In this document: positions 1 through 64,000 of the stretch, in pieces
Layout: every line of letters starts with the position of its first letter
How positions within the stretch are numbered: the stretch's first letter is position 1
Source of the DNA: Frankia sp. AiPa1
GTDB taxonomy: Bacteria > Actinomycetota > Actinomycetes > Frankiales > Frankiaceae
Assembly: GCF_023243075.1 (NCBI RefSeq)
Contig: NZ_JALKFZ020000140.1
Coordinates: 1-64,000, forward strand
Length of the DNA: 64,000 nt
Direction: 5' to 3'
Made by a program: the position numbers and the translations under genes
Notes under the pieces: generated by a model
What the model saw: the letters and a program-made list of their open reading frames with translations, nothing else
Told to the model about the DNA's origin: nothing
The model's database searches: none

Positions 1-1308
1 TTTATGAGGGAGTGTGTGGAGAGCGGGGACAGTGAGGGGGCGGGCGGGGGGGGGGGGGCGCGCCCGCCCCCCGCCCCCCCCCCCCCCCCCACCGGGGACA
101 CCGTCGGCACCGCCTACGATCCGATGCTCGCCAAGATCGTCACCTGGGGGGCGGACCGGGCGGCGGCGCTGACCCGGCTGGATGCCGCGCTCGCGGGCAC
201 CGTCCTGCTCGGTGTCACCAGCAACATCGGGTTTCTGCGCGCGCTGCTCGGGCATCCCGATGTCCGCGCCGGTCGTCTCGACACCGGGCTGGTCGAGCGG
301 GATCTCGTCCGGCTCGTCCACGCCGAGCCGCCGGCCGACGCGGTCTACGCCTACGCGCTGGCCCGGCTGCTCGCGCTGCAGCCGACCGGGGCACTGGTCG
401 ACCCGTGGGACGTGCCCTCAGGCTGGCGTCCCGGTGAGCCCGCATGGCTGAGCTGGGATGTCGTGCTGCCCGGCGCGTCGACGGGCGGCGACCAGGCGCA
501 TCCGAACCCGGCTGACCAGCCGGCGTCCCCCGAGGCGGGCGTCGCCGGGCCGCACGGCGGTGAGACGTCCGCGGCCGCGGGTTCGTCCTGCGCCGACGGC
601 GCCGAGATCGACGGTGCCGGCGGGAGGGGCGGTGCCGGCGGGAGGGGCGGTGCCGGGGACCCAGCGGCGGGCGGCGCCGCCGGCGCAGCGCCGCGCGGCG
701 TGCGGGTCTCGGCCCGGGGGACTCCCGCGGCGGCCAGGGTCCGCCTGGGCGAGGCGGCGCCGCTGCCCGCATCCGTGCGAGTCGTGGGCGGCGACCTGCT
801 GGTCACCCTTGGATCCGTCACCACCCGCTGGTCGTATGCGTGGGCCGCCCCCTCGAGACGGTCGGGACACTCGGTGCCGGGCGGGCGCGCCGCCGCCCTC
901 CCGTCCGGCACCGACGCGCTGCTGTGGCTGGGGCGCGACGGCCAGGCCTGGGCGTTGTCGGAGGCGGTCGCGCCGTCGACTCGGCGGGCCGCCGCGGTGC
1001 AGGGCGGTGCGGCCCGAAGTCCGATGCCGGGCACGGTGAGCGCGCTGCTGGTGGAACCGGGTGCGACGGTCGTTGCCGGGCAGCCACTGGCCGTCGTCGA
1101 GGCGATGAAGATGGAGCATCCGATCGCCGCGCCGGCCGCGGGGGTGGTCACCGAGGTGCACGCGCGCCGTGGCGACCAGGTCAGCCTTGACCAGATTCTC
1201 GTGGTCATCGCACCGCCGCCGGACGGCTCCCAGACCAGCTCCGGGACGGGATCGCGACCGGGAGCGGGAGCGGCGGATGACGGCGTTGTGGTGACGAGGT
1301 CGCGGTGA
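1..1308 (+). CDS. Biotin-dependent acyl-CoA carboxylase alpha subunit, 3' part
   Basis: C-terminal part of an acetyl/propionyl-CoA carboxylase biotin subunit. From about base 95 the frame reads as the end of a biotin carboxylase domain (DPMLAKIV, then GVTSNIGFLRALL). It continues through a long Gly/Ala-rich linker to a biotinyl carrier domain around residues 338-405, with the biotin-accepting lysine in EAMKMEH at about residue 369. The ATP-grasp half is missing because the window begins inside the gene. Bases 1-94 read as poly-Gly/poly-Pro from G and C runs and do not look like carboxylase sequence; they are probably end-of-contig noise rather than a real start. The linker carries an 18-bp tandem duplication near base 620. 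The role (carboxylation of short acyl-CoA with a separate transferase subunit) is known from the family. The exact substrate cannot be told. Confidence 0.85.
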   Translation, partial: FMRECVESGDSEGAGGGGGARPPPAPPPPPTGDTVGTAYDPMLAKIVTWGADRAAALTRLDAALAGTVLLGVTSNIGFLRALLGHPDVRAGRLDTGLVERDLVRLVHAEPPADAVYAYALARLLALQPTGALVDPWDVPSGWRPGEPAWLSWDVVLPGASTGGDQAHPNPADQPASPEAGVAGPHGGETSAAAGSSCADGAEIDGAGGRGGAGGRGGAGDPAAGGAAGAAPRGVRVSARGTPAAARVRLGEAAPLPASVRVVGGDLLVTLGSVTTRWSYAWAAPSRRSGHSVPGGRAAALPSGTDALLWLGRDGQAWALSEAVAPSTRRAAAVQGGAARSPMPGTVSALLVEPGATVVAGQPLAVVEAMKMEHPIAAPAAGVVTEVHARRGDQVSLDQILVVIAPPPDGSQTSSGTGSRPGAGAADDGVVVTRSR

Positions 1309-1375
1309 CGAGGTCGCGGTGGCGGCCTTGCGTGGTCACTGGCGGGTCCGGGCCCCGGCTGTCGGGGCAGCCGGG

Positions 1376-3316
1376 TCAGGCTTCCGGCTCGGTGGCCAGG
1401 AGCGCCGTGAGCCGGCGGAGCAGGACGGCGTGCGCATCGCTCTGTCCGAGTCCTACAAGATCCACGATCTCGATGTCGCCGCGGGATGCCGGTAGGTCGC
1501 AGGGCTCCACCCGAACCGCCAGCAGGCTCGGTCTCGTCCCCGGCCGACGAGCCGCGGCGCCGCGGTCCGCCGCCTGACGGGCCGGGCGTCCGTTCGAGGC
1601 GGCCCGGTCTCGCGCTCGCGCCTGTGCCGGCTCCTCGAAGTGCCTGTGTGGTGCGCCGTCCGACGTCCGCCGATCGGTGCCGGGGCCGCTGGTCGCCGCC
1701 GGCCCGGGTGCGGGGTAGGCCGGTGAGAGCAGGATGAGGGTGAGTGGCCCGGGGGTGGCCGCGGGCACCCAGCCCTGCCCTGACTCGCTGACGGTGACCT
1801 GCCGCGTCCGCCAGCCGGCCTCCTCCAGATGCCATCCGATCCACGTGGCCCAGGCCTCGTCGGTGGATGCGTGGGAGATCAGGACGTCTGGGTCGGTCGC
1901 CGGCTGTGGCGCGCGCCGATCGGCCCGGTCCGGCGTAGCTGGCTCGGAGCGAGGCGTCCCGGCGCCCCCCGCGGTCTCGGTGGACGGCCGTGGTTGCCCG
2001 TCCATGCCGGGGGCTGTCCGTGCTGGCGTCGCCTGGGCTGGTGTCGTCTGGGAGGGGACAGCCGCAGACGGCTCGGTGCCTGGTGGGGCGTGGCGATCGA
2101 GGATGGTGGCCGCGGCGTTCGCGGCGAGGCGCAGGAACCAGGCGTGGTCCTCGGGCCGGGTCGACGGGCGTACCAGGCAGGTCAGGGCGCCGGCCAGCAG
2201 GGACAGCGGTACCTGCTCGCGCCAGAACTCGACCAGGCTGGAGGCGCGGGCCCAGTCCTCCGCGGCGGCGCGCACCGCGACGATGAAGCTGGCCATCCAG
2301 GTGGGAAGCAGCGCCCCGTCGTGTTCCGGGTCTAGCAGCATGTCGATGGCGGCGGTGCGCCCTTGGGGACCGAGCTCGCTGAGGGTCCGCGCCAGCACGT
2401 GCAGGACGAGATGGGTCGGGTCGCGGGTGAGCACGGCGTCGGGGGAGTAGCGGGCGAGGTCGATGAGCTGGTAGCTGGCGGCGATCTCGCGCAGCGACGC
2501 GGGGACGAGGACGTTCTCCACGTGCAGGTCGCCGTGGGCGCGCCCGAGGAACGTCATCAGCTGCGTGCCGGCGCAGCGGTCCTCGTCGAAGAGCAGGGAG
2601 AACGGGTTGGGTAGCGGGCGGTCCTCGCCCTCGACCGTGAGGGTGGCACCGGGATGAGCCTGCGCCAGGCGGTGTACGGCGCCGCCCGGTTCCGCGCGGT
2701 GGCCGAGCTGGCGGCGCAGGATGGTCGGCACGTCCAGCTCGGGCAGCCGCAGCGGGCCGGACCACTCGGCGAGGGTCGAGCGGACGACGTCGGCGCCGGC
2801 CGCGGCGAACGTGGCGGCGTCGGCGCGCGGCGAGGGAAACAGCGGCCGGCGCCCGCCGGCGTGGGCCGGATCTCCCCCACGGTGGGGCCGCGGGGGGTGC
2901 AGCACCGCGTTCAGCAGTGTCTGCAGGGTGACGGGGTCCGACAGGCTGCCGCCCGCGACGCTCTGGAACACATACCACCATCCCTCGCCGCCGAAGACGG
3001 GTTCGCGCACGGGCCGGCTCAGATGCGCTCGGGCGAACTGCTCGGCGTCGTGCATGGCGTTCTCGTGCTGGGCGTACTCGCCGGGCCGCGGCTCGCCCGG
3101 CTCACCGGCGGCCCGGTCCAGCTTCATCACCAGCTGGCGGGCACCGTGGTGACGGTGCTGCTCGACGACGGCGGCGACGACGGCGCTCGACCGGCCATTG
3201 GTCAACCAGCGGACCAGCCGATAGCTGACCCCGGTCTGGACGCACCAGTTCTCCAGCTCGGCCGCGGCCGTCGGATTGAGCCCTGCGCGCAGCCGCTCGT
3301 CCAGGCAGGGGGGCAT
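1376..3316 (-). CDS. APH-like phosphotransferase fused to a TIR domain
   Basis: A 646-residue two-domain protein. The N-terminal half resembles aminoglycoside phosphotransferase/kinase-fold proteins: the catalytic-loop motif HGDLHVENVL lies near residue 260, followed by a metal-binding-type IDLARY. After a Pro/Thr-rich linker, residues from about 475 to the end resemble a TIR domain (DVLISHASTDEAWATWIGWHLEEAGW, shown here only to mark the start region; then LTLILLSPAY and VRVEPCDLP near the end). The middle of the TIR domain, where the catalytic glutamate of NADase TIRs normally sits, is low in similarity, so activity is uncertain. The start at 3316 is chosen because AGGAG lies upstream at good spacing; an earlier in-frame ATG has no such site. 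The protein is probably cytosolic signalling or defence related. The substrate of the kinase-like domain is unknown. Confidence 0.75.
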   Translation of the reverse strand: MPPCLDERLRAGLNPTAAAELENWCVQTGVSYRLVRWLTNGRSSAVVAAVVEQHRHHGARQLVMKLDRAAGEPGEPRPGEYAQHENAMHDAEQFARAHLSRPVREPVFGGEGWWYVFQSVAGGSLSDPVTLQTLLNAVLHPPRPHRGGDPAHAGGRRPLFPSPRADAATFAAAGADVVRSTLAEWSGPLRLPELDVPTILRRQLGHRAEPGGAVHRLAQAHPGATLTVEGEDRPLPNPFSLLFDEDRCAGTQLMTFLGRAHGDLHVENVLVPASLREIAASYQLIDLARYSPDAVLTRDPTHLVLHVLARTLSELGPQGRTAAIDMLLDPEHDGALLPTWMASFIVAVRAAAEDWARASSLVEFWREQVPLSLLAGALTCLVRPSTRPEDHAWFLRLAANAAATILDRHAPPGTEPSAAVPSQTTPAQATPARTAPGMDGQPRPSTETAGGAGTPRSEPATPDRADRRAPQPATDPDVLISHASTDEAWATWIGWHLEEAGWRTRQVTVSESGQGWVPAATPGPLTLILLSPAYPAPGPAATSGPGTDRRTSDGAPHRHFEEPAQARARDRAASNGRPARQAADRGAAARRPGTRPSLLAVRVEPCDLPASRGDIEIVDLVGLGQSDAHAVLLRRLTALLATEPEA

Positions 3317-4058
3317 ACCAGATCTCCTGAGAACGGACATATGGGATTTTCGGAAAGCTTTCCGGGGTCGGCGGTCGACCCGGGCGCGGATTTCCGGGCA
3401 GCCGGCCGTGGGATGACCGGCGCGGTGCCCGCGTCCGCGGGCCACGACCTCTCGCGAACACGACGGTGCAGCGAGAATACCGCTCGACGACGCCGATTCC
3501 GGAGCATCCCAGGAGATGCTCCGCACGACTTCCACCGGTAGTACCGGACGGCGGTGGAAGCTTTGTCCGAGCCCGTACACGACCCCTGTCCGACGTTGTC
3601 CGGATGTGCCGCCATGGGCTTTGCGAAAGGTGCGTGACACGGTTGTCTTGGTCGCGCCGGACAGGCGTGGTCACCCGCCACCGATCGATCTGCCCCCCGC
3701 GCCCGTGTCGCTGGGCGGTGGCGGCGGCGAGCAGTCCGGACTGCGGCCGAAGCGGGCCTTTCCTCGGGGGGAGGCCCGCTTCGGCGTCCCGACGCGCGAC
3801 CGCCGACCGCGACACCTCGTCGTTGTGTGTGCACCGAGCGGTGCACGTACGACGTTGTACGGCGATGACCAAGAACCTTTTTTCGGCGCCCGGAATGGGT
3901 TTATCTCAACACGCTGCGATCGTCTGTGAGCGCAGTGCTTCACCGGGTGCGATAAATGATCGTGAGGTTGGATGGGGGGAACCCGCGACATCGGCGCACC
4001 GCGGCAACGTCGAGCCGGATCGCGCATCCGTGCCACCCGATGTTGTCTTGCGGACGCC
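3317..4058. other. Non-coding divergent intergenic region
   Basis: No gene is supported here. The region separates the leftward APH-TIR gene from the rightward membrane-protein gene. It holds a perfect 14-bp inverted repeat (listed separately) and a relatively AT-rich patch around 3860-3960 with a run of six T residues. Open frames in it are shadows without a ribosome binding site. Confidence 0.6.
3746..3785. terminator. Perfect 14-bp stem hairpin between divergent genes
   Basis: Bases 3746-3759 and 3772-3785 are exact reverse complements (GCCGAAGCGGGCCT and AGGCCCGCTTCGGC), with a 12-nt loop. The shape fits a factor-independent terminator without a U-tract, as is common in actinobacteria. 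Its position between two divergent genes is odd: it would end an unannotated transcript or insulate the two promoters. Confidence 0.55.
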
Positions 4059-5075
4059 GTGGCGCTGACGCGGCCGGGCATGGCACTCGCCGACTCGGTC
4101 CCGTTCGCCGCGGGCGGGCTGGCCGTCGCCCGACCACAGGCCGCGACGGTACTGCTGCTCGCCCTTGGGGGAGCGCTGCTGTCGGTGCATGGCCGCCTGC
4201 TCGACGCGCTGGGCGGCCTGGCGGCCGATCGGATCAACCCGGTCCGGCGGGCAAGCCCGCTGGTGCGCGGCCGGGTACGTCCGGTGACGGTGTCGGTGGC
4301 GGCGGGGCTGGCCGGGTTCGCGGTGGCCTTCGCAGCTCTGCTCGCGGCCCCGAGCATTGGCGGTGGACTGGGTTTCGCCCTACTGGTTGCCGTCCGGACC
4401 GGATGGGCCGGGTTACGCCGGGTCGCCGGGGCGCCCGCCGTGGCGCACTGGCTGGCCGGCGCGGTGGTGTCCCTGCTGGTGCCGGCGGCTGGTGTGCCGC
4501 TGGGCGTGCTCGCCGCCGGCGGCCGACCGGGTGTGGGCGCGTTCGCCCTGGCCGCCGGGTTCGCCCTCGGCGCGGCCGTCACCGATGCGACGGTCGGCGG
4601 ACTGCGTGACCTGCCGATCGACCGGGTCACGGGCCGGCTCAGCGCGGCGCTGGCCACCGGGGTACGCCTGCGCCGTCCCCGTGGCTTCGACTTTCCGTCG
4701 CGGTACGTGGCGGTTGTCTGCGCGGCCCAGGCCGGTCTGCTGCTGGCGGTGTCCCTCGTCGTCGTGCTCGGCCTGGTCGATGATCCGGGCCTGCCCCCGG
4801 TGGGGCATGGCGTGGCCGCCTGCGCCGCGCTCACGGCCGCCCTGGTCGCCGCGATCGGCCTCGTCCATCTGCTGCGATCGGGGGCGCCCGGGCTCGACCC
4901 GATCCGCTCGCCGTCCCCGCACGGCGGGGGCTTCGCCGTGGTGAATCTGCTCGCCTGTCACCTGGCCGCCGTGGCCTGGCTGCTGACCAGTCCGGGCGAT
5001 CGTCCGTGGTGGACGTCCGCGCCGGTCATGGCCGGCTGGGTCCTGGCCGCGCTGGTGTGGGCCCGTCCGCGCTGA
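4059..5075 (+). CDS. UbiA-like polytopic membrane protein
   Basis: A hydrophobic protein of about 338 residues with many Ala/Leu/Val membrane segments. Early in the chain, the DALGGLAADRINPVRRASPL stretch resembles the Asp-rich first motif of UbiA-type prenyltransferases (N/D-x-x-D-x-x-x-D followed by R-PL). The pattern is degenerate, with only some of the acidic residues present, so prenyl transfer is a weak suggestion only. The start is uncertain: GTG at 4059 places VALTRPG at the usual UbiA N-terminus, ATG at 4080 is an alternative, and the frame is open back to 3972. No clear ribosome binding site precedes any of them. The gene ends 4 bp before the end of the convergent STAND gene. Confidence 0.5.
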   Translation: MALTRPGMALADSVPFAAGGLAVARPQAATVLLLALGGALLSVHGRLLDALGGLAADRINPVRRASPLVRGRVRPVTVSVAAGLAGFAVAFAALLAAPSIGGGLGFALLVAVRTGWAGLRRVAGAPAVAHWLAGAVVSLLVPAAGVPLGVLAAGGRPGVGAFALAAGFALGAAVTDATVGGLRDLPIDRVTGRLSAALATGVRLRRPRGFDFPSRYVAVVCAAQAGLLLAVSLVVVLGLVDDPGLPPVGHGVAACAALTAALVAAIGLVHLLRSGAPGLDPIRSPSPHGGGFAVVNLLACHLAAVAWLLTSPGDRPWWTSAPVMAGWVLAALVWARPR

Positions 5076-5079
5076 TCGG

Positions 5080-7911
5080 TCAGCGGGCGGAGTGGGCGGT
5101 CAGCCGGGCGAGAACGGCCGAGGTCGGGTGCCCGGGGCCGAGGATCCGGACGCTGCGCTCGTGCGCGTCGACGAGGTCGGCGCGTGCGCTGCCCGCGAGC
5201 GGTCCCCGGCCCAGCTCGATCTCGCCCTGGATGCCCAGCGCCGCCAGCGCCCTCGGATGGTCCGCTCCGAGTACCTCTCGGCAGTACGTGACCAGGTCGG
5301 TGGCGTACGCCGCGGCCCGGTCCGGCACCGCGCCCCGATGGGCGAGCCGGGTCAGGTGCGCCAGGGTGACCAGCGTCGCCGGATGGGTCGGGCCGAGCGT
5401 CTCGACCCGGGCCGTCCACACCGCGCGCAGCGTCTCCTCCGCCTGGCCGAGACGACCCAGCTCCGCGAGCACGTCGCCGATGTTGTTCCGGGTCGTCAGG
5501 GTGTCGCGGTGCCAGGGGCCGAGGGTCGCCACGCGTCGCTGGAACGTGCGCGTCAGCAGCTCCAGGGCCTCCTCGACGTGACCCAGCTCCCGTAGTGTCC
5601 GGGCCAGGTAGTGCTGCGTGGTCAGGGTGTCGGGATGGTCGGGGCCAAGCAGCCGGATCCGCGCGTCCAGGACGACCCGGAATCCCGGCTCCGCCTCGGC
5701 CTGCCGCCCCAGCGCCGCCGTCACCCGGTACAGGTCGTGCTCGGCGGACAGCACATCGGCGTGGTCGTCGCCGAGCAGCGGCCGACCCATGGCCAGGACC
5801 GCCTCGTACGCCACGACGGCCTGGGGCAGATGGCCGGTGGCACGCAGGAACCGGCCCGCGCGCGTGGCGGGGGCGAACACCTTCGGTGGCAGCCGCAGGG
5901 CGCGGGGCACCTCCCCCGCGTTCCGCGCCGACAGGGCCCGCAGCAGCACGAGAGCCGCGTCGGCGTGGCCCCGCAGCCGAGCCCAGGCCGCCCAGTTCTG
6001 CGGATCACGCGGGTCGGCCCGTCCGGTGGCCCGTGCCAACAGCGCCGTGACCGTCTCCAGATAGTCCTCGGCCTGACCCCCGCGCAGCACGACCCGCCGG
6101 AAGCTGTCGCGGACCAGCGGATGCAGCCAGATCATCAACGGCGCAGGCGAGGAGTCTGTCTGGCCGGGGACCTGCTGGGGCTGCGCACCCGGCACCGCGG
6201 CTGGCACCGCGGCTGGCACCGGAGCTGGCACCGGATCCGCTGCTGCCGGGACGAGTTCGACGAGCCCCTGACCGGCGAGGGCATCGAAGGCGTCCCACAG
6301 ACCGGTTGGCGCCAGGCCGTCGAACAGCGGTCCGCTGGCCAGCGTCGCGGGGTCGAGCAGCTCCACCGGGACGGGATCGCCCCCGAAGCAGGCGAGCAGG
6401 GCCAGCAGCGGCCTGGCCGCGGGCCGTCCCTGATCGGCCAGAACCTGCAGGGAGAGCTCCCACGTGGGCCCGACCAGCGACCGTTCCCGCTCCCGTCCCG
6501 GTGCCCGGGCGGAACCGGGGGGGTCAGGCGACGTCGTCTCGCCGAACTCCGGCAGGACCGGCCCGGCCCCGCCGGCCCGCAGGTGCTGCGCGTAGGCGGC
6601 AAAGGTGCGCGGCACCTGCGGCCCGCCGAAGGACGCGGGCATCCGTGCCGTGCGGGCCAGGAAGTGCCCGGCGAAGGCCAGCGCCAGGGGCAGACCGCCA
6701 AGGCGCCGGCCCAGGGCGCGGGCGTCGGCCGGCGAGCCCGCGCCGGGACCGGTCAGGTCGAGCAGGGCCGCCGCGGCGTCGTCGTCGCTGAGCGTCCGCA
6801 GCGGGTGCAGCCGGACCCAGGCGCTCGGGCGTCCCCGGCCGTGGGCCCAGGCCGAGCTGTCCCGGGTGGTGATGACCACCATGCCGCGGGTCCCGGTGAG
6901 CCGGCGCAGCCAGCCGGTGCCGTCGAGCAGCTCGCCGCCGGGCAGCGCGAGCTGGGAGGCGGGGTTGTCGACGTTGTCGACCACCAGCAGCCACGGTTCG
7001 TCGAGTGCGCGCAGGTAGCGCCACAGCAGGTCGGGCAGGCTACCGTTGCGCAGTTCGTGGCGGGTCGCGCCGAGCTCGACGGCGAGTGCCGTCATCGCCG
7101 CCGGCACCGCGCCGATCCCGGTCGCACTGATCCACCAGGTTCGGATGCCCAGGTCGAGGGCCCGCTCGGCGAGGGCGAGCGCGACCGAGCTCTTGCCGAC
7201 CCCGCCCATCCCGTGCAACACGTGCAGCGCGTCCTGACCGGCCGCCCCGTCCTGACGGACCATCTCGCCCTGACGGGCACCGCCGTCCGCTCCCGGGGCG
7301 GGCAGGTGCGCGGACAGGTGGGCGAGCAGGTCGGCGCGGCCGTGCAGCATCCCGATCCGGTCCAGCCGGGCGACTGGCGCCGCGATGGTGATCGTCGGCG
7401 CGAGCTCGCCGGGCCCGGTCCCGTTTCCCTCGCCGCCGATCGGGCCGGCCGGCGCCGCGGGGTCGGTTCGCCTCGCGGCGGTGCTGTCGAGGTGCGCCGC
7501 GGGTGCGCGCCGCGCCGGCCCACGCCACCGGTCCGACGGACGTGCACGCAGCATCGGACCGGTGGTCCTCGGACCGTCGGTGACCTCGGCGGGCAAGCCC
7601 TGGCCGGAACCCTCGACCTCGTCGGCGCCGCCTCGCCGGCCGCGTCGCAGCCGCAGCCAGGTGGCCGTCCAGCTGTCAAGCTCCGCCTGGTCGGACACCC
7701 CGCAGACCCGCAGCATGTCGGAGAGCAGGTCCGCGGGCTGTAGGCCGGGAAGATGAGCGCCGCTGAAGTACCCGCCGGCGGTGCTGGCCGGGATGCGTAC
7801 CCCATGCGCGACCGCGCGGATGCTGAGCCCGGCGCGCAGCCGCACGCTGGTCAGCGCGAGGCCGAAATCGGTGCAGTTCGTGACGGCGTCCAGGTCGATC
7901 TCGTCAGACAC
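5080..7911 (-). CDS. STAND NTPase: XRE-like HTH, NB-ARC, TPR repeats
   Basis: A protein of about 943 residues with three parts. The N-terminus resembles an XRE-type helix-turn-helix (SVRLRAGLSIRAVAHGVRIP). A nucleotide-binding NB-ARC module follows, with P-loop GMGGVGKSS near residue 233, Walker B LLVVDNVD, an ITTRD sensor region and GLPLAL. The C-terminal third holds tetratricopeptide repeats of the kinesin-light-chain type (repeated LGPDHPDTL / LGPTHPATL units). Such proteins act as ligand-gated ATPase switches in signalling, transcription or defence. GTG at 7911 is preferred because GAGG lies upstream; ATG at 7944 is an in-frame alternative. The linker around 6180-6240 contains a repeated GGCTGGCACCG unit on the plus strand. 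The ligand is unknown. Confidence 0.82.
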   Translation of the reverse strand: MSDEIDLDAVTNCTDFGLALTSVRLRAGLSIRAVAHGVRIPASTAGGYFSGAHLPGLQPADLLSDMLRVCGVSDQAELDSWTATWLRLRRGRRGGADEVEGSGQGLPAEVTDGPRTTGPMLRARPSDRWRGPARRAPAAHLDSTAARRTDPAAPAGPIGGEGNGTGPGELAPTITIAAPVARLDRIGMLHGRADLLAHLSAHLPAPGADGGARQGEMVRQDGAAGQDALHVLHGMGGVGKSSVALALAERALDLGIRTWWISATGIGAVPAAMTALAVELGATRHELRNGSLPDLLWRYLRALDEPWLLVVDNVDNPASQLALPGGELLDGTGWLRRLTGTRGMVVITTRDSSAWAHGRGRPSAWVRLHPLRTLSDDDAAAALLDLTGPGAGSPADARALGRRLGGLPLALAFAGHFLARTARMPASFGGPQVPRTFAAYAQHLRAGGAGPVLPEFGETTSPDPPGSARAPGRERERSLVGPTWELSLQVLADQGRPAARPLLALLACFGGDPVPVELLDPATLASGPLFDGLAPTGLWDAFDALAGQGLVELVPAAADPVPAPVPAAVPAAVPGAQPQQVPGQTDSSPAPLMIWLHPLVRDSFRRVVLRGGQAEDYLETVTALLARATGRADPRDPQNWAAWARLRGHADAALVLLRALSARNAGEVPRALRLPPKVFAPATRAGRFLRATGHLPQAVVAYEAVLAMGRPLLGDDHADVLSAEHDLYRVTAALGRQAEAEPGFRVVLDARIRLLGPDHPDTLTTQHYLARTLRELGHVEEALELLTRTFQRRVATLGPWHRDTLTTRNNIGDVLAELGRLGQAEETLRAVWTARVETLGPTHPATLVTLAHLTRLAHRGAVPDRAAAYATDLVTYCREVLGADHPRALAALGIQGEIELGRGPLAGSARADLVDAHERSVRILGPGHPTSAVLARLTAHSAR

Positions 7912-8273
7912 GCGTACATACCTCAGCCTGGAGAAGCGGGTCATTAGGCGCTTACGTGGCCCAATCTTGCCGTGGCCGGTCGGGAATGGATAGAGGGGTC
8001 CCGAATCGGACAGCCACAACCTGGTCCGGTGGCCATCGAACCGGACACCGGCCGTTTTCTCTGACCAGGTTTTTGGGCGCATCCGGTCAGGCGCCACCCC
8101 CTGCCCGAGGTGGGCATAGTGGCGGACCATCCCCCAAAAGCCCAGCCATAAATCCGACATTCCGATCAGATAGGACAGGTTGTGAGGCTGGGTCGTCTCG
8201 AGGGCACCGCGTTCGCGGCCACAGCCGATCACAACGGCGGCCATGCGAAACTGAGCCCCAGCTGAGGAGGAGC
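7912..8273. other. Divergent intergenic region
   Basis: This stretch separates the leftward STAND gene from the rightward potassium channel gene. It has no supported gene and no clear repeat or palindrome. It must hold both promoters, but I could not place -10/-35 elements with confidence. The only strong signal is the ribosome binding site GAGGAGGAGC just before 8274. Confidence 0.5.
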
Positions 8274-10469
8274 ATGCTGACGGTTTCGGGTGATTCCGCA
8301 CGCGGTTCCCGCGAGACGTCCGTCGGCGCAGCGACGTCCCTCGGGGTCGCGGCACAGGACGAGGGCGCCGGAGATGTGACGGCGGGGCACGTGATCGTGG
8401 CGGGGCTGGGCGGTCTTGGCGGGCTGGGGCTGCGGCTGGCCGAGCAGCTGCGGGACTCCGGGGTCGCGGTGGTGGGCCTGGACGACCGGCTGCCCTCCGT
8501 CGCACGCCGGCGGATGGAGCGGCTCGGGGTGCGGCTGGTGCTCGAACGCCCGCACGCGCCGGAGGTGCTGCGCGAGGCCGGGATCACCGCGGCGCTGGCG
8601 GTGGTCGTCTGCCATGAGACCGACCTGGAGACGTTGCAGACGGCTCTCGTCGTCGTGGACACGGCGCCGGACGTCCGGCTGGTCGTGAACGTCAACAACG
8701 CCCAGCTCGGTGACCAGCTCGCCGACGCTCTCGGTCAGGCCCGGGTGCTGAACCTGGCGGAGCTCGCCGGACCGAGCTTCGTCGAGGCGTGCGTGCGCTC
8801 CGACGTCACCCATGCCTTCACGATGGACGCCCGGCTCGACGCCGAGGTCTTCGCCGTGATCGAGGAGGAGATCACCGGCCGGGGCGCGTTCCGGACCCGC
8901 TACGGTGATCTCACTCCCATCTCGCTGCGCCGATCAGGAGCGCGCGAGGCCGAGGTCTGCCCGCCACGGGACACTCCGCTGCGCCCCGGGGACCGGCTCA
9001 CGGTGATCGGCCGGCTCGCCGAGTTCGACGAGCGCGGGATGGACGTCTCCGGCCTGCATGACGCGCGGCTGTTCGCCGCCCTCGGGCACGCCGACGATGC
9101 CGGTTCGGCGGCGCCCGGATCGCTCGCCCGCGCCTCGCCCCGCTCGGCCGCGCGGCCGTCGGCGGGACCACGCTCCCGGGCCGGGCTGCCGGCCCGGCGC
9201 GGGGCGCTGGCCCGGCTGCGGGAGATACGCCTGTCCATCCGGGGGGAGCTCGACCGGCCGTTCCAGCTGGCGATCGCCGCCGTCCTGTCCATCATGATCA
9301 CCAGCACGGTGGTGCTGTCGCTGACCTACACCGACAACAACAGCGCGGCACCGCCGGGCTTCGGGCCGCTGGAGGCGCTCTACCTGACGGTCGAGACGAT
9401 GGTCACGGTCGGTTATGGCGATTTCAACTTCGGTGCCGCCGACCATTGGCTGCAGGTCTTCGGCATCGCGCTGATGCTGTTCGGGGCGCTGTCGATCGCG
9501 GTGGTGTACGCGTTCATCACCAATGTGATCATCAGTCGGCGCCTGGAACGGGCCCTGGGGCGGGGACGCGCCCGAGCCGTGCGCGGGCATGTGGTGCTGT
9601 GCGGCCTGGGCTCGGTCGGGGTCGCGACGATGGACGGCCTGTTGCGCGCCGGGCGCCAGGTCGTCGTCATCGAACGGGATGAGAACAACCGCTACCTGCC
9701 CGTCGCCCGGGAACGCGGCGTGCCGGTGATCATCGGGGACGCGACCGTGCGCTCCACCCTGCTCGAGGCGGGCCTGGCCCACGCGACCACGCTCGCCGCG
9801 CTCACCAGCGACGGCCTGGCGAATCTGGAGGCGGTCCTGTCCGCCCGGGAGGCATACAAGGAGGTGCGCGGTGCGCGCGCGGCCCGGGAGAACTCCCGTC
9901 GTGCCGGCGGACGCTCCTATGGGCGTACACCTGTCGCGGGCGGTGGCGAGGCGGTGGCAGGCGGGCGGAATCGGGGCGATCTGCGGGTGGTGCTGCGGAT
10001 CGTGGAGACGACGATGGCCGACGAGGTCGAGCGCCGGTTCGGCATCCACACCGCGCGCAGCGCCTCCGACCTGGCCACGCCGTACTTCGTCGGGGTCGCG
10101 CTCGGCTACGACGTGCTGAGCACCTTCTACGTGGACCGCACTCCGTTCCTGGTGGCCCGCATGACCGTGAGCGACGGCGGCCAGCTGGTTGGTCCCACAC
10201 TGCGTGAGCTGGCCACCGGCACCCGCGTGCTCGCCGTGCACCCGGCGGCGGACCGCGTGGGCGGCGGGCAGTGTGACGCGGATGCGGATCTGGATGCGGA
10301 TCTGGATGCGGATCTGGATGCGGATCTGGATGCGCAGGGCGCGCCGAACTACCGGCCTGGGCGGCATACCCGACTGTGCCCCGGTGACGAGCTGCTTGTC
10401 GTCGGCCCAGTGTCCCGCATCGTCCACATGGTTCGCCGCAACCAGCCGCACCGTGATCGCGACCAGTGA
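8274..10469 (+). CDS. Potassium channel with RCK domains before and after the pore
   Basis: A 731-residue potassium channel or K+-transport regulator. An N-terminal Rossmann-type RCK/TrkA-N domain opens with the nucleotide-binding glycine motif VIVAGLGGLGGLG. It leads to a two-helix pore module with the K+ selectivity filter TVGYGD at residues 378-383. A second RCK-N domain (HVVLCGLGSVGVATMDG) and a TrkA-C-like segment follow. Nucleotides or ions bound to RCK domains gate such channels; the protein should sit in the cytoplasmic membrane. Placement of an RCK unit on each side of the pore is less common than two after it. A tandem repeat encodes Asp-Ala-Asp-Leu units near residue 670, inside the last domain. 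The start is fixed by GAGGAGGAGC upstream of ATG. Confidence 0.85.
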   Translation: MLTVSGDSARGSRETSVGAATSLGVAAQDEGAGDVTAGHVIVAGLGGLGGLGLRLAEQLRDSGVAVVGLDDRLPSVARRRMERLGVRLVLERPHAPEVLREAGITAALAVVVCHETDLETLQTALVVVDTAPDVRLVVNVNNAQLGDQLADALGQARVLNLAELAGPSFVEACVRSDVTHAFTMDARLDAEVFAVIEEEITGRGAFRTRYGDLTPISLRRSGAREAEVCPPRDTPLRPGDRLTVIGRLAEFDERGMDVSGLHDARLFAALGHADDAGSAAPGSLARASPRSAARPSAGPRSRAGLPARRGALARLREIRLSIRGELDRPFQLAIAAVLSIMITSTVVLSLTYTDNNSAAPPGFGPLEALYLTVETMVTVGYGDFNFGAADHWLQVFGIALMLFGALSIAVVYAFITNVIISRRLERALGRGRARAVRGHVVLCGLGSVGVATMDGLLRAGRQVVVIERDENNRYLPVARERGVPVIIGDATVRSTLLEAGLAHATTLAALTSDGLANLEAVLSAREAYKEVRGARAARENSRRAGGRSYGRTPVAGGGEAVAGGRNRGDLRVVLRIVETTMADEVERRFGIHTARSASDLATPYFVGVALGYDVLSTFYVDRTPFLVARMTVSDGGQLVGPTLRELATGTRVLAVHPAADRVGGGQCDADADLDADLDADLDADLDAQGAPNYRPGRHTRLCPGDELLVVGPVSRIVHMVRRNQPHRDRDQ
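10281..10328 (+). repeat. Four tandem 12-bp units inside the channel gene
   Basis: The unit GATGCGGATCTG occurs four times in a row, in frame, encoding Asp-Ala-Asp-Leu each time, with partial units on both sides. Copy-number change here would lengthen or shorten an acidic linker in steps of four residues without breaking the reading frame. Confidence 0.9.
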
Positions 10470-10551
10470 GATCGTCGGCGCCGGTGCTCCTGGTGGGCAT
10501 CCGCGCTGGCACCGGGTGGGACCGCCCGAACAGCCGGAACCGAGAAGATGA

Positions 10552-12048
10552 TCACGAGGTGGGGGCGACGGGGTAGGGGGCGAAGGTGCCGCGGCGTTCG
10601 TCGAGGGCGAGGGCGCGGCCGATGGGTGGGAAGGCGCGTTGCGCGCAGTCGGCGCGCTCGCAGACCTTGCAGCCGATGCCGATCGGGACCGCCGCCGCCG
10701 GGTCGTCGAGGTCGAGCCCGGTCGAGTAGACCAGCCGGCTGGCGTGGCGCAGTTCGCAGCCCAGGCCGATCGCGAACGTCTTGCCGGGACGGCCGAAGCG
10801 GCCGTAGCCGCTGCTGACCGTGCGGGCGATCCAGAAGTAGCTACGTCCGTCCGGCATGCGGGCAATCTGCGTGTGAATACGGCCGGGAGAGGCGAGCGCC
10901 TCGTAGACGTTCCACAGCGGACAGGTGCCACCGGCTCTGGAGAAATGGAATCCGGTGGCGGACTGCCGTTTCGACATGTTCCCGGCCCGATCAACCCGGA
11001 TGAACGAGAACGGCACGCCGCGGGCATGCGGGCGTTGCAGCGTGCTCAGCCGGTGGCAGATCGTCTCGAATCCCATGCCGAAATGCCCGGAAAGGCGTTC
11101 GACGTCGTAGCGGAACTGCTCCGCGGTGGCCCGGAACTGCTGGTAGGGCAACAACAGGGCGGCGGCGAAGTAGTTTGCCAGGCCGATGCGGGTCAGGGCG
11201 CGGGCCGGCGGGCCGCTCGGCATGCCCTCGTCGGTGAGGCGGGTGATCAGATCGTCGAACTCGGTGAGGCCGAGCTGCAGCGCCATCCGGAAGGCCCGTT
11301 GCCCGGGATGCAGATGCCGGGACAGGGTCAGCACGCCGGTCTGCGGGTCGAACCGGTACAGCTCGTCGCGGCCGAGATCGCGCCCGGCGTCCCCACCGGC
11401 GGCGCCGGTGGGTGCCGCCTGCGGCTCGCGGACGTGCACGCGCACGCCGTGCATGGCGAGGCGCTCGGTGAGGACTGCGTGCAGATGGCCCTGGGCCAGG
11501 CCCAGCTCGCCGGCGAGCTGCTCGGCGGCCACGTCCAGGTCATCGACGTAGTTCTGCCGTTGGTAGAAAAAGTCGCGGACCTCCTCGTCCGGCATCGGCA
11601 CCGCCGCGGATCGGGCGCTCGGGGCGGATCCGGACGGGTGCGGATCGCGCTCGCCGGTGAGAGCGGCCAGGCGCTCGCCGGCCTGGCGGTAGCGGCGATG
11701 CAGCATGATCAGGGCATGGGCGGCCTGGGGCAGCTGCTCGGCGAGCTGGGTGACCTCGGTGTCGGACACACGCAGGCCGGCCGCGCCCAGGCCGATCGTG
11801 GCATCGGAGAGCACCTCCCGGACCTCGGCGATCAGACGGGTCACGTCCGGCGCGGCGAAGAAGCCGGCATCGACACCGAACGCCTCGGTGATGCGTAGCA
11901 GGACCGGGACGGTGAGCGGCCGGGAGTTGCGCTCGATCTGGTTCAGGTAGCTCGGTGAGATGCCAAGGAGGCGGGCCAGTTCGATCTGGCTCATCGCCCG
12001 CTCTTCGCGCAGTTCCCGCAGCCGGCTCCCGACAAACGTCTTCTGCAT
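10552..12048 (-). CDS. ramB: RamB-type transcriptional regulator of acetate/glyoxylate metabolism
   Basis: A 498-residue regulator. The XRE helix-turn-helix fills the first 65 residues (LRELREERAMSQIELARLLG, then SYLNQIERN). An IrrE-peptidase-like/ScfR central part follows (ANYFAAALLLPY, GMGFETICHRLSTLQRP), and then a Cys-containing C-terminal domain (GTCPLWNVYEAL, CKVCERADCAQRAFPP). This order is that of RamB/ScfR regulators. RamB controls isocitrate lyase genes in corynebacteria and mycobacteria, and the gene here is divergent from aceA. The start is the second of two close ATGs because AGGAGG abuts the first one directly and is 6 nt from the second. Whether it activates or represses cannot be read from sequence. 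Confidence 0.88.
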   Translation of the reverse strand: MQKTFVGSRLRELREERAMSQIELARLLGISPSYLNQIERNSRPLTVPVLLRITEAFGVDAGFFAAPDVTRLIAEVREVLSDATIGLGAAGLRVSDTEVTQLAEQLPQAAHALIMLHRRYRQAGERLAALTGERDPHPSGSAPSARSAAVPMPDEEVRDFFYQRQNYVDDLDVAAEQLAGELGLAQGHLHAVLTERLAMHGVRVHVREPQAAPTGAAGGDAGRDLGRDELYRFDPQTGVLTLSRHLHPGQRAFRMALQLGLTEFDDLITRLTDEGMPSGPPARALTRIGLANYFAAALLLPYQQFRATAEQFRYDVERLSGHFGMGFETICHRLSTLQRPHARGVPFSFIRVDRAGNMSKRQSATGFHFSRAGGTCPLWNVYEALASPGRIHTQIARMPDGRSYFWIARTVSSGYGRFGRPGKTFAIGLGCELRHASRLVYSTGLDLDDPAAAVPIGIGCKVCERADCAQRAFPPIGRALALDERRGTFAPYPVAPTS

Positions 12049-12094
12049 CGGCATCCTCCTGATGGAAGGATAGAGCATCCGCTGCCAATCTGCC

Positions 12095-12140
12095 ATTCGC
12101 AAAATTTGCCAGAGTGGGCCTCGGGATTCGCAGAACTTGG
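12095..12140. promoter_or_regulatory. Two direct operator-like sites, candidate RamB boxes
   Basis: ATTCGCAAAATTTGCC (12095-12110) and ATTCGCAGAACTTGG (12126-12140) share 12 of their first 14 bases and are 31 bp apart, about three helical turns. They lie between ramB and aceA. The A/G-rich core followed by TTTG/CTTG resembles the published RamB motif of Corynebacterium (AGAACTTTGCAAA type). Binding is inferred. Confidence 0.6.
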
Positions 12141-12243
12141 CTCGTTGGTCGGGTCGACTCGAGGGAATGACTCTGTCAGTTTCGGTGCCTAGGGTGCCGT
12201 GCGAAGACGCGGACACGGATGGATACGGGGCAGGGAGGCCGAG

Positions 12244-13779
12244 ATGGCCGGGACCGACATGGCGAACACCGGACTGGCGACCACCGGACTGGCGACCACC
12301 GGGGCGGAAGCAGCGGGAGGGAATGGGAGTTCCACGGCGAGCGGAACGGTCGGGGGACAGGCCGTCCGGGCTGAACGGGGCGGTACGACGGAGCGTGAGC
12401 TGGCCCGCCGCTGGGCGACTGATCCGCGGTGGGCCGATGTCGCGCGTACCTACTCCGCCCGGGATGTCCTGCGCCTGCGCGCCAGCGTCGTCGAGGAACA
12501 CACCCTGGCCCGTCTCGGTGCGGAGAAGCTCTGGCGGTTGCTGCAGGAGAACGACTACATCCACGCGCTCGGAGCGCTTACCGGTAACCAGGCGGTCCAG
12601 CAGGTGCGGGCCGGCCTGAAGGCGATCTATCTCTCGGGCTGGCAGGTCGCGGCCGACGCGAACCTGGCCGGACAGACCTATCCCGACCAAAGCCTCTACC
12701 CGGCGAACTCGGTGCCGGCGGTCGTCCGCCGGATCAACAACGCGCTGCTACGCGCCGACCAGATCGCGCGGGCGGAAGCCTTTGACGCCGCCCCCGAGGC
12801 GTCCCGTGCCGCCGCGGCACCTGGCGCCGGGGTGGTGCGCGGTGCCGCCGTGGTGCCCGGCCCGGCGAGGCCGCGGGCGGCCTCCGGGCCGGCGCAGGCA
12901 GCGGGGTCCGCGGCCGGGGCGACGGACTGGCTGGCGCCGATCGTCGCCGACGCCGAGGCCGGATTCGGCGGTGTTCTCAACGCCTACGAGCTGATGAACG
13001 CCATGATCGCCGCCGGTGCCGCCGGGGTGCACTGGGAGGACCAGCTCGCCGCGGAGAAGAAGTGCGGCCATCTGGGCGGGAAGGTGCTCATCCCGACCGG
13101 CCAGCACATCCGCACGCTCAACGCCGCGCGGCTCGCCGCCGATGTCGCCGACGTGCCGAGCATCATCATCGCCCGCACCGACGCCCAGGCCGCGACGCTC
13201 ATCACCAGCGACGTCGACGAGCGGGACCGGCCGTTCGTCACCGGCGAGCGCACCGCCGAGGGGTTCCACCGGGTGCAGACGGGTCTGGCCCCGTGCATCG
13301 CCCGGGGCCTGGCCTACGCGCCGTACGCCGACCTGCTCTGGATGGAGACGTCCACCCCCGATCTCGAGGTCGCCCGCCGCTTCGCCGAGGGCATCAAGGC
13401 GCGCTATCCCGACCAGCTGCTCGCCTACAACTGCTCGCCGTCGTTCAACTGGCGCGCGCACCTGGACGACGCCACCATCGCCAAGTTCCAGCGTGAGCTC
13501 GGGCATATGGGATATGCGTTCCAGTTCATCACCCTGGCCGGATTCCACGCACTGAACCACTCGATGTTCACCCTCGCCCACGGCTACGCCCGCGACGGCA
13601 TGACCGCCTACGTCGACCTGCAGGAACGCGAGTTCGCCAGCGAGGTCGACGGCTACACCGCCACCCGCCACCAGCGCGAGGTCGGCACCGGCTGGTTCGA
13701 CCTGGTCAGCACGGCCGTCAACCCCACCTCCGACACGGTCGCTCTGCGTGGCTCCACCGAGGAGTCCCAGTTCGCGTGA
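12244..13779 (+). CDS. aceA: Isocitrate lyase
   Basis: Isocitrate lyase cleaves isocitrate to succinate and glyoxylate, the first step of the glyoxylate shunt. The active-site signature [14 protein letters not shown] with the catalytic cysteine is intact, as are the Mg2+-binding region [11 protein letters not shown] and the C-terminal [14 protein letters not shown]. At 511 residues it is longer than the usual roughly 430 for two reasons. The N-terminus has a Gly/Thr/Ala-rich extension with a duplicated LATTG unit. An Ala/Pro-rich insert of about 50 residues lies between [15 protein letters not shown] and the [15 protein letters not shown] strand. The start follows GGGAGG. The gene is divergent from ramB and so probably acetate-responsive through the two sites upstream. 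Confidence 0.93.
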
Positions 13780-13786
13780 CCGCTGC

Positions 13787-13792
13787 TATCAT
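13787..13792 (+). promoter_or_regulatory. Candidate -10 element for a leaderless leader ORF
   Basis: TATCAT sits so that the expected transcription start, about 7 nt downstream, falls on or next to the GTG of the leader ORF at 13800. That geometry is typical of leaderless actinobacterial transcripts. No good -35 was seen. Confidence 0.55.
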
Positions 13793-13799
13793 CGCCGCT

Positions 13800-13853
13800 G
13801 TGAAGCGCGCCGTTTCTGTGACGACGACGCCGGAGTCCGTCCCGGCGCGCTGA
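13800..13853 (+). CDS. Threonine-rich attenuator leader peptide
   Basis: A 17-codon ORF starting with GTG and ending with TGA at 13851-13853. It contains three consecutive ACG threonine codons (13821-13829), giving the peptide segment VSVTTTPESVPAR. It sits just before a strong terminator hairpin and a threonyl-tRNA synthetase-like gene, the classic layout of ribosome-mediated transcription attenuation. The ORF also holds an internal inverted repeat (AGCGCGCCG at 13804-13812 with CGGCGCGCT at 13843-13851) that could be the pause hairpin. There is no Shine-Dalgarno sequence; a leaderless start from the -10 at 13787 explains that. Stalling on Thr codons when charged tRNA-Thr is low would be expected to favour readthrough. 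The regulation is inferred, not shown. Confidence 0.72.
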   Translation: MKRAVSVTTTPESVPAR

Positions 13854-13869
13854 CACGTTGACGTCCAGT

Positions 13870-13901
13870 CGAAGCCCCGGGGCGAGTGCCCCGGGGCTTC
13901 G
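13870..13901 (+). terminator. Attenuator terminator hairpin
   Basis: A perfect 14-bp stem with a GAGT tetraloop: CGAAGCCCCGGGGC (13870-13883) and GCCCCGGGGCTTCG (13888-13901). It lies 17 nt after the leader-peptide stop and 43 nt before the synthetase start. It would serve as the conditional terminator of the attenuator; it could also end aceA transcripts. Confidence 0.8.
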
Positions 13902-13943
13902 CCATGAGGGCACCCGCCTCGCCACGTCCGCGAGGAGCCCACC

Positions 13944-15212
13944 ATGCCCGACCAGTCGGCCCCCGACCAGTCCGCCTTCGACCCGTTGGTGCACGACCAT
14001 CGGCGGCTGGGGCGGGAGCTGGGGCTGTTCGACACCGATCCGCTGATCGGCGCGGGCCTGCCGTACTGGCAGCCGGACGGTGCCGTCATCCGTCAGGTGC
14101 TCGAGGACTACATCCGTACCGCGGAGCGGCGGGCCGGCTACCGGCATGTGTACTCGCCGGTGCTCGGCAAGCGGGAACTCTACGAACTGTCCGGCCACTG
14201 GTCGCACTACCGCGACGACATGTTCCCGCCGATGGACGTCGGCGGTGAGCAGCTCGTCCTGCGCCCGAGCCTGTGCCCGCACCACGCGCTGATCTACCGG
14301 TCGCGCGGGCGCAGCTACCGGGAGCTGCCGCTGCGACTCGCCGAGGTCGGCGGCATGTTCCGGGCGGAGCGCTCCGGCGTGCTCGGCGGGCTGACCCGGG
14401 TCCGCGCCATCCAGCTCAACGACGCGCACATCTTCGCCACCGTCGACCAGGTCGCCGGCGAAGCCGCCGCGGCCCTTGTCATGATCCGCGAGGCGTATGC
14501 GGCCATGGGCCTGACCGCAGCTCGTTACCGGCTGTCGCTGCCCGGCCCCGGCGGCAAGTACGTGGCCGCGCCCGAGCTGTGGGAGCGGTCGACCGCGCTG
14601 CTGCGGGAGGTCCTTGAGCACGCCGGTGTCCCCTATGAAGCGGTGGAGGGCGAGGCCGCCTTCTACGGCCCCAAGATCGACGTGCAGGTCGCCGACCCCG
14701 TCGGCCGGGAGTCGACCCTGTCCACCGTCCAGATCGACTTTCATCAGCCGGAACGCTTCGACCTGCGCTACACCGGAGCCGACGGCGGTGCGCACCGTCC
14801 CGTGATGATCCACCGCAGCATCATCGGCTCGATCGAGCGGGCCGTCGCCTGTCTGCTCGAACATCACGGCGCCGCGCTTCCGACCTGGCTCGCTCCCGTC
14901 CAGCTGATGATCCTCCCCGTCACCGACGCCGAGCTCCCCGCCGCCGAAGCGCTGGCCCGCCGCTGCCTCGAAGCCGACCTCGACCTGCGCACCGAGATCG
15001 CAGCCCCCGACCGCGGCTCGTTGGGCGCCCGCATCCGCGCCGCCCGCAATATCCCCTACCAGGCCATCCTCGGCCCCGCGGAGATCGTCACCGGCCAGGT
15101 CGCCCTGCGCCGCCGTGACGGCCACCGTCTCGCCCCCGAACCCGCCGAGGCAGCTCTGGCGCGCGTCCGTGCCGACACCATGGCTCGTCGGCTCCGGGCC
15201 GAAGAATGGTGA
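13944..15212 (+). CDS. Short threonyl-tRNA synthetase-like protein without editing domain
   Basis: A 422-residue class II synthetase resembling the catalytic core and anticodon-binding domain of ThrRS. Motif 2 reads RAERSGVLGGLTRVRAIQL. The three zinc ligands of ThrRS are all recognisable: Cys in LRPSLCPHH, His in NDAHIF and His in PVMIHRSIIGSIER. The TGS and second N-terminal (editing) domains of full-length ThrRS (about 640 residues) are absent, so mischarged Ser-tRNA would have to be corrected elsewhere. A C-terminal anticodon-binding-type domain follows (VQLMILPVTD). GAGGAG precedes the ATG. It may be a stress or antibiotic-tolerant paralogue controlled by the upstream leader; a full-length ThrRS probably exists elsewhere. 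Charging activity is inferred from intact motifs. Confidence 0.85.
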   Translation: MPDQSAPDQSAFDPLVHDHRRLGRELGLFDTDPLIGAGLPYWQPDGAVIRQVLEDYIRTAERRAGYRHVYSPVLGKRELYELSGHWSHYRDDMFPPMDVGGEQLVLRPSLCPHHALIYRSRGRSYRELPLRLAEVGGMFRAERSGVLGGLTRVRAIQLNDAHIFATVDQVAGEAAAALVMIREAYAAMGLTAARYRLSLPGPGGKYVAAPELWERSTALLREVLEHAGVPYEAVEGEAAFYGPKIDVQVADPVGRESTLSTVQIDFHQPERFDLRYTGADGGAHRPVMIHRSIIGSIERAVACLLEHHGAALPTWLAPVQLMILPVTDAELPAAEALARRCLEADLDLRTEIAAPDRGSLGARIRAARNIPYQAILGPAEIVTGQVALRRRDGHRLAPEPAEAALARVRADTMARRLRAEEW

Positions 15213-15242
15213 TTTCTCATCGCGACGCTTCGTCCCCTCAGC

Positions 15243-15431
15243 TCAGAGCCGCCCGGAACCGGCCGCCCTGTCGGCCGGCCTTAGCAGAGTCGCCGTCCGC
15301 GTTCCTGACGTCGTCCACGGCTGGGCCGCACCGTCGCTGCTGGCCGTGGCGAGGGTGGCGCCGTCGGGGGAGAACGCCGGGCTGGCGAAGCCGCCACCGA
15401 AGTCGTCATCGCCCGCGCACCGCACGTGAGC
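15243..15431 (-). pseudogene. WD40-repeat gene remnant
   Basis: A short minus-strand frame reads SPAFSPDGATLATASSDGAA followed by a degraded WTTSGTRTATL. This matches the blade signature of actinobacterial WD40 proteins (FSPDG-LATASSDGTARLWD). Only one repeat is left, with Q-P-W in place of the usual R-L-W, and there is no start signal or partner domain. It is best read as a leftover from a deleted WD40 or kinase-WD40 gene. Confidence 0.5.
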
Positions 15432-15433
15432 CA

Positions 15434-16024
15434 CTATCCGAGTTCGCCGGTGGAGCCGTCGGTGAGCTCGCGCAGGATGTCGGCGTGGCCGGTGTGGCGG
15501 GCGATCTCCTCGACCATGTGGACGTAGATCCAGCGGACCGAGACCTGGCCGAGTTCCGGTTGGGGGACGACATCGTCCAGGGTGAAGCCGGCCGCCGACG
15601 TGCGCGAGTGGGCGCAGGCACGGTCGTAGTCGGCCAGCGCCGCCTCGAGGGTGTCGGCGGGGTCCAGATCCCAGCTCGACGGTGGCTCGGCGTCGGCCCG
15701 ATCAGTCGGATCAGCCCCGCCGGCCTCGGCCCCGCCGGCCTCGGCCCCGCCGGCCTCGTTGGCCCGCTCCTCCTCGTCGATGGCGGGGTTGGTGAGGCGG
15801 TGGAACCAGTTGCGCTCGACCTCGATGAGGTGGCGGACCAGGCCGGTCAGCGTGGTCCGCGAGGGCAGCACGCGGCGGGCGGCGTCCTCGTCGCTGACGC
15901 CGCGCACCTTGTGCACGAAGACGTCCCGGTAGAAGTCGAGAAACGACTCGAGCACCTCCCGCTCGCCGGCGGTGCTGGCCCGCATCACCCGCAGCGTCGG
16001 CGGACGGGGCGACGGTTCGGTCAT
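15434..16024 (-). CDS. DinB/DUF664-family protein
   Basis: A 196-residue DinB-like four-helix-bundle protein. It opens with a helix ending FLDFYRDVF and continues TLTGLVRHLIEVERNWFHRL, with the first metal-type His in the usual place. The last conserved stretch is VRWIYVHMVEEIARHTGHADILREL, with the final HxxxH pattern of the family. Members are metal-binding enzymes that include thiol transferases; many are uncharacterised. An Ala/Gly/Glu repeat (GGAEA three times, from a 15-bp tandem repeat around 15720-15757) interrupts the middle. The start is supported by GGAG at good spacing. The gene is alone and divergent from the acyl-CoA dehydrogenase. Confidence 0.8.
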   Translation of the reverse strand: MTEPSPRPPTLRVMRASTAGEREVLESFLDFYRDVFVHKVRGVSDEDAARRVLPSRTTLTGLVRHLIEVERNWFHRLTNPAIDEEERANEAGGAEAGGAEAGGADPTDRADAEPPSSWDLDPADTLEAALADYDRACAHSRTSAAGFTLDDVVPQPELGQVSVRWIYVHMVEEIARHTGHADILRELTDGSTGELG

Positions 16025-16325
16025 GGCCTGCGCTCCTCAAGGATGCGGGTCCCTTGCTGGTCCCGCGCTGGTCTCGTGCTGGCCCGACGGGCGCTCTCGC
16101 CGCGGATGCGGGTATTCGGGTGTCGGGTGTCGCTGTTACGGCACGGTCCTGCGTGGCCCGGGCGATGCCGGACGGTTCGTGCTAGCGTCCGGCCCGTTGC
16201 CGTAGGTGACAGAACCATCATCTCGTCCGCCTGGGCGGCCGATCGCGGGCCCCACCGGCGGCGTGCCGCGTGATGGTCGAACGGCACTCGTGGACCTGCC
16301 GGGGCCGTGGACGGGGAGGTGGGCT

Positions 16326-17486
16326 GTGCCGGACACGGGGCTGAGCGACGAGCAGGAGGCGCTGCGGCGCACGGTCGCCGAGTTCGCCCGTGAGGTGGTC
16401 GCGCCGGTGGCCGCACGGCATGACGAGGAGCGGTCGTTCCCGTACGAGGTCGTCGCGGGCATGGCGACGATGGGGCTGTTCGGGCTGCCGTTCCCCGAGG
16501 AGTACGGCGGGATGGGCGGCGACCTGTTCTCCCTGTGTCTGGCGATCGAGGAGCTGGCCCGGGTCGACTCCTCGGTCGCGATCACCCTGGAGGCCGGCTG
16601 CGGGCTCGGCGCCATGCCGATCTACCGCTTCGGCACCGAGGCACAGCGCCGACGCTGGCTGCCGGCGCTGTGCGCGGGGGAGGCACTCGGCGCGTTCGGC
16701 CTCACCGAACCGGAGGCGGGCAGCGACGCGGGCGGTACCCGCACGTCCGCCCAGCTGGTGGACGGCAGCTGGGTCGTCAACGGGTCGAAGGCGTTCATCA
16801 CGAACTCGGGAACCAGGATCACCTCACTGGTCACCGTCACCGCTCGGACCAGCCCCGCCGGTGGCGACGTGACCCACGGCGGTGAGATCAGCGCGATCGT
16901 GATACCGGTGCCGAGTGACGGGCTCGAGGTGGGACCGGCGTATTCGAAGGTCGGCTGGCATGCCAGCGACACCCATCCGCTGACGTTGACGGACGTGCGC
17001 GTCCCCGCCGACCATCTGCTCGGCGAACGCGGCCGAGGCTACGCGAACTTCCTCGCGATTCTGGCCGAGGGGCGCATCGCGATCTCGGCGCTGGCGGTCG
17101 GGCTCGCGCAGGGCTGTGTCGACGAGTCCATCGCCTACGCCCGTGCCCGCCGGGCGTTCGGCCAGCCGATCGCGTCCCACCAGGCCATCGCCTTCACGAT
17201 CGCCGAGATGGAGGCGCGTACTCATGTCGCCCGCACCGCCTACTACGACGCCGCCGCCCGGGCGCTCGCCGGCCGTCCGTTCGCCAAGGAGGCGGCGATC
17301 GCGAAACTGGTCAGCAGCGCCGCAGCCGTCGACAACGCCCGTGCTGCCACCCAGATCCACGGCGGCAACGGCTTCATGAACGAATATCCGGTCGCCCGGC
17401 ACTGGCGGGACAGCAAGATCCTCGAGATCGGCGAGGGCACCAGCGAGATCCAGAAATTGCTCATCGCCCGCCACCTGGGCCTATGA
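16326..17486 (+). CDS. Acyl-CoA dehydrogenase
   Basis: A flavoprotein that introduces the alpha-beta double bond of an acyl-CoA, passing electrons to ETF. The family signatures FGLTEPEAGSDAGGTRT and GEGTSEIQKLLIARHLG are present, with the FAD/ACAD C-terminal IHGGNGF motif. GTG at 16326 is chosen because GGGGAGGT lies just upstream. This gives 386 residues, the normal family size, while the frame is open to 16206 with a Pro-rich extension that does not look like ACAD sequence. The MaoC-like hydratase gene starts 8 bp after its stop, so the two form a dehydrogenation/hydration unit. The acyl substrate is not predictable. Confidence 0.9.
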   Translation: MPDTGLSDEQEALRRTVAEFAREVVAPVAARHDEERSFPYEVVAGMATMGLFGLPFPEEYGGMGGDLFSLCLAIEELARVDSSVAITLEAGCGLGAMPIYRFGTEAQRRRWLPALCAGEALGAFGLTEPEAGSDAGGTRTSAQLVDGSWVVNGSKAFITNSGTRITSLVTVTARTSPAGGDVTHGGEISAIVIPVPSDGLEVGPAYSKVGWHASDTHPLTLTDVRVPADHLLGERGRGYANFLAILAEGRIAISALAVGLAQGCVDESIAYARARRAFGQPIASHQAIAFTIAEMEARTHVARTAYYDAAARALAGRPFAKEAAIAKLVSSAAAVDNARAATQIHGGNGFMNEYPVARHWRDSKILEIGEGTSEIQKLLIARHLGL

Positions 17487-17493
17487 TCGCCGG

Positions 17494-17997
17494 ATGACCC
17501 ACGACGGAGAAACGCCCAACAGCACGCGGCGACGTGTCGAACAGCGGGGACTCTTCTTCGACGAACTCGAAACCGATGTCGTCTACGCGCACCGCCCGGG
17601 ACGCACCGTCGGCGAGGCCGACAACACGCTGTTCAGTACCCTGACGATGAACGCTCAGGCCCTGCATCTCGATGAGGCGTGGAGCGCGACCCAACCGTTC
17701 GGCACTCGTCTGGTGAACAGCATGTTCACCCTGTCGGCGCTGGTCGGCCTGTCGGTCAGCCAGCTTACTCAGGGAACCACCGTGGCCAATCTCGGCTTCG
17801 GCGAGATCCGCTTTCCCGCACCGGTGTTCCACGGCGACACCCTTTACGCCGAGACGGTCGTCCTCGACAAACGGGCTTCCCGCAGCCGCCCTGGAGAGGG
17901 CATCGTCACCTTCGAGCACACCGCCCGCAACCAGCACGGCGCGGTCGTCGCGGTCGCCGTCCGCACCGCGCTGATCCTGCTCCAGCCCCCGAGCTGA
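17494..17997 (+). CDS. MaoC-like enoyl-CoA hydratase
   Basis: A 167-residue single hot-dog protein of the MaoC dehydratase family. It reads GLFFDELETDVVYAHRPGRTV at the start and then ADNTLFSTLTMNAQALHLDE, where family members place the catalytic Asp/His region. It then continues LVNSMFTLSALVGLSV and FGEIRFPAPVFHGDTL. Members hydrate enoyl-CoA esters or dehydrate beta-hydroxyacyl/mesaconyl-CoA. It lies directly behind the acyl-CoA dehydrogenase gene in the same direction, which supports a shared beta-oxidation-like or C5-dicarboxylate pathway. Confidence 0.85.
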   Translation: MTHDGETPNSTRRRVEQRGLFFDELETDVVYAHRPGRTVGEADNTLFSTLTMNAQALHLDEAWSATQPFGTRLVNSMFTLSALVGLSVSQLTQGTTVANLGFGEIRFPAPVFHGDTLYAETVVLDKRASRSRPGEGIVTFEHTARNQHGAVVAVAVRTALILLQPPS

Positions 17998-18032
17998 GTG
18001 CGCGTCAGGCGCGGCCGGCCGCGGCCGCGGAC

Positions 18033-18506
<474 letters not shown>

Positions 18507-18738
18507 CAGAGGAACCTTTCCGTCGTCACTGTCCTGGGCAGCTCGGACCTACTTGCATCCGATGGGCAGACCGGTAGCGTGCCGCTCCGACAGTTCTGCC
18601 GTCCTCACGGCTCCCGCCGTCGCGGGGGTCACCGGTCGTCCGGTTGATCGGCCGCCGGAGTTCATAGCGTCCGGCATCCCAGATCGCGGGCTGTCGCCCT
18701 GTCCATCGGACGCCGTGGAACGACGCCGGCGGAAGCGG

Positions 18739-20328
18739 TCAGGGGCGGAAGCGGTCGGGGTCGGCGGCGGCCCAGTCCGCGAGCCAGCCTGCCGGCGCCG
18801 TGGCGAGCAGCTCGCCGGGTCCGAGCCAGTCATAGAGCTCGGCGTAGCTGAAGGTGTCGGTGTGGGTGAGGCGGCGCATCAGCATGCCGGGGTGCAGGTC
18901 GCCAGGCGTGGCACAGCCCAGCGACGCCATCACCTGGACGGCGCTGGCGACGGCGGCCTGCTGGTAGCGGCGGACCCGCTCACCCTTGTCGGCGACGTCG
19001 AGCGCGCGGGCGCGCCGCGGATCCTGGGTGGCGACGCCGGTGGGGCAGGTGTTGGTGTGGCAGCGCTGCGCCTGGATGCAGCCGACGGCCATCATCATCG
19101 CCCGCGCCGAGTTGAGGTAGTCGGCGCCCTGGGTGAGCCGTTTGACGATGTCCACGCCGGTCGCGACCTTGCCGCTGGCCCCGATCCGGACCCGGTCGCG
19201 CAGGCCCACGCCGACGAGTGCGTTGTGCAGTGTGATCAGGCCTTCGGTGAGCGGGGTGCCGACGTGGTCCTCGTACTCGAGTGGGGCGGCGCCGGTACCG
19301 CCTTCGGCGCCGTCGACGACGATGAAGTCCGGGGTGACGCCTTCGGCTACCATCGCCTTGCAGATCGCCAGGAGCTCACGCCGGGAGCCGACGCAGAGTT
19401 TGAATCCGGTGGGTTTGCCGCCGGCGAGCTCCCGCATCCGCGCGACGAACAGCACCAGTTCCCGCGGGGTCGAGAACACCCGGTGGCCGGGCGGGCTCAC
19501 ACAGGTCACCCCGGCGGGCACCCCGCGGGCGGCCGCGATCTCGGCACTGACCTTCGCCGCCGGCAGGATGCCGCCAAGACCCGGTTTGGCGCCCTGACTG
19601 AGTTTGAGCTCGACCATTCGTACCGTCGGCAGCGACGCCTTGTCCTTGAACCGCGCGGGGTCGAAGTCGCCGTCCGGGGTGCGTGCCCCGAAGTAGCCGC
19701 TGCCTATCTCCCACACCAGATCGGCGCCATAGCGCAGGTGATGGTCGGTCAGGCCTCCCTCGCCGGTGTCGTGGGCGAAACCACCTGCGGCGGCACCCCG
19801 GTTCATGGCCAGTACCGCGTTCGCCGACAGCGATCCGAAGCTCATCGCGGAGACGTTGAGCAATGCGATGTCGTAGGGCTGCGTGCAGTCGGGTCCGCCG
19901 ACCCTTACCCTCGGCGGCGGCGCGTCCGGCGCGACCGCCAGCGGCGCCGTGGAATGGGGCAGGAACTCGTACCCGACGGCGTTGACGTCACGTTCCGTGC
20001 CGAACGCCTGGTCACTGTGGATGCCCTTGGATCGCTCGTACACGCTGGTGCGCACGTCCCGGCCGAAGGGCGTGCCGTCGTAGTTGCGTTCGATGAAGTA
20101 CTGCTGGATCTCGGGCCGGATGTGCTCCAGTGCGAACCGGAGGTGCCCGGCGACCGGATAGTTGCGCAGAATCGCGTGCCGTCGTTGCGTCACATCGTGC
20201 ACGGCGAGGACCAGTCCGGCGGCGAGCACACCGACCGCGATCCACCAGCCCGCGCTCCACAGCAGCGCCGCGACGGTCGCTGCCGCGAGGGCTGCGACCA
20301 GACCGGCGACCATGCCCACGGGGAACAT
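18739..20328 (-). CDS. Membrane-anchored FMN-binding glutamate synthase-like protein
   Basis: A protein of about 529 residues resembling the central FMN/glutamate synthase domain of GltB, without the amidotransferase domain. Two hydrophobic segments come first (MVAGLVAALAAATVAALLW and a second soon after), so it is probably membrane tethered. The flavin-domain signatures include DHHLRYGADLVWEIG, VELKLSQGAKPG and DGAEGGTGAAPLEYEDHVG. The cysteine cluster CIQAQRCHTNTCPTGVATQD matches the 3Fe-4S motif of glutamate synthases. Such stand-alone proteins are found in many bacteria and their physiological reaction is not settled. The ATG at 20328 is used because it opens the membrane anchor; AGGAGAGG lies somewhat far upstream. 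Confidence 0.85.
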   Translation of the reverse strand: MFPVGMVAGLVAALAAATVAALLWSAGWWIAVGVLAAGLVLAVHDVTQRRHAILRNYPVAGHLRFALEHIRPEIQQYFIERNYDGTPFGRDVRTSVYERSKGIHSDQAFGTERDVNAVGYEFLPHSTAPLAVAPDAPPPRVRVGGPDCTQPYDIALLNVSAMSFGSLSANAVLAMNRGAAAGGFAHDTGEGGLTDHHLRYGADLVWEIGSGYFGARTPDGDFDPARFKDKASLPTVRMVELKLSQGAKPGLGGILPAAKVSAEIAAARGVPAGVTCVSPPGHRVFSTPRELVLFVARMRELAGGKPTGFKLCVGSRRELLAICKAMVAEGVTPDFIVVDGAEGGTGAAPLEYEDHVGTPLTEGLITLHNALVGVGLRDRVRIGASGKVATGVDIVKRLTQGADYLNSARAMMMAVGCIQAQRCHTNTCPTGVATQDPRRARALDVADKGERVRRYQQAAVASAVQVMASLGCATPGDLHPGMLMRRLTHTDTFSYAELYDWLGPGELLATAPAGWLADWAAADPDRFRP

Positions 20329-20542
20329 CGTGTCGGTGGTCCTCTCCTGCGTGCGTTTCCGCGACGCTCGGAGCCGCTCGGCGGGCCCCTGGCTCCCGTC
20401 AGCGGGACTTCGCGCCGTCGCCCAGGAAACGACGCTATATCCCACGGCGTGGGCGATGTCGGGTGTCGTTGCGACGGTATGCCTCGGGCGTCGGACCGGC
20501 CGCGCGGCGGCGTCGGGCCGATCGGGGATCCGCGTCGGACGG

Positions 20543-21088
20543 TCACGAACGGCGCTTCCCGTGTGATCTGGATGTCCCGGATGACGCGGCGGTCAGGAGG
20601 GCGCGTAGCGCGGGGACGACGTCTTCGGGCTGGTCGACCGGCCGCACCGTCGGCAGTGACCCGTCGCCCGTGTCGATCGGCCAGGTGCCCAGCCCGAGCA
20701 CTGGACGACCGGTGCGCAGGGCCAGGCTGATCTCGCTGAGTGTCCCCCAGCTGCCGCCGATGGCCACCACGGCATCGCTGGCGCGGACGATCAGGCCATT
20801 GCGCAGTTCGCCAAGGCCGGTGGGGATGCTGACCGTCAGGTCCGCGTTCCCTTCGCGACGAGAGGTTCCGGGCAGCAGGCCAATTGTCATCCCGCCGGCC
20901 TGTACGGCCCCGCGGCACGCGGCGGCCATCACCCCGCCAAGCCCACCGCAGACCAGCGCCCAGCCTGCGCCGGCCAGTGCGCGACCGATGGATTCGGCCG
21001 CGTGCAGCTGGCTGGGGTCCGCATTGCCCGGTCCCACCACACCGATGTAGATCCTCTCCTCTGCCTCGTCTGTCTCGTCTCGATTCAT
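20543..21088 (-). CDS. TIGR00725/LOG-like nucleotide-binding protein
   Basis: A 181-residue Rossmann-type protein related to the LOG/DprA-like superfamily (TIGR00725 subgroup). It starts IYIGVVGPGNADPSQ, then ALVCGGLGGVMAAACRGA, and has AIGGSWGTLSEISLAL, the equivalent of the PGGxGTxxE motif that binds nucleotide phosphate. LOG members release cytokinin bases from nucleotides; this subgroup has no assigned reaction. The internal ATG at 21088 is preferred over an upstream one that has a non-conserved extension. Confidence 0.8.
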   Translation of the reverse strand: MNRDETDEAEERIYIGVVGPGNADPSQLHAAESIGRALAGAGWALVCGGLGGVMAAACRGAVQAGGMTIGLLPGTSRREGNADLTVSIPTGLGELRNGLIVRASDAVVAIGGSWGTLSEISLALRTGRPVLGLGTWPIDTGDGSLPTVRPVDQPEDVVPALRALLTAASSGTSRSHGKRRS

Positions 21089-21231
21089 GGCACGATCATC
21101 GGCCACGAGGTGCCGTTGGTCCGGTAGATCTCGCCCCACAGCTTGGTGCCGCGGCGCCTGCTGTGTCGTCTGCCGCCGACTGGGCCACTCGGTGCGAGGC
21201 CAGGTCGGCGGCAGGCGATCCTGATGCGGCC

Positions 21232-21597
21232 CTATGCTCCCGGAACGCGGTCCAGGAAACCGCTGACCGAGCGGATCCGCCCGTCTTCGGCGAGGCTTAC
21301 GACGTCGAACCCCGCCACGGGCGCCGATCCGTCGGCCCGAGAGACGAGCTCCCAGCCGAACCTGGCGAGATCATGATGGGAATCCGGCCTGTTGGCGGGC
21401 CTGAACTCGAATGCGGGGAACTGCGCCTGGGCGCCCCGGATCGCCGCGGCGATTCCCTCATGGCCGGTGACGTCGACCAGCGGATCGGTGTAGGCCGCGT
21501 CCTCCGTGAACGCTGCGGCCACCGCCTTCTCCAAAGCGTCGCCCGAGGCGTTCCAGGCGGCGAAATAACGGTCAATGGACTTCTCGTGCGTCGGCAC
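21232..21597 (-). CDS. SnoaL/NTF2-like small protein
   Basis: A 121-residue NTF2-fold protein of the SnoaL-like type: YFAAWNASGD near the start, FTEDAAYTDPLVDVTGHEGI, then FEFRPANRPDSHHDLARFGWEL. The family includes polyketide cyclases, isomerases and many uncharacterised proteins. GTG at 21597 is chosen because AGGAGG lies 9 nt upstream; the in-frame ATG at 21624 would put that site inside the coding sequence and has none of its own. Confidence 0.78.
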   Translation of the reverse strand: MPTHEKSIDRYFAAWNASGDALEKAVAAAFTEDAAYTDPLVDVTGHEGIAAAIRGAQAQFPAFEFRPANRPDSHHDLARFGWELVSRADGSAPVAGFDVVSLAEDGRIRSVSGFLDRVPGA

Positions 21598-21746
21598 CGG
21601 CAATACCTCCTGAGCTGTTTCCATGCGCCCACAGTGCCGCATGGTCTGGAGGTCGTCGATTACCTGCGAGGTCATCGACGCGGCCCGCGATGTACCGACC
21701 GGACCTGTCGACCCGGCTACCCACGGAGTCGGATGAGCGTGTTTGG

Positions 21747-23027
21747 TCAGGGCACCGGAACCGGCGCTGGAACCGGTACCGGCTGCGGCGCAGGGGGTCC
21801 TGTGTAACGGGCGGACGGCCGGATGATGCGGGGGTCGGCGGCCTGCTCGAGGATGTTCGCCGTCCACCCGATCGTCCGGGCGACGGCGAACGTCGGCGTG
21901 AACATCTCCCGAGCCAGGCCGCACCGCTGCATCACGACCCCGGCGTAGAACTCGACGTTGGTGTGCAGCTCCCGCCCTGGTTTGAGCTCGGCAAGCAGCT
22001 CGACCACCCGCCGCTCGACCTGTTCGGCAAAGGCGACCAGCTTCCCGCCGAACTCCTCGGCGATCCCGCGCAACATCCGGGAGCGTGGATCCTCGGTGCG
22101 ATACACCGGATGGCCAAAGCCCATGATCCGATCGCCGGCCAGAACATGCTCACGGATCCAGGGATCGATGCGCTCGGGAGTACCGATCGCATCCAGAGTG
22201 TCGAGCGCCCGACTTGGCGCTCCGCCGTGCAGCGGGCCGGACAGCGCTCCGATCGCGCCGACGACGCAGGCCACCAGGTCCGCGCCGGTTGAGGCGATCA
22301 CCCGGGCAGTGAACGTGGAGGCGTTGAAGCCATGGTCGATCGTGCAGATCAGGTACCGCTCGATGGCCCTCACCTGGGCTGAGGTTGGCTCCGTGCCAAG
22401 CAGCATCCACAGGTAGTTGGCGGCGAACGAAAGGTCGTCGCGGGGCGCCACGAGCGCCAGGCCGCGCTCGATCCGATGCAATGCCGCCACGACGGTGGGG
22501 GTGACCGCGCCGACCAGCAACGCGTCCTCGACGCGGGTGGCCGCGTCGATGTCGTAGAGCGGCGCCACGCCGCGCGCGGCGCCGATGAGCGACAGCGCCG
22601 TGCGCAGCCCGTCGAGCGCGCCGCCGCCCCGGCCCGCCCGCACCAGCGCGGGCAGGACCTCGGCGACCTCGGACGGGATGTGCCGCAGCGGCGTCACCCG
22701 GGCGGCGAAACCGGCGCGGGTGGCCTCGTCGGGCAGCTCGCCGAGCAGCATGAGATGCCATACGTCCTCGAAGCTGCGGTGCTCTGCCAGCTCGATCGCC
22801 GAGTACTGGCGGTAGTGGTAGAAGCCCTCACGGCCGCGGACGTCGCCGAGCGACGTCCTGGTGACGACCAGTCCCTTCAGCCCGGGCGGTGCCTCCTCCG
22901 TGGACGCGCCCCTGGCTGGGCGCGGTGCGCCGGCCGGCGCGGACGCATCGGCCGATGCGGCTGTGGCGGGAACCCCGGCGACGTCGTCGCGCGGGTCGCC
23001 GCCCGCGGCGTTCGTTGTGATCACCAT
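21747..23027 (-). CDS. Citrate synthase
   Basis: A 426-residue citrate synthase-family enzyme. Active-site regions are clear: DHGFNASTFTARVIAST, GALSGPLHGGAPSRAL with the first histidine, and MGFGHPVYRTEDPR with the second. The third catalytic position reads NVEFYAG, with Glu where pig-heart-type enzymes have Asp; I recall this variant from other actinobacterial members, so it does not by itself argue against activity. The Ala-rich N-terminal 45 residues and the Pro-Val repeat at the C-terminus are extensions. GAGGAGG precedes the ATG. It is divergent from an HTH-citrate synthase fusion gene, a pairing seen in other actinobacteria. It could use oxaloacetate with acetyl- or propionyl-CoA. Confidence 0.88.
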   Translation of the reverse strand: MVITTNAAGGDPRDDVAGVPATAASADASAPAGAPRPARGASTEEAPPGLKGLVVTRTSLGDVRGREGFYHYRQYSAIELAEHRSFEDVWHLMLLGELPDEATRAGFAARVTPLRHIPSEVAEVLPALVRAGRGGGALDGLRTALSLIGAARGVAPLYDIDAATRVEDALLVGAVTPTVVAALHRIERGLALVAPRDDLSFAANYLWMLLGTEPTSAQVRAIERYLICTIDHGFNASTFTARVIASTGADLVACVVGAIGALSGPLHGGAPSRALDTLDAIGTPERIDPWIREHVLAGDRIMGFGHPVYRTEDPRSRMLRGIAEEFGGKLVAFAEQVERRVVELLAELKPGRELHTNVEFYAGVVMQRCGLAREMFTPTFAVARTIGWTANILEQAADPRIIRPSARYTGPPAPQPVPVPAPVPVP

Positions 23028-23047
23028 GTTGACTCGCCTCCTCGTGG

Positions 23048-23100
23048 TCAATAATTGATCCAGTCATGTCGGAAGTCAACATTGATTTCAGTCAACGTGA
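23048..23100. promoter_or_regulatory. Three TCAA-type palindromes between the citrate synthase genes
   Basis: TCAATAATTGA (23048-23058), TCAACATTGA (23076-23085) and TCAACGTGA (23092-23100) are short near-perfect palindromes of the form TCA-n-TGA, in an unusually AT-rich patch. The first two start 28 bp apart. They are plausible operators for the HTH domain of the neighbouring citrate synthase fusion; binding is inferred. Confidence 0.5.
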
Positions 23101-23256
23101 ACCAGTACGCTCGGTCGGGCGGAGCTCGGTGAGGCTCCCCCCGTCAAGGTTCGCCCGTCGTACGGCATGGGAGTGGGGTTGGGTAGATCGGCCGCCACCT
23201 GATGGCGGGGCGGTGGCGCAGCGGATGCGGTAACTGAGGACGCGGAAGGAGAGGTT

Positions 23257-24681
23257 GTGGACGACGAGCGGACGCGGCTGACCTCGCGGGAGGTCGCTGA
23301 GCGGCTCGACGTCAAGATCGAGACGGTCTACGCCTACGCAAGTCGCGGGCTGCTGCGCAGCCGGCGTGAGCCGGGCCGCAGGGGCAGCACCTTCGATTCC
23401 GCCGAAGTGGAGAGGCTCCGCGGCGGCGGGCGTGGGAGTCCGCGCGGCGAGATCGTGTCGCGTGCCGGGGCGTACGCGCCCATCGAAATCGTTCCCGATC
23501 TGGACGGTGACATCGTCGGAGGTCGCGCCGGAGCGTGGACGGATGCGACCGGGGCGCGCGCTGCCGGAGCCACCGCACCCCAGGAGGCGGACCGGTCGGG
23601 GGGTGCTGAGTCAGGCCTGCCCGCCGTGCGCACCCGGCTGACGGTTATCCAGGACGGTCGGCTCTACTACCGGGGCGCCGAAGCGGTCGACCTGGTGGCG
23701 CGCCACTCGTTCGAGCGGATTGCCGGCTGGCTCTGGCACGGTCAGCTTGAGCGCGTGGCACCCTTTACCGTGCCCGCCGCGCTGGCCGCGACGCTGCGTC
23801 GGGTCGATGATGTCGTGCCGGCGCGCGCGAGGCTGACGGACCGACTGCGGATAGCGGTCTCCATGGCGGCGGCGAGTGACCCGTTGCGCTTCGACCTGCG
23901 GGAGAACAGTGTTCTGCTCACCGCCCGGACTCTGGTCGCGGCCCTCGTGGAGGCGCTCCCGCCGCGCAACGACGCCGAGGAAGCCGCGCACGAGGCCTCT
24001 GCCAGCACGCTTGACAGCGGTGACCGGACTCCCCCGCTGGCCGAACGGCTCTGGAGTCGGCTTGCGGGAATGCCGAGCGACCCGGCGGCACTCGCCTGTC
24101 TCGACCAGGCGTTGGGTCTTCTCGCCGATCATGACCTTGCGGTGTCCACGTTCGCCGCTCGCGTCGCGGCCTCGGCGCGAGCGGACCCGTACGCGGTGGT
24201 CGCCGCAGGGCTTGCCGCGCTCGACGGCCCACTGCACGGTGGTGCGAGCCGGCTGGCCCACCGCCTCGTCTCGGAGGTACTGCAGGGAAACGACGCCGTC
24301 AGCGTGCTCTCCGAACGGCTACGCGCGGGACAGCCGGTGCCGGGCTTCGGACACCCGGCCTATCCCGACGGAGACCCACGGGCGACCGCCCTGCTTCAGG
24401 CGCTGAGCGGGGTTTCGGCGGCAGAAGGCGCGCTTGCCGCCGCTCACGAACTGGTCCAGGCCGCCGGACGGGACCGTGCGCTTGCGCCGAATGTCGACCT
24501 GGCTCTCGCCGTGCTCACCCTGGCCGCGGGCATGCCCGCCGAGGCCGGTGAAGTGATCTTCGCGGTGGCGCGGACGACCGGATGGCTGGCCCACGCGTTG
24601 GAGGAGTACCAGGAGCGCCCCCTGCGCCTGCGCCCGCGCGGGCTGTACATCGGGCCACCGCCGGCGGTGCCACCGCACTGA
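23257..24681 (+). CDS. Citrate synthase fused to an N-terminal helix-turn-helix
   Basis: A 474-residue protein. Residues 1-55 form a MerR/excisionase-type helix-turn-helix (LTSREVAERLDVKIETVYAY, then ASRGLL). Residues from about 125 form a citrate synthase-like fold, with GPLHGGASRLAHRL, GFGHPAYPDGDPRA and APNVDLALAVL carrying the catalytic His, His and Asp positions. It could be an enzyme that also regulates DNA, or a regulator that senses metabolites with an enzyme fold. The strong site GGAAGGAGAGG precedes GTG. Divergence from the plain citrate synthase and the TCAA palindromes in between suggest autoregulation. Similar divergent pairs occur in Streptomyces. Confidence 0.85.
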   Translation: MDDERTRLTSREVAERLDVKIETVYAYASRGLLRSRREPGRRGSTFDSAEVERLRGGGRGSPRGEIVSRAGAYAPIEIVPDLDGDIVGGRAGAWTDATGARAAGATAPQEADRSGGAESGLPAVRTRLTVIQDGRLYYRGAEAVDLVARHSFERIAGWLWHGQLERVAPFTVPAALAATLRRVDDVVPARARLTDRLRIAVSMAAASDPLRFDLRENSVLLTARTLVAALVEALPPRNDAEEAAHEASASTLDSGDRTPPLAERLWSRLAGMPSDPAALACLDQALGLLADHDLAVSTFAARVAASARADPYAVVAAGLAALDGPLHGGASRLAHRLVSEVLQGNDAVSVLSERLRAGQPVPGFGHPAYPDGDPRATALLQALSGVSAAEGALAAAHELVQAAGRDRALAPNVDLALAVLTLAAGMPAEAGEVIFAVARTTGWLAHALEEYQERPLRLRPRGLYIGPPPAVPPH

Positions 24682-24856
24682 CAGGTCGATGACCAGCACC
24701 TCGATGGGGCGGACCGGCCGTCCCCCGGAACGGGGCACCCGCGAGGAGCGCGGGGCCGTTCGGCCATACTGTGTGCCGTTTCCCCACCCTGGGCGCCCCC
24801 GCGGGCCCTTGGTCCGGCGTGCCACCGCGAGACGGTGGGTATCACGGAGGCCTCTC

Positions 24857-25690
24857 ATGCCCGTACGGTCGCGGCAGCTCGGTGTGCTCGCCATGATCAT
24901 CTCTGTGATTCTTCTGCTGTCCGGTTGCTCAGGATCGTCGGGCGACGGAGGTGATGGTGACCTGAACCTCGTCCACCAGGGACAGCTGACCATCGCGACG
25001 AGTTCGCCGCCAGATACCCCCTGGTTCGCCGACGGCCAGCCCACGAACGGCCGCGGATTCGAGAGCGCCCTCGCCTACGCCATCGCCGCAGAACTTGGCT
25101 TTTCGGCTGACAAGGTGCACTGGATAACCGTGCCGCACGCCGACGCGGTCGCGGCCGGAAAGAAACCCTTCGACTTCGACATCGACCATATGGCGATCAC
25201 TTCGCGGCTCCTGCGGACCGTCGACCTCAGTGCCGGCTACTACACGGTCCCGATGACCGTGGTGGCGTTGCGGACCTCCCGCATCGCGCAGGTGACAACC
25301 CTGGCCGGGCTCAAGGACGCCAAGCTGGGTGTTCCGGCCGGTGCCACCGGCCAGGAGACGATCGCCCAACGCATCGCACCCGTGCAGGAGCCTGCTGTCT
25401 TCACCGATGCGAACGATGCGGCCGAAGCGATGGAAAACGGGCCGATCGATGGCATCGTCGTCGACTTCGTGACGGCGTTCCAGCTGGCCCACACTGTTCC
25501 GAATGCTTTCATCCTCGGCCAGTTCCCGGGAGCGGAACCGCAGGATCAGCTCGGCATGGTGTTCGAGAAGGGAAACCCGCTGGCGCAGAGTGTGAATGAC
25601 ACGCTCACGCGGCTCCGTCGGTCCGGTCAGCTTCTGCAGATCGCGGGTCAGTGGCTTGGCGCCGAGGCCGGAGCACCCGCACTGCAATGA
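24857..25690 (+). CDS. Extracellular solute-binding lipoprotein, amino-acid ABC type
   Basis: A 277-residue type-3 periplasmic-binding-like protein. The signal peptide ends in the lipobox LLSGC (Cys about residue 25), so the mature protein should be a lipoprotein anchored outside the cytoplasmic membrane. The body shows the two-lobe pattern of polar amino-acid binders: QLTIATSSPPDTPWFADGQ, GRGFESALAYAIAAELGF and LAGLKDAKLGVPAGATGQE. GGAGG precedes the ATG. No permease or ATPase gene adjoins it, so it must share a transporter encoded elsewhere or act as a sensor. Confidence 0.85.
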   Translation: MPVRSRQLGVLAMIISVILLLSGCSGSSGDGGDGDLNLVHQGQLTIATSSPPDTPWFADGQPTNGRGFESALAYAIAAELGFSADKVHWITVPHADAVAAGKKPFDFDIDHMAITSRLLRTVDLSAGYYTVPMTVVALRTSRIAQVTTLAGLKDAKLGVPAGATGQETIAQRIAPVQEPAVFTDANDAAEAMENGPIDGIVVDFVTAFQLAHTVPNAFILGQFPGAEPQDQLGMVFEKGNPLAQSVNDTLTRLRRSGQLLQIAGQWLGAEAGAPALQ

Positions 25691-25977
25691 TCCGCGGCGG
25701 TGGCGGCTTATGGTGCCATCACCAGCGGCCCCACCAGCGCGGGACATCACGTGGAGCGACCAACTCGGTGCGACGCGTGAATCGGCGTGGTGGGGGTGGG
25801 GGGCCGCGCGGGCACCGAACCGGGCAGCGGCCTTGTCTCACCCGGGCCCGCGGACAATGTCAAGATCGGACAGTGTCGGGACAGGGGCGGCCTGGTCCGG
25901 CAGGTGGGTGGGGGTGCGGCAAAATGTCGCTACTGGAATGTTGCGAAACGTCCGCCAACCCGTAACCATGTTGGCCC

Positions 25978-26214
25978 GTGATGACCTATGACGATGTCCT
26001 GCAGGTGTCAGATCCAGTCGAGCGGGCCAGGCTCGCGGACCAGCTGATGTGGGCGGACCATCCGCGACGACTTGAGCTACGCACAGTACGCGGCATCGCT
26101 CTGCGAGAGGCGCTTGATTCCGGGCTCGATGCGGGGGACATCGCTCGCCGCCTCGTGGTGACGGTGGCGGATCTGAGCTGGATGGCCGCACCAGCATCGC
26201 CTGCCGCGGCCTGA
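25978..26214 (+). CDS. Small HTH-like hypothetical protein
   Basis: A frame of 78 residues with good actinobacterial codon use. The second half, VRGIALREALDSGLDAGDIA followed by RRLVVTVADLSWMA, looks like the helix-turn-helix of small DNA-binding or sigma-like proteins. The start is either GTG 25978 or the adjacent ATG 25981; the ribosome binding site is weak. I do not recognise the family. The protein stands alone and its role is unknown. Confidence 0.5.
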   Translation: MMTYDDVLQVSDPVERARLADQLMWADHPRRLELRTVRGIALREALDSGLDAGDIARRLVVTVADLSWMAAPASPAAA

Positions 26215-27591
26215 GCGGCGGGGAGGTCGGACAACGGCGTCCGTCCCCCCGGTGGGGTTCTGCGTCACGCCACAGCTGGTGGAGCGCACCTTCTCGTCAA
26301 TTTCGTCCAGTATTTTCGGAACCCGTGCGAGCGTCCTCGGGTACGGCGTGACCGTTCCGCCGGTACCCATGGTGAGAGGTGACGCGGCCCTCTACTGCCC
26401 GGGTTCGCCGGTGTAGAAAGATCCTCTCTTGATCTGCGGGTTTGGACTCGGTTGGTTTTCTGGGGCTCTGACCTGCGTCTTTTCGATGCGTGGTGTCCAT
26501 CCATGGTCGGGTGGGGTGTTGGCCGGCGGAGCCAGGCCGGGCGCACGAGACGCCAACCGCCCGGCTTTCTGACCATGTGCCTATCGCAGGTTTATCTGCC
26601 CGTGAGTGTCGAGCAGCGCCGACGTGAGCCTGTGCGCCGCGGCCGTGACCATGTCGCGAGGCGAAGGTCCGGTGGCCGCGAACCATGCCGGGCATCGGCC
26701 GGCCGACCAGCCGACCCGGACTGTTACCGGCGCGAGTGGGCTCGTGGGTGGCGGGACCGGAGCCGTGCGTGAGCGTGGGAACCGACCCGCTGGAGACGCC
26801 GAGCTGATGATCGGCATGGCGGGATGCGCCTCGCTTGACGCAACCCTGGGATCACGAGACCCGCGGCGGCGAGAACCAGGTCCGATCAGCACCGGGTGAC
26901 GGCGCAGATGCAGTCCGGGTGTGCCGTTGGTCAGGGGCGGCCGGCTGAACGCCGCGCGAACACGGCTGTGCCGCGCGAACACGACTGTGCCGCTGAACAC
27001 GGCTGTGCCGGGCCAGGGAGCGGGAGGCCGGCCCGGAGGGAGACGGGCCGGTTCGAGGAACAGGACATCGACCCGGGATGGGCCAGCCGGCCCAAGGAAG
27101 ACAGGCTGGTCCGGAAAGGGGGGCGCCGGTTTCATGGCCAGGGGATCGTCGGTGTGCCGAGCGGCCTCCGTCAATGCCGGGGTAAGGGTACGGATCGTGG
27201 CGGGCCAGGCGGCCGGGACGCCGCGAATGCCGGTCGGATGGCTGGTGTCATCACGGTGGTGGGCAAGCGATGCGGCGACGTCTGCAGAATAGTCCGCATG
27301 AATACCGATGTCGAACGTGGGTTCGATCCCGGGTGTTGCGTCGGGTGTCCTCGCGGAAGTGGTCGTCAATGGGAAACGGTGAGTAGGTGGGTGGTCGGGA
27401 ACTCTGCCCGGCTGAGATCGGTGCCAGCGCCCTCCGGCGGGTGCGGGCGATGACAGTTCGATGCCGGCGCACGGGAGGTTGCTGGGACGGGTATGCTGAG
27501 GGTCCTCAGGTCGGCTTCGCCGTGTGGGTGGCGAAGCGGGCCGGGGATTATGGCGGGGATAGAAGTCTTTCTGGTGCTGTTGAGGTGAGTC
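26215..27591. other. Gene-poor 1.4-kb stretch with tandem repeats
   Basis: No convincing gene. A long minus-strand open frame crosses the area (26581-28158), but it overlaps the cold-shock gene, has no start signal and is mostly Pro/Arg-rich. One part of it around 26950-27290 has a more natural composition and could be a decayed gene. Three imperfect copies of a unit like GAACACGGCTGTGCCG lie at about 26957-27010. The base composition is slightly lower in GC near 26260-26480. I see no insertion sequence ends. Confidence 0.5.
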
Positions 27592-28014
27592 GTGAGTACA
27601 GGTAAGGTTCTTCGGTTCGACCAGATACGTGGTTATGGATTCATTGCGCCCAACGATGGCGGCGACGATATTTTTCTGCATGCAAACGATCTTCTTGTTG
27701 AGAAGCATCTCGTGCTGCCGGGTACCCTCATGGAGTTCAAGGTGGAGGAGGGGGAGCGCGGGCTGAAGGCCAGTGCCGCGCGCATTGTGGGCTCCCCGGC
27801 CCCGACCCCGGCCCCGTCGGTGACCTCGGTACGGGTGAGTGCGCACGCCGACGACGCTGACGGGCTGTGTGACGTCCTGCCGGTTGCGGAGCTCACCCAG
27901 GAGGTGACCGAGACCTTGCTGAGGATCGATCCGGCCCTGACGAGTACACAGATCGTCAGGATCCGTAGCGAGCTCATTCGGATCGCGGAGCGCTACGGCT
28001 GGGTCGAGAACTAG
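27592..28014 (+). CDS. Cold-shock-domain protein with C-terminal extension
   Basis: A 140-residue protein. Residues 1-65 are a cold-shock domain (GKVLRFDQIRGYGFIAPNDG, then DDIFLHANDLL), with the RNP1-like GYGFI and RNP2-like IFLH strands that bind single-stranded nucleic acid. The remaining 75 residues are an extension with a helical end (TETLLRIDPALTSTQIVRIR) that ordinary CspA proteins of about 67 residues lack. GAGGTGAGTC precedes GTG. It is probably an RNA-binding regulator in the cytoplasm. The extension is of unknown function and is known in other actinobacterial cold-shock-like proteins. Confidence 0.85.
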   Translation: MSTGKVLRFDQIRGYGFIAPNDGGDDIFLHANDLLVEKHLVLPGTLMEFKVEEGERGLKASAARIVGSPAPTPAPSVTSVRVSAHADDADGLCDVLPVAELTQEVTETLLRIDPALTSTQIVRIRSELIRIAERYGWVEN

Positions 28015-28033
28015 GTCTGCGCATCGGAAGAGT

Positions 28034-28876
28034 TCAGATCTGCGCGGTGCCGTGTAGACAGGTGACCGTCCCACCGCCCACCCAGATGGTGCCCTCGGCA
28101 TCAACGGAGATGTGGACGCGGCCCGCGCGCTGCAGTGCGGTGCCCTGGCTCGCCACATAGGGCGCCTCGGCGCGTCCGCTGCGCAGCAGCCACTGGGCGA
28201 CGGCGGCGTTCAGGCTGCCGGTCACCGGGTCCTCCACGGTGGCGCCGCCTTGGGGGAAGAAAGCGCGGATCTCGAAGGCGGTGGCCGAATCCGTAGGCCA
28301 GGGCCCGACGACGCCGAGGCTTCGGGTCACGTCGCGTGGCCGCAGGGCGAGCACCGCCTCGGCGCTGTCCAGCAGGATCGCGATCCAGCCTGGGCCGTTG
28401 TCGGCCCAGGCAGCGGCGACGATGTCGTCCGTCGAGATTCCCAGCATCGTCGCGATGGCGGGCAGCAGCGCGGGGTCCACCGGGCCCTCCCGGCGTAGCG
28501 GCGGCGCCGCGAAGGCGAGTCCGTCCGGGGTGCGCCTCAGGGAGATGAGGCCGGCGTCGCATTCCTGGAGGATCTCTGTCCGAGTGGCCGCGTCCGGCTG
28601 GTGTTCGAGCCAGGCATGGCAGCTCCCGAGCGTGGGATGCCCGGCGAAGGGCAGCTCCGTCGACGGTGTGAAGATCCGGATGCGATAGTCCGCCTCCGGT
28701 GACCGCGGTGGCAGGACGAACGTGGTTTCCGAGAGGTTGGTCCAGCGGGCGAAGGCCTGCATCGTGGTGGTGTCCAGGCCCGCGGCGTCGAGGACCACGG
28801 CGACCGGATTTCCCATCAGCGGCGTTGCGGTGAACACGTCCACCTGGCGAAACGGCCGCCCGAAGGATCGCCCCAT
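28034..28876 (-). CDS. PhzF-family isomerase
   Basis: A 280-residue PhzF/DAP-epimerase-fold protein. The hallmark sequences are all present: FRQVDVFTATPLMGNPVAVV, the catalytic glutamate in NLSETTFVL, LPFAGHPTLGSCHAWLE, and GGATVEDPVTGSLNAAVAQWL near the end. PhzF enzymes isomerise dihydro-hydroxyanthranilate in phenazine synthesis, but most members, as here outside any phenazine cluster, have unknown substrates. ATG 28876 gives a family-length protein; the open frame to 29206 is a shadow extension. The ribosome binding site is weak. Confidence 0.87.
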   Translation of the reverse strand: MGRSFGRPFRQVDVFTATPLMGNPVAVVLDAAGLDTTTMQAFARWTNLSETTFVLPPRSPEADYRIRIFTPSTELPFAGHPTLGSCHAWLEHQPDAATRTEILQECDAGLISLRRTPDGLAFAAPPLRREGPVDPALLPAIATMLGISTDDIVAAAWADNGPGWIAILLDSAEAVLALRPRDVTRSLGVVGPWPTDSATAFEIRAFFPQGGATVEDPVTGSLNAAVAQWLLRSGRAEAPYVASQGTALQRAGRVHISVDAEGTIWVGGGTVTCLHGTAQI

Positions 28877-29302
28877 CAGAATCGGCACCAGGCTCGCCGG
28901 CCGGTCCGCGGGCAGCGGACGGTCGCGGCCGTCGGTACCCGCGGAGGCTGGGCACTGCCCAGCCTGGTCTGGGCGGGCGCCTCGACGAGGCTCACCGCGT
29001 GCGTCAAGACCGGCGTCACGACGAGCAGAGTAGCCGGTACGGATCGAATCCCGCCGGTGCCGGGCGAAACTGGCAGGCTGCGACCCGTGCGCCGCCCCGC
29101 CCCGCCCCGCGAGGGCGACCCTGCGCTGGTGCCGCGCCGTCGCTCCCTCCTCAGCCCCCTTCCGTCGTCGAGGTGCTGCGGCCCGCTCGCCGGATGGTTC
29201 GGTCAACCCGGCGGAGGAATGCGCGTTTGTGATCCGATCATTCGGAGGCTGTGCTACTTTCTATCCGCATCTGCGGACGATATATCGGCCTGCTCTCCGC
29301 AG
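28877..29302. other. Divergent intergenic region left of the exporter gene
   Basis: This stretch separates the leftward PhzF gene from the rightward MFS gene. Low-complexity GCCCC repeats lie near 29090-29110. The right end (29240-29310) is notably AT-richer and holds a TATATC -10-like element and two palindromic sites described separately. No gene is supported. Confidence 0.55.
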
Positions 29303-29308
29303 ATGCTG
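29265..29308. promoter_or_regulatory. Paired palindromic operators at the MFS promoter
   Basis: CCGCATCTGCGG at 29265-29276 is a near-perfect palindrome (its central TC breaks it). CCGCAGATGCTG at 29297-29308 matches its reverse complement at 10 of 12 bases and covers the likely start codon. A TATATC -10-like element at 29281-29286 lies between them. The same motif occurs upstream of the ABC uptake operon at 44960-44971. Confidence 0.55.
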
Positions 29309-30751
29309 ATTGGTGGAACAGGCCGGGGCGGCGGGACGAGGGACATCGAGTACGGAGACACCGAGCAGGTCGGTGAGAGAAGGCGGCGCAGTGGCGCCGC
29401 ATCCGGGGGCAACCACCGCGTCGTGCTGTGGCTCCTGCTGGGCGTCGTTCTGCTGTCGTCCTCGGCGTACGGGGTGCTGCTGCTGCTGGGGCCGTTCGTG
29501 AAGACGGTCGGCGGCACCGAACAGACCTATGGCGCCCTGTGCGCGGCCGCGGCGATCCCGACGGCGATCGCCCTGGCACTGCTCCTGCGTTTTCCCCGGA
29601 CGGTGCCGCCGAATCTGCTGCTCGCCGGGTCCTGCCTGGTGTACACGGCCGCGGCGGTGCTCACGGCCGACGTGCACTCCCAGGGAGCGGTGCTGGTGGT
29701 CTCGGCGATCGTGCTCGGTACGGCGTGGGCGGTGACGTACACGGCCGCGCCGATGATTGCCTCCGACCTGTCCGACGACCGCAACCGTGCCACGCTGATC
29801 GGTTATGCGACCGGCACCATCCAGGCCGGCTTCGGCATCGGGCCGGTGCTCGGCAACGCGCTGCGCGACGCCGGGATGTCCTACCAGCAGGTCTTCCTGG
29901 TCGGCGCGGGTCTGGCGTTCGGTGCGGCGCTGCTGGTGGTGCCGTTGACGGTGCAGCTGCGTCGCCTGCCCTCGCCCGGCGCGTACGGGGGGCGCGCCGA
30001 CGAGCCCGCCACGCCGGCCGCCGTGCCGGCCCCGAGACCGGCGCGGCCCGCGGCCGCCGAGGAGAGCAGCCTGCGGCGGATGCTGCGCTCGCCGAGCGTC
30101 GTGCCGTTGACGATGGTGCTGCTCAGCGCCTGCGTGTTCACCACGATGAACAGCTTCCAGACCACCTTCGCCGACAGCCGGCACCTCGACTTCGACATCT
30201 TCTATGTGACGTACACGATTGCCGTCATCGCGGTCCGCCTGGGCCTGGCCCGAATGCTGTCGGACAGCGCCTCCGACCGGGTGGTCGCGGTGACGACCGT
30301 CGGCATGACGGCCGCGTCGGTGGCGTTCGTGTTCGTCGGATCGAGCACGGTGCTCTACTGCCTCGCGTCGCTGTTGCTGGGCTGCACGTACGGCCTGGGC
30401 CTGCCGGCATTCCAGGCCCGCGCGGTGAACCTGGCCGGCCCGGCGGAGCGGGTTCGGATGCTGCCGATGGCCGGGCTGCTGTTCGAGGTCGCGATTCTCG
30501 CTTTCCCGATCGCCGCCGGCGCGGTCGTCGACGCCCACGGCTACCGGGGCCTGTTCGTGCTGCTCATCTGCATCACCGGCGTGGTGACGGCGCTCGGTCA
30601 GATCCGGGGCGGGGCCCAGCCGCATGGGACACCGGCGCATGGGACACCGGCGCATGAGACGCCGGCCGCCAGCGGGCGGGCGCAGACGACCGGCAGCCCG
30701 GCGGCGGCTGACATCGCGGCCGCCGAGCCTGCTGGGCCCCGGCTGGGATGA
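29303..30751 (+). CDS. MFS transporter
   Basis: A major facilitator superfamily protein of about 482 residues with roughly twelve hydrophobic segments in two halves (LLLGVVLLSSSAYGVLLLLG begins the first; MVLLSACVFTTMNSFQTTFA the second). The two halves are joined by an Ala/Pro/Arg-rich cytosolic loop. The cytoplasmic loop between helices 2 and 3 does not keep the standard sequence. A short N-terminal charged tail and a C-terminal tail with GTPAH repeats flank it. ATG 29303 is the only plausible in-frame start and has no clear ribosome binding site; a short leader from the TATATC element would fit. The substrate is unknown. Because it shares an operator-like palindrome with the uptake operon at 44.8 kb, it is a candidate exporter for the product of the neighbouring block. 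Confidence 0.8.
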   Translation: MLIGGTGRGGGTRDIEYGDTEQVGERRRRSGAASGGNHRVVLWLLLGVVLLSSSAYGVLLLLGPFVKTVGGTEQTYGALCAAAAIPTAIALALLLRFPRTVPPNLLLAGSCLVYTAAAVLTADVHSQGAVLVVSAIVLGTAWAVTYTAAPMIASDLSDDRNRATLIGYATGTIQAGFGIGPVLGNALRDAGMSYQQVFLVGAGLAFGAALLVVPLTVQLRRLPSPGAYGGRADEPATPAAVPAPRPARPAAAEESSLRRMLRSPSVVPLTMVLLSACVFTTMNSFQTTFADSRHLDFDIFYVTYTIAVIAVRLGLARMLSDSASDRVVAVTTVGMTAASVAFVFVGSSTVLYCLASLLLGCTYGLGLPAFQARAVNLAGPAERVRMLPMAGLLFEVAILAFPIAAGAVVDAHGYRGLFVLLICITGVVTALGQIRGGAQPHGTPAHGTPAHETPAASGRAQTTGSPAAADIAAAEPAGPRLG

Positions 30752-30767
30752 GAGGCAGGACAGACGG

Positions 30768-31883
30768 GTGTACTTCTGCGCGGACTACGCCGAGGCACGG
30801 CAACGATTTCTCGAGGCTGCCCGCGAGCGCGGTGCGCAGGTCGAGTCGTTCGTCCTGGACGGCCTGACCGGCCCGGCCGGCGAGGAACTGGGCACCGACG
30901 TCGCCAGGATCGGGGCCGAGCGCGGTCCGGCCGTGCTGGTGCTGGTCAGCGGCACGCACGGCACCGAGGGGTTCGCCGGGTCCGCCTGCCAGCTGCGCGT
31001 CCTGCGGGAGACGTCCTGGCCCGACCTGCCGATCGTGTTCGTGCACGCGCTGAACCCCTTCGGCTTCGCGCACCACCGCCGGGTCAACGAGGACAACATC
31101 GACATCAACCGCAACTTCCTCGACCACGACCAGCTGCCACCCGACCGTGGCTACGGCGAGCTGCACGACTCGCTCCTGCCCGGCGACTGGGAGGGGCCCG
31201 CGCACGCCGAGGCCGACGCGGCCCTGTTCGCCCACGCCGACCGGCTCGGCCTGCGGGCGGTGCAGCAGCGCATCACCGGCGGCCAGTACACCCATCCGGG
31301 CGGGTTGTTCTACGGTGGCGCGGCGCCCTGCTGGTCGAACCGCACCTGGCGCCGGATCATCCGCCGGTACCTGACCGGCTATGCGCGGGTGGCGTACATC
31401 GATCTGCACACCGGCCTCGGCGCGCGTGGCGCCGCCGAACCGATCTTCCGTGGCGGCCCCGACCCGGACGCCCCCCGCCGCGCCCGTGCCTGGTACGGCG
31501 AGGCCCTCACCGACTCCGACGAGGGCACCTCCAGCTCGACGCCGATCGGCGGCAACTCCGCCCGCGCCCTCGCCCAGGAACTCGGCGACGGGCAGCCCGG
31601 CAGCCCGCAGATCACCGCCATCACCTGCGAGTTCGGCACCCAGGACGGTCTGACGGTGCTGCGCGCCCTGCAGGCCGACAACTGGCTCTGGCAACAGCGC
31701 GCACCCGTCGACGACACTGTGCGCGCCCGCATCGCCGGGCTCGTGGGTGACGCCTTCAACCCGGACGACGAAGGATGGCGCACCAACATCCTCGATGGCG
31801 GCCTCGCCACCATCACCCGGGCCGCCACCAGCGTGCGCATCCCCCTCGGCGTTGATTCCCTCGACGGCGATGCCGTGATCTGA
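30768..31883 (+). CDS. DUF2817 M14-like zinc peptidase
   Basis: A 371-residue DUF2817 protein related to M14 zinc carboxypeptidases. Candidate metal ligands are the HxxE pair in SGTHGTEGFAGS and the later His in YIDLHTGLGARG; a catalytic-type glutamate sits in ITCEFGTQDG. There is no signal peptide, so it is probably cytosolic. GTG 30768 follows AGGCAGGA and lies 16 bp behind the MFS stop, so the two may be co-transcribed. It ends 25 bp from the convergent end of the aspartate-kinase-like gene. The family is largely uncharacterised; a role in trimming or hydrolysing a peptide-like product is possible but unproven. Confidence 0.82.
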   Translation: MYFCADYAEARQRFLEAARERGAQVESFVLDGLTGPAGEELGTDVARIGAERGPAVLVLVSGTHGTEGFAGSACQLRVLRETSWPDLPIVFVHALNPFGFAHHRRVNEDNIDINRNFLDHDQLPPDRGYGELHDSLLPGDWEGPAHAEADAALFAHADRLGLRAVQQRITGGQYTHPGGLFYGGAAPCWSNRTWRRIIRRYLTGYARVAYIDLHTGLGARGAAEPIFRGGPDPDAPRRARAWYGEALTDSDEGTSSSTPIGGNSARALAQELGDGQPGSPQITAITCEFGTQDGLTVLRALQADNWLWQQRAPVDDTVRARIAGLVGDAFNPDDEGWRTNILDGGLATITRAATSVRIPLGVDSLDGDAVI

Positions 31884-31908
31884 CGACCCATCGCCAGGCG
31901 TGGACCGG

Positions 31909-33057
31909 TCAGGCCGGGACAGACCTGACGAGGTCGTGCTGGGCGCGGGCGACGGCGGGGGCGTTGTCGGCGGCGACGAGCTGGTGTTCGAGGCGTCCGT
32001 TCGGGAAAAGCGTCGTCACGAGCCGTAGCTCGGGCAGGTGGCGTAGGCCGCGGTCGCGCAGGTCCTGAACGGCATCGGCCAGGACGAGGTACGTCCCATG
32101 TCCGCCGGTCGCCGCCGAGCGGCCACCGCGGGCAGCCGGGGAGACGAGCACGACGTCCGCCCCGAGGGCGGTGAGTTCGTCGAACTGGCCGTGCACGAGC
32201 GGCGCGTCACCGGTCCAGACCGTGCCGGTGGCGTGGACGAGGACGGCGGCGTCGCTGGTGGCGACGGCGCCGACCACCGAGTGGACGCGGCCCTCGGGCA
32301 GCAGCGACCGGCAGTGGATCTCGACGCGGTGGCGCCGGGCCCAGTCGACCGCGCTGTGGTGCAGGACCTTCGCGCCGTGGCGGGACATCGTCATCATCGT
32401 GTCGTATCCGACGCTCGCCAGGGTGCGGGCGTCCGGGACCAGGCGCGGGTCGGCGGTGCAGATGCCCGGGGAGTCGGAGAAGATCTCGCAGGCGGGGGCG
32501 CCCAGCGCGATCGCGGCGGCGATCGCGGACAGGTCGGAGCTGTTGCGGCCCAGCATCACCGGGTTGCCGCCGGCGGCCAGGGCCTGCCCGCCGGGGATGA
32601 CGAGCACCGTCCCGGCGGGCAGGCCGGCGAGATGCCCGGTGAGTACCGAGGCATCGATCGCCCGCAGCTCGGCGCTGTGCGGTTCGCCCGCGCCGAGCAG
32701 GCCCGTGTCGGCGGGTCCGAGCGGCACCGTGCGCAGCCCCGCATCGCGCAGGGCCGCCGTCATGACCGCGACGTTGACAGTCTCCCCGGTCATGAGCGCC
32801 GCGGCGAGCAGTTCGCGCGGCGGGTCGGGACTGACGGCCCGCACCGCGGCGGACAGCCGATCCGTCTCTCCGGCGACGGCGCTCACGACGATGACGGCGC
32901 CAATGCCGGCCGGGCCCCCCGCGCGCAGCCGGTCGGCGACGTAGGCGGCGATGTGGCGGTGCGCGCCCGGCGCGGCGAAGGCCGCTCCGCCGAACTTCAG
33001 CACGATCACGTCGGTGCGGCCGGGCCCGCTCGCCGGCCCGCTGGTCAGCGCCACCAC
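31909..33057 (-). CDS. Aspartate kinase homologue
   Basis: A protein of about 382 residues with the amino-acid-kinase fold of aspartokinases, which make beta-aspartyl phosphate from aspartate and ATP. VIVLKFGGAAF matches the KFGGTSV opening. GRNSSDLSAIAAAIALG replaces the usual GRGGSD-TA. EIFSDSPGICTADPRLVPDA matches the conserved EIYTDVDGVYTADPR region, and HGAKVLHHSAVDWARRHRV is the last kinase motif. The C-terminal regulatory region is short and poorly matched to ACT domains, so feedback control may be weak. The start is either GTG 33057, overlapping the end of the dehydrogenase gene, or GTG 33009 just before the kinase motif. It is the last gene of the minus-strand block and probably supplies aspartyl phosphate to it. 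Confidence 0.82.
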   Translation of the reverse strand: MVALTSGPASGPGRTDVIVLKFGGAAFAAPGAHRHIAAYVADRLRAGGPAGIGAVIVVSAVAGETDRLSAAVRAVSPDPPRELLAAALMTGETVNVAVMTAALRDAGLRTVPLGPADTGLLGAGEPHSAELRAIDASVLTGHLAGLPAGTVLVIPGGQALAAGGNPVMLGRNSSDLSAIAAAIALGAPACEIFSDSPGICTADPRLVPDARTLASVGYDTMMTMSRHGAKVLHHSAVDWARRHRVEIHCRSLLPEGRVHSVVGAVATSDAAVLVHATGTVWTGDAPLVHGQFDELTALGADVVLVSPAARGGRSAATGGHGTYLVLADAVQDLRDRGLRHLPELRLVTTLFPNGRLEHQLVAADNAPAVARAQHDLVRSVPA

Positions 33058-34088
33058 GGCAGCCCACTGACGAGCTGGACGATCTCGAGCGCGTTGAGCG
33101 CGGCGCCGATGGTCAGGTTGTCGGCGACGACCCACATCCACAGGGCGCACGGGTCATCCGGGTCGTTGCGGATCCGGCCGACGTGGACGAGCCGGCGCTC
33201 GGCCGGGTCCGCGCAGACCAGGCGCGGCATCGGGTAGCCGTCGGCGTCGCCGTAGGCGCGCAGGCCCGGGGCGGAGCGCAGGGCGTCGAGGGCGTCGGCA
33301 GGGGAGACCGGCGCGCCGAACGTGACATGCACGGCCTCGGAATGGCCGTTGACCACGGCCACCCGCACCGCGGTCGCGGCGACCTTCAGCCCCGGCATGT
33401 CCATGATCTTGCGCGGCTCACGGCGCAGCTTGCGTTCCTCGTGGGAGTGGCCTTCGTCGTCGCGCAGGCCGATCTCGGGGATCAGGTTGAAGGCGAGCGG
33501 CGGGCCGAACCTGCCGCGGGTGGCGTCCGCCGGGTCGGCGCCGTCGAGGATGCCGCGGGTGGTGTCGGCGAGCTCCTGAAGACCGTGCAGCCCGCCGCCG
33601 GACGCCGACTGGTAACTGGAGACGATGACCCGTTCGATCTCGCCCAGCGCGCGCAGCGGATGCAGCGCCCGCACCATCTGGATCGTCGAGCAGTTCGGGT
33701 TCGCGACGATGCCGCGGGCGGGCCGGGTGGTCAGGGCCTGCGGGTTGACCTCGGGGACGACGAGCGGTACGTCGTCGTCCATCCGGAACGCCGAGCTGTT
33801 GTCGACGACGAGCGCGCCGGCCGCCGCCAACCGGGGGCCGTACTCGGTGCTGATCGGCGCTCCGGCGCTGAACACGGCGACGTCCACCGTGGCCGGGTCG
33901 AACTCCTCGAGCGCGACCACCGGCTCGACCTTCAGCGTCAGGCCGAGTTCCTCGCGCAGATCCCGCCCGGCGGAGCCGGCGGACGCGACGGGCACGACCC
34001 GATCGATGCCGGGCACCAGGCCCGACTCCAGCAGGGTCAGGCACTCCCGGCCGACCACCCCCGTAGCGCCGACGACGGCGATGTCCAC
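33045..34088 (-). CDS. Aspartate-semialdehyde dehydrogenase homologue
   Basis: A 347-residue Asd-family protein that would reduce beta-aspartyl phosphate to aspartate semialdehyde with NADPH. The nucleotide-binding GATGVVGRECL opens the chain. VDNSSAFRMDDDVPLVVPEVNP and the catalytic cysteine in IVANPNCSTIQMV match the family. The second signature around SYQSASGGGLHGLQELADTT is also present, as is the histidine region GHSEAVHVTF. GTG 34088 follows AGGGGGAA. The gene overlaps the kinase gene by a few bases. A separate housekeeping asd is likely elsewhere, so this copy is probably dedicated to the block. Confidence 0.88.
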   Translation of the reverse strand: MDIAVVGATGVVGRECLTLLESGLVPGIDRVVPVASAGSAGRDLREELGLTLKVEPVVALEEFDPATVDVAVFSAGAPISTEYGPRLAAAGALVVDNSSAFRMDDDVPLVVPEVNPQALTTRPARGIVANPNCSTIQMVRALHPLRALGEIERVIVSSYQSASGGGLHGLQELADTTRGILDGADPADATRGRFGPPLAFNLIPEIGLRDDEGHSHEERKLRREPRKIMDMPGLKVAATAVRVAVVNGHSEAVHVTFGAPVSPADALDALRSAPGLRAYGDADGYPMPRLVCADPAERRLVHVGRIRNDPDDPCALWMWVVADNLTIGAALNALEIVQLVSGLPWWR

Positions 34089-34207
34089 GTGCGATTCCCC
34101 CTGATGTTGATGGACTCTGGTGTTGATGGGGCGGGCGGTTGCGCGGAACCGGCCTGGCGTGTTGCCGGCGGTTGCGCGGAACCGTCTCGCGGGTGCTGCG
34201 CCCCGGG

Positions 34208-35029
34208 TCAGGCGGTGGCGGCGGTGTCGGTCCGCACCGACTTCTCGTCGGCGAAGGTGGCGTCGAGGTCGACCCAGCCGCCGTCGACGTAGAGGACCTC
34301 GCCGTTGACGTAGCTGGCCGCGTCCGAAGCGAGGAACACCGCGGGGCCGGCGATCTCGGCGGGCTTCGCCCAGCGGCGCAGCGCGACCTTTTCCGAGTAC
34401 GCGTCCGCCCACGCGGACGAGGAGCGGATCGGCACGGTCAGCGCCGTCTCGACCGGCCCGGGGGCGATCGCGTTGACCCGCACGCCGAGCGGGCCGAGTT
34501 CGGCGCCGAGCACCCGCACCATCTGCGCGAGCGCCGCTTTGGTGCCGGCGTAGATGACCTGTCCGGGTTCGACGGCGCGGCTGGAGATCGACGAGATGAC
34601 GATGATGCTGCCGCTGCCCTGTGCCGCCATGATGCGTCCGGCGCCGCGCAGGACGTTGAAGCTGCCGCGCAGGTTGACGTCGGTGACGGCGGTGTACTCG
34701 TCGTCGGTGTAGTCGATCAGCGGCTTGCGGATGTTGATGCCGGGAGTGCCGACGGCGATGTCGAGCTGGCCGCGCTCCTGCGCGACCCTGGTGAGCAGCC
34801 CGTCGACGTCGGCGGAGAGCCGCACGTCCAGGGTGGTGGCCTTCGCGGTGCCGCCGGCGGCGACGATCGACGCGACAGTCTCCTCGACCCCGGCGGTGTC
34901 GATGTCGCCGCACTCGACGGCGGCGCCCTGGGCGGCCAGGGCGATCGCGATCGCGCGGCCGATACCGGATGCGGCGCCGACGACGGCCGCGACTCGGCTG
35001 GTCAGACTTGGGCCTGTTGGGTCCGGCAC
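34208..35029 (-). CDS. Short-chain dehydrogenase/reductase
   Basis: A 273-residue classical SDR. The NAD(P)-binding motif is GAASGIGRA and the catalytic Ser-Tyr-Lys set lies in ISSISSRAVEPGQVIYAGTK. The C-terminal GEVLYVDGGW is family-typical. The usual NNAG structural motif is changed to GTPGIN, which is uncommon but known in divergent members. AGGAG precedes GTG at 35029. About 120 bp separate it from the dehydrogenase gene. In this context it could reduce aspartate semialdehyde-derived aldehydes or oxidise an alcohol on the product; the substrate is not known. Confidence 0.85.
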   Translation of the reverse strand: MPDPTGPSLTSRVAAVVGAASGIGRAIAIALAAQGAAVECGDIDTAGVEETVASIVAAGGTAKATTLDVRLSADVDGLLTRVAQERGQLDIAVGTPGINIRKPLIDYTDDEYTAVTDVNLRGSFNVLRGAGRIMAAQGSGSIIVISSISSRAVEPGQVIYAGTKAALAQMVRVLGAELGPLGVRVNAIAPGPVETALTVPIRSSSAWADAYSEKVALRRWAKPAEIAGPAVFLASDAASYVNGEVLYVDGGWVDLDATFADEKSVRTDTAATA

Positions 35030-35198
35030 CTGTGCTCCTGTGTCTTCGGGCCCCCGCCGGCTTGGGCGACGGCGCGGATCAGGTGGTTCATACGAGGTGG
35101 ATGAGAAGCAAGTAGCAAAAGGCGGGTGAAAAAAATGAAGAATGGACGGTGGTGGGAAACAGGAATGTCGTGGGAAACAAGAACGAGGAGACAGTGGT

Positions 35199-36116
35199 CT
35201 ACCCGCGGGCGGCGGAGGACCGGGCTGGCTTCCGGGTACGGCGGGTGAAGTTCGCCATGATCGCGTCGACGGTTTCCTCGGGGATGCGCACCATGCACAG
35301 GATGCGGTCACCCGGCTCGGCGTGCCGCTCGAAATGCGCGTTGACCTCAGCGTCATCCCCCTGTGGACGGACGCGGTAAAGGTCGCGGGGCACGCCGATG
35401 CCGGCGATGCCGCCGCTTGCCGGGTCGAAGGGTGCCCCCGGCGCCAGCGCGGCCGCGATCTCACCAGCCAGCGCCACGACCTGCGCGTCGGGATCACCCG
35501 AGGCGGTGCCGATCGCCGGGTACATGGCCGCGCCGGGTAGCCGGCCATAGGCACGCATCGCGCAGTAGGCGACCGGGTTGTAGGTGCGCAGCGCCGCCAG
35601 GTAGGGAAATCCGCCGGTGGCGGCGACTTCTTCAAGCAGCGCCAGCCAGCTGGTCGCGAACGCCTGGCCGCCGCGCAGCTCGGCGGCCACGAACTGGATG
35701 CCGATGTGCAGAAACGGCCGGCCGGAGGCGGTCGTGGCCCAGCTCGCGCCGAGCGCCGACACGGGGGTCCCGCTGGCCCGTTCGACGCCGACGACGAGGT
35801 GCTGCGACTCGCGCAGCAGGCCGGGCCGGATGTCGAACAGGGCGTTCATCCGCAGGTCGGGTAGGGCGGAGGCGAGCCCGGTGCGCAGCCAGCGGTCCTC
35901 GGCGGGACTCAGCGGGCACTCGTCGCGGGCGAAGCGGACGATGGTGTGCGCCGCCGCCGCCAGCTCCGGATCCGCGGATCCACCCGGGCCGCGTACGTCA
36001 CTCGCGCTTCGCGCGCCACCTCCAGCGGCCGGACCGTCGCCGTTGCTGGGTGGTGCGCCCCCGGCAGGCCCGTCCGTACGGGGCGGGACGGGCGGGGACG
36101 TCGGTAATCCGGACAC
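35199..36116 (-). CDS. GNAT-like acyltransferase, divergent
   Basis: A 305-residue protein. After a Gly/Pro/Ala-rich N-terminal 60 residues it shows a pattern close to GNAT N-acyltransferases: HIGIQFVAAELRGGQAFATS resembles motif A (R-G-x-Q/G-x-A pyrophosphate loop), and LAALRTYNPVAYCAMRAYG resembles the later T/N-NP-Y helix. The match is by eye and divergent. GTG 36116 is the only start that keeps the whole conserved part; the ribosome binding site is weak, but the gene lies 23 bp after the stop of the diiron-type oxidase gene, so translation may be coupled. It would act in the cytosol, possibly acylating an amine in the pathway. Function is uncertain. Confidence 0.6.
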   Translation of the reverse strand: MSGLPTSPPVPPRTDGPAGGAPPSNGDGPAAGGGARSASDVRGPGGSADPELAAAAHTIVRFARDECPLSPAEDRWLRTGLASALPDLRMNALFDIRPGLLRESQHLVVGVERASGTPVSALGASWATTASGRPFLHIGIQFVAAELRGGQAFATSWLALLEEVAATGGFPYLAALRTYNPVAYCAMRAYGRLPGAAMYPAIGTASGDPDAQVVALAGEIAAALAPGAPFDPASGGIAGIGVPRDLYRVRPQGDDAEVNAHFERHAEPGDRILCMVRIPEETVDAIMANFTRRTRKPARSSAARG

Positions 36117-36139
36117 GAGATGCCGACCGGGCGCGGCGG

Positions 36140-36931
36140 TCAGGCGAACCGGCCGGTGAGGGTGCCGGCCGACTCGAACGTGCTCTTCGCCGGGGCGACC
36201 ACGGCCTGGTAGAGCTCGAGGAAGTAGGCCACCCACAGGTTCGCCACGATCTTGATGTGATCGAGCACCTTCGCCTCGTCCTCTGGGGAGGACACCAACG
36301 AGGTCAGCACACCCCAGACGAAGTCGGCGTGCTCGTCGTCGATGTCGGTGCCGACGTGCCGCCGGGCGCCGGCGACCTTCTCCCGGCCGAGCTTCTCCTC
36401 GAGGTTCTTCACCCAGGAGGGCTGCGTCTCGGTGGTCGTGTACTCGACGAAATAGACGCTGCACAGCAGGGCCAGCGGGGTGCCCTCGAACTCCATGCCG
36501 TACTGCAGGTAGCCGGTGAGCAGCTTTGTGGCCTGGAACGGCTCGGTGGCATAGATCTCCTCCTTGGTGACACCGACCCGGCCCAGGTCGCCGGCGAACC
36601 ACTCGTCGTGGAGCATCTCGTCCTCGACGTAGTGGGCCCAGGCGGCGCCGCGAACCGGGTCCCGCTTGGTGAAGTAGCCGATGGCCAGCGCGTCGATGGT
36701 GCGCTTGCGGCGCAGCCGCAGGATCGTCTCGATGTTGTGGCGCTTGTAGTACTCCAGGTTGAGTTCCTCGCCGCGGGCCTGGTGGTCCGCGTACGGGATC
36801 TCGGCGTAGAACTTGGCGATCATGGCGTCAAGCAGGTCGTTGACCTGCTTGCGCAGCGCGCCTAGATCGGCCGTGCGGGCGGCGGCGGCCTTGCGCGGGT
36901 CTCCGTACCAGCTACGTGGGTCGTCGGTCAT
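36140..36931 (-). CDS. Haem-oxygenase-like putative diiron oxidase
   Basis: A 263-residue all-helical protein of the TenA/PqqC/HDO type. Candidate metal ligands follow the HDO pattern: E103/E105 and H108 in HYVEDEMLHDEWF, a later E163, and H192, D196/D199 and H201 in RRHVGTDIDDEHADF. HDO enzymes use two irons and oxygen for N-oxygenation, C-C cleavage, desaturation or decarboxylation of amino acids and fatty acids, often in natural-product pathways; PqqC, the cofactor-free relative, finishes PQQ. GGAAGGAG precedes ATG 36931. It is flanked by the M29-like gene and the GNAT-like gene in one direction. Which reaction it performs cannot be predicted. Confidence 0.72.
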   Translation of the reverse strand: MTDDPRSWYGDPRKAAAARTADLGALRKQVNDLLDAMIAKFYAEIPYADHQARGEELNLEYYKRHNIETILRLRRKRTIDALAIGYFTKRDPVRGAAWAHYVEDEMLHDEWFAGDLGRVGVTKEEIYATEPFQATKLLTGYLQYGMEFEGTPLALLCSVYFVEYTTTETQPSWVKNLEEKLGREKVAGARRHVGTDIDDEHADFVWGVLTSLVSSPEDEAKVLDHIKIVANLWVAYFLELYQAVVAPAKSTFESAGTLTGRFA

Positions 36932-37019
36932 CGAGGGCTCCTTCCGCGGTGGCGGTGACGGGTGAGCGATCACAGGTGCAGCGGGGCGGGTGCTGCGGGC
37001 CTCAGCAGGGGAAGCGGAT

Positions 37020-38129
37020 TCAGCAGCCGCAACTCGGGGTGCGGCGCCGGTTGAGCCGACGGGCGGGTCCCGGCTCGGGGGTGACCGCGCAGACGGGGGC
37101 GTCCGGACCGGCGATCCGCGCGTCGGTGGCCGGATTGGTGATGACCGTGTCGGCACAGGTGAAGGTGAGGGCGTATCGGGTCGTCGGGGTCAGTCCGAAC
37201 CCGAGGTGGACGATGCCGTCGGAGCCGCCGAACATCTCGTTGAGCCCGCAGTTGCCGGCCTGCTGGACGAGCTCGGGGTTCAGACCGATACCGAACTCCC
37301 ACACGACCCGGTAGGACTCGTCGGCGGCGTAGAGCTTGCCGAGGGTGTCGACGGCACGCTGACCGGCGGGGTCGATGGCGCGCACGCCGGTGACCATGCC
37401 GTCGGCGAGGTCGAGCACGATTGTCGCGTCGCGCAGGACGTCGAGGTCGGTGAACAGCTCCGCCTGCTCGTCGAGCACGGCCGGGTCGTCGCCGCGGTGC
37501 ACGATGGGCGCGCCGCGCAGGGCGATGCTGCCCTCGAGCGCGAGCCGGCTGGACGTGTCGAACCGGTAGAGCCCGGTGGGGGCGGCGCTGGCCTCGCCGG
37601 ACGGCGCGATCTGCTGCTCACCCGGGCCGAGCAGCCCGGCCTGCTGGTTCCACTCGTAGTCGCCGGAGACGCGCAGGCGGGCCGAGGCGTGGCCGGCGTG
37701 GTCGGCCAGGAGCACCTCGTCCGCGTCGCCCAGGGCTTCGAACAGCCGGTCGGCGCGGGCCTCGAGCGCGACGCTGTCGGTGCGCTGGACGACGTCGAGG
37801 AAGTACGCGACGTGCGCGTCGGTCACCGGCGTCGAGCCGCAGGGCATCACCGCGAGCCGCCTGGACCCGATCTCGTCGGGCTCCGGGGAGACCAGGAACC
37901 GGTCGGGGCAGACGACGAACACATCGGCGTCGGTCGGCACCCCGGCGCCGCGCAGGGCGTCGGCGAGGCTCTGCACGGCCTCGACCGTGCGGTGCACGAC
38001 CTCGCGGTAGCGCTCGCTTGCGGCCAGGCTGAAGTCGGTGGCCCGGTCGGCCTGGGTGAGCAGGCAGAAGGTGCTGTGGGGGCCGGGAAACTCCCGATGG
38101 GAGTCGGGACGCACGACGAACTGTGCCAT
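37020..38129 (-). CDS. M29-aminopeptidase-like protein, two metal ligands missing
   Basis: A 369-residue relative of M29 (AmpS/AmpT) metallo-aminopeptidases and paralogue of the protein encoded at 38471-39565. Shared landmarks are C97 in CGSTP, WNQQAGLLGPGEQQ at 160-173, E179 in PSGE, E278 in YRVVWEFG and H308 in IVHLGFG. The family's final His-x-Asp metal pair is replaced by A320-x-T322. It may therefore bind one metal only, or act as a non-catalytic partner or as an enzyme with another activity. The C-terminus is basic and ends CGC. ATG 38129 is used; an in-frame GTG three codons earlier is possible. The gene lies downstream of the small-peptide gene and its hairpin, and 88 bp before the oxidase gene. 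Confidence 0.7.
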   Translation of the reverse strand: MAQFVVRPDSHREFPGPHSTFCLLTQADRATDFSLAASERYREVVHRTVEAVQSLADALRGAGVPTDADVFVVCPDRFLVSPEPDEIGSRRLAVMPCGSTPVTDAHVAYFLDVVQRTDSVALEARADRLFEALGDADEVLLADHAGHASARLRVSGDYEWNQQAGLLGPGEQQIAPSGEASAAPTGLYRFDTSSRLALEGSIALRGAPIVHRGDDPAVLDEQAELFTDLDVLRDATIVLDLADGMVTGVRAIDPAGQRAVDTLGKLYAADESYRVVWEFGIGLNPELVQQAGNCGLNEMFGGSDGIVHLGFGLTPTTRYALTFTCADTVITNPATDARIAGPDAPVCAVTPEPGPARRLNRRRTPSCGC

Positions 38130-38283
38130 GGGAACCACCAGGATGCGCGACGCGACGGAAACGGGATCATGAGGTGACGGGCGGCTGTGCGCATGGCGTG
38201 ACGACCGGGTGGAACTCAGGCGGAGCTCAGTGCGAAGCCCTGCGCGGGAACTCAGCGTGAGAGCTCATGACACGTCCAGAGTC

Positions 38284-38317
38284 GGGGTGGGCCAGCCCGG
38301 TCCAGCTGACCCACCCC
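38284..38317 (-). terminator. Strong hairpin directly after the small-peptide gene
   Basis: GGGGTGGGCCAGC (38284-38296) and GCTGACCCACCCC (38305-38317) pair along 13 positions with one mismatch and an 8-nt loop. The hairpin starts 13 bp after the peptide stop codon. No U-run follows. It fits a partial terminator or a processing/stability element that would leave more peptide mRNA than mRNA for the downstream genes. Confidence 0.7.
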
Positions 38318-38329
38318 TTCTCCGCGGCA

Positions 38330-38401
38330 TCAGCCGAGGAGGGTGCCCAGGTAGCGGTCGTTCTTCTTCACCTGGATCTTCTTCTGCGCGACCTTCTCCA
38401 C
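38330..38401 (-). CDS. 23-residue small peptide, candidate modified-peptide precursor
   Basis: A 23-codon ORF (GTG start at 38401, stop 38332-38330). It is preceded by GGAAGGAGGTGATCACT, which contains the near-complete complement of the 16S rRNA 3' end with 8 nt to the start codon, the strongest ribosome binding site in the region. The peptide begins MEKVAQKK and ends DRYLGTLLG. It is Lys-rich in its first 13 residues (five Lys) and has no Cys, Ser or Met besides the start. The gene lies between the two M29-like paralogues on the same strand and is followed by a strong hairpin. This setting is like that of RiPP precursors such as PqqA (also about 23 residues, with an HDO-fold enzyme encoded nearby), but the sequence does not match PqqA. 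Alternatives are a leader/regulatory peptide or a scaffold peptide. Too short for usual gene finders. Confidence 0.65.
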   Translation of the reverse strand: MEKVAQKKIQVKKNDRYLGTLLG

Positions 38402-38470
38402 AGTGATCACCTCCTTCCGTCAATCCACGGTAGTGCGGTGAGAGACGAGGAAAGCCCCGCCCCAACCCGG

Positions 38471-39565
38471 TCAGGTGGCCAGACCAACCGGACTTCTGGG
38501 GGGCACTGCCGACGTCGGGTCGGTCGGCGTGCCCAGCATGACGTCGCCCTTGTCGTTCCGGACGACGGTCCCCGGAGAAATGATGTCGAGGTGGTACTGC
38601 GTGAACGGCGTGAGCCCGATGCCCCAGTGGAGGCAGCCCTGATTTCCGCCGTAGACCTCGTTCATCGCGTGGTTTCCGGGAAGAATGTTGAGAGTGGTGT
38701 TCAGCGCGTGGCCGATCTCCCAGACCAGCCGGTAGCGGGAGTCTACCGCGAAGAGCGCCTCGAACATCTCTATAATAGCATTCCCGCCCGGGTCGGGGGA
38801 AGACGTCGCGGTGATGAATCCGTTTTCCACGTGGGCGACGACGGCGTACTCGTTCATCGGCCAGAACTTGCCGTGAATACGCTCCTGGTCGCGCCGGGAG
38901 AACGACGGGGTGCCCGAGTGAAGAATGGGGTATCCCTGGAAGACGATATCACCGTCGAGCGGCAGGTGCAGGTAATCCTCGAAAGAGCGGATCTCGATCG
39001 GCAGCACACTGATCTCGCCGGCTGGAACAATCTGCTGCTCACCCCAGCCGACCAGGCCCGCCTGCTGGTTCCAGACCAGCTCGACATCGAACAGGCGCAA
39101 CGTGGCGACCGTGCCGTACCGGTCGTCCCGGTACTCCAGGCACTCGCCGCGCTCGGCGAGCTCGAAGAACCGGTCGGAGAAGTCCTCCTGGGCCTGCGGA
39201 TCCGTCGCCTCGACGCAGGTCAGGAAGTGGCGCAGGGTCTCGAGGTCGGTCGGCGTGGAGTTGCAGGCCATCCCGAGCAGCTTGCGTCGCGGGCCGAGCA
39301 CGTCGACTGGCGGTGACTGGAAGAACGCGTCGGGCGACATGACCAGCACATGTGCCTGCTCGGGGACGTCCTCACGCATGAGCCGGGCGAACTCGTCCTC
39401 GCCACCGCGGAAATCGATGATGCGGTAGTCGTCGTACGCAGAATCCCGGACCAGGCGAATACTGTCCATCAGGCTGGCATTGGTCACGAGACAGAAGGCC
39501 GTGCCCGTCGGATCGCCGAACTGGCGTATCCGGGACGGATCGACGACGATCTCGGACGAGGTCAT
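38471..39565 (-). CDS. M29-aminopeptidase-like protein, full metal-ligand set
   Basis: A 364-residue protein related to M29 metallo-aminopeptidases. The metal-ligand positions known for Thermus aminopeptidase T can be matched: E184 in VPAGE, E283 in LVWEIG, H313 in CLHWGIGL, and H325/D327 in YHLDI. C101 in CNSTPT and WNQQAG (165-170) are shared with its paralogue encoded at 37020. The N-terminal half is divergent from true peptidases. AAGGAGGAGAAG precedes ATG. It is the first gene after an 859-bp intergenic gap and lies 69 bp before the small-peptide gene. It may hydrolyse or otherwise process that peptide, or act on another amide; substrate unknown. Confidence 0.72.
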   Translation of the reverse strand: MTSSEIVVDPSRIRQFGDPTGTAFCLVTNASLMDSIRLVRDSAYDDYRIIDFRGGEDEFARLMREDVPEQAHVLVMSPDAFFQSPPVDVLGPRRKLLGMACNSTPTDLETLRHFLTCVEATDPQAQEDFSDRFFELAERGECLEYRDDRYGTVATLRLFDVELVWNQQAGLVGWGEQQIVPAGEISVLPIEIRSFEDYLHLPLDGDIVFQGYPILHSGTPSFSRRDQERIHGKFWPMNEYAVVAHVENGFITATSSPDPGGNAIIEMFEALFAVDSRYRLVWEIGHALNTTLNILPGNHAMNEVYGGNQGCLHWGIGLTPFTQYHLDIISPGTVVRNDKGDVMLGTPTDPTSAVPPRSPVGLAT

Positions 39566-40424
39566 CTCTTCTCCTCCTTCTCACTCGCCCAGGCCGGGCC
39601 GGCGGACATCGGACAGCCACAGCTGACGGCGGGCGTGGCCGAGCGCGCCAGGCCACACGCGGGAGTGCGCTTCACGACGAACCGAGTGGACCAGGTGCGC
39701 TTTCGGATCCGTGCGGGTGGGATCGCGGGGAGGCCGACCGGAAACTCCGTCGGCGGCGGACACCCCGAGCTGTCGCTGTGAGGAGCCCCTAGGGTACGGG
39801 CGCTCGGCAGTCGCATTGATCCGTGAACCGGGACGGACCTTGTAAAACGAAACTATAACCGGGGCGGGGCGATGGTGGAAGGTTTTTCGCGAGTTCGCGG
39901 GAGGTTACTTTGCGATGACCGGGGTGAACTGTTGGTTGCGGCGATTGGTCGGACGGTGCATTGGTGCGCCGATCGCAATGCGGTCAGGCCGGGGGGCAAA
40001 GCCAGGCCGGGGGCCAAGGCAGGCCGGAGACCAATGCGGGACCGGGGTCATTGCCCCGTCAGGGTCATTGCCAGACCAAGGTCAATGCCGGCCCAAGGCC
40101 GGTGTCCCGGTCGCGGCGGCATTATCCGGTGACGGACATTGGCGCACCAGGCACCAGGCACCAGGCACCAGGCACCAGGGACGTGGGACGTGGGACCAGG
40201 ACCACCGGCGGACGGCGACATTCGAGGAGCGGGCGGATGCTCGTGGCTGTGCCCACGAACGGTGGATGACCGCGACGGCGGGGGCAGGGCCGCCGCTTTC
40301 TCCCCGCTCCCGCCGGGAGGCGGTCGGGAGCGGTCCGTGGCCTGGGCCCTGTGTCGACCACAGGCCCGCGTCGACCAGCGCGCCAGTCGAGCAGGGCGCC
40401 AGTCGACCAGGGCGCCGCTCGATC
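39566..40424. other. Large intergenic gap with degenerate repeats and a likely promoter
   Basis: No gene is supported across 859 bp. On the minus strand an AT-rich stretch at about 39840-39862 contains TATAGT, a fair -10 for the M29-like/peptide operon. An 84-codon minus frame (39562-39816) touches the next gene's ATG but lacks a ribosome binding site. From about 39985 to 40130 short GGTCATTGCC and CCAAGGCCGG-like units recur, and a five-copy heptamer follows at 40144. GC is lower near 39840 than around it. Confidence 0.55.
40144..40178. repeat. Five tandem copies of GCACCAG
   Basis: Five exact head-to-tail 7-bp units, followed by two copies of a GGACGTG-like unit. They lie downstream of the ATPase gene and upstream of the M29-like operon. 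The 7-bp period would shift any reading frame, consistent with non-coding DNA. Confidence 0.9.
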
Positions 40425-41411
40425 TCAGCGTCCGCTCCGGGGGGGCGGGGCGGTGGGCGCCGGGCCGGCCTGGGCGATGCCGGACGGGGCAGTGCCGGAC
40501 GGGGCGATGCCGGACGGGCCGGGGATGGGCACGCAGGTACGGATCTCCGCCCGGCCGTGTCCGGGCGGCAGGCTGACGCCCGTGACGTGCACCGGCACGC
40601 CGTACAGGTCACTGAGCCGTTCGCCGGTGACGACGTCGTCGGGATGCCCGTCGGCGATCACCGCGCCGGCGCGCATCAGCACCGCCCGGTTCGAGTAGGT
40701 CAGGGCGTGCGAGGGCTGGTGGGTGGTCATGATGATGCAGTGCCCCTCCCGGGCCAGTTCCGCGACGACCAGCAGGGTGCGGACCTCGTTGCCGTAGTCC
40801 AGGGCGGCGGTGGGTTCGTCGAGGATCAGGATCCCCGCCTGCTGCACCAGCGCCCGGGCAAGCAGCACGAGCTGGCGTTCGCCGCCGGAGAGCGCGGCGA
40901 AGGACCGCTCGGCCAGGTGCGCGATGCCGAGCCGATCGAGCTGCTCGAGTGCACCGCGCCGGTCGGTGGCATTCGGCGCCTCGAGCAGACCGAGGTGGGG
41001 AGTGCGGCCCATGACGGCGATGTCGAGCGCGGTGAACGGGAACGGCGACGAGGTCGACTGCGGCACGTAGGCGACCCGGCGGGCAAGTTCTCGCGGGGTG
41101 AGATCGGTGAGATCCCGTCCGGCGAGCCGCACGGTGCCGCCATGCGGGCGTAGCAGTCCGAGCAGACAGCGCAGCAGTGTCGTCTTGCCGGCGCCGTTCG
41201 GTCCGAGCAGACAGCAGACCTCCGCGGCGTGCACCGTCAGGGAGACGTCGACGATCCGGTGGCCGTTGCGGCCGTACCCGAACGACAGGCCGCTGACCTC
41301 GACCTGTGGTGTGTCGGTGGACGAGGCGGCCGGGAGCCCCGGGGCAGACTGGTCCGGGTGGGTCTCGCCGTTTCCGTTCTCGCTGGTCCGGGTCCTGCCA
41401 GTCAGAGCCAT
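40425..41411 (-). CDS. ABC ATPase of metallophore/iron uptake
   Basis: A 328-residue FecE/FhuC-type ATPase. Walker A is GPNGAGKTT, the Q-loop region reads RVAYVPQS, the signature is LSGGERQ and Walker B ILILDEPTAALD. It energises uptake through the permease encoded just upstream, whose gene it overlaps by 10 bp. A Ser/Thr-rich N-terminal tail of 35 residues and a C-terminal tail of repeated PSGIA/PSGTA units are extensions. The family imports ferric siderophores, haem or cobalamin; the metal is not readable from the ATPase. Confidence 0.9.
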   Translation of the reverse strand: MALTGRTRTSENGNGETHPDQSAPGLPAASSTDTPQVEVSGLSFGYGRNGHRIVDVSLTVHAAEVCCLLGPNGAGKTTLLRCLLGLLRPHGGTVRLAGRDLTDLTPRELARRVAYVPQSTSSPFPFTALDIAVMGRTPHLGLLEAPNATDRRGALEQLDRLGIAHLAERSFAALSGGERQLVLLARALVQQAGILILDEPTAALDYGNEVRTLLVVAELAREGHCIIMTTHQPSHALTYSNRAVLMRAGAVIADGHPDDVVTGERLSDLYGVPVHVTGVSLPPGHGRAEIRTCVPIPGPSGIAPSGTAPSGIAQAGPAPTAPPPRSGR

Positions 41412-42586
41412 TGGCGTCCCGCCTTCGCGAGTAGACCGACGAAGAACGGCGCGCCGATGAGCGCGGTGAGGATGCCCAACGGCAGGTCGAGCGAGGTGGC
41501 GGTGCGTGCGACGTCGTCGACGGCGAGCAGGTAGGCCGCCCCGATGAGGGCCGCCACCGGCAGGAGACGGTTGAACGACGGGCCGACGATGAAGCGGGCC
41601 AGATGCGGGACGACGAGCCCGACCCAGCCGATGATGCCGGCGACGCTGACCGCGGTCGCGGTCATCAGCGTGGACGCGCCGATCGTCAGCGCCCAGATCC
41701 GCGCCCGGTTGACGCCGAGGGAGCGGGCCTCGTCGTCCCCGGTGGCGAGCACGGTGAGCTGCCAGCGCACCGCGTACAGGATGCACAGGCAGACCCCGAC
41801 TATGATCGCGGGCACGATCAGCCCGTGCATGCTGGCCCGGGCCAGGCTGCCGAACAGCCAGAAAGTGATCTCCGGCAGGGTGGTCTCCGGATTGGCGAAG
41901 TACTGCACGCTGGAGATCAGCGCGTTGAACATCGCGCCGATGATGATGCCGCCGAGCACCAGGATGATCAGTGAGCCGCGCCCCACGAACCGGGCGATGG
42001 CCATCGAGAGCGCCGCGGCGGAGAGCCCACAGCCGAACGAGACGATCTGCAGCAAAGTCGTGTCGAGGCCGATGAGGATGGACACGGAGGCACCGAACCC
42101 GGCGCCGGCGGCCACGCCCAGGATCTCCGGGGAGACCAGCGGGTTGCGGAACATGGTCTGGTATGCGGCCCCGGAGGACGCCAGCGCCGCGCCGACGAGC
42201 AGCGCGGCGAGGATGCGCGGCATCCGGATGTCCATGACGACCGCCCGGTCCTGCCCGCCGACCGCGTCGCCGATGCCGAACAGCTCGTGGCCGAGCACCC
42301 GCAGGACGGTCCACGGGCTCAGGGCGAACCGTCCGAGCCCGAACGAGATCACCACCAACACGAGGAGAACCACCCCGAGGGTGACGACGCGCAGGTGGTC
42401 GCCAAGGGTCAGGCGGAGCCTGGCGGTGGCCCGGCCGCCTCGTCCCTTCGGCGCGCCGGTCGACGGGGTGGCAGCGGAGGCGATGGTGGCCTGGCCACCA
42501 TCGCCGGATCCGCCCTCACCGGGCCTGGTGGCGGGTACCGGGGCCGCGTCGTGGTCGGCGTCCGAGGGCGGTGCGGGGCGGCTCAC
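41402..42586 (-). CDS. FecCD-family ABC permease
   Basis: A 394-residue membrane permease of the FecCD/BtuC type with about nine to ten hydrophobic segments. Family landmarks are RMPRILAALLVGAALASSGA followed by FRNPLVSPEILG, and GWVGLVVPHLARFIVGP near the end. A charged, Gly/Ala-rich N-terminal tail of about 60 residues precedes the first helix. The start codon overlaps the stop of the monooxygenase gene (GTGA), which indicates translational coupling. Only one permease gene is present, so it presumably forms a homodimer. The transported ligand should be a metal chelate or cobalamin-like compound. Confidence 0.92.
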   Translation of the reverse strand: MSRPAPPSDADHDAAPVPATRPGEGGSGDGGQATIASAATPSTGAPKGRGGRATARLRLTLGDHLRVVTLGVVLLVLVVISFGLGRFALSPWTVLRVLGHELFGIGDAVGGQDRAVVMDIRMPRILAALLVGAALASSGAAYQTMFRNPLVSPEILGVAAGAGFGASVSILIGLDTTLLQIVSFGCGLSAAALSMAIARFVGRGSLIILVLGGIIIGAMFNALISSVQYFANPETTLPEITFWLFGSLARASMHGLIVPAIIVGVCLCILYAVRWQLTVLATGDDEARSLGVNRARIWALTIGASTLMTATAVSVAGIIGWVGLVVPHLARFIVGPSFNRLLPVAALIGAAYLLAVDDVARTATSLDLPLGILTALIGAPFFVGLLAKAGRQWL

Positions 42587-43593
42587 CGGATCACCCGGTG
42601 GACGGACGGCTGGGCGAGCAGCGGCACGACCTTGCCGGCGAACATGCGCACGGTGCTCTGCTGCATGGCCAGGGACGCGGTACCGCTGAACGACGGGCGC
42701 AGGTTCACCCGCACCACGCCGAGGTCGTCGCGCAGGGCCGCCATGCGACGGGCGACGCTGGTCGGGCCGCCCACGACGGCGGTGTCGTCCTGGAAGCGGG
42801 CCGGATCGAAGTCGCTGTCCCCGGCGATCTGGTGGCCGTGCTCGTCCCCGCCGAGGGCGGCCAGGCGCCGGGTCAGGCGCACGACGATCGGGGTGGCGCG
42901 TTCCCGAGCCGCTTCGTCGTTCTCGGCGACCAGGCAGAACCGCTCGACCCGGACATCGGCGGCCTGCCCGCCGTTCGCGGTGTAGAGCGCGACGCAGGCG
43001 GCGACCGACTCCGTGGTCGTCACCGCGGGCAGCAGCAGTCGGTGACCATGACTGGCCGCCCAGACGATGGACTCCTGCGAACGGGGGGCGACCTCGATCG
43101 GCGGGTGCGGCTGCTGCAACGGGCTGGGGCCGACGCGGTACTGCGCGCCGCCCGCCGGGCGGGTCCGGCCGCGCCAGTAGCCGATCAGGGTGTCGAGGGC
43201 GTCGGGCAGTTCGCTTGGTGCCGGGCCGTCACCCTGATAGGCCGCCGCGTAGCTGGCGACGGGCCAGCCGACACCGACGATGACCCGCCCACCGCTGAGG
43301 TGGTCGAGGGTGGCGAGGTCGGCGGCGAGCCGGATCGGGTCGTGAAGTGGCAGGTGCAGGGCGGTGAAGCCGAGACCGATCCGCCCGGTGGCGGTCGCGA
43401 CCGCCGCGGCCAGCGGGAGAGGCGACGGGCGTGATGTCACCGACCGGGAACCGACCGTACCGAGATGTCCGTCGGTGAACCAGAGACTGTCGTATCCGAG
43501 GGTCTCGGCGACCCGGGCGAGTTCCACCGTCGAGGTGGACCCGTCACCCCCGAGATCGCCGCGCCCGCCGGGCAGGCCGAATCGCATGAGCAT
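42583..43593 (-). CDS. Luciferase-like monooxygenase
   Basis: A 336-residue flavin- or F420-dependent oxidoreductase of the luciferase-like superfamily. It begins MRFGLPGGRG after a short lead, and shows ARVAETLGYDSLWFTDGHLG, IGLGFTALHLPLHDPIRLAA and LSGGRVIVGVGWP, typical of LLM proteins. It lies between the binding-protein gene and the permease gene and overlaps the latter by 4 bp. It is therefore made together with the importer and may act on the imported compound, for example to release a metal or degrade a chelator. That role is inferred from position only. The ATG at 43593 or 43587 may be used; no clear ribosome binding site. Confidence 0.85.
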   Translation of the reverse strand: MLMRFGLPGGRGDLGGDGSTSTVELARVAETLGYDSLWFTDGHLGTVGSRSVTSRPSPLPLAAAVATATGRIGLGFTALHLPLHDPIRLAADLATLDHLSGGRVIVGVGWPVASYAAAYQGDGPAPSELPDALDTLIGYWRGRTRPAGGAQYRVGPSPLQQPHPPIEVAPRSQESIVWAASHGHRLLLPAVTTTESVAACVALYTANGGQAADVRVERFCLVAENDEAARERATPIVVRLTRRLAALGGDEHGHQIAGDSDFDPARFQDDTAVVGGPTSVARRMAALRDDLGVVRVNLRPSFSGTASLAMQQSTVRMFAGKVVPLLAQPSVHRVIR

Positions 43594-43670
43594 GGTTGTG
43601 TCACTGCGCCGGAGGCGCGGCCCTTCCCGTCCGAAGCTGCTTACCACGACGTTGGTTGCCACGACGTTGG

Positions 43671-44807
43671 TTACTTGGTGCCGACCTGAAGGATCTGGTC
43701 GAGGTCGGCGTCGGTCACCTGGTAGTCGAAGAACTTCTGGTAGAAGGAGCGCGTCTCGGCACGGATGTCGAGGTCCTTGAACAGGTCGGGATGCAGCGTC
43801 TTGGCGATCCACTGGATCTGCAGTGCCTCCTCGGGACCGAACCGGTCCCAGGGGTAGAGGCCCTGCGGGTTGAGGTACACCCGGTTCGTCTGCACGGCCT
43901 TGAGGCTCTTCCATCCGGGGGCCTTCTCGAACGCGCTGATGACCGACTGGGCGGTGTTCGCCGCGAGGCCCTGGTCACCGCCGGGGGTCTCGACCACCAG
44001 GACGTCGGGATTCCACCGCAGCAGCTGCTCGAGGGTGACGGTGACGTGGGTGCCCTTGACGCCGCTCGCCGAGTCGGTGCCCCCACCGAGCTTGATCCAG
44101 GCGTCGATCAGCGACGTTCCACCGTCGACGACCAGCGGCGGATAGCTGGCGATGTGCACGACGCTGGGCGCCTGGTCGGCCGGCAGGTTCGCCAGCCGCG
44201 ACCGCACCAGCTTCAGCTTCGCGTTGACGTAGTCGGCGTAGGCCTTGGCCTTGGCCGGGGCGGTGCCGCCGTACATCTTGCCGGACAGCTCGATGGACGG
44301 GACCAGTTCCGCGAAGGTGTTGTAGGCCGTGTTGACCGCGGGAATGCCGGCCTGCCTGAAGGGTGTGAGGGTGTCGCCGCCGCTGCTGGTGGACACGAGG
44401 TCCGGCTTCAGCTTGAGCAGCTCCTCCATGTTCACCTTGCCGCCGTTACGGAACAGCTCGGGCAGGTCGTTGATCCTGGGGAAGACCGTGCGCAGGAACG
44501 GGAGGGTCTTGACGTTCTGCGGGATGGCCACCAGCCTGTCGCCGGCGCCGAGCATGATGTCGGTGACGGTGTGGGCGGGGAACTGCTCCGCGATCCGGTC
44601 GACCTTCAGCGGGACGGTCGCCTTCTCACCGCTCATTCCGGTGACAACCTGCGTCGTGGGCGTTGCCGGTGCCGCTGGTGCCGCCGTGGACGACCCGGAG
44701 GAGCCGCAGCCGGCGGCCAGCGCCGCAATGCCTGCCGCCGCACCCAGGGCCAGCAGGCGCGTGCGCATCAGCCGGGTCCCGCGGGATGGGATGGAGCTTG
44801 TTACCAC
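43671..44807 (-). CDS. Iron-siderophore-type solute-binding lipoprotein
   Basis: A protein of about 378 residues of the FecB/BtuF-type cluster A binding proteins. An N-terminal hydrophobic segment ends in a lipobox-like LAAGC, so it should be a surface lipoprotein. The body has the two-lobe pattern: VDRIAEQFPAHTVTDIMLGA, LKPDLVSTSSGGDTLTPFRQ and VVHIASYPPLVVDGGTS. GTG 44807 follows GGGGGA; ATG 44768 directly before the signal peptide is the alternative. It is the first gene of the uptake operon and probably sets its ligand specificity. Two palindromic sites lie upstream. Confidence 0.88.
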   Translation of the reverse strand: MVTSSIPSRGTRLMRTRLLALGAAAGIAALAAGCGSSGSSTAAPAAPATPTTQVVTGMSGEKATVPLKVDRIAEQFPAHTVTDIMLGAGDRLVAIPQNVKTLPFLRTVFPRINDLPELFRNGGKVNMEELLKLKPDLVSTSSGGDTLTPFRQAGIPAVNTAYNTFAELVPSIELSGKMYGGTAPAKAKAYADYVNAKLKLVRSRLANLPADQAPSVVHIASYPPLVVDGGTSLIDAWIKLGGGTDSASGVKGTHVTVTLEQLLRWNPDVLVVETPGGDQGLAANTAQSVISAFEKAPGWKSLKAVQTNRVYLNPQGLYPWDRFGPEEALQIQWIAKTLHPDLFKDLDIRAETRSFYQKFFDYQVTDADLDQILQVGTK

Positions 44808-44860
44808 GTCTTCGTCCCCCGAATGGGTGAATGCCCGAAAAAGTAAAAAGTAACGAGGTC

Positions 44861-44877
44861 GGCACATACGGTGTGCC
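44861..44877. promoter_or_regulatory. 17-bp palindrome near the uptake operon start
   Basis: GGCACA-TACGG-TGTGCC has two perfect 6-bp arms and a 5-bp spacer. It lies about 55 bp upstream of the binding-protein start codon, where a repressor could block the promoter. The regulator is unknown; it does not match the IdeR/DmdR or Zur box sequences I know. Confidence 0.5.
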
Positions 44878-44959
44878 TATCTACTGGCGGCCGCGGGCCA
44901 GCGGGCGATGCTTCGGCGCATCCGAACTCCGCGAACGCGGCTGGGATGCACCATAGACC

Positions 44960-45011
44960 CCGCATCTGCGTCTGTCACGTAGACATTGGCCCTGATCTGC
45001 GGATGCAGATC
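44960..45011. promoter_or_regulatory. Palindromic sites shared with the MFS promoter
   Basis: CCGCATCTGCGT at 44960-44971 matches the site at 29265-29276 in 11 of 12 bases. GATCTGC-GGAT-GCAGATC at 44994-45011 is an 18-bp palindrome with 7-bp arms and contains the same CCGCAGAT core on the other strand. Centres are 37 bp apart. They could bind one regulator for both the uptake operon and the exporter. Confidence 0.55.
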
Positions 45012-45360
45012 TGGCGGCGACCCGATGTGTGAAGCCGGGTGTTCTCCGCGTCGTTCCGCGCGTCTGGCTTGACGGTTCGCCGAGAGTTCGCTGCGGGTGT
45101 GCAAAAAATTTCTGGTGTTCCGCGAATCGCCTGGAGGATATTCGGCCCATCGCCGGGCCGGCCGAAGGCTCTCGCGTTCCGTGGCAAATATGTGACGCAG
45201 GACACTGAAGTCCTTCGGGTCACGGATTCATGTCATGTAACGACGAGGTTCCCGGGGGGAACGCAGGACGAAACTTTTCTCGCCGGATTCGCCTGCCTGC
45301 TGTGATCCCTGTCCCGCCCACGCGGGACAGGACATGACCGCGCCGAGGATGCCGGCGCGG

Positions 45361-46314
45361 TCAGCCGAAGGCCGGAGAAATGCCCCAGGAGCCGCGCAGG
45401 GATTCCGCGGGTGCGAGGACGCGCAGCCCCGCCCCGCTGTTGAACGCGTTCGCCGGGCAGGTCAACGGCTCCACCGCGATGCTCCGGCGCCGCTCGGCGG
45501 CCCCCAGCGTGTCCCCGGTGAAGACCTGCAGGTAGTCCCAGGCCTCGTCCATCCACACCGTGACCGAATCTCCGCCCGGCCCGGCCAGCACCGTCCGCGA
45601 CCGACCGTCGGCGTCCCGGACAAGATCGGTGTAGCAGGTGTCCAGCACGAGCTCGCCGATCGGACGCGCGGCGCGGAAGTCGAATCCGCGGCCCGGGTCG
45701 TCCGCTCCGTCGTCGACGGGGACCGCGCTGGTGGGGATCATGCGCTCGTCAGTGACCAACCGGGTGGACGCGGGGATGGTGAGCGTCACCTCGTCCGCCC
45801 GCTGTGCGCCGCCGCCAAGGCCCGCGACGGCGACATAGGGGTGCATGCCGAGGCCCACGGGCGCGGGCTCGGCGCCCACGTTCGTCGCGGTGATGCTCAC
45901 CGTCAGGCCCTCGGCCGCGAGCCGGTAGTCGGCGGTGAACGCGATCGTGAACGGGTAGCCGCTCTGCGCCCGCAGGACGAACGACGCCCGCGCCACGTCG
46001 GGCGCCGGCTGGTCGAGCTGCCAGGCCGACCAGCGGACCAGACCGTGGCTGGCGTTGCGCAGCGGCACCTCGTTGAGCGCGAGCTGGTGGGTCGAGCCGC
46101 CGAACTCGTAGCGCCCGTCGGCGATCCGGTTGGGCCAGGGCGCCAGCAGCTGCCCGCGACCACGGCTCGCCATCGCGTCGACCGGGTAGCCGTCCAGGAC
46201 GTCCCGATCGCCCACCCGGTACTCCCGCAGCCCCGCCCCCACCTCGGTGACGACGACCCGGGCGCTCCCGTACTCGAGCGTCACCTGCCGTCCGGACGGC
46301 GCCACTGGCTGCAT
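45361..46314 (-). CDS. Aldose 1-epimerase family protein
   Basis: A 317-residue galactose mutarotase-like beta-sandwich protein. Typical stretches are QLLAPWPNRIADGRYEFGG, ASHGLVRWSAWQL with the first catalytic-type His, VGLGMHPYVAV with the second, and AVEPLTCPANAFNSG with the C-terminal Glu. Members interconvert sugar anomers; the hexose is not predictable. AAGGAGGACCTG precedes ATG. It stands alone and has no evident link to the uptake operon. Confidence 0.88.
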   Translation of the reverse strand: MQPVAPSGRQVTLEYGSARVVVTEVGAGLREYRVGDRDVLDGYPVDAMASRGRGQLLAPWPNRIADGRYEFGGSTHQLALNEVPLRNASHGLVRWSAWQLDQPAPDVARASFVLRAQSGYPFTIAFTADYRLAAEGLTVSITATNVGAEPAPVGLGMHPYVAVAGLGGGAQRADEVTLTIPASTRLVTDERMIPTSAVPVDDGADDPGRGFDFRAARPIGELVLDTCYTDLVRDADGRSRTVLAGPGGDSVTVWMDEAWDYLQVFTGDTLGAAERRRSIAVEPLTCPANAFNSGAGLRVLAPAESLRGSWGISPAFG

Positions 46315-46450
46315 CAGGTCCTCCTTGACCTTCGCCGACCCTCGCTGCGATGCCCTGCCCGTCCAGTATTCGCGACGCCGACGCGGAACCGGCGGATGCC
46401 CCCGCCGCGGGCCGCCCGGACAGGCCAGCGCGGCAGCGCGGCAGCGGAGA

Positions 46451-47611
46451 TCAGGAGCGGGCGGCCAGGCGCGGGGCGAGGGCGGGGAACAGGGCGAGGG
46501 CGTTGTCCCGGGCGACGCGGCGCCGGGCGGACGCGTCGAGGGCGGGATCGGCGAGCAGGGCGTCGCGGCCGGCGAGCACCGAGTCCGCCGGCACGGCGTT
46601 GTAGTCCGAGCCGTACAGGATGTGTTCGGTGCCGACCGTGGCCAGCAGGGTCGGGGTGCTGTAGGGCGACATGGGGCCGGCGGTGTCGACGTAGAAGCGG
46701 CGCAGCGCCGCCCGCACCGCCCCCGCGTCGACCCCGTAGCCGAGTGCACGGCCGAGGCTGAGCCGCGCGGCCTGATAGGGCAGATAGCCGCCGCCGTGGG
46801 CCAGAATCCACCGGATCCGCGGGTAACGGTCCAGCTCGCCGCGGACGATGAGCTGAACCGCCGCGCGGGTGGTGTCGGCGAGGAAGTCGGCGACGAACGG
46901 GGGCACGGCCGACGGCACGGAGGCCGGCAGGTTGTAGGGATGAACGAGCACCACGGCGTCGCGTGCGTTCAACTCGGCCATCATCGGCGCGAGCGTCGGA
47001 TCGCCGAGATAGGTCAGCCCGTCGTGCGCCATGAGAAGCACGCCGTCCGGGTGCAGCGTGTCGTAGACGCGGCGGATCTCCGCGACCGCGATGTCCGCCG
47101 TGGAATGCGGAATGTAGGCCAGGAGTCCGAACCGGTTCGGATGGGAACGGACCAGATCGGCGTGCCCGTCATTGGCGAGCCGGGCGAGTTCGGCGGCGAG
47201 CGCCGGTGTGGCGGTGAACTCGGCGGGAATTGCCGCGGACAGCAGTGCCAGGGCGATTCCGGCGCGATCCATCGTGTCGAGCGTCGCCTCCAGCGACCAG
47301 GTCGCGAACAACGGCCCCCCGACGGGGGGCAACTGCCCGTGCGCGACCAGCCAGGCCCGCACCTGCGGCGTCATCGCGTGGTGGTGCACGTCAATCCGCC
47401 CGGTTGCCGCGCCACTCGCGCCGGTCGCGGCCCGCGCGACACCCGGCGCCGCGAAGACGCCCACCGCCGCCGCGCCGACAGCCGCCCGCCGACTCGGTCG
47501 ACGACCTGGATGCCCCGGGTCCGTCTTCCCCGCCGCTCCCGCCCTCGCCGATGGTTCGTCATCGGCCAGTGGAGCCTCGTTCTCGGCCCGTCCCCCGTTG
47601 TCCTCGGCCAT
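46451..47611 (-). CDS. Exported amidohydrolase (amidohydrolase-2/ACMSD type)
   Basis: A 386-residue metal-dependent amidohydrolase. The first metal motif is RIDVHHHAM; later metal-site regions are VVLVHPYNLP, RWILAHGGGYLPY and ILYGSDYNAVP, as in the decarboxylase/ACMSD branch. The N-terminus carries RRPSRRAAVGAAAVGVFAAP, a twin-arginine-like export signal ending near ARA, so it is probably secreted folded. GGAAGGGGG precedes ATG 47611. Substrates of this branch are often aromatic or lactone acids; not assignable here. Confidence 0.85.
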   Translation of the reverse strand: MAEDNGGRAENEAPLADDEPSARAGAAGKTDPGHPGRRPSRRAAVGAAAVGVFAAPGVARAATGASGAATGRIDVHHHAMTPQVRAWLVAHGQLPPVGGPLFATWSLEATLDTMDRAGIALALLSAAIPAEFTATPALAAELARLANDGHADLVRSHPNRFGLLAYIPHSTADIAVAEIRRVYDTLHPDGVLLMAHDGLTYLGDPTLAPMMAELNARDAVVLVHPYNLPASVPSAVPPFVADFLADTTRAAVQLIVRGELDRYPRIRWILAHGGGYLPYQAARLSLGRALGYGVDAGAVRAALRRFYVDTAGPMSPYSTPTLLATVGTEHILYGSDYNAVPADSVLAGRDALLADPALDASARRRVARDNALALFPALAPRLAARS

Positions 47612-48157
47612 GGAGCCGCCCCCTTCCACCACGACTCCGCGGCGCCCGATCCGCGCGACCGCTCCGCATGGCCCGCTTCGACGGCCACGCTCATCACTGA
47701 CGGGCGTGGCCGTCAGCCTCCGCCCGACGGACACGCCAGTGCCCTCGGAGGATGCCCACGGAGAGGGGCCTGGCGGCGAAGCGGATATCCGGACCAATGG
47801 GCCGCTTCGGGCTGGACGGTGCCGTTTCAATGCCCGCACGTTTCAATGCCCGCATTCGTGCGGTCGCGGTCACCATAGGCCGCGCCGGCCGGTGCCGGCG
47901 AGCGATTACCGGCCAATCCCATCAAAATCCGGGATCCTGATGCCGTTCAGTGAATGGATCTGGGTATTCGCGGTGTCTGTGGAAATCGTTCGCCTATGTC
48001 GGCTTTCGTGTTGTTCGGAATGACCGCGAGGCGGCAGCAATGGGTCGGCGGGCCCGGCTGGTGGGTGCGATGCCGAGGCGCGGCCACGTCGAACCGCCGT
48101 CGGCCCGCCGGTAAAGCCGTCGGCGTGGGGCGGGGCGTGAGGCCGCCGGCGGGCGGG
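47612..48157. other. Intergenic region with a 16-bp tandem duplication
   Basis: No supported gene between the leftward amidohydrolase and the end of the leftward MarR gene. CGTTTCAATGCCCGCA occurs twice in tandem at 47823-47838 and 47839-47854. Small inverted repeats rich in GCCGGC lie near 47885-47915. The amidohydrolase promoter should lie at the left end. Confidence 0.55.
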
Positions 48158-48667
48158 TTACCCGGCGATCGCGGGCGGGGTGGGCGACGGGCAGGTGAAC
48201 TGGTCGGGGTCGGCGCCCGCCCGGGCGAGCAGCGTACGCAGGTGCCGTTGGTCGTCGGGGGAGAGCCGGGCGAGCGGGGAGTTCGCCGTCAGGGTCTGGA
48301 TGAGTCGTGTGCGCACCTGGGTGCCGCGCGGGGTCAGGCCGATCACCTTCTGCCGGCGGTCGGCCGGCGACGGTCGCCGTTCGACGAGGCCGCGCTGCTC
48401 CAGACGGTCGGTGAGGAACGTGAGCGTGGAGGGATCGCAGCCGAGCGTCGCGGCCAACGAGCGCATCGACGGTGCGGGGCCCTCGGGGTCGAGGCGCCAC
48501 AGGACGTTCGCGAGCGGCTCGGTGAGATCGACCTCGCGCAGCAGGTCGACGGTGAGGGCGTTGGTCGCCGCCGCGAGGGTGACCACCTGCTTGATGACCG
48601 CGTGGACGAGCGAGCCGTCCGTGCCGTCCTCGGCGTCCACGGCCTGATGGTATGTGGAGCCTCCCAT
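48158..48667 (-). CDS. MarR-family transcriptional regulator
   Basis: A 169-residue winged-helix regulator. The DNA-binding part reads PSMRSLAATLGCDPSTLTFL followed by TDRLEQRGLVERRPSPADRR, the usual recognition helix and wing of MarR proteins; QKVIGLTPRGTQVRTRL follows. It is divergent from an NAD(P)-binding reductase gene, and the shared upstream region holds three 16-bp direct repeats, likely its own operator. No ribosome binding site is seen before ATG 48667; translation could be leaderless. MarR repressors usually respond to small phenolic or oxidant ligands. Confidence 0.87.
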   Translation of the reverse strand: MGGSTYHQAVDAEDGTDGSLVHAVIKQVVTLAAATNALTVDLLREVDLTEPLANVLWRLDPEGPAPSMRSLAATLGCDPSTLTFLTDRLEQRGLVERRPSPADRRQKVIGLTPRGTQVRTRLIQTLTANSPLARLSPDDQRHLRTLLARAGADPDQFTCPSPTPPAIAG

Positions 48668-48708
48668 GCTTGACGACTCCCATGCTTGGTGACTCCCATG
48701 CTTGACGA
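48661..48708. repeat. Three tandem 16-bp repeats, candidate MarR operator
   Basis: CTCCCATGCTTGACGA is repeated three times (48661-48676, 48677-48692 with two changes, 48693-48708), covering the MarR start codon and the space toward the divergent reductase gene. The 16-bp period is not a whole helical turn. Confidence 0.8.
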
Positions 48709-48770
48709 CTCCAGGTATCTGTCCAATACTTTGAGCATCAAATTATTGGAGTCTCGAAGGGAATCTCGGC

Positions 48771-49382
48771 ATGCATCTGGCGATCTTCGGTGGCACCGGT
48801 CACACCGGGCGTCCTTTGCTCGAACAGGCGCTGCGGCAGGGCCACACTGTCACCGCGCTTGCCCGGGACCCCGGCCGTCTCACCGTGGACGAGCGGGTCC
48901 AGGCGGTGGCCGGCGACGTCCGTGACGCCGATGCCGTGGCGAAGACCGTCGCCGGGAGCGACGCCGTGCTCAGCGCGCTGGGCCAGCGCCGGTGGGGCAC
49001 CGCGGTGTGCACGCTGGGGATGCGCAACATCCTGCCGGCGATGGGCGCGCACGATGTCCGACGCCTGATCGCCGTCAGCGGATACGGCGTCGCCGACAGC
49101 CGGCACCGCGACCTTTACTTCCTGCTCGCCCGCATCGCGATCGGCTCGCTGTTGCGCGACAAGGAGGGCATGGAGGAGCTCATCCGAGCCAGTGACACCG
49201 CGTGGACGGTCGTGCGCCCGGCCATCCTCGTGGGCGGCCCGCGCACCGGGCACTACCGCACAGGCGCGGACCTGCGCCTGACGCCCGCGTCCAGGATCAC
49301 CTACGCCGACGTCGCCGACTTCATGCTCGCCCAGCTCACCCGGGACGACCTCCTCCGTCGGGCCGTCGCCATCACGTCGTAG
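48771..49382 (+). CDS. NAD(P)-binding reductase (atypical SDR, NmrA-like)
   Basis: A 203-residue single-domain Rossmann protein of the atypical SDR group. It starts MHLAIFGGTGHTGRPLLEQA with the GxxGxxG nucleotide motif, and shows VVRPAILVGG, typical of NmrA/BVR-B-like proteins such as flavin reductases and sugar epimerase relatives. It is divergent from the MarR gene, a common pairing for redox-sensing control. GAAGGGA precedes ATG. The end of the gene is duplicated: the stretch ATCACGTCGTAG recurs directly after the stop, a small tandem expansion. Confidence 0.85.
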   Translation: MHLAIFGGTGHTGRPLLEQALRQGHTVTALARDPGRLTVDERVQAVAGDVRDADAVAKTVAGSDAVLSALGQRRWGTAVCTLGMRNILPAMGAHDVRRLIAVSGYGVADSRHRDLYFLLARIAIGSLLRDKEGMEELIRASDTAWTVVRPAILVGGPRTGHYRTGADLRLTPASRITYADVADFMLAQLTRDDLLRRAVAITS

Positions 49383-49452
49383 CCATCACGTCGTAGCCGT
49401 CACGTCGTGGCCAGCTGGATCCGCCCCGGGTGGCATCGGTGGGCTGATGGCC

Positions 49453-50520
49453 TCAACGGGGGGCGCCGCCGCCCGCGAAGACGTGCCGACCGGTGAGCAG
49501 GGGGAGGTCGAGGAAGGTGCGGATCCCCGGCTCGGCCTGGCACAGGGGCGCGATGGTGTGCACGGCGTGCATGGCGGTGCCCAGGCAGCCCTGGTCGTTC
49601 TCGTCCTCGTCGTGGACGGCGATCCGGGACTCCAGTGTCATCGAGGGCTCGCCCTCGACGGTGACCCGCCAGCCGCGGCCGGTGGGCCAGTCGGGTGCCT
49701 GCCCGTCCCCGACCCGGGTGATGTGCTCGACGGTGAGCGCGGCGCGGCCGTTGATGACGGCCGTGCAGGAGAACCGCTGTGCGGACACCGTGCCGGCCTC
49801 GACCCGGCCAGCCGTGATGTCGAAGCCCGCGCCGGCCACGGTTACCGAGCGGTCGTGGCGCAGCTCGTCGATGGTGGCCCCGAGCCCGTCGGCGACCATC
49901 ATGATCGGGGCGTGGAAGACGCTGCCGGCGATCGCCGGGTCGGCCATGGGCACGGGAGCGTCCGGCGCGCGGCCGAAGCCCATGATGTCGAACAGCATCG
50001 CGGCACTGTCATAGGTGGAGTAGTCCAGGATCTCCTGGACGAGCAGCGAGTCGATCCGCCGGAACAGCGGGGACATCGTGAGCGGGAGCACCTCGGCGGC
50101 CCAGCCGGGTTCGATGCCGGTGCCGTGGAACGAGGTACCGCCCGCGGCGCAGGCGGCCTCCAACTGGTCGACGACCTCCTTGCCGGCGCTGCGCGGGTAG
50201 ATGAACGAGGTCACCGCGGTCGAGATGACGTTCTTGCCGGAGGCGAGCAGACGGCAGATGTCGTCCAGCGCCCCGGCCGGGTTCATCTCGCCCTGGGCCA
50301 TGTAGAGGACACAGTCGGCGTCGAGCGCGAGGATCTCGTCGCGGTCCCGGGTGGCCCGCACGCCGAGGTCCCCGATGCCGCAGATCTCGCCCACGTCCCG
50401 ACCCGCCTTCGCCTCGCTGTAGACGAATCCGCCGACCACCCGTAAGTCGGGATGCCCATGGACGGCGGCGATCGCGTGCCGGCCCACCGAACCCGTGCCC
50501 CACTGGATCACTCGGCGCAT
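49453..50520 (-). CDS. DapB-like NAD(P)H-dependent dehydrogenase
   Basis: A 355-residue protein with an N-terminal Rossmann motif VIQWGTGSVGRHAIAAV, resembling the dihydrodipicolinate reductase-like/NAD(P)H-dependent amine dehydrogenase family of actinobacteria. The catalytic-domain stretch GTSFHGTGIEPGWAAEVLPL is family-typical. Several homologues lie in lipid- and steroid-related loci, but their reactions are not established. GGGAGGGCGAC precedes ATG 50520. An inverted repeat upstream (50602-50628) may be its operator. It is divergent from the importer operon. Confidence 0.82.
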   Translation of the reverse strand: MRRVIQWGTGSVGRHAIAAVHGHPDLRVVGGFVYSEAKAGRDVGEICGIGDLGVRATRDRDEILALDADCVLYMAQGEMNPAGALDDICRLLASGKNVISTAVTSFIYPRSAGKEVVDQLEAACAAGGTSFHGTGIEPGWAAEVLPLTMSPLFRRIDSLLVQEILDYSTYDSAAMLFDIMGFGRAPDAPVPMADPAIAGSVFHAPIMMVADGLGATIDELRHDRSVTVAGAGFDITAGRVEAGTVSAQRFSCTAVINGRAALTVEHITRVGDGQAPDWPTGRGWRVTVEGEPSMTLESRIAVHDEDENDQGCLGTAMHAVHTIAPLCQAEPGIRTFLDLPLLTGRHVFAGGGAPR

Positions 50521-51286
50521 GTCGCCCTCCCGCTCCCGCCGCGGGCCGTTGCGGAGGAAGCCGCCAGACGTGTCCCGCGTGTCCGCAGGCACTGAAACCT
50601 GCCTCTGGATACGCAAAATATCTAGAGGTAAACCCGCATGCAACAGGGTGTCGGAATCGGGGGTCGAGCCGGGTGGTCCGGCGGCGCCGGAGCGGAACGG
50701 CGCGGCGGGCTGGAGCGCCGGAGCTGGTTCCGCTGCCCTGCACGGGGTCCGGTCCGGCCTGCACGGGGTCCGGGTCCGGGCCGACGGCCTCGGCCTGGAC
50801 CTGACGAGACGCCGCGGGCTGGCCTTGCGACCTTCCCTTGGGCATGATTCCGTCGTTAAACATGTAGATCTTACGAGCCTGCGGTGATGGTGGGGCCGAG
50901 CTTCCTCACTGAGAGCGCTGTGCTGGTGATGGATGTGGGTTGATGCCGTCCCGGTGGTGACGCTCGTCTCATGCCTTCCTCCTGGCCCGTCGCGGGTACC
51001 GGTGGCGCCGGCGGTCGAGGTCTGGATGCCGGGTAGGTTGCTGGGCGACCGGTGGGTGTTATGCACCATGCGTGATGATCTGACTGACATCGAGTGGCAA
51101 TCGGCTGGTCTTGGCGGACGTTGACATTGACGTCGATATTGGGTCTAGTAACCGACGTATCCCTCCATTAGTGTTCTGTGTGCATCAGCTGTGGTCTTCA
51201 TCACATGGTGCGAGTGGGAGGTGGGGGGACGACGCAGCCCGCCCGCCGCGATTCCGGACCACGTCATACGTCTCACAGGAGGCAGC
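50521..51286. other. Divergent intergenic region with inverted repeat
   Basis: This region separates the DapB-like gene from the importer operon. A 27-bp inverted repeat at 50602-50628 is listed separately. The part from 50640 to 50830 contains repeated CTGCACGGGGTCCGG units (two copies near 50739 and 50760). An AT-richer patch at 51118-51180 probably holds the importer promoter. No gene is supported. Confidence 0.55.
50602..50628. promoter_or_regulatory. Inverted repeat upstream of the DapB-like gene
   Basis: CCTCTGGATA (50602-50611) and TATCTAGAGG (50619-50628) pair at 9 of 10 positions around the AT-rich centre CGCAAAA. The site is about 82 bp before the start codon. It looks like a binding site for a dimeric regulator; none is encoded next to it. 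Confidence 0.55.
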
Positions 51287-52099
51287 ATGTCGACCACCGC
51301 GGCCATCACTGCGGCTTCCCCCGCCGCGACCGAGACCGGGACCGAGCCGTTGCTGGTTCTCGAGGGCGTCAGCAAGCGGTTCGGGGGCGTGCATGCGCTC
51401 ACCGACGTGGAGCTGGCCGTCGCGCCGGGCATGGTTCGCGGCCTGATCGGGCCGAACGGTGCGGGCAAGACCACGTTGTTCGACATCATCTCCGGGATCA
51501 CCTCGGCCAGCGGCGGCTCGGTCCGGTTCGACGGCGTGGACGTCACCCGCCGGTCCGCGACCGCCCGCGCCCGCCTGGGAATGCGCCGGACGTTCCAGCG
51601 AGCCCAGGTTTTCAGCTGGCTGTCGGTGGAGGACAGCGTGCTCGCGGCGCTGGAGTGGCATGGTGGCGGCGGCGGCGTCGTGGGCGATCTGTGCGGCTGG
51701 CCGGCGCGGCGCCGCCACGAGCAGGCCCGCCGGGAACGGGTCGCGGAGGTCCTCGAGTGGTGCGGGCTGACCAAGCTGGGCACGGTCACCTCCGGTTCGC
51801 TGCCACTGGGGCAGCAGCGCCTCGTGGAGCTCGCGCGGGCGATCGTCGACCGTCCGACGCTGCTGCTGCTGGACGAGCCGACCTCGGGTCTGGACGCCGC
51901 CGAGTCGACGCGTTTCGGTGAGCTCGTCACGTCCCTGCGTGGCGAGGGCTGCGCCGTGCTGCTGGTGGAGCACGACGCCGGGTTCGTGATGCGGATCTGT
52001 GACCGGATCACGGTGCTCAATCTCGGCTCGGTACTCGCCGAGGGAACGCCGCAGCAGATCCAGGCCGACGACCGGGTGCGCGATGCCTACCTCGGCTGA
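51287..52099 (+). CDS. Branched-chain-type ABC importer ATPase (LivG-like)
   Basis: A 270-residue ATPase of the HAAT/LivG group. Walker A is GPNGAGKTT; MRRTFQRAQVF is the typical LivG Q-loop region. The signature is degenerate: SLPLGQQRLVELARA, as in LivG proteins. Walker B is LLLLDEPTSGLD. AGGAGG precedes ATG. It pairs with the fused permease-ATPase encoded 84 bp downstream. The operon's binding protein follows at 55.6 kb. The family imports amino acids, amides, urea or aromatic compounds, and in actinobacteria sometimes hydrophobic acids. Confidence 0.92.
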   Translation: MSTTAAITAASPAATETGTEPLLVLEGVSKRFGGVHALTDVELAVAPGMVRGLIGPNGAGKTTLFDIISGITSASGGSVRFDGVDVTRRSATARARLGMRRTFQRAQVFSWLSVEDSVLAALEWHGGGGGVVGDLCGWPARRRHEQARRERVAEVLEWCGLTKLGTVTSGSLPLGQQRLVELARAIVDRPTLLLLDEPTSGLDAAESTRFGELVTSLRGEGCAVLLVEHDAGFVMRICDRITVLNLGSVLAEGTPQQIQADDRVRDAYLG

Positions 52100-52183
52100 C
52101 CAGACATCACCGGCCCTCGGCCGATCAACACAGCCGGGCGTGGGCCCGCTTTCGCGTACCGCGGGCGTTCTCAGGAGGAGTAC

Positions 52184-55100
52184 GTGACCGAATTCTTCAA
52201 CCTGGTGGTCGCGGGGCTCGTCTCCGGTGCTCTGTATGCCATCCTGGCGTCCGGACTGACGCTGACCTACCAGACGTCGGGCGTGTTCAACTTCGGGCAG
52301 GGCGGCGTCGCGTTCGCGACCGCCTACCTGTTCTTCCAGCTGAACACCGGCCAGGACATCCCAGTGGTGCCGGCGGCGATCCTCTGCGTCGGCGTGTTCG
52401 CCCCGCTGCTCGGCTGGGTGCTGCACCGGGTGCTGTTCAACCCGCTGCGGGAGGCGCCGATCGCCGCCCGGATGGTGGGAACGCTCGGCCTCCTGATCGC
52501 GCTGCCCGCGTTATGCCTGTGGATCACCGCGCTGCTGCGGGAGAAGGCGCACTGGAAGTTGCCGGCGATCGAGGACGTGTTCCGGATCCCGGGTCTGGGA
52601 CCGAGCCCCAAGAAGATCTACAAGCTGGGTGACGGGCTCGTCCTCGACACCGACCAGCTGTCGATGCTGGGCGCGGCGGTGTTCGCCGCGGTGCTGCTGT
52701 GGTGGCTGGTGCGGCACACCCGGATCGGCCTGGAGATGCGCGCCTCGGTGAGCCGGCCGAAGATCGCCGCGCTGCGCGGCGTCGACCCGGACCGGGCCTC
52801 GGCGGTCTCCTGGATCCTGTCCTGCGGGCTCGCCGGCCTCGTCGGTGTGCTGATGTCGCCGATGTTCGGGCTCGGCAACTTCACGTTCAACACCATGCTG
52901 TTCATCTCGATCCCGGCGGTGGTGCTGGCGCGGTTCGCCTCGATTCCGATCGCGATGGCGGGCGGCCTGCTGCTGGGCGTCGCGCAGAACCTGATCGCCG
53001 GGTACGTCGACCTGGACATCACGGGCTTCCCGACCGCGGTGCCGTTCATCATCCTGTTCGGACTGCTGATCTACTTCGGCGCCGAGCGTGGCCGCTCCGC
53101 CGGGGCGACCCTGGAGGAGCGCCCGCCGGCGAACGACCCGACCGCGGCCTCGCCCTGGACTCGGCGCGGGCTCTGGGCGGCCGCGGTCATCGGCCTTCTG
53201 GCCTATACCGCGTTCGGAGCGACCAACTTCTGGGCGGGACTGCTCGCGCAGGGTCTGGCGACCGCGATCGTGCTGATGTCGTTCACGGTGGTCACCGGGA
53301 TCGGCGGGATGATCAGCCTCGCCCAGGCGGCCTTCGTGCTCGCCGGTGCCTTCACCGCGGGAAACCTGCTCTCGCATGGCGTCCCGTTCGTGCCAGCGCT
53401 GCTCATCGGCACGGTCGTGGCCGCGCTGACCGGTCTGATCGTGGCCCTGCCGACCCGCCGGCTCGGCGGGCTGCCGCTCGCCCTGTCCACCCTGGCCCTG
53501 GCCTATATCGGGCAGAACCTGCTGTTCCAGATCGACAGCATCTCGAACGGCTCGTCCGGCTGGGCGGTGCGCGCCCCCGACCTCGGCATCGTCGACACGA
53601 CGAACCCGCGGTGGCTGGTGGTGTTCCTGCTCGTGCTGGTCGCTCTGGTGCTGTGGCTGGTGCACGCACTGCGGACGTCGAGCACTGGACGGGCCATGCT
53701 CGCGGTGCGTTCCACCGAGGTCGGCGCCCGCACCAGTGGCATCGCCGTGGGTCGGATGAAGCTGCTGGTATTCGTCATCTCCGCGGCGATGGCCGGGTTC
53801 GGCGGAGTCCTGCTCGCGGCCACCCGCGGCCGGGTCACCCACACCGACTACGACGCGCTGCTCGGCATGATCTGGCTGGCCACCACGGTCACGTTCAGTG
53901 TTCGTCGTCCCGCCGGAGCCGTCATCGCCGGGCTGGTGACCGTCCTGGCGCCGCAGGCGTTCGAGTCAGTCCCGGCGTCGACCTACTTCATGCAGCTGCT
54001 GTTCGGCCTCGGCGCGATCGGCCTCGCCCGGGAGCCCGACGGGGCGCTGGCCGGCATCGGCCGTACGGCCGAGATGCTTCGACGCAAGCGAGCGGCGGCC
54101 TCGGACAGCGCGTCGGCGTCGGCTGCCCCGGCCGTCTCGGTCGCGCCGGCCAGCTCGGTCGCGCCGGCCAGCTCGGTCGCGCCGGCCAGCTCGGCCGCGG
54201 CGCCCGCAACCGCCGTCGTGGTGGAGGCTGCCACCGCGTCGGACACACCCGCCGAGCCGGACACGACTGTGCTCAGGGTCCGCGGGGTGCGCGCGGGATA
54301 CGGCGAGGTCGAGGTGCTGCACGGCGTTGACCTCACCGTGGCCGCGGGGGAGGCGGTGGCGCTGCTGGGCGGCAACGGTGCTGGTAAGTCCAGCCTGTGC
54401 GCCGTCATCGGCGGCCTGCTCACCCCGACCGCGGGAAGCATCGAGGTGGCCGGCGTCGACGTCACCCGGATCGCCGCGCAACGCCGTCAGCGGGACAGCA
54501 TCTACCTTGCCCCCGAGGGCCGTGGCATCTTCCCGGAACTCACCGTCGAGGAGAATCTCACTCTCTGGCTTCGGGATGCCGATGAGCGCACCGCCGCCTA
54601 CGACGCCTTCCCCGTGCTCGGGCAGCGCCGGACGCAGCTCGCTGGCGCCATGTCCGGCGGTGAGCAGCAGATGCTTACCCTCGCGCCCGCGCTGGTGCGC
54701 CCACCGCGGCTGCTCATCGCCGACGAGCCCTCGCTGGGACTCGCTCCGCTGATCATCGACCAGATCTACACCGCGCTGCGTGAGCTGCAGGGCCGGGGCA
54801 CCGCGCTGCTCGTCGCCGAGGAGAAGACCCGCGACGCCCTGGCTCTGGCCGATCAGGTCGCGTTCCTCACCGTCGGCCACATCACCTGGGCCGGGCCGGT
54901 CGGCGAGGTCGACTCCGATCGTCTCGCGTCCGCCTACCTGGGCGTCTCCACCGAACCACAGTCGCCCACGCCTCAGGACGCGGCCGGGGAGGCCGGCGCC
55001 ACCGCCGGGGCCAGTGCCGCCGCTGAGGCCGGTGCCGCTGCCGAAGTGACCGCGACCGCCGAGGCCGGGGAAGCGTCCGCTGTGCCTGAGCCGTCCGACG

Positions 55101-55333
55101 CCGCGGAACCGGGCGACTCCTCTGGGCCGGAGGAACCAGCCGTAGCAGAAACGGCCTCCGGCGCGGAATCAACGTCCGGGACGGAATCAACATCCGGGAC
55201 TGAAACAGCGTCCGGGACTGAAACAGCGTCCGGGGCCGTCGAGACATCGGGAGCGGACGAGGCCGCCGATGAGGTGGAGAGCCTCACCGCGTCCGGAGTG
55301 GACGGCGTGGTGTCTGGAATGTCGAAATCCTGA
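52184..55333 (+). CDS. LivH-LivM-LivF triple fusion
   Basis: A 1049-residue protein joining three importer subunits that are normally separate. Residues 1-300 are a LivH-type permease (GLVSGALYAILASGLTLTYQ, then GVFNFGQGGVAF). Residues about 325-620 are a LivM-type permease (FTVVTGIGGMISLAQAAFVL). After an Ala/Ser/Pro linker with repeated VAPASS units, residues about 690-925 are a LivF ATPase with Walker A GGNGAGKSS, signature MSGGEQQ and Walker B LLIADEPS. The last roughly 120 residues are an acidic Ala/Glu/Ser/Thr-rich tail with SGTES/SGTET repeats, of unknown function. GTG 52184 follows AGGAGGAG. No frameshift or stop interrupts it. The fusion guarantees equal amounts of both permease halves and one ATPase; LivG is still separate. 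Confidence 0.92.
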   Translation: MTEFFNLVVAGLVSGALYAILASGLTLTYQTSGVFNFGQGGVAFATAYLFFQLNTGQDIPVVPAAILCVGVFAPLLGWVLHRVLFNPLREAPIAARMVGTLGLLIALPALCLWITALLREKAHWKLPAIEDVFRIPGLGPSPKKIYKLGDGLVLDTDQLSMLGAAVFAAVLLWWLVRHTRIGLEMRASVSRPKIAALRGVDPDRASAVSWILSCGLAGLVGVLMSPMFGLGNFTFNTMLFISIPAVVLARFASIPIAMAGGLLLGVAQNLIAGYVDLDITGFPTAVPFIILFGLLIYFGAERGRSAGATLEERPPANDPTAASPWTRRGLWAAAVIGLLAYTAFGATNFWAGLLAQGLATAIVLMSFTVVTGIGGMISLAQAAFVLAGAFTAGNLLSHGVPFVPALLIGTVVAALTGLIVALPTRRLGGLPLALSTLALAYIGQNLLFQIDSISNGSSGWAVRAPDLGIVDTTNPRWLVVFLLVLVALVLWLVHALRTSSTGRAMLAVRSTEVGARTSGIAVGRMKLLVFVISAAMAGFGGVLLAATRGRVTHTDYDALLGMIWLATTVTFSVRRPAGAVIAGLVTVLAPQAFESVPASTYFMQLLFGLGAIGLAREPDGALAGIGRTAEMLRRKRAAASDSASASAAPAVSVAPASSVAPASSVAPASSAAAPATAVVVEAATASDTPAEPDTTVLRVRGVRAGYGEVEVLHGVDLTVAAGEAVALLGGNGAGKSSLCAVIGGLLTPTAGSIEVAGVDVTRIAAQRRQRDSIYLAPEGRGIFPELTVEENLTLWLRDADERTAAYDAFPVLGQRRTQLAGAMSGGEQQMLTLAPALVRPPRLLIADEPSLGLAPLIIDQIYTALRELQGRGTALLVAEEKTRDALALADQVAFLTVGHITWAGPVGEVDSDRLASAYLGVSTEPQSPTPQDAAGEAGATAGASAAAEAGAAAEVTATAEAGEASAVPEPSDAAEPGDSSGPEEPAVAETASGAESTSGTESTSGTETASGTETASGAVETSGADEAADEVESLTASGVDGVVSGMSKS

Positions 55334-55599
55334 CAACGCGAGAGTCCTGACGGCAATGTGGAGCCGTTGGCACGACATGTTCCAAGTTCCCGTGCCAACG
55401 GACATCGGGTGTCGGCCGGGTCCTCGCCGCTCCCTCGCACCGGGTCACCAGCCGTGATCTGGCGCTGTTTTTCCTTATGGGGATCGTTTCGCAGTACAGC
55501 ATGACCATCGTCGCGTCCAGGTATGCACCCCTGTTGGCGCGGCTTTGCGTGAACCCGTCGCGGCGTGCCGCGGTACCCCGGTCACAGTTAGGGATCTCA

Positions 55600-56970
55600 G
55601 TGAGAAGAACTACCCGCTTAACTCGGTCTGTCACGGTGCTGGCCGCCTCCTGCATGGTTGTAGCCGGAATGGCTGCCTGCTCGAGTGACAGTTCCGGCTC
55701 CACCGGCAGCGCCGCTTCCAGCGTGGACGTCGCCAGCATCAAAGCTGGTCCGGCAACCGGGTGGGACGATGGCGGGCAGAAGGTGGATCCGGCCAAGCTG
55801 AAGTGTTCCCAGACGGCGTCCGACCCCACCCGCGGAATCACGGACACGCAGATCACGGTGGGCGGCCTGGCCTACCTGACGAGCGCGTCGGGTGCCTCGA
55901 TGTCCGGTGCGGAGGCGGGCGCCAAGGCCCGCTTCGCCCGGGCCAACGCCGAGGGCGGGGTGAACGGCCGAAAGATCAACTACGTCGGCACCCTGGATGA
56001 CGGCAACGACCCGGCCCGCACCAGCTCGCAGGCAAAGGTGCTCGTCGAGCAGAAGAAGATCTTCGCCTCCGTGCCGCTGCTGACCACCAACGCCAGCTAT
56101 CTGGACACGTTCTGCAACGAGACGGTTCCGTACTTCGGCTGGGGCATCAACTCGGGCTTCTGCAACTCCTCGCTCGGGTTCGGTATCACCGGCTGCCTGA
56201 TCGCCGGCAAGGATGTCAAATCCTCGACCAACTACGGCTTGTTGATCAACGCGCTGTTCGGTGGGAATGGGTCGGGTAAGACGGTGGCGCTCGTCGGCAA
56301 TGACGACGACACCGCCCGCGCCGGGGTCGACGCCATCGGCCGGCAGCTCAAGGCCGTCGGAATCAAGGTGGTCTACAGCAAGACGCCGGTGCCCGACGCC
56401 GGGCTGAGCGACGCCGCCCCGATCGTCAATGGGATCATGACGGCGGACGGCGGCGCACCGCCGGACGTACTGATCTACGGAACCGACTTCAACGCGACCC
56501 TCAAGCTCACCGAGGCACTGAAGGCCGCGGGCTTCAAGGGGAAGAACCTCAACGCCGTGGGTTATGACCCGCGGCTGGCGGCGGCGAAGCTGCCCGGCCT
56601 GGAGGGCTCCTACACCTCGTTGCAGTGGGCTCCGGGCAGCGACACCGCTGTGCCGGGGATCAAGCAGATGGTCAGCGACATCCGGAAGTACACCCCCGGT
56701 ACCGTGCTCAGCCTGCCGACGATGGCCGGGTACTGGTCCGCGGACATGTTCCTCGCCGCGGCGAAGAAGGCCGGTCGAGACCTGACCCTCACTTCTCTGC
56801 TGAAGCTGATGAACAACAACTACAGCTATTCCGTGGACGGTGCGCTGGCCGAGACCCGTTGGCCGCTCAACCACCTGGTGTCGAACCCGTGCTTCTCGCT
56901 CGTCCAGCTGAACGGGAGCAAGTACGACATCACCGTCCCGCTCTCCTGCGGCTCGTTCCTGAAGAGCTAG
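55600..56970 (+). CDS. Branched-chain-type substrate-binding lipoprotein
   Basis: A 456-residue type-1 periplasmic-binding lipoprotein. The signal peptide ends with GMAAC, the lipidated cysteine. The mature part carries GITDTQITVGGLAYLTSASG, the LivK-like opening, then ANAEGGVNGRKINYVGTLDD. The protein has several cysteines that could form disulfides outside the cell. GTG 55600 follows AGGGATCTCA; the open frame extends to 55477 but without signal-peptide character. Position directly behind the permease fusion makes it the specificity subunit of this importer. Confidence 0.9.
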   Translation: MRRTTRLTRSVTVLAASCMVVAGMAACSSDSSGSTGSAASSVDVASIKAGPATGWDDGGQKVDPAKLKCSQTASDPTRGITDTQITVGGLAYLTSASGASMSGAEAGAKARFARANAEGGVNGRKINYVGTLDDGNDPARTSSQAKVLVEQKKIFASVPLLTTNASYLDTFCNETVPYFGWGINSGFCNSSLGFGITGCLIAGKDVKSSTNYGLLINALFGGNGSGKTVALVGNDDDTARAGVDAIGRQLKAVGIKVVYSKTPVPDAGLSDAAPIVNGIMTADGGAPPDVLIYGTDFNATLKLTEALKAAGFKGKNLNAVGYDPRLAAAKLPGLEGSYTSLQWAPGSDTAVPGIKQMVSDIRKYTPGTVLSLPTMAGYWSADMFLAAAKKAGRDLTLTSLLKLMNNNYSYSVDGALAETRWPLNHLVSNPCFSLVQLNGSKYDITVPLSCGSFLKS

Positions 56971-57664
56971 CCGGTCGCGTTCCACGGACAGTGGTCGTGG
57001 GTCGTGGGTCGTGGGTCGCGGAACGCGACAGTCTCATGGGTCGCGTTCCGCGATGGTGGTCATGGTGCCGGCCGGGGCCTACAGTAGCCGGCCGGCCCCA
57101 GGCGTCTGCCACCGCCCCGGTCGCCCCGGATCCCCGCCACGACGTGGCCGGTGGTCTCGATGGTGTCTCTGGTCGGGCCGGTTCAGCCCTTTGGACGGGC
57201 GGGTTCGGCCAGGGCGCGTCGAGCAGCGCCAGCGTCCGGAGTGCCCCAGCTCCCGTGCGGTCCACACGAGTCGCGCGAGGGCCTGCGTCCGGTCCGAGGG
57301 AGCGGCGGCGATGTCGAGCGCCAGCTCGCGGGCCCGGGTGGCCAGAGTCGATGCGCGAGGACGGCATCAGCGGGATCTACTACGCGGGTACGGCTATTCC
57401 ACCTTCGGCTACAAGGGCGACTTCCTCACGATCCGCGAGCTACGCGGCGGGGAACTGCGCTTCGACGGCTACCACCGACCGGAACATCCGATCAACGCCA
57501 CCCAGGTCGCGGAGCCACCGAGCCACTGGCGCTCACACTATCGTCGGCGGGATGTCCGAGCCGTCATCCTGCCCGTCACTGACTCCGCGCACACCTGACT
57601 CTGCCGCACACGGACCTTCACGCGCACGGACCTTCACGCGCACGGACCTTCACGCGCAGGGACG
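56971..57664. other. Gene remnants and repeats between importer and TetR gene
   Basis: No intact gene. On the plus strand about 57395-57598 a frame reads GYSTFGYKGDFLTIRELRGG with strand-like character but no start. On the minus strand around 57250-57350 a frame reads TLATRARELALDIAAAPSDR, also natural looking but broken. These may be pieces of deleted genes. Direct repeats GTGGGTCGTGGGTCG occur at 56996-57022. Three tandem 16-bp units lie at 57610-57657. Confidence 0.45.
57610..57657. repeat. Three tandem copies of ACGGACCTTCACGCGC
   Basis: Three exact 16-bp units just after the 3' end of the TetR gene, with two decayed partial units (GGACCTTCAGGCA-like) extending into that gene's last codons. 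The decayed copies suggest the array grew out of the end of the coding sequence. Confidence 0.9.
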
Positions 57665-58438
57665 TCAGGCAGATGGACCTTCAGGCATATGGACATGCGC
57701 GAACGCGCGCCGGACCATCTGGACGAACTCCTCCTCCGTGAGGCCGTCCTGCCCGGTGGACGCGGTGGCCATGTCCGCGCCGCCGGTGTCGGCCCGACGG
57801 TAGACGCCGACCATCGCGGCCAGCAGTTCGGCCAGTGTGTCGGGGTTGCCGGGGCGGATCGAGCCGTCCTGCTGCCCACGCCGGATCAGTTCGGCCTCCA
57901 GGCGCAACGCCGCGGCGTAGCCGCGGGCGACCTCCGTGTCGAGCCGGGGGACGGTCGAGAACCCGGCCGGAAACATGCGACTGACGAGCCGGCCGAAATC
58001 GGGAAAGGTCCGATAGAAGCCGATCTCGGCCCGGACGAGTGCGGTGAGACTGTCCAGGCCGGGGCCCTCCGCCAGGGCGAACGAGCGGATTCTGGCCATC
58101 AGCACGAGCGACCGGCGGTCGACCACGGCCCCCAGCAGCTCCTCCTTGTTGCGTACGTGCAGGTAGAGCGCACCGACGGAGACCTCGCACCGCTCGGCGA
58201 CCTGGCGCAGGCTGGTCTCCCGGAAACCCTGCCGGCCGAAGAGCTCCTCGGCGACGTCCAGGAGCTTCTCCCGCGTGCGTTCAGCGCGCTGACGGTGTCG
58301 CTGCGCGCGCACGGAGGTCGAGGCCGCCGCGTCGCGGCTGGCCGGCAGGTCGGGTCGGTGGCCGGCGGTCAGGGGCGGCATGCTCGTCGCCGCGGCCGCG
58401 GCCTGCCCGCGGGTGTCGTCGACCGCGGTCATCGCCAT
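57665..58438 (-). CDS. TetR-family transcriptional regulator
   Basis: A 257-residue TetR repressor. The helix-turn-helix is at about residues 55-100 (LLDVAEELFGRQGFRETSLR, then QVAERCEVSVGALYLHVRNK), preceded by an Ala/Pro-rich N-terminal tail. The C-terminal ligand domain is divergent. AGGAGG is 6 nt from the first of two ATGs. It is divergent from the Rieske oxygenase gene and probably controls it, and perhaps the P450 gene, in response to substrate or its CoA ester. Directly upstream lies a 17-bp tandem duplication (58445-58478). Confidence 0.88.
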   Translation of the reverse strand: MAMTAVDDTRGQAAAAATSMPPLTAGHRPDLPASRDAAASTSVRAQRHRQRAERTREKLLDVAEELFGRQGFRETSLRQVAERCEVSVGALYLHVRNKEELLGAVVDRRSLVLMARIRSFALAEGPGLDSLTALVRAEIGFYRTFPDFGRLVSRMFPAGFSTVPRLDTEVARGYAAALRLEAELIRRGQQDGSIRPGNPDTLAELLAAMVGVYRRADTGGADMATASTGQDGLTEEEFVQMVRRAFAHVHMPEGPSA

Positions 58439-58444
58439 CACCAC

Positions 58445-58478
58445 CCTCCTGGTTGCCCGAGCCTCCTGGTTGCCCGAG
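58445..58478. repeat. Two tandem 17-bp units upstream of the TetR gene
   Basis: CCTCCTGGTTGCCCGAG occurs twice head to tail. The first copy contains the complement of the TetR gene's Shine-Dalgarno sequence, so the duplication gives a second AGGAGG 17 nt further upstream. It may be chance expansion. Confidence 0.85.
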
Positions 58479-58703
58479 CCGGACACGTTGCCGATGTCTC
58501 CCCCTGTCTCCCACGTATAGCAGGTCGATCCTGGGCAGGCGCCTCGATCCGGCCGGGCGATGGTGTCCGGGCTGGTCCGACCCGGACACTTGTGATCCGT
58601 GTGAAGGTCAGGTTGAATGATGGTTCAGTGACGTGCGACGACGGTGCTTCACGGTCGCTATACGGGTCCGGAACGTGTACGTCCCGCCGGTGGGAGGCAG
58701 CTC

Positions 58704-59819
58704 ATGGCCATCTCGGATGAGACCAGGGCCGCCCGGCCTGCCCCGAGCGCGACGAGCGCGACGGGCAGAAAGAGCGCCCTCTACGGCGCGACGGATGTGC
58801 GAACCGTGGAAGGCGTGGTCGAAGACCTGGTCGGGCTGCCGATGCCGCAGCGCCCGGACACGCTGAACGATCTTTCGGCGCGGACGAAGGTCCGTGGCGA
58901 GCGGACCCCGCGTTTCCCCTTTCCGATTCCGAACGGCTGGTTCATCGTCGCCCGCGCCGACGAGATCGAGCCGGGCAGGACCAAACCGCTGTTCTACTTC
59001 GGCAAGGACCTGGTGCTCTTCCGGGGCGCCGACGGCACGCCGTACCTGTTCGACGCCTACTGCCCGCACCTGGGGGCGAACCTGGCCGTCGGCGGGCGGG
59101 TCGAACAGGGATCGCTGCGCTGCCCGTTCCACGGCTGGCGGTTCGACGGCGCGACCGGGGCCTGCGTGGAGGTTCCCTACGACGACATCGACTTCATCCC
59201 GAAGAAGGCGACCGCCCGCAGCTATCCCACAGTCGAGCGCAACCACATGATCTGGGCCTGGCACCACCTGGAGCGCGAGGCGCCGACCTACGAGGTTCCC
59301 GAGGTGTCCGAGTTCGACGACCCGGACTGGCTGCCGATCCACATGCGCGACTTCGAGATCGCCACCTGCTGCCAGGAAATGGCCGAGAACAACGTCGACA
59401 CGCCGCACTTCATGTACGTGCACGGAACGCCGGCGATTCCCGAGGAGGACTTCCACATCGACGGGCCCTACAAGCGCTCGATCGGCATGGACGGCAACTT
59501 CGTCCGGGAGGGTTTCGGGCTTGGGCTCGGTGTCCTGCGGGTGAAGGGCTACACGACCTTCATCTCCTCGACGACTCCGATCGATGAGGAGAACCTGCAC
59601 GTCCGGTGGATCTTCACCTCGCCGCGCTCGCTCGGCCCGAACGCCGCGGAGAAGGCGGCCCGGACCTTCACCAACGCCGTCAGCCAGGACATTCCCATCT
59701 GGGAGAACAAGATCTACAAGGATCCGCCGGTGCTGCGACCGTCGGAGAAGGCGATCACCGAACAGCGCCGGTGGTGCCAGCAGTTCTACTCCTACCCCGA
59801 CGGCGCCACCCGGCCCTGA
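58704..59819 (+). CDS. Rieske non-haem iron oxygenase, KshA-like
   Basis: A 371-residue oxygenase alpha subunit. The Rieske 2Fe-2S site reads YCPHLGANLAVGG and RCPFHGW (Cys-His and Cys-His ligands). The mononuclear iron site is NNVDTPHFMYVHG, with the bridging Asp and two His. The order and C-terminal part resemble KshA, the oxygenase of 3-ketosteroid 9-alpha-hydroxylase, and related enzymes. GGGAGGCAGCTC precedes ATG 58704. No reductase gene adjoins it. Its neighbours (TetR, P450, importer) support oxidation of a steroid-like or other hydrophobic substrate, but the substrate is inferred. Confidence 0.88.
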   Translation: MAISDETRAARPAPSATSATGRKSALYGATDVRTVEGVVEDLVGLPMPQRPDTLNDLSARTKVRGERTPRFPFPIPNGWFIVARADEIEPGRTKPLFYFGKDLVLFRGADGTPYLFDAYCPHLGANLAVGGRVEQGSLRCPFHGWRFDGATGACVEVPYDDIDFIPKKATARSYPTVERNHMIWAWHHLEREAPTYEVPEVSEFDDPDWLPIHMRDFEIATCCQEMAENNVDTPHFMYVHGTPAIPEEDFHIDGPYKRSIGMDGNFVREGFGLGLGVLRVKGYTTFISSTTPIDEENLHVRWIFTSPRSLGPNAAEKAARTFTNAVSQDIPIWENKIYKDPPVLRPSEKAITEQRRWCQQFYSYPDGATRP

Positions 59820-59968
59820 CGGGCGCCGGGCGTTGCCGGCCGGGCCCCGCGCGGCGCCCGGCCGACCCGGCCAGGTCGGTCTGGAGTCAGGCAGGCCACC
59901 GTGCGCCGAGCGCGGTCTGGCCCGACGTGGGTCAGGCCAGAACTGGGTCGGGCTGGGTCAGGCGAGGA

Positions 59969-61180
59969 TCAGGCCGGGATCAGGCGGACCGGCATCGAGG
60001 TGATGCCGTTGACGAAGTTGGAGCTGAGCCGGCCGACCGGGCCGGTCAGCTCGACCCCGCGCAGCTTCGTGGCCAGCGTGCGGAACATCATTTCGACCTC
60101 GAGCGCGGCGAGGTGTCGGCCGAGGCAGAAGTGCGGGCCACCGCCGCCGAAGCCGAGATGCGGGTTGGGCGAGCGGCCGATGTCGAAGGCGTACGGGTTC
60201 TCGAACACCGACTCGTCGTAGTTCGCCGACGAGTAGAAGACGATGACCTTGTCGCCTTCCTGAATGGGCTGGCCGCCGAGCTCGACGTCCCGGGTGGCGG
60301 TGCGGCGGAAGCTGTTGACCGGGCTGACCCAGCGGACGATCTCCTCGGCCGCCTGGGGAGCCAGGTCGATGTTGTCGCGCAACCGCTCCCACTGTTCCGG
60401 GTGCTCGATCATGGCCAGCATGCCGCCGCTGATGGCGTTGCGGGTCGTCTCGTTGCCGGCGAACAGCAGCAGCAGGAAGAACAGGTCGAACTCGAGTTCG
60501 GACAGCTCCTGCCCGCTCTCGTCCGGCGAGATCAGCGTGGTGACGATGTCGTCGGCCGGGCAGGCGCGCTTGGCGATGCCGAGATCATTGGCGTAGGCGT
60601 AGACCTCGATGGCGGCCGTGGCGGCGTCCTCGTTCTCCTCGATCCGCAGGGTGGTGGTGGCGGACGCGAGGCGGTTCGACCAGTCGAATATCTTGCGGCG
60701 GTCCTCGACGGGGACGCCCATCAGCTCGGCCAGGACGATCAGCGGGAGCTCCGCGGCGCAGAGGTCGACGAAGTCACCGGACCCCGCCTCCAGCGCCCTG
60801 TCGACGATCAGCTCGCTCGTCCTGCGCAGGTGTTCGCCCATCAGGCGGATCGTCTTCGGGGTGAAACCCCGGCTGACCAGGCCGCGCAGCCGGCTGTGCT
60901 CGGGCGGGTCCATGTTCAGCATCATCATGCGCTGCTGGGCGCACTCCTCCTCGGAGACCTCGCCGAGCATCGTGGTGCGTCGGCTCGAGGAGAAGGTGTC
61001 CGGCGTGCGCGAGACGCGGGAGACGTCGGCGTGCCGGGTGACGGCCCAGAAGCCCTCCGGCAGCTCGGGGTCGGCGTGCCGGTGGACGGGGTCGTTCTCG
61101 CGCAGCCAGCGGAAATCGTCCTGGGGGATGCCGTCCGCGTAGCGGGCGGGGTCGTAGACATCGATCGCCTTCAGGGGCAT
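59969..61180 (-). CDS. Cytochrome P450
   Basis: A 403-residue soluble bacterial P450. The haem-thiolate loop is FGGGGPHFCLGRHLA, the I-helix has LLLFAGNETTRNAISGG with the acid-alcohol-type E-T pair, and ExxR is EEIVR. The closeness of RMMMLNMDPPEHSRLRGLVS and the overall length suggest the CYP125/CYP142-like steroid or lipid branch, but I cannot place it in a subfamily. CGGAGGACCC precedes ATG 61180. It is convergent with the Rieske gene. An AT-rich promoter with a palindromic operator lies upstream. Confidence 0.92.
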   Translation of the reverse strand: MPLKAIDVYDPARYADGIPQDDFRWLRENDPVHRHADPELPEGFWAVTRHADVSRVSRTPDTFSSSRRTTMLGEVSEEECAQQRMMMLNMDPPEHSRLRGLVSRGFTPKTIRLMGEHLRRTSELIVDRALEAGSGDFVDLCAAELPLIVLAELMGVPVEDRRKIFDWSNRLASATTTLRIEENEDAATAAIEVYAYANDLGIAKRACPADDIVTTLISPDESGQELSELEFDLFFLLLLFAGNETTRNAISGGMLAMIEHPEQWERLRDNIDLAPQAAEEIVRWVSPVNSFRRTATRDVELGGQPIQEGDKVIVFYSSANYDESVFENPYAFDIGRSPNPHLGFGGGGPHFCLGRHLAALEVEMMFRTLATKLRGVELTGPVGRLSSNFVNGITSMPVRLIPA

Positions 61181-61529
61181 GGGTCCTCCGAACAGCCCGA
61201 ACGCAGCGCGCGGCGACTTTATAATTCTGACACTAACTGACAAATATGTCAGCCGCTACGAGTGCCTGCCGAGAGGACGCGCCAGCCAGCCAGCGCGGCG
61301 CCCTCGAGCGCCACGTAGTCACGTTCCGCGATGGCAATCTCGGGGTGGCGAGCATTCAAGATCCAAATAGGTCGCTGTGGGGGTATTCGCGTCCGATTTG
61401 CCCCCCGCGGCGACCTACTTGGCGGGATCTTGTCGCCTTGCCCGCTGCGGACTGTAGCGATGGCTGGTAGTGGGGCCTCGCGGTGGGGCCGGCGGTACGG
61501 CGTCGGTGGGGCCGTGGGGCCGTGGGGCC
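61181..61529. other. P450 promoter region and phosphatase 3' flank
   Basis: Bases 61215-61255 hold the P450 promoter and palindrome (listed separately). The remaining part to 61529 holds no gene I can support. It includes low-complexity GGGGCCGTGGGGCC units near 61508 just beyond the end of the phosphatase gene. Confidence 0.55.
61219..61253 (-). promoter_or_regulatory. P450 promoter with 16-bp palindromic operator
   Basis: CTGACA-AATA-TGTCAG at 61238-61253 is a perfect palindrome with 6-bp arms and 4-bp spacer. Read leftward, TTGTCA within it makes a good -35 and TATAAA near 61220 a good -10, 14-16 bp apart. A repressor bound here would cover the -35. A further TGACA half-site lies at 61229-61233. 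Confidence 0.6.
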
Positions 61530-63506
61530 TCAGTCGCGGCGGGGGCGGCGCAGGGTGAAGCGTTCGAACAGGGTGTAGTCGGGGGCGGGGTCGCCGGCCT
61601 GGACGCGGGGGGCATGGTAGTAGCCGACGGTGATGGTGGTCGGGCCGCCGCGACGGGTGCCGGGGTCTAGGTCGAACACGGCGATGCCGTACGGGTGGCC
61701 GGAGGCATCCGGGCGGGCCGACCAGACGGCGTCCTCGACGGCGTCCGCGGGGGACTTGGCGTAGGCGCCGGTCTTCGCGTCCCTGCTGATCGCCGTCCGC
61801 TTCGTGATGACCTTGCCCTGGCGGGTGCCGGTAGAGGTGGCACCGTAGGTGTCGGTGGGGCCGGACGTCCCGCCGCCGCCGAGCACCAGGTAGACGGTGC
61901 CCTTGTCGGTGTCGAACGTGTCGGCGGACGCGTCGGTGACGACCGGCCGCGGCCGCAGCGTGTCGACGGTGGCGCCCCCGGCGCCGACGGCACCACCGGC
62001 GGTACCCGCGGAGCCGCCGCTGGAGCCGGTCGAGCCGGTCGAGCCGCCTGTGGTTGCCGTGGCGCCGGAGGCTTCCCTGCCGGTGTTACGGTCGAAGCCT
62101 CGCAGCGGGAACGTCCGCTCGTAGTCGTGGTCGTGGCCGGTGACCACGAGGTCGACCTGGTAGCGGTCGAACAGCGGCAGCCAGGCCTGGCGGATGCCGA
62201 GGTCCGAGCCGTTGCCGGTGGACGAGCTGGAGACCGGGCACTGGTGCATCTGCACGATGATCCAGTCGATGCTGTGGTCGGCCCGCGCGGCGGCGAGGGT
62301 GTGCTCCAGCCAGCGGGTCTGCCGGTTGCCGCCCGGGGCGAGGGTGCCGTTCGGGCCGGCGGCGAGCGTGCCGGTGTAGAGGCGGTTGTAGCGGCTGGTG
62401 CCGCCGGGGATGGTGGGCGTGCCGTTCGGCGGGACGATGTCGGTGCCGGCGAACGCGCCGCCGTCCTGGTAGATGACGTCGTCGGCGTCCAGGGAGAGGA
62501 ACAGCGCCGAGCCGACGCGGTAGCTGTAGAAGTTCCCGACCAGGCCCGGGATACCGTTGGACGGCAGGCTGAAGCGGGTCAGGTACGCCTCGTAGCCGTG
62601 CGGCCCGTTGCCGAACTCGATCTCGTGGTTACCCAGCGCCGGCATCCATGGCCGGTTCGCCGCGGACCGGGCCACGTTGACACCGAAGTCCCGCCAGACC
62701 GCCGGCTGCTGGGCGAACGTCAGGTTGGCGTAGCACAGGTCCCCGTTGAGCAGGTGGAACAGCGGCGCGAACCGCTCGACGGCGTTCACCGCGTGGTAGG
62801 CGTTCGGCGAGGAGATCGTCCACGACTTGTCGGTGGCGAGGTCGCCGTAGCTGGTGAACCGGAACGGGAACCGCCCCTGGCGCGCGGTGGTGAACGTGCC
62901 GGTACTGGTGCCGGCGGCGGCGCCGGTCAGGCTGGCGCTCGGACCGCCGTCCGCGATGTCAACCTGGTAGGTGTAGGCGGTTCCGGGCTTCAGCCCGCGC
63001 AGATGAGCGTGGTAGACGACGGTCCGCTGGCCGTTCACCCCGTCGACGTAGGTGCGCTCCTCGGCGTCCACGTACCGCCCGAATCCGCCGGTCGCCGTGC
63101 CGAGCCGCACCCGCGGCCGGCGTACCGCCGCCGGCGACACCCAGGAGACGGTCACCGAGGTCGCCGGGTCGTCCCCCCAGGCAAGATGCACCTGCTCCGG
63201 GATGGTGCTGGCGCTCGTGCCGGCGAACGCCGGCCGCCGCCACAACACCGGCCCGCCGTGCCCGCCCGCCAGCGTCGTCCCACCGACCAGCGCGAGCCCC
63301 CCGCCGATCACCCCGGCCCGCAGCAACGTCCGCCGCGACGCCTCGAGCGTCGGGCGCGCGCCGTCGCCAGCCACAGGCCCAGCGGTTGCCGGTGCGCCGG
63401 CCGTGCGGGGACCGCTGGAGGTATCGGCGCCACCGGGTACGGCCGCTGCCGCGGGGCTGGCCGCACGGACGGAGTGAGTCGCGGAGCTGGCGGGGTTCGC
63501 GTCCAT
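61530..63506 (-). CDS. Tat-exported purple acid phosphatase-like metallophosphoesterase
   Basis: A 658-residue secreted enzyme. The N-terminus carries SRRTLLRAGVIGGGLALVGG, a twin-arginine signal. An N-terminal fibronectin-like domain (VHLAWGDDPATSVTVSWVSP) is typical of purple acid phosphatases. The metallophosphoesterase core follows: FTSYGDLA, LNGDLCYANL, PALGNHEIEFG, VQMHQCPV and VVTGHDHDYERTFPL, matching the conserved metal-ligand motifs. A Gly/Ser/Thr-rich insert follows this core. It should hydrolyse phosphate esters outside the cell. The start ATG 63506 has a weak ribosome binding site; an ATG further upstream is possible. Confidence 0.9.
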   Translation of the reverse strand: MDANPASSATHSVRAASPAAAAVPGGADTSSGPRTAGAPATAGPVAGDGARPTLEASRRTLLRAGVIGGGLALVGGTTLAGGHGGPVLWRRPAFAGTSASTIPEQVHLAWGDDPATSVTVSWVSPAAVRRPRVRLGTATGGFGRYVDAEERTYVDGVNGQRTVVYHAHLRGLKPGTAYTYQVDIADGGPSASLTGAAAGTSTGTFTTARQGRFPFRFTSYGDLATDKSWTISSPNAYHAVNAVERFAPLFHLLNGDLCYANLTFAQQPAVWRDFGVNVARSAANRPWMPALGNHEIEFGNGPHGYEAYLTRFSLPSNGIPGLVGNFYSYRVGSALFLSLDADDVIYQDGGAFAGTDIVPPNGTPTIPGGTSRYNRLYTGTLAAGPNGTLAPGGNRQTRWLEHTLAAARADHSIDWIIVQMHQCPVSSSSTGNGSDLGIRQAWLPLFDRYQVDLVVTGHDHDYERTFPLRGFDRNTGREASGATATTGGSTGSTGSSGGSAGTAGGAVGAGGATVDTLRPRPVVTDASADTFDTDKGTVYLVLGGGGTSGPTDTYGATSTGTRQGKVITKRTAISRDAKTGAYAKSPADAVEDAVWSARPDASGHPYGIAVFDLDPGTRRGGPTTITVGYYHAPRVQAGDPAPDYTLFERFTLRRPRRD

Positions 63507-63676
63507 GACCGCTGATGCTGTCGCCCTCGGCGGACAGTCAGTCATCCACCACATGGCGTCAACCCAACCATCCGGTGAACCCGGCACGTCCTGGGCCAGA
63601 CGAGACGCCGGCCCGACGGGCGTGGAAGGCCATGGCGACCGGCGGGGTGATGCCTCGGACGAGCTGTGCCGCGCAC

Positions 63677-63713
63677 TTGACCTGAAGCCGGGTTCAGCCT
63701 GCAGGCTGGGGGC
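63677..63713 (+). promoter_or_regulatory. MerR-type promoter candidate
   Basis: TTGACC (63677-63682) and CAGGCT (63702-63707) are 19 bp apart. Between them lies an inverted repeat CTGAA (63682-63686) and TTCAG (63693-63697). Long spacers with a central palindrome are the mark of MerR-family activated promoters. The start would fall on or near the ATG at 63714, giving a leaderless mRNA. Confidence 0.4.
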
Positions 63714-64000
63714 ATGCGAGCGATCAAGGTCAGTCGGTTTGGTCCATCTGATGTTCTCGAGCTGGTGGAGCTGCCCGCGCCGGTTGCGCGGGCGGGGGAG
63801 CTTGTGATCGGGGTGGAGGCCGTGGGCGTGGGCTGGCTGGACGTCCAGATCCGGGCGGGCAACGGGCCTGAGGTGTTCGGGGTGGAGCCGCCGTACGTGC
63901 CCGGGGGTGCGGTCGCGGGCACGGTCACCGCGGTCGGGGTGGGGGTCGGCGGCGAGTGGCTCGGCGCCCGGGTCGTGGGTCGCCCGGTGGGCGGTGCGTA
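63714..64000 (+). CDS. Quinone oxidoreductase/MDR-family protein, 5' part
   Basis: The first 95 codons of a medium-chain dehydrogenase/reductase of the zeta-crystallin/quinone oxidoreductase type: MRAIKVSRFGPSDVLELVEL at the start, then VGVGWLDVQIRAG and PYVPGGAVAGTVTAVG, all family-typical. The frame is open to the end of the window. There is no Shine-Dalgarno sequence, consistent with a leaderless start from the promoter just upstream. It would reduce quinones or enones with NADPH. Confidence 0.82.
   Translation, partial: MRAIKVSRFGPSDVLELVELPAPVARAGELVIGVEAVGVGWLDVQIRAGNGPEVFGVEPPYVPGGAVAGTVTAVGVGVGGEWLGARVVGRPVGGA

Follow-up and report, generated by a model that had tools for sequence, protein, structure and literature searches.

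Within the window analyzed here, a 64,000-nucleotide stretch of the Frankia sp. AiPa1 genome, a 23-codon open reading frame lies on the reverse strand between two genes, A and B, and close to genes for a heme-oxygenase-like diiron oxidase (HDO) and several further proteins (Table 1). Translation from its GTG start codon yields VEKVAQKKIQVKKNDRYLGTLLG followed by a stop, a peptide of the kind so short that ordinary gene annotation can miss it. NCBIfam holds no match for the peptide, A or B, and Rfam none within the window. By residue count the peptide carries a charge of +4, and A and B carry −25 and −21.

Table 1. Features of the peptide locus, with positions in the 64,000-nucleotide window.
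Feature	Position	Strand	Basis or remark
DUF2817 protein, M14-carboxypeptidase-like	30624..31883	+	Longest ORF; converges on the operon
Aspartate-kinase-like protein (ASK)	31909..33150	−	Longest ORF taken; actual start probably more internal
Aspartate-semialdehyde dehydrogenase (ASD)	33045..34088	−	Pfam/NCBIfam
Short-chain dehydrogenase (SDR)	34208..35029	−	Pfam/NCBIfam
GNAT-fold protein, no Pfam match	35199..36116	−	Start inferred; low-confidence model
HDO, PF14518, MboA relative	36140..36931	−	Pfam and sequence/profile search
Gene B, paralogue of A	37020..38129	−	ATG start taken; GTG at 38138 also possible
Hairpin, 14 bp, 6-nt loop, compensatory changes	38284..38317	−	Directly 3′ of the peptide stop
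Putative precursor peptide gene, MEKVAQKKIQVKKNDRYLGTLLG	38330..38401	−	23 codons, GTG start; translation and conservation
Shine-Dalgarno sequence AAGGAGGTGATC	38405..38416	−	Twelve nt complementary to the 16S 3′ end; 3-nt spacing to the GTG
Gene A, CgnB-like M29-fold protein	38471..39565	−	Six intact metal ligands, mapped by motif

The sequence AAGGAGGTGATC has its sole exact match in the window at this site (11 places match with up to two mismatches, 3.0 being expected) and occurs exactly twice in the 6.98-Mb Frankia assembly, the second copy being the complement of the 16S rRNA 3′ end. The predicted duplex of this site with the anti-Shine-Dalgarno is −24.4 kcal/mol, compared with −18.2 kcal/mol at best among 35 window ORFs, each scored from its best start. 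The first-pass annotation had described the best ribosome binding site of the region, close to the full complement of the 16S 3′ end, and a strong hairpin behind the ORF, and all of this holds. The 96-nt stretch with the hairpin has a folding energy of −55.4 kcal/mol, and shuffled versions of it give −39.7 (sd 3.7); among 12 Frankiaceae sequences (10 distinct), 6 of the 14 pairs have changed on both sides, and 99.3% of the cells in the 10 distinct sequences are paired, with 1 of 140 unpaired, a pattern destroyed once the partners were slid. Excluded from this pair count was one Frankia locus (L003, on a contig of G004), in which a long poly-C run, probably an assembly artefact, comes right after the hairpin. 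No T-run follows the stem in the window, and the terminator scan did not list the hairpin. Outside the Frankiaceae, folding covered G462 and the seven Streptomyces loci whose peptide is the commonest one, MKKIKVQKNRNYLGTLLG; all of these have strong hairpins of different sequence at the same place.

A pattern search for YLGTLLG followed by a stop found the peptide in 13 of 58 related genomes and 11 of 343 Streptomyces genomes, the reversed pattern giving a single match in the latter set. These are exactly the 24 genomes of both sets that have an A-type gene, and every match is located between A and B. Homologues of A were matched in 20 Streptomyces, and in the nine without the peptide these are all more distant relatives of A. 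Among the related genomes, 13 keep A, the Frankia genome itself included (12 of these A genes are complete, and one is cut by a contig end), and each has the peptide between the paralogous flanking genes. The N terminus varies across genera (MEKVAQKK, MEQKK, MEQQKK), with KKI[QN]VKKNDRYLGTLLG kept, and the Streptomyces peptides take the forms MKKIKVQKNRNYLGTLLG, MTETKKIEVKKNGKYLGTLLG or [MV]KKTIKVRKNSNYLGTLLG. The last of these occurs as tandem copies, 3, 3 and 4, in three Streptomyces genomes, the copy being single in the other 21 of the 24 genomes that have the peptide. In G779 (L070, 2632-3084) the tandem array consists of four peptide genes that all encode the same protein, spaced by 131 bp, between A and a divergent B. 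In Paraburkholderia largidicola, MKNRKKNAEYLGTLLG comes directly before an A homologue (51% identity) accompanied by an AzlC-family gene. These occupy L052 17851-19807 on a 2.3-Mb replicon (source Physopelta gutta); the 16-residue peptide, the A homologue and AzlC are all missing from the gene table, which is incomplete.

All intact A-linked peptides found end in YLGTLLG. The first-pass annotation had looked to the C-terminal half in particular for conservation, and there it is strict, across genera and phyla; the ORF is a real gene, and an extremely conserved one, contrary to the lack of conservation that the annotation named as refuting its proposal. In three Frankiaceae (G025, G026, G031) A has been lost or has decayed. 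A remnant of A is followed in G025 by a corrupted peptide tail, a case of joint decay, and no peptide was seen in G026 and G031.

At the nucleotide level, the 69 coding nucleotides are identical in ten Frankia genomes, and in eight genomes the longest codon-invariant run is 22 codons in the peptide versus 4 in gene A. The corresponding probability, 6e-11, is crude, its lysine rate coming from one column, and becomes roughly 7e-8 with the five lysines excluded. This near-absence of silent changes in Frankia hints at a constraint on the RNA as well. It would fit a regulatory leader, in which stalling or translation, together with the hairpin, controls B, HDO and the downstream genes by attenuation, as would the layout of a short ORF and a strong, compensating hairpin inside an operon. 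We consider attenuation quite unlikely, however: between Frankia, Streptomyces and Paraburkholderia the amino acids are kept while the codons differ, tandem copies and a hairpin lacking a T-run do not suit it, and it gives no reason to expect the strict link to an intact A.

The two flanking genes had been called paralogous and M29-like. They are indeed paralogues, A and B sharing 36% identity, and the M29 likeness stands as a matter of fold but not of Pfam family: Pfam has no family for A, B or the GNAT-fold protein, the one sub-threshold match (E 0.034) being to a Streptomyces homologue, and in a profile search against PDB sequences A matched nothing but two antibodies, by chance. A keeps the metal ligands E184, E283, E303, H313, H325 and D327, and B has Ala/Thr at the H325/D327 positions, a CgnE-like pattern. 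With positions mapped by motif and spacing rather than by superposition, six of six ligands are present in 21 of 21 A proteins, and at least two are lost in 21 of 21 B or Bp proteins. M29 aminopeptidases (PDB 2ayi, 4icr, 1zjc) have the same fold, and the six ligands of CgnB, which A keeps, match theirs in position (PMC10070186).

The closest folds of A include the crocagin peptide-binding proteins CgnB and CgnE, at only 17-19% identity, and, equally, the dioxygenase NicX, whose Z score of 18.6 is level with theirs and which comes top by Foldseek E-value. Small-molecule chemistry of the NicX type is possible for A. We know of no peptide gene alongside NicX. As a 2,5-dihydroxypyridine dioxygenase (PDB 7cn3, 7cup), it also differs in taking a small free aromatic as its substrate.

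At the C terminus of the Frankiaceae B proteins, TP[DST]CGC occurs in 4 of 6 rows and is absent in G031 and G025, two of the genomes with a lost or decayed A. In Paraburkholderia the A homologue has GCPCLE as its C terminus. The genes upstream of A in the window (41402-44867), for a FecCD permease, a luciferase-like monooxygenase and a periplasmic binding protein, keep their order in many Frankia loci and may form an uptake system linked to the product.

Near-perfect conservation, strict co-occurrence with A and a single copy in most genomes could also be expected of a small structural subunit or activator, one that remains associated with A (and B) instead of serving as a substrate. This we regard as unlikely, since the three to four tandem genes in three genomes and the genome-unique ribosome binding site suggest an excess over A, and since the fold relatives CgnB and CgnE bind a precursor that is consumed (PMC10070186). 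A cofactor precursor of the PQQ or mycofactocin kind, brought to mind by the peptide size and a PqqC-like fold class, was rejected: no radical SAM protein appeared among the 20 window ORFs scanned, and the fold of A points elsewhere.

By sequence, the closest solved structure to HDO is MboA (E 1.2e-20; 2e-25 by profile). MboA residues E86, H89, E143, H172, D176 and H181 align with HDO E105, H108, E163, H192, D196 and H201 (numbering as in PMC13185094), and these diiron ligands (three His, three Glu/Asp) are invariant in 12 of 12 aligned rows. The MboA contacts to the arginine guanidinium fare differently, N57 and D139 being replaced by K76 and V159 and only D61 kept, as D80; with two of the three lost, the substrate residue of HDO is likely one other than Arg, judging from these alignments. 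No MboB-type flavin/2Fe-2S reductase was found among the window ORFs scanned, and one could lie elsewhere in the genome. For the GNAT-fold protein, the best NCBIfam match reached only E 0.07. The aspartate-kinase-like gene matches Pfam AA_kinase only and has no ACT domain, and its pairing with ASD suggests a dedicated supply of aspartate semialdehyde or a self-resistance copy.

Frankia loci that reach far enough have the order A, peptide, B, HDO, GNAT, SDR, ASD, ASK, with DUF2817 converging. Ten of 11 Streptomyces loci were examined (G507, a 4-kb stretch, was left out), and eight of these ten hold A, the peptide, B, HDO, GNAT and DUF2817, at least three ASD and at least one ASK. ATP-grasp-ligase homologues accompany HDO in all eight Streptomyces HDO loci, within the stretches read; no homologues of these ligases were found in the window. 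Two of the ten Streptomyces loci (L093, L094) lack HDO, which did not turn up in the Paraburkholderia stretch either and so is not a universal modifier. In the Streptomyces genomes G779 and G680, a divergent B, an S9 peptidase and AzlC stand in place of the HDO set; in Paraburkholderia only the peptide, A and AzlC are adjacent.

A second, wider subfamily consists of 36-46-residue peptides ending in ...SISSRISKYGKYDRL[EQ]G or ...RYGAYVNLQG, whose genes each precede one A-like gene that keeps all six ligands, at L053, L054, L103 and L098. The two of these four loci with annotation read (L053, 14784-16077; L054, 14802-16077) adjoin NRPS and GntD-like hydroxylase genes, and L053 is also near a radical SAM-B12 gene. 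A final L-X-Gly is common to all peptides found in both subfamilies (LLG, LEG, LQG). More distant single-copy relatives in G458, G478, G483 and G614 have no convincing peptide nearby, and the match to A spans fewer than 80 residues in G606 and G652. No peptide was found at the G620 locus (L097), a relative of L098, which has one. The M29-fold proteins at L098 10508-11746 and L097 8563-9810 (reverse strand) carry an N-terminal extension, S-[KR]-I-[QK]-V-T-R-G-N-C-P-C, that resembles the peptide leader KKIQVKKN and is perhaps a fused leader-like segment.

The final Gly of every peptide found, the second subfamily included, and the ASK and ASD genes, ligases and GNAT fold nearby would also suit a reusable carrier, in which an amino acid or other small unit is attached to the C-terminal Gly, modified in the bound state and cut off, as on PEARL scaffolds. 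Such a carrier seems very improbable, given that no PEARL-type ligase appeared among those proteins of the loci that were scanned, and that Paraburkholderia has nothing but the peptide, A and AzlC adjacent.

We suggest instead that the ORF probably encodes a RiPP-type precursor, with a leader bound by A and B and a YLGTLLG tail that is modified and released. A modified-peptide precursor, already proposed in the first-pass annotation, is the best supported reading, on the grounds of C-terminal conservation, exact co-occurrence with A, tandem genes, joint decay with A and folds like those of CgnB and CgnE (PMC10070186). The conservation, linkage, co-loss and ligand patterns are read from the sequence, and from them we infer binding, modification of the peptide, release and a product.

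The nearest parallel is crocagin of Chondromyces crocatus (CgnA/CgnB/CgnC/CgnE). According to PMC10070186, crocagin likewise derives from a precursor of about 20 residues with a basic leader and a very short C-terminal tail, its cluster has two paralogous M29-fold proteins, one with its metal site kept and one degenerate, and a releasing hydrolase, CgnD, is present. Shared with the Frankia locus are a short, basic-leader precursor beside M29-fold genes, the CgnB/CgnE-fold pair and the keep-one-break-one pattern of metal sites. The tail here, however, is YLGTLLG and lacks a C-terminal Tyr-Trp, and the locus has an MboA-related HDO, a GNAT fold and aspartate-pathway genes instead of a CgnC-type 2-oxoglutarate oxygenase, none of which was found among the 20 window ORFs compared with Pfam, operon included (some ORFs match no family). 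The crocagin product is a tetracyclic pyrroloindoline, CgnB and CgnE are presented as the founding members of a family of peptide-binding proteins, and the two-copy CgnB/CgnE clusters reported with them all have a CgnC homologue and precursors with a Tyr-Trp pattern (PMC10070186). With CgnC and Tyr-Trp both missing, the locus would work like crocagin without being a crocagin cluster.

In the proposed mechanism, the Lys-rich N-terminal half would serve as a basic leader held by the acidic M29-fold pair. B, the metal-dead partner, would recruit and position the peptide, and A, which keeps the dinuclear metal site, may also catalyze, as proposed for CgnB. The pair would present the invariant YLGTLLG, to be modified by the metal centre of A and, in Frankia and most examined Streptomyces loci, also by the adjacent HDO. 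A very small product could then be released by a peptidase, the carboxypeptidase-like DUF2817 protein here and an S9-family enzyme elsewhere. The ribosome binding site, the hairpin as a presumed stabilizer of the RNA 3′ end and the tandem genes indicate a large peptide supply, as would be needed if the peptide is consumed in large amounts.

MboA forms an alkyne in the Arg at the C terminus of a tripeptide that a ligase has made, and the carboxylate of this substrate binds Fe1 (PMC13185094). HDO resembles MboA as its closest relative among solved structures and in keeping all metal ligands, and the Streptomyces HDO loci resemble mangotoxin in also holding ATP-grasp ligases; it differs in keeping one of three guanidinium-binding residues, and MboA in acting on a ligase-made substrate (PMC13185094). 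Since the last residue of the tail is Gly, which has no side chain, MboA-type desaturation would be impossible there without prior trimming, or else would take place at a different site; the conserved Tyr, Thr and Leu are candidate modification sites.

AzlC proteins are exporters of branched-chain amino acids, and their presence in the simple clusters would fit a product derived from Leu. More tentatively, the C-terminal Leu-Leu-Gly might be oxidized on A/B and freed, either as an unusual branched amino acid or as a very short peptide; AzlC would export it in the simple clusters, and ATP-grasp ligases would build it into a small antimetabolite in Streptomyces. If so, the ribosome would supply a building block, and crocagin-type and mangotoxin-type logic would be merged.

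Among open-licence PMC papers, supplements excluded, we found none on YLGTLLG or on DUF2817 with 'precursor peptide', and only the crocagin paper itself brings together two or more of crocagin, CgnB and CgnE (PMC10070186). Nor did we find there a description of the combination of a peptide, a peptide-binding pair and an iron oxidase. Here a CgnB/CgnE-like pair whose metal sites follow the same pattern occurs with another tail and another oxidase, from Frankia to Streptomyces and, in simpler form, in Paraburkholderia. If the proposed reading is true, the A/B-type pair would be a general peptide-presenting module, and the peptide, A, B and HDO offer a compact, testable system for finding a new modification.
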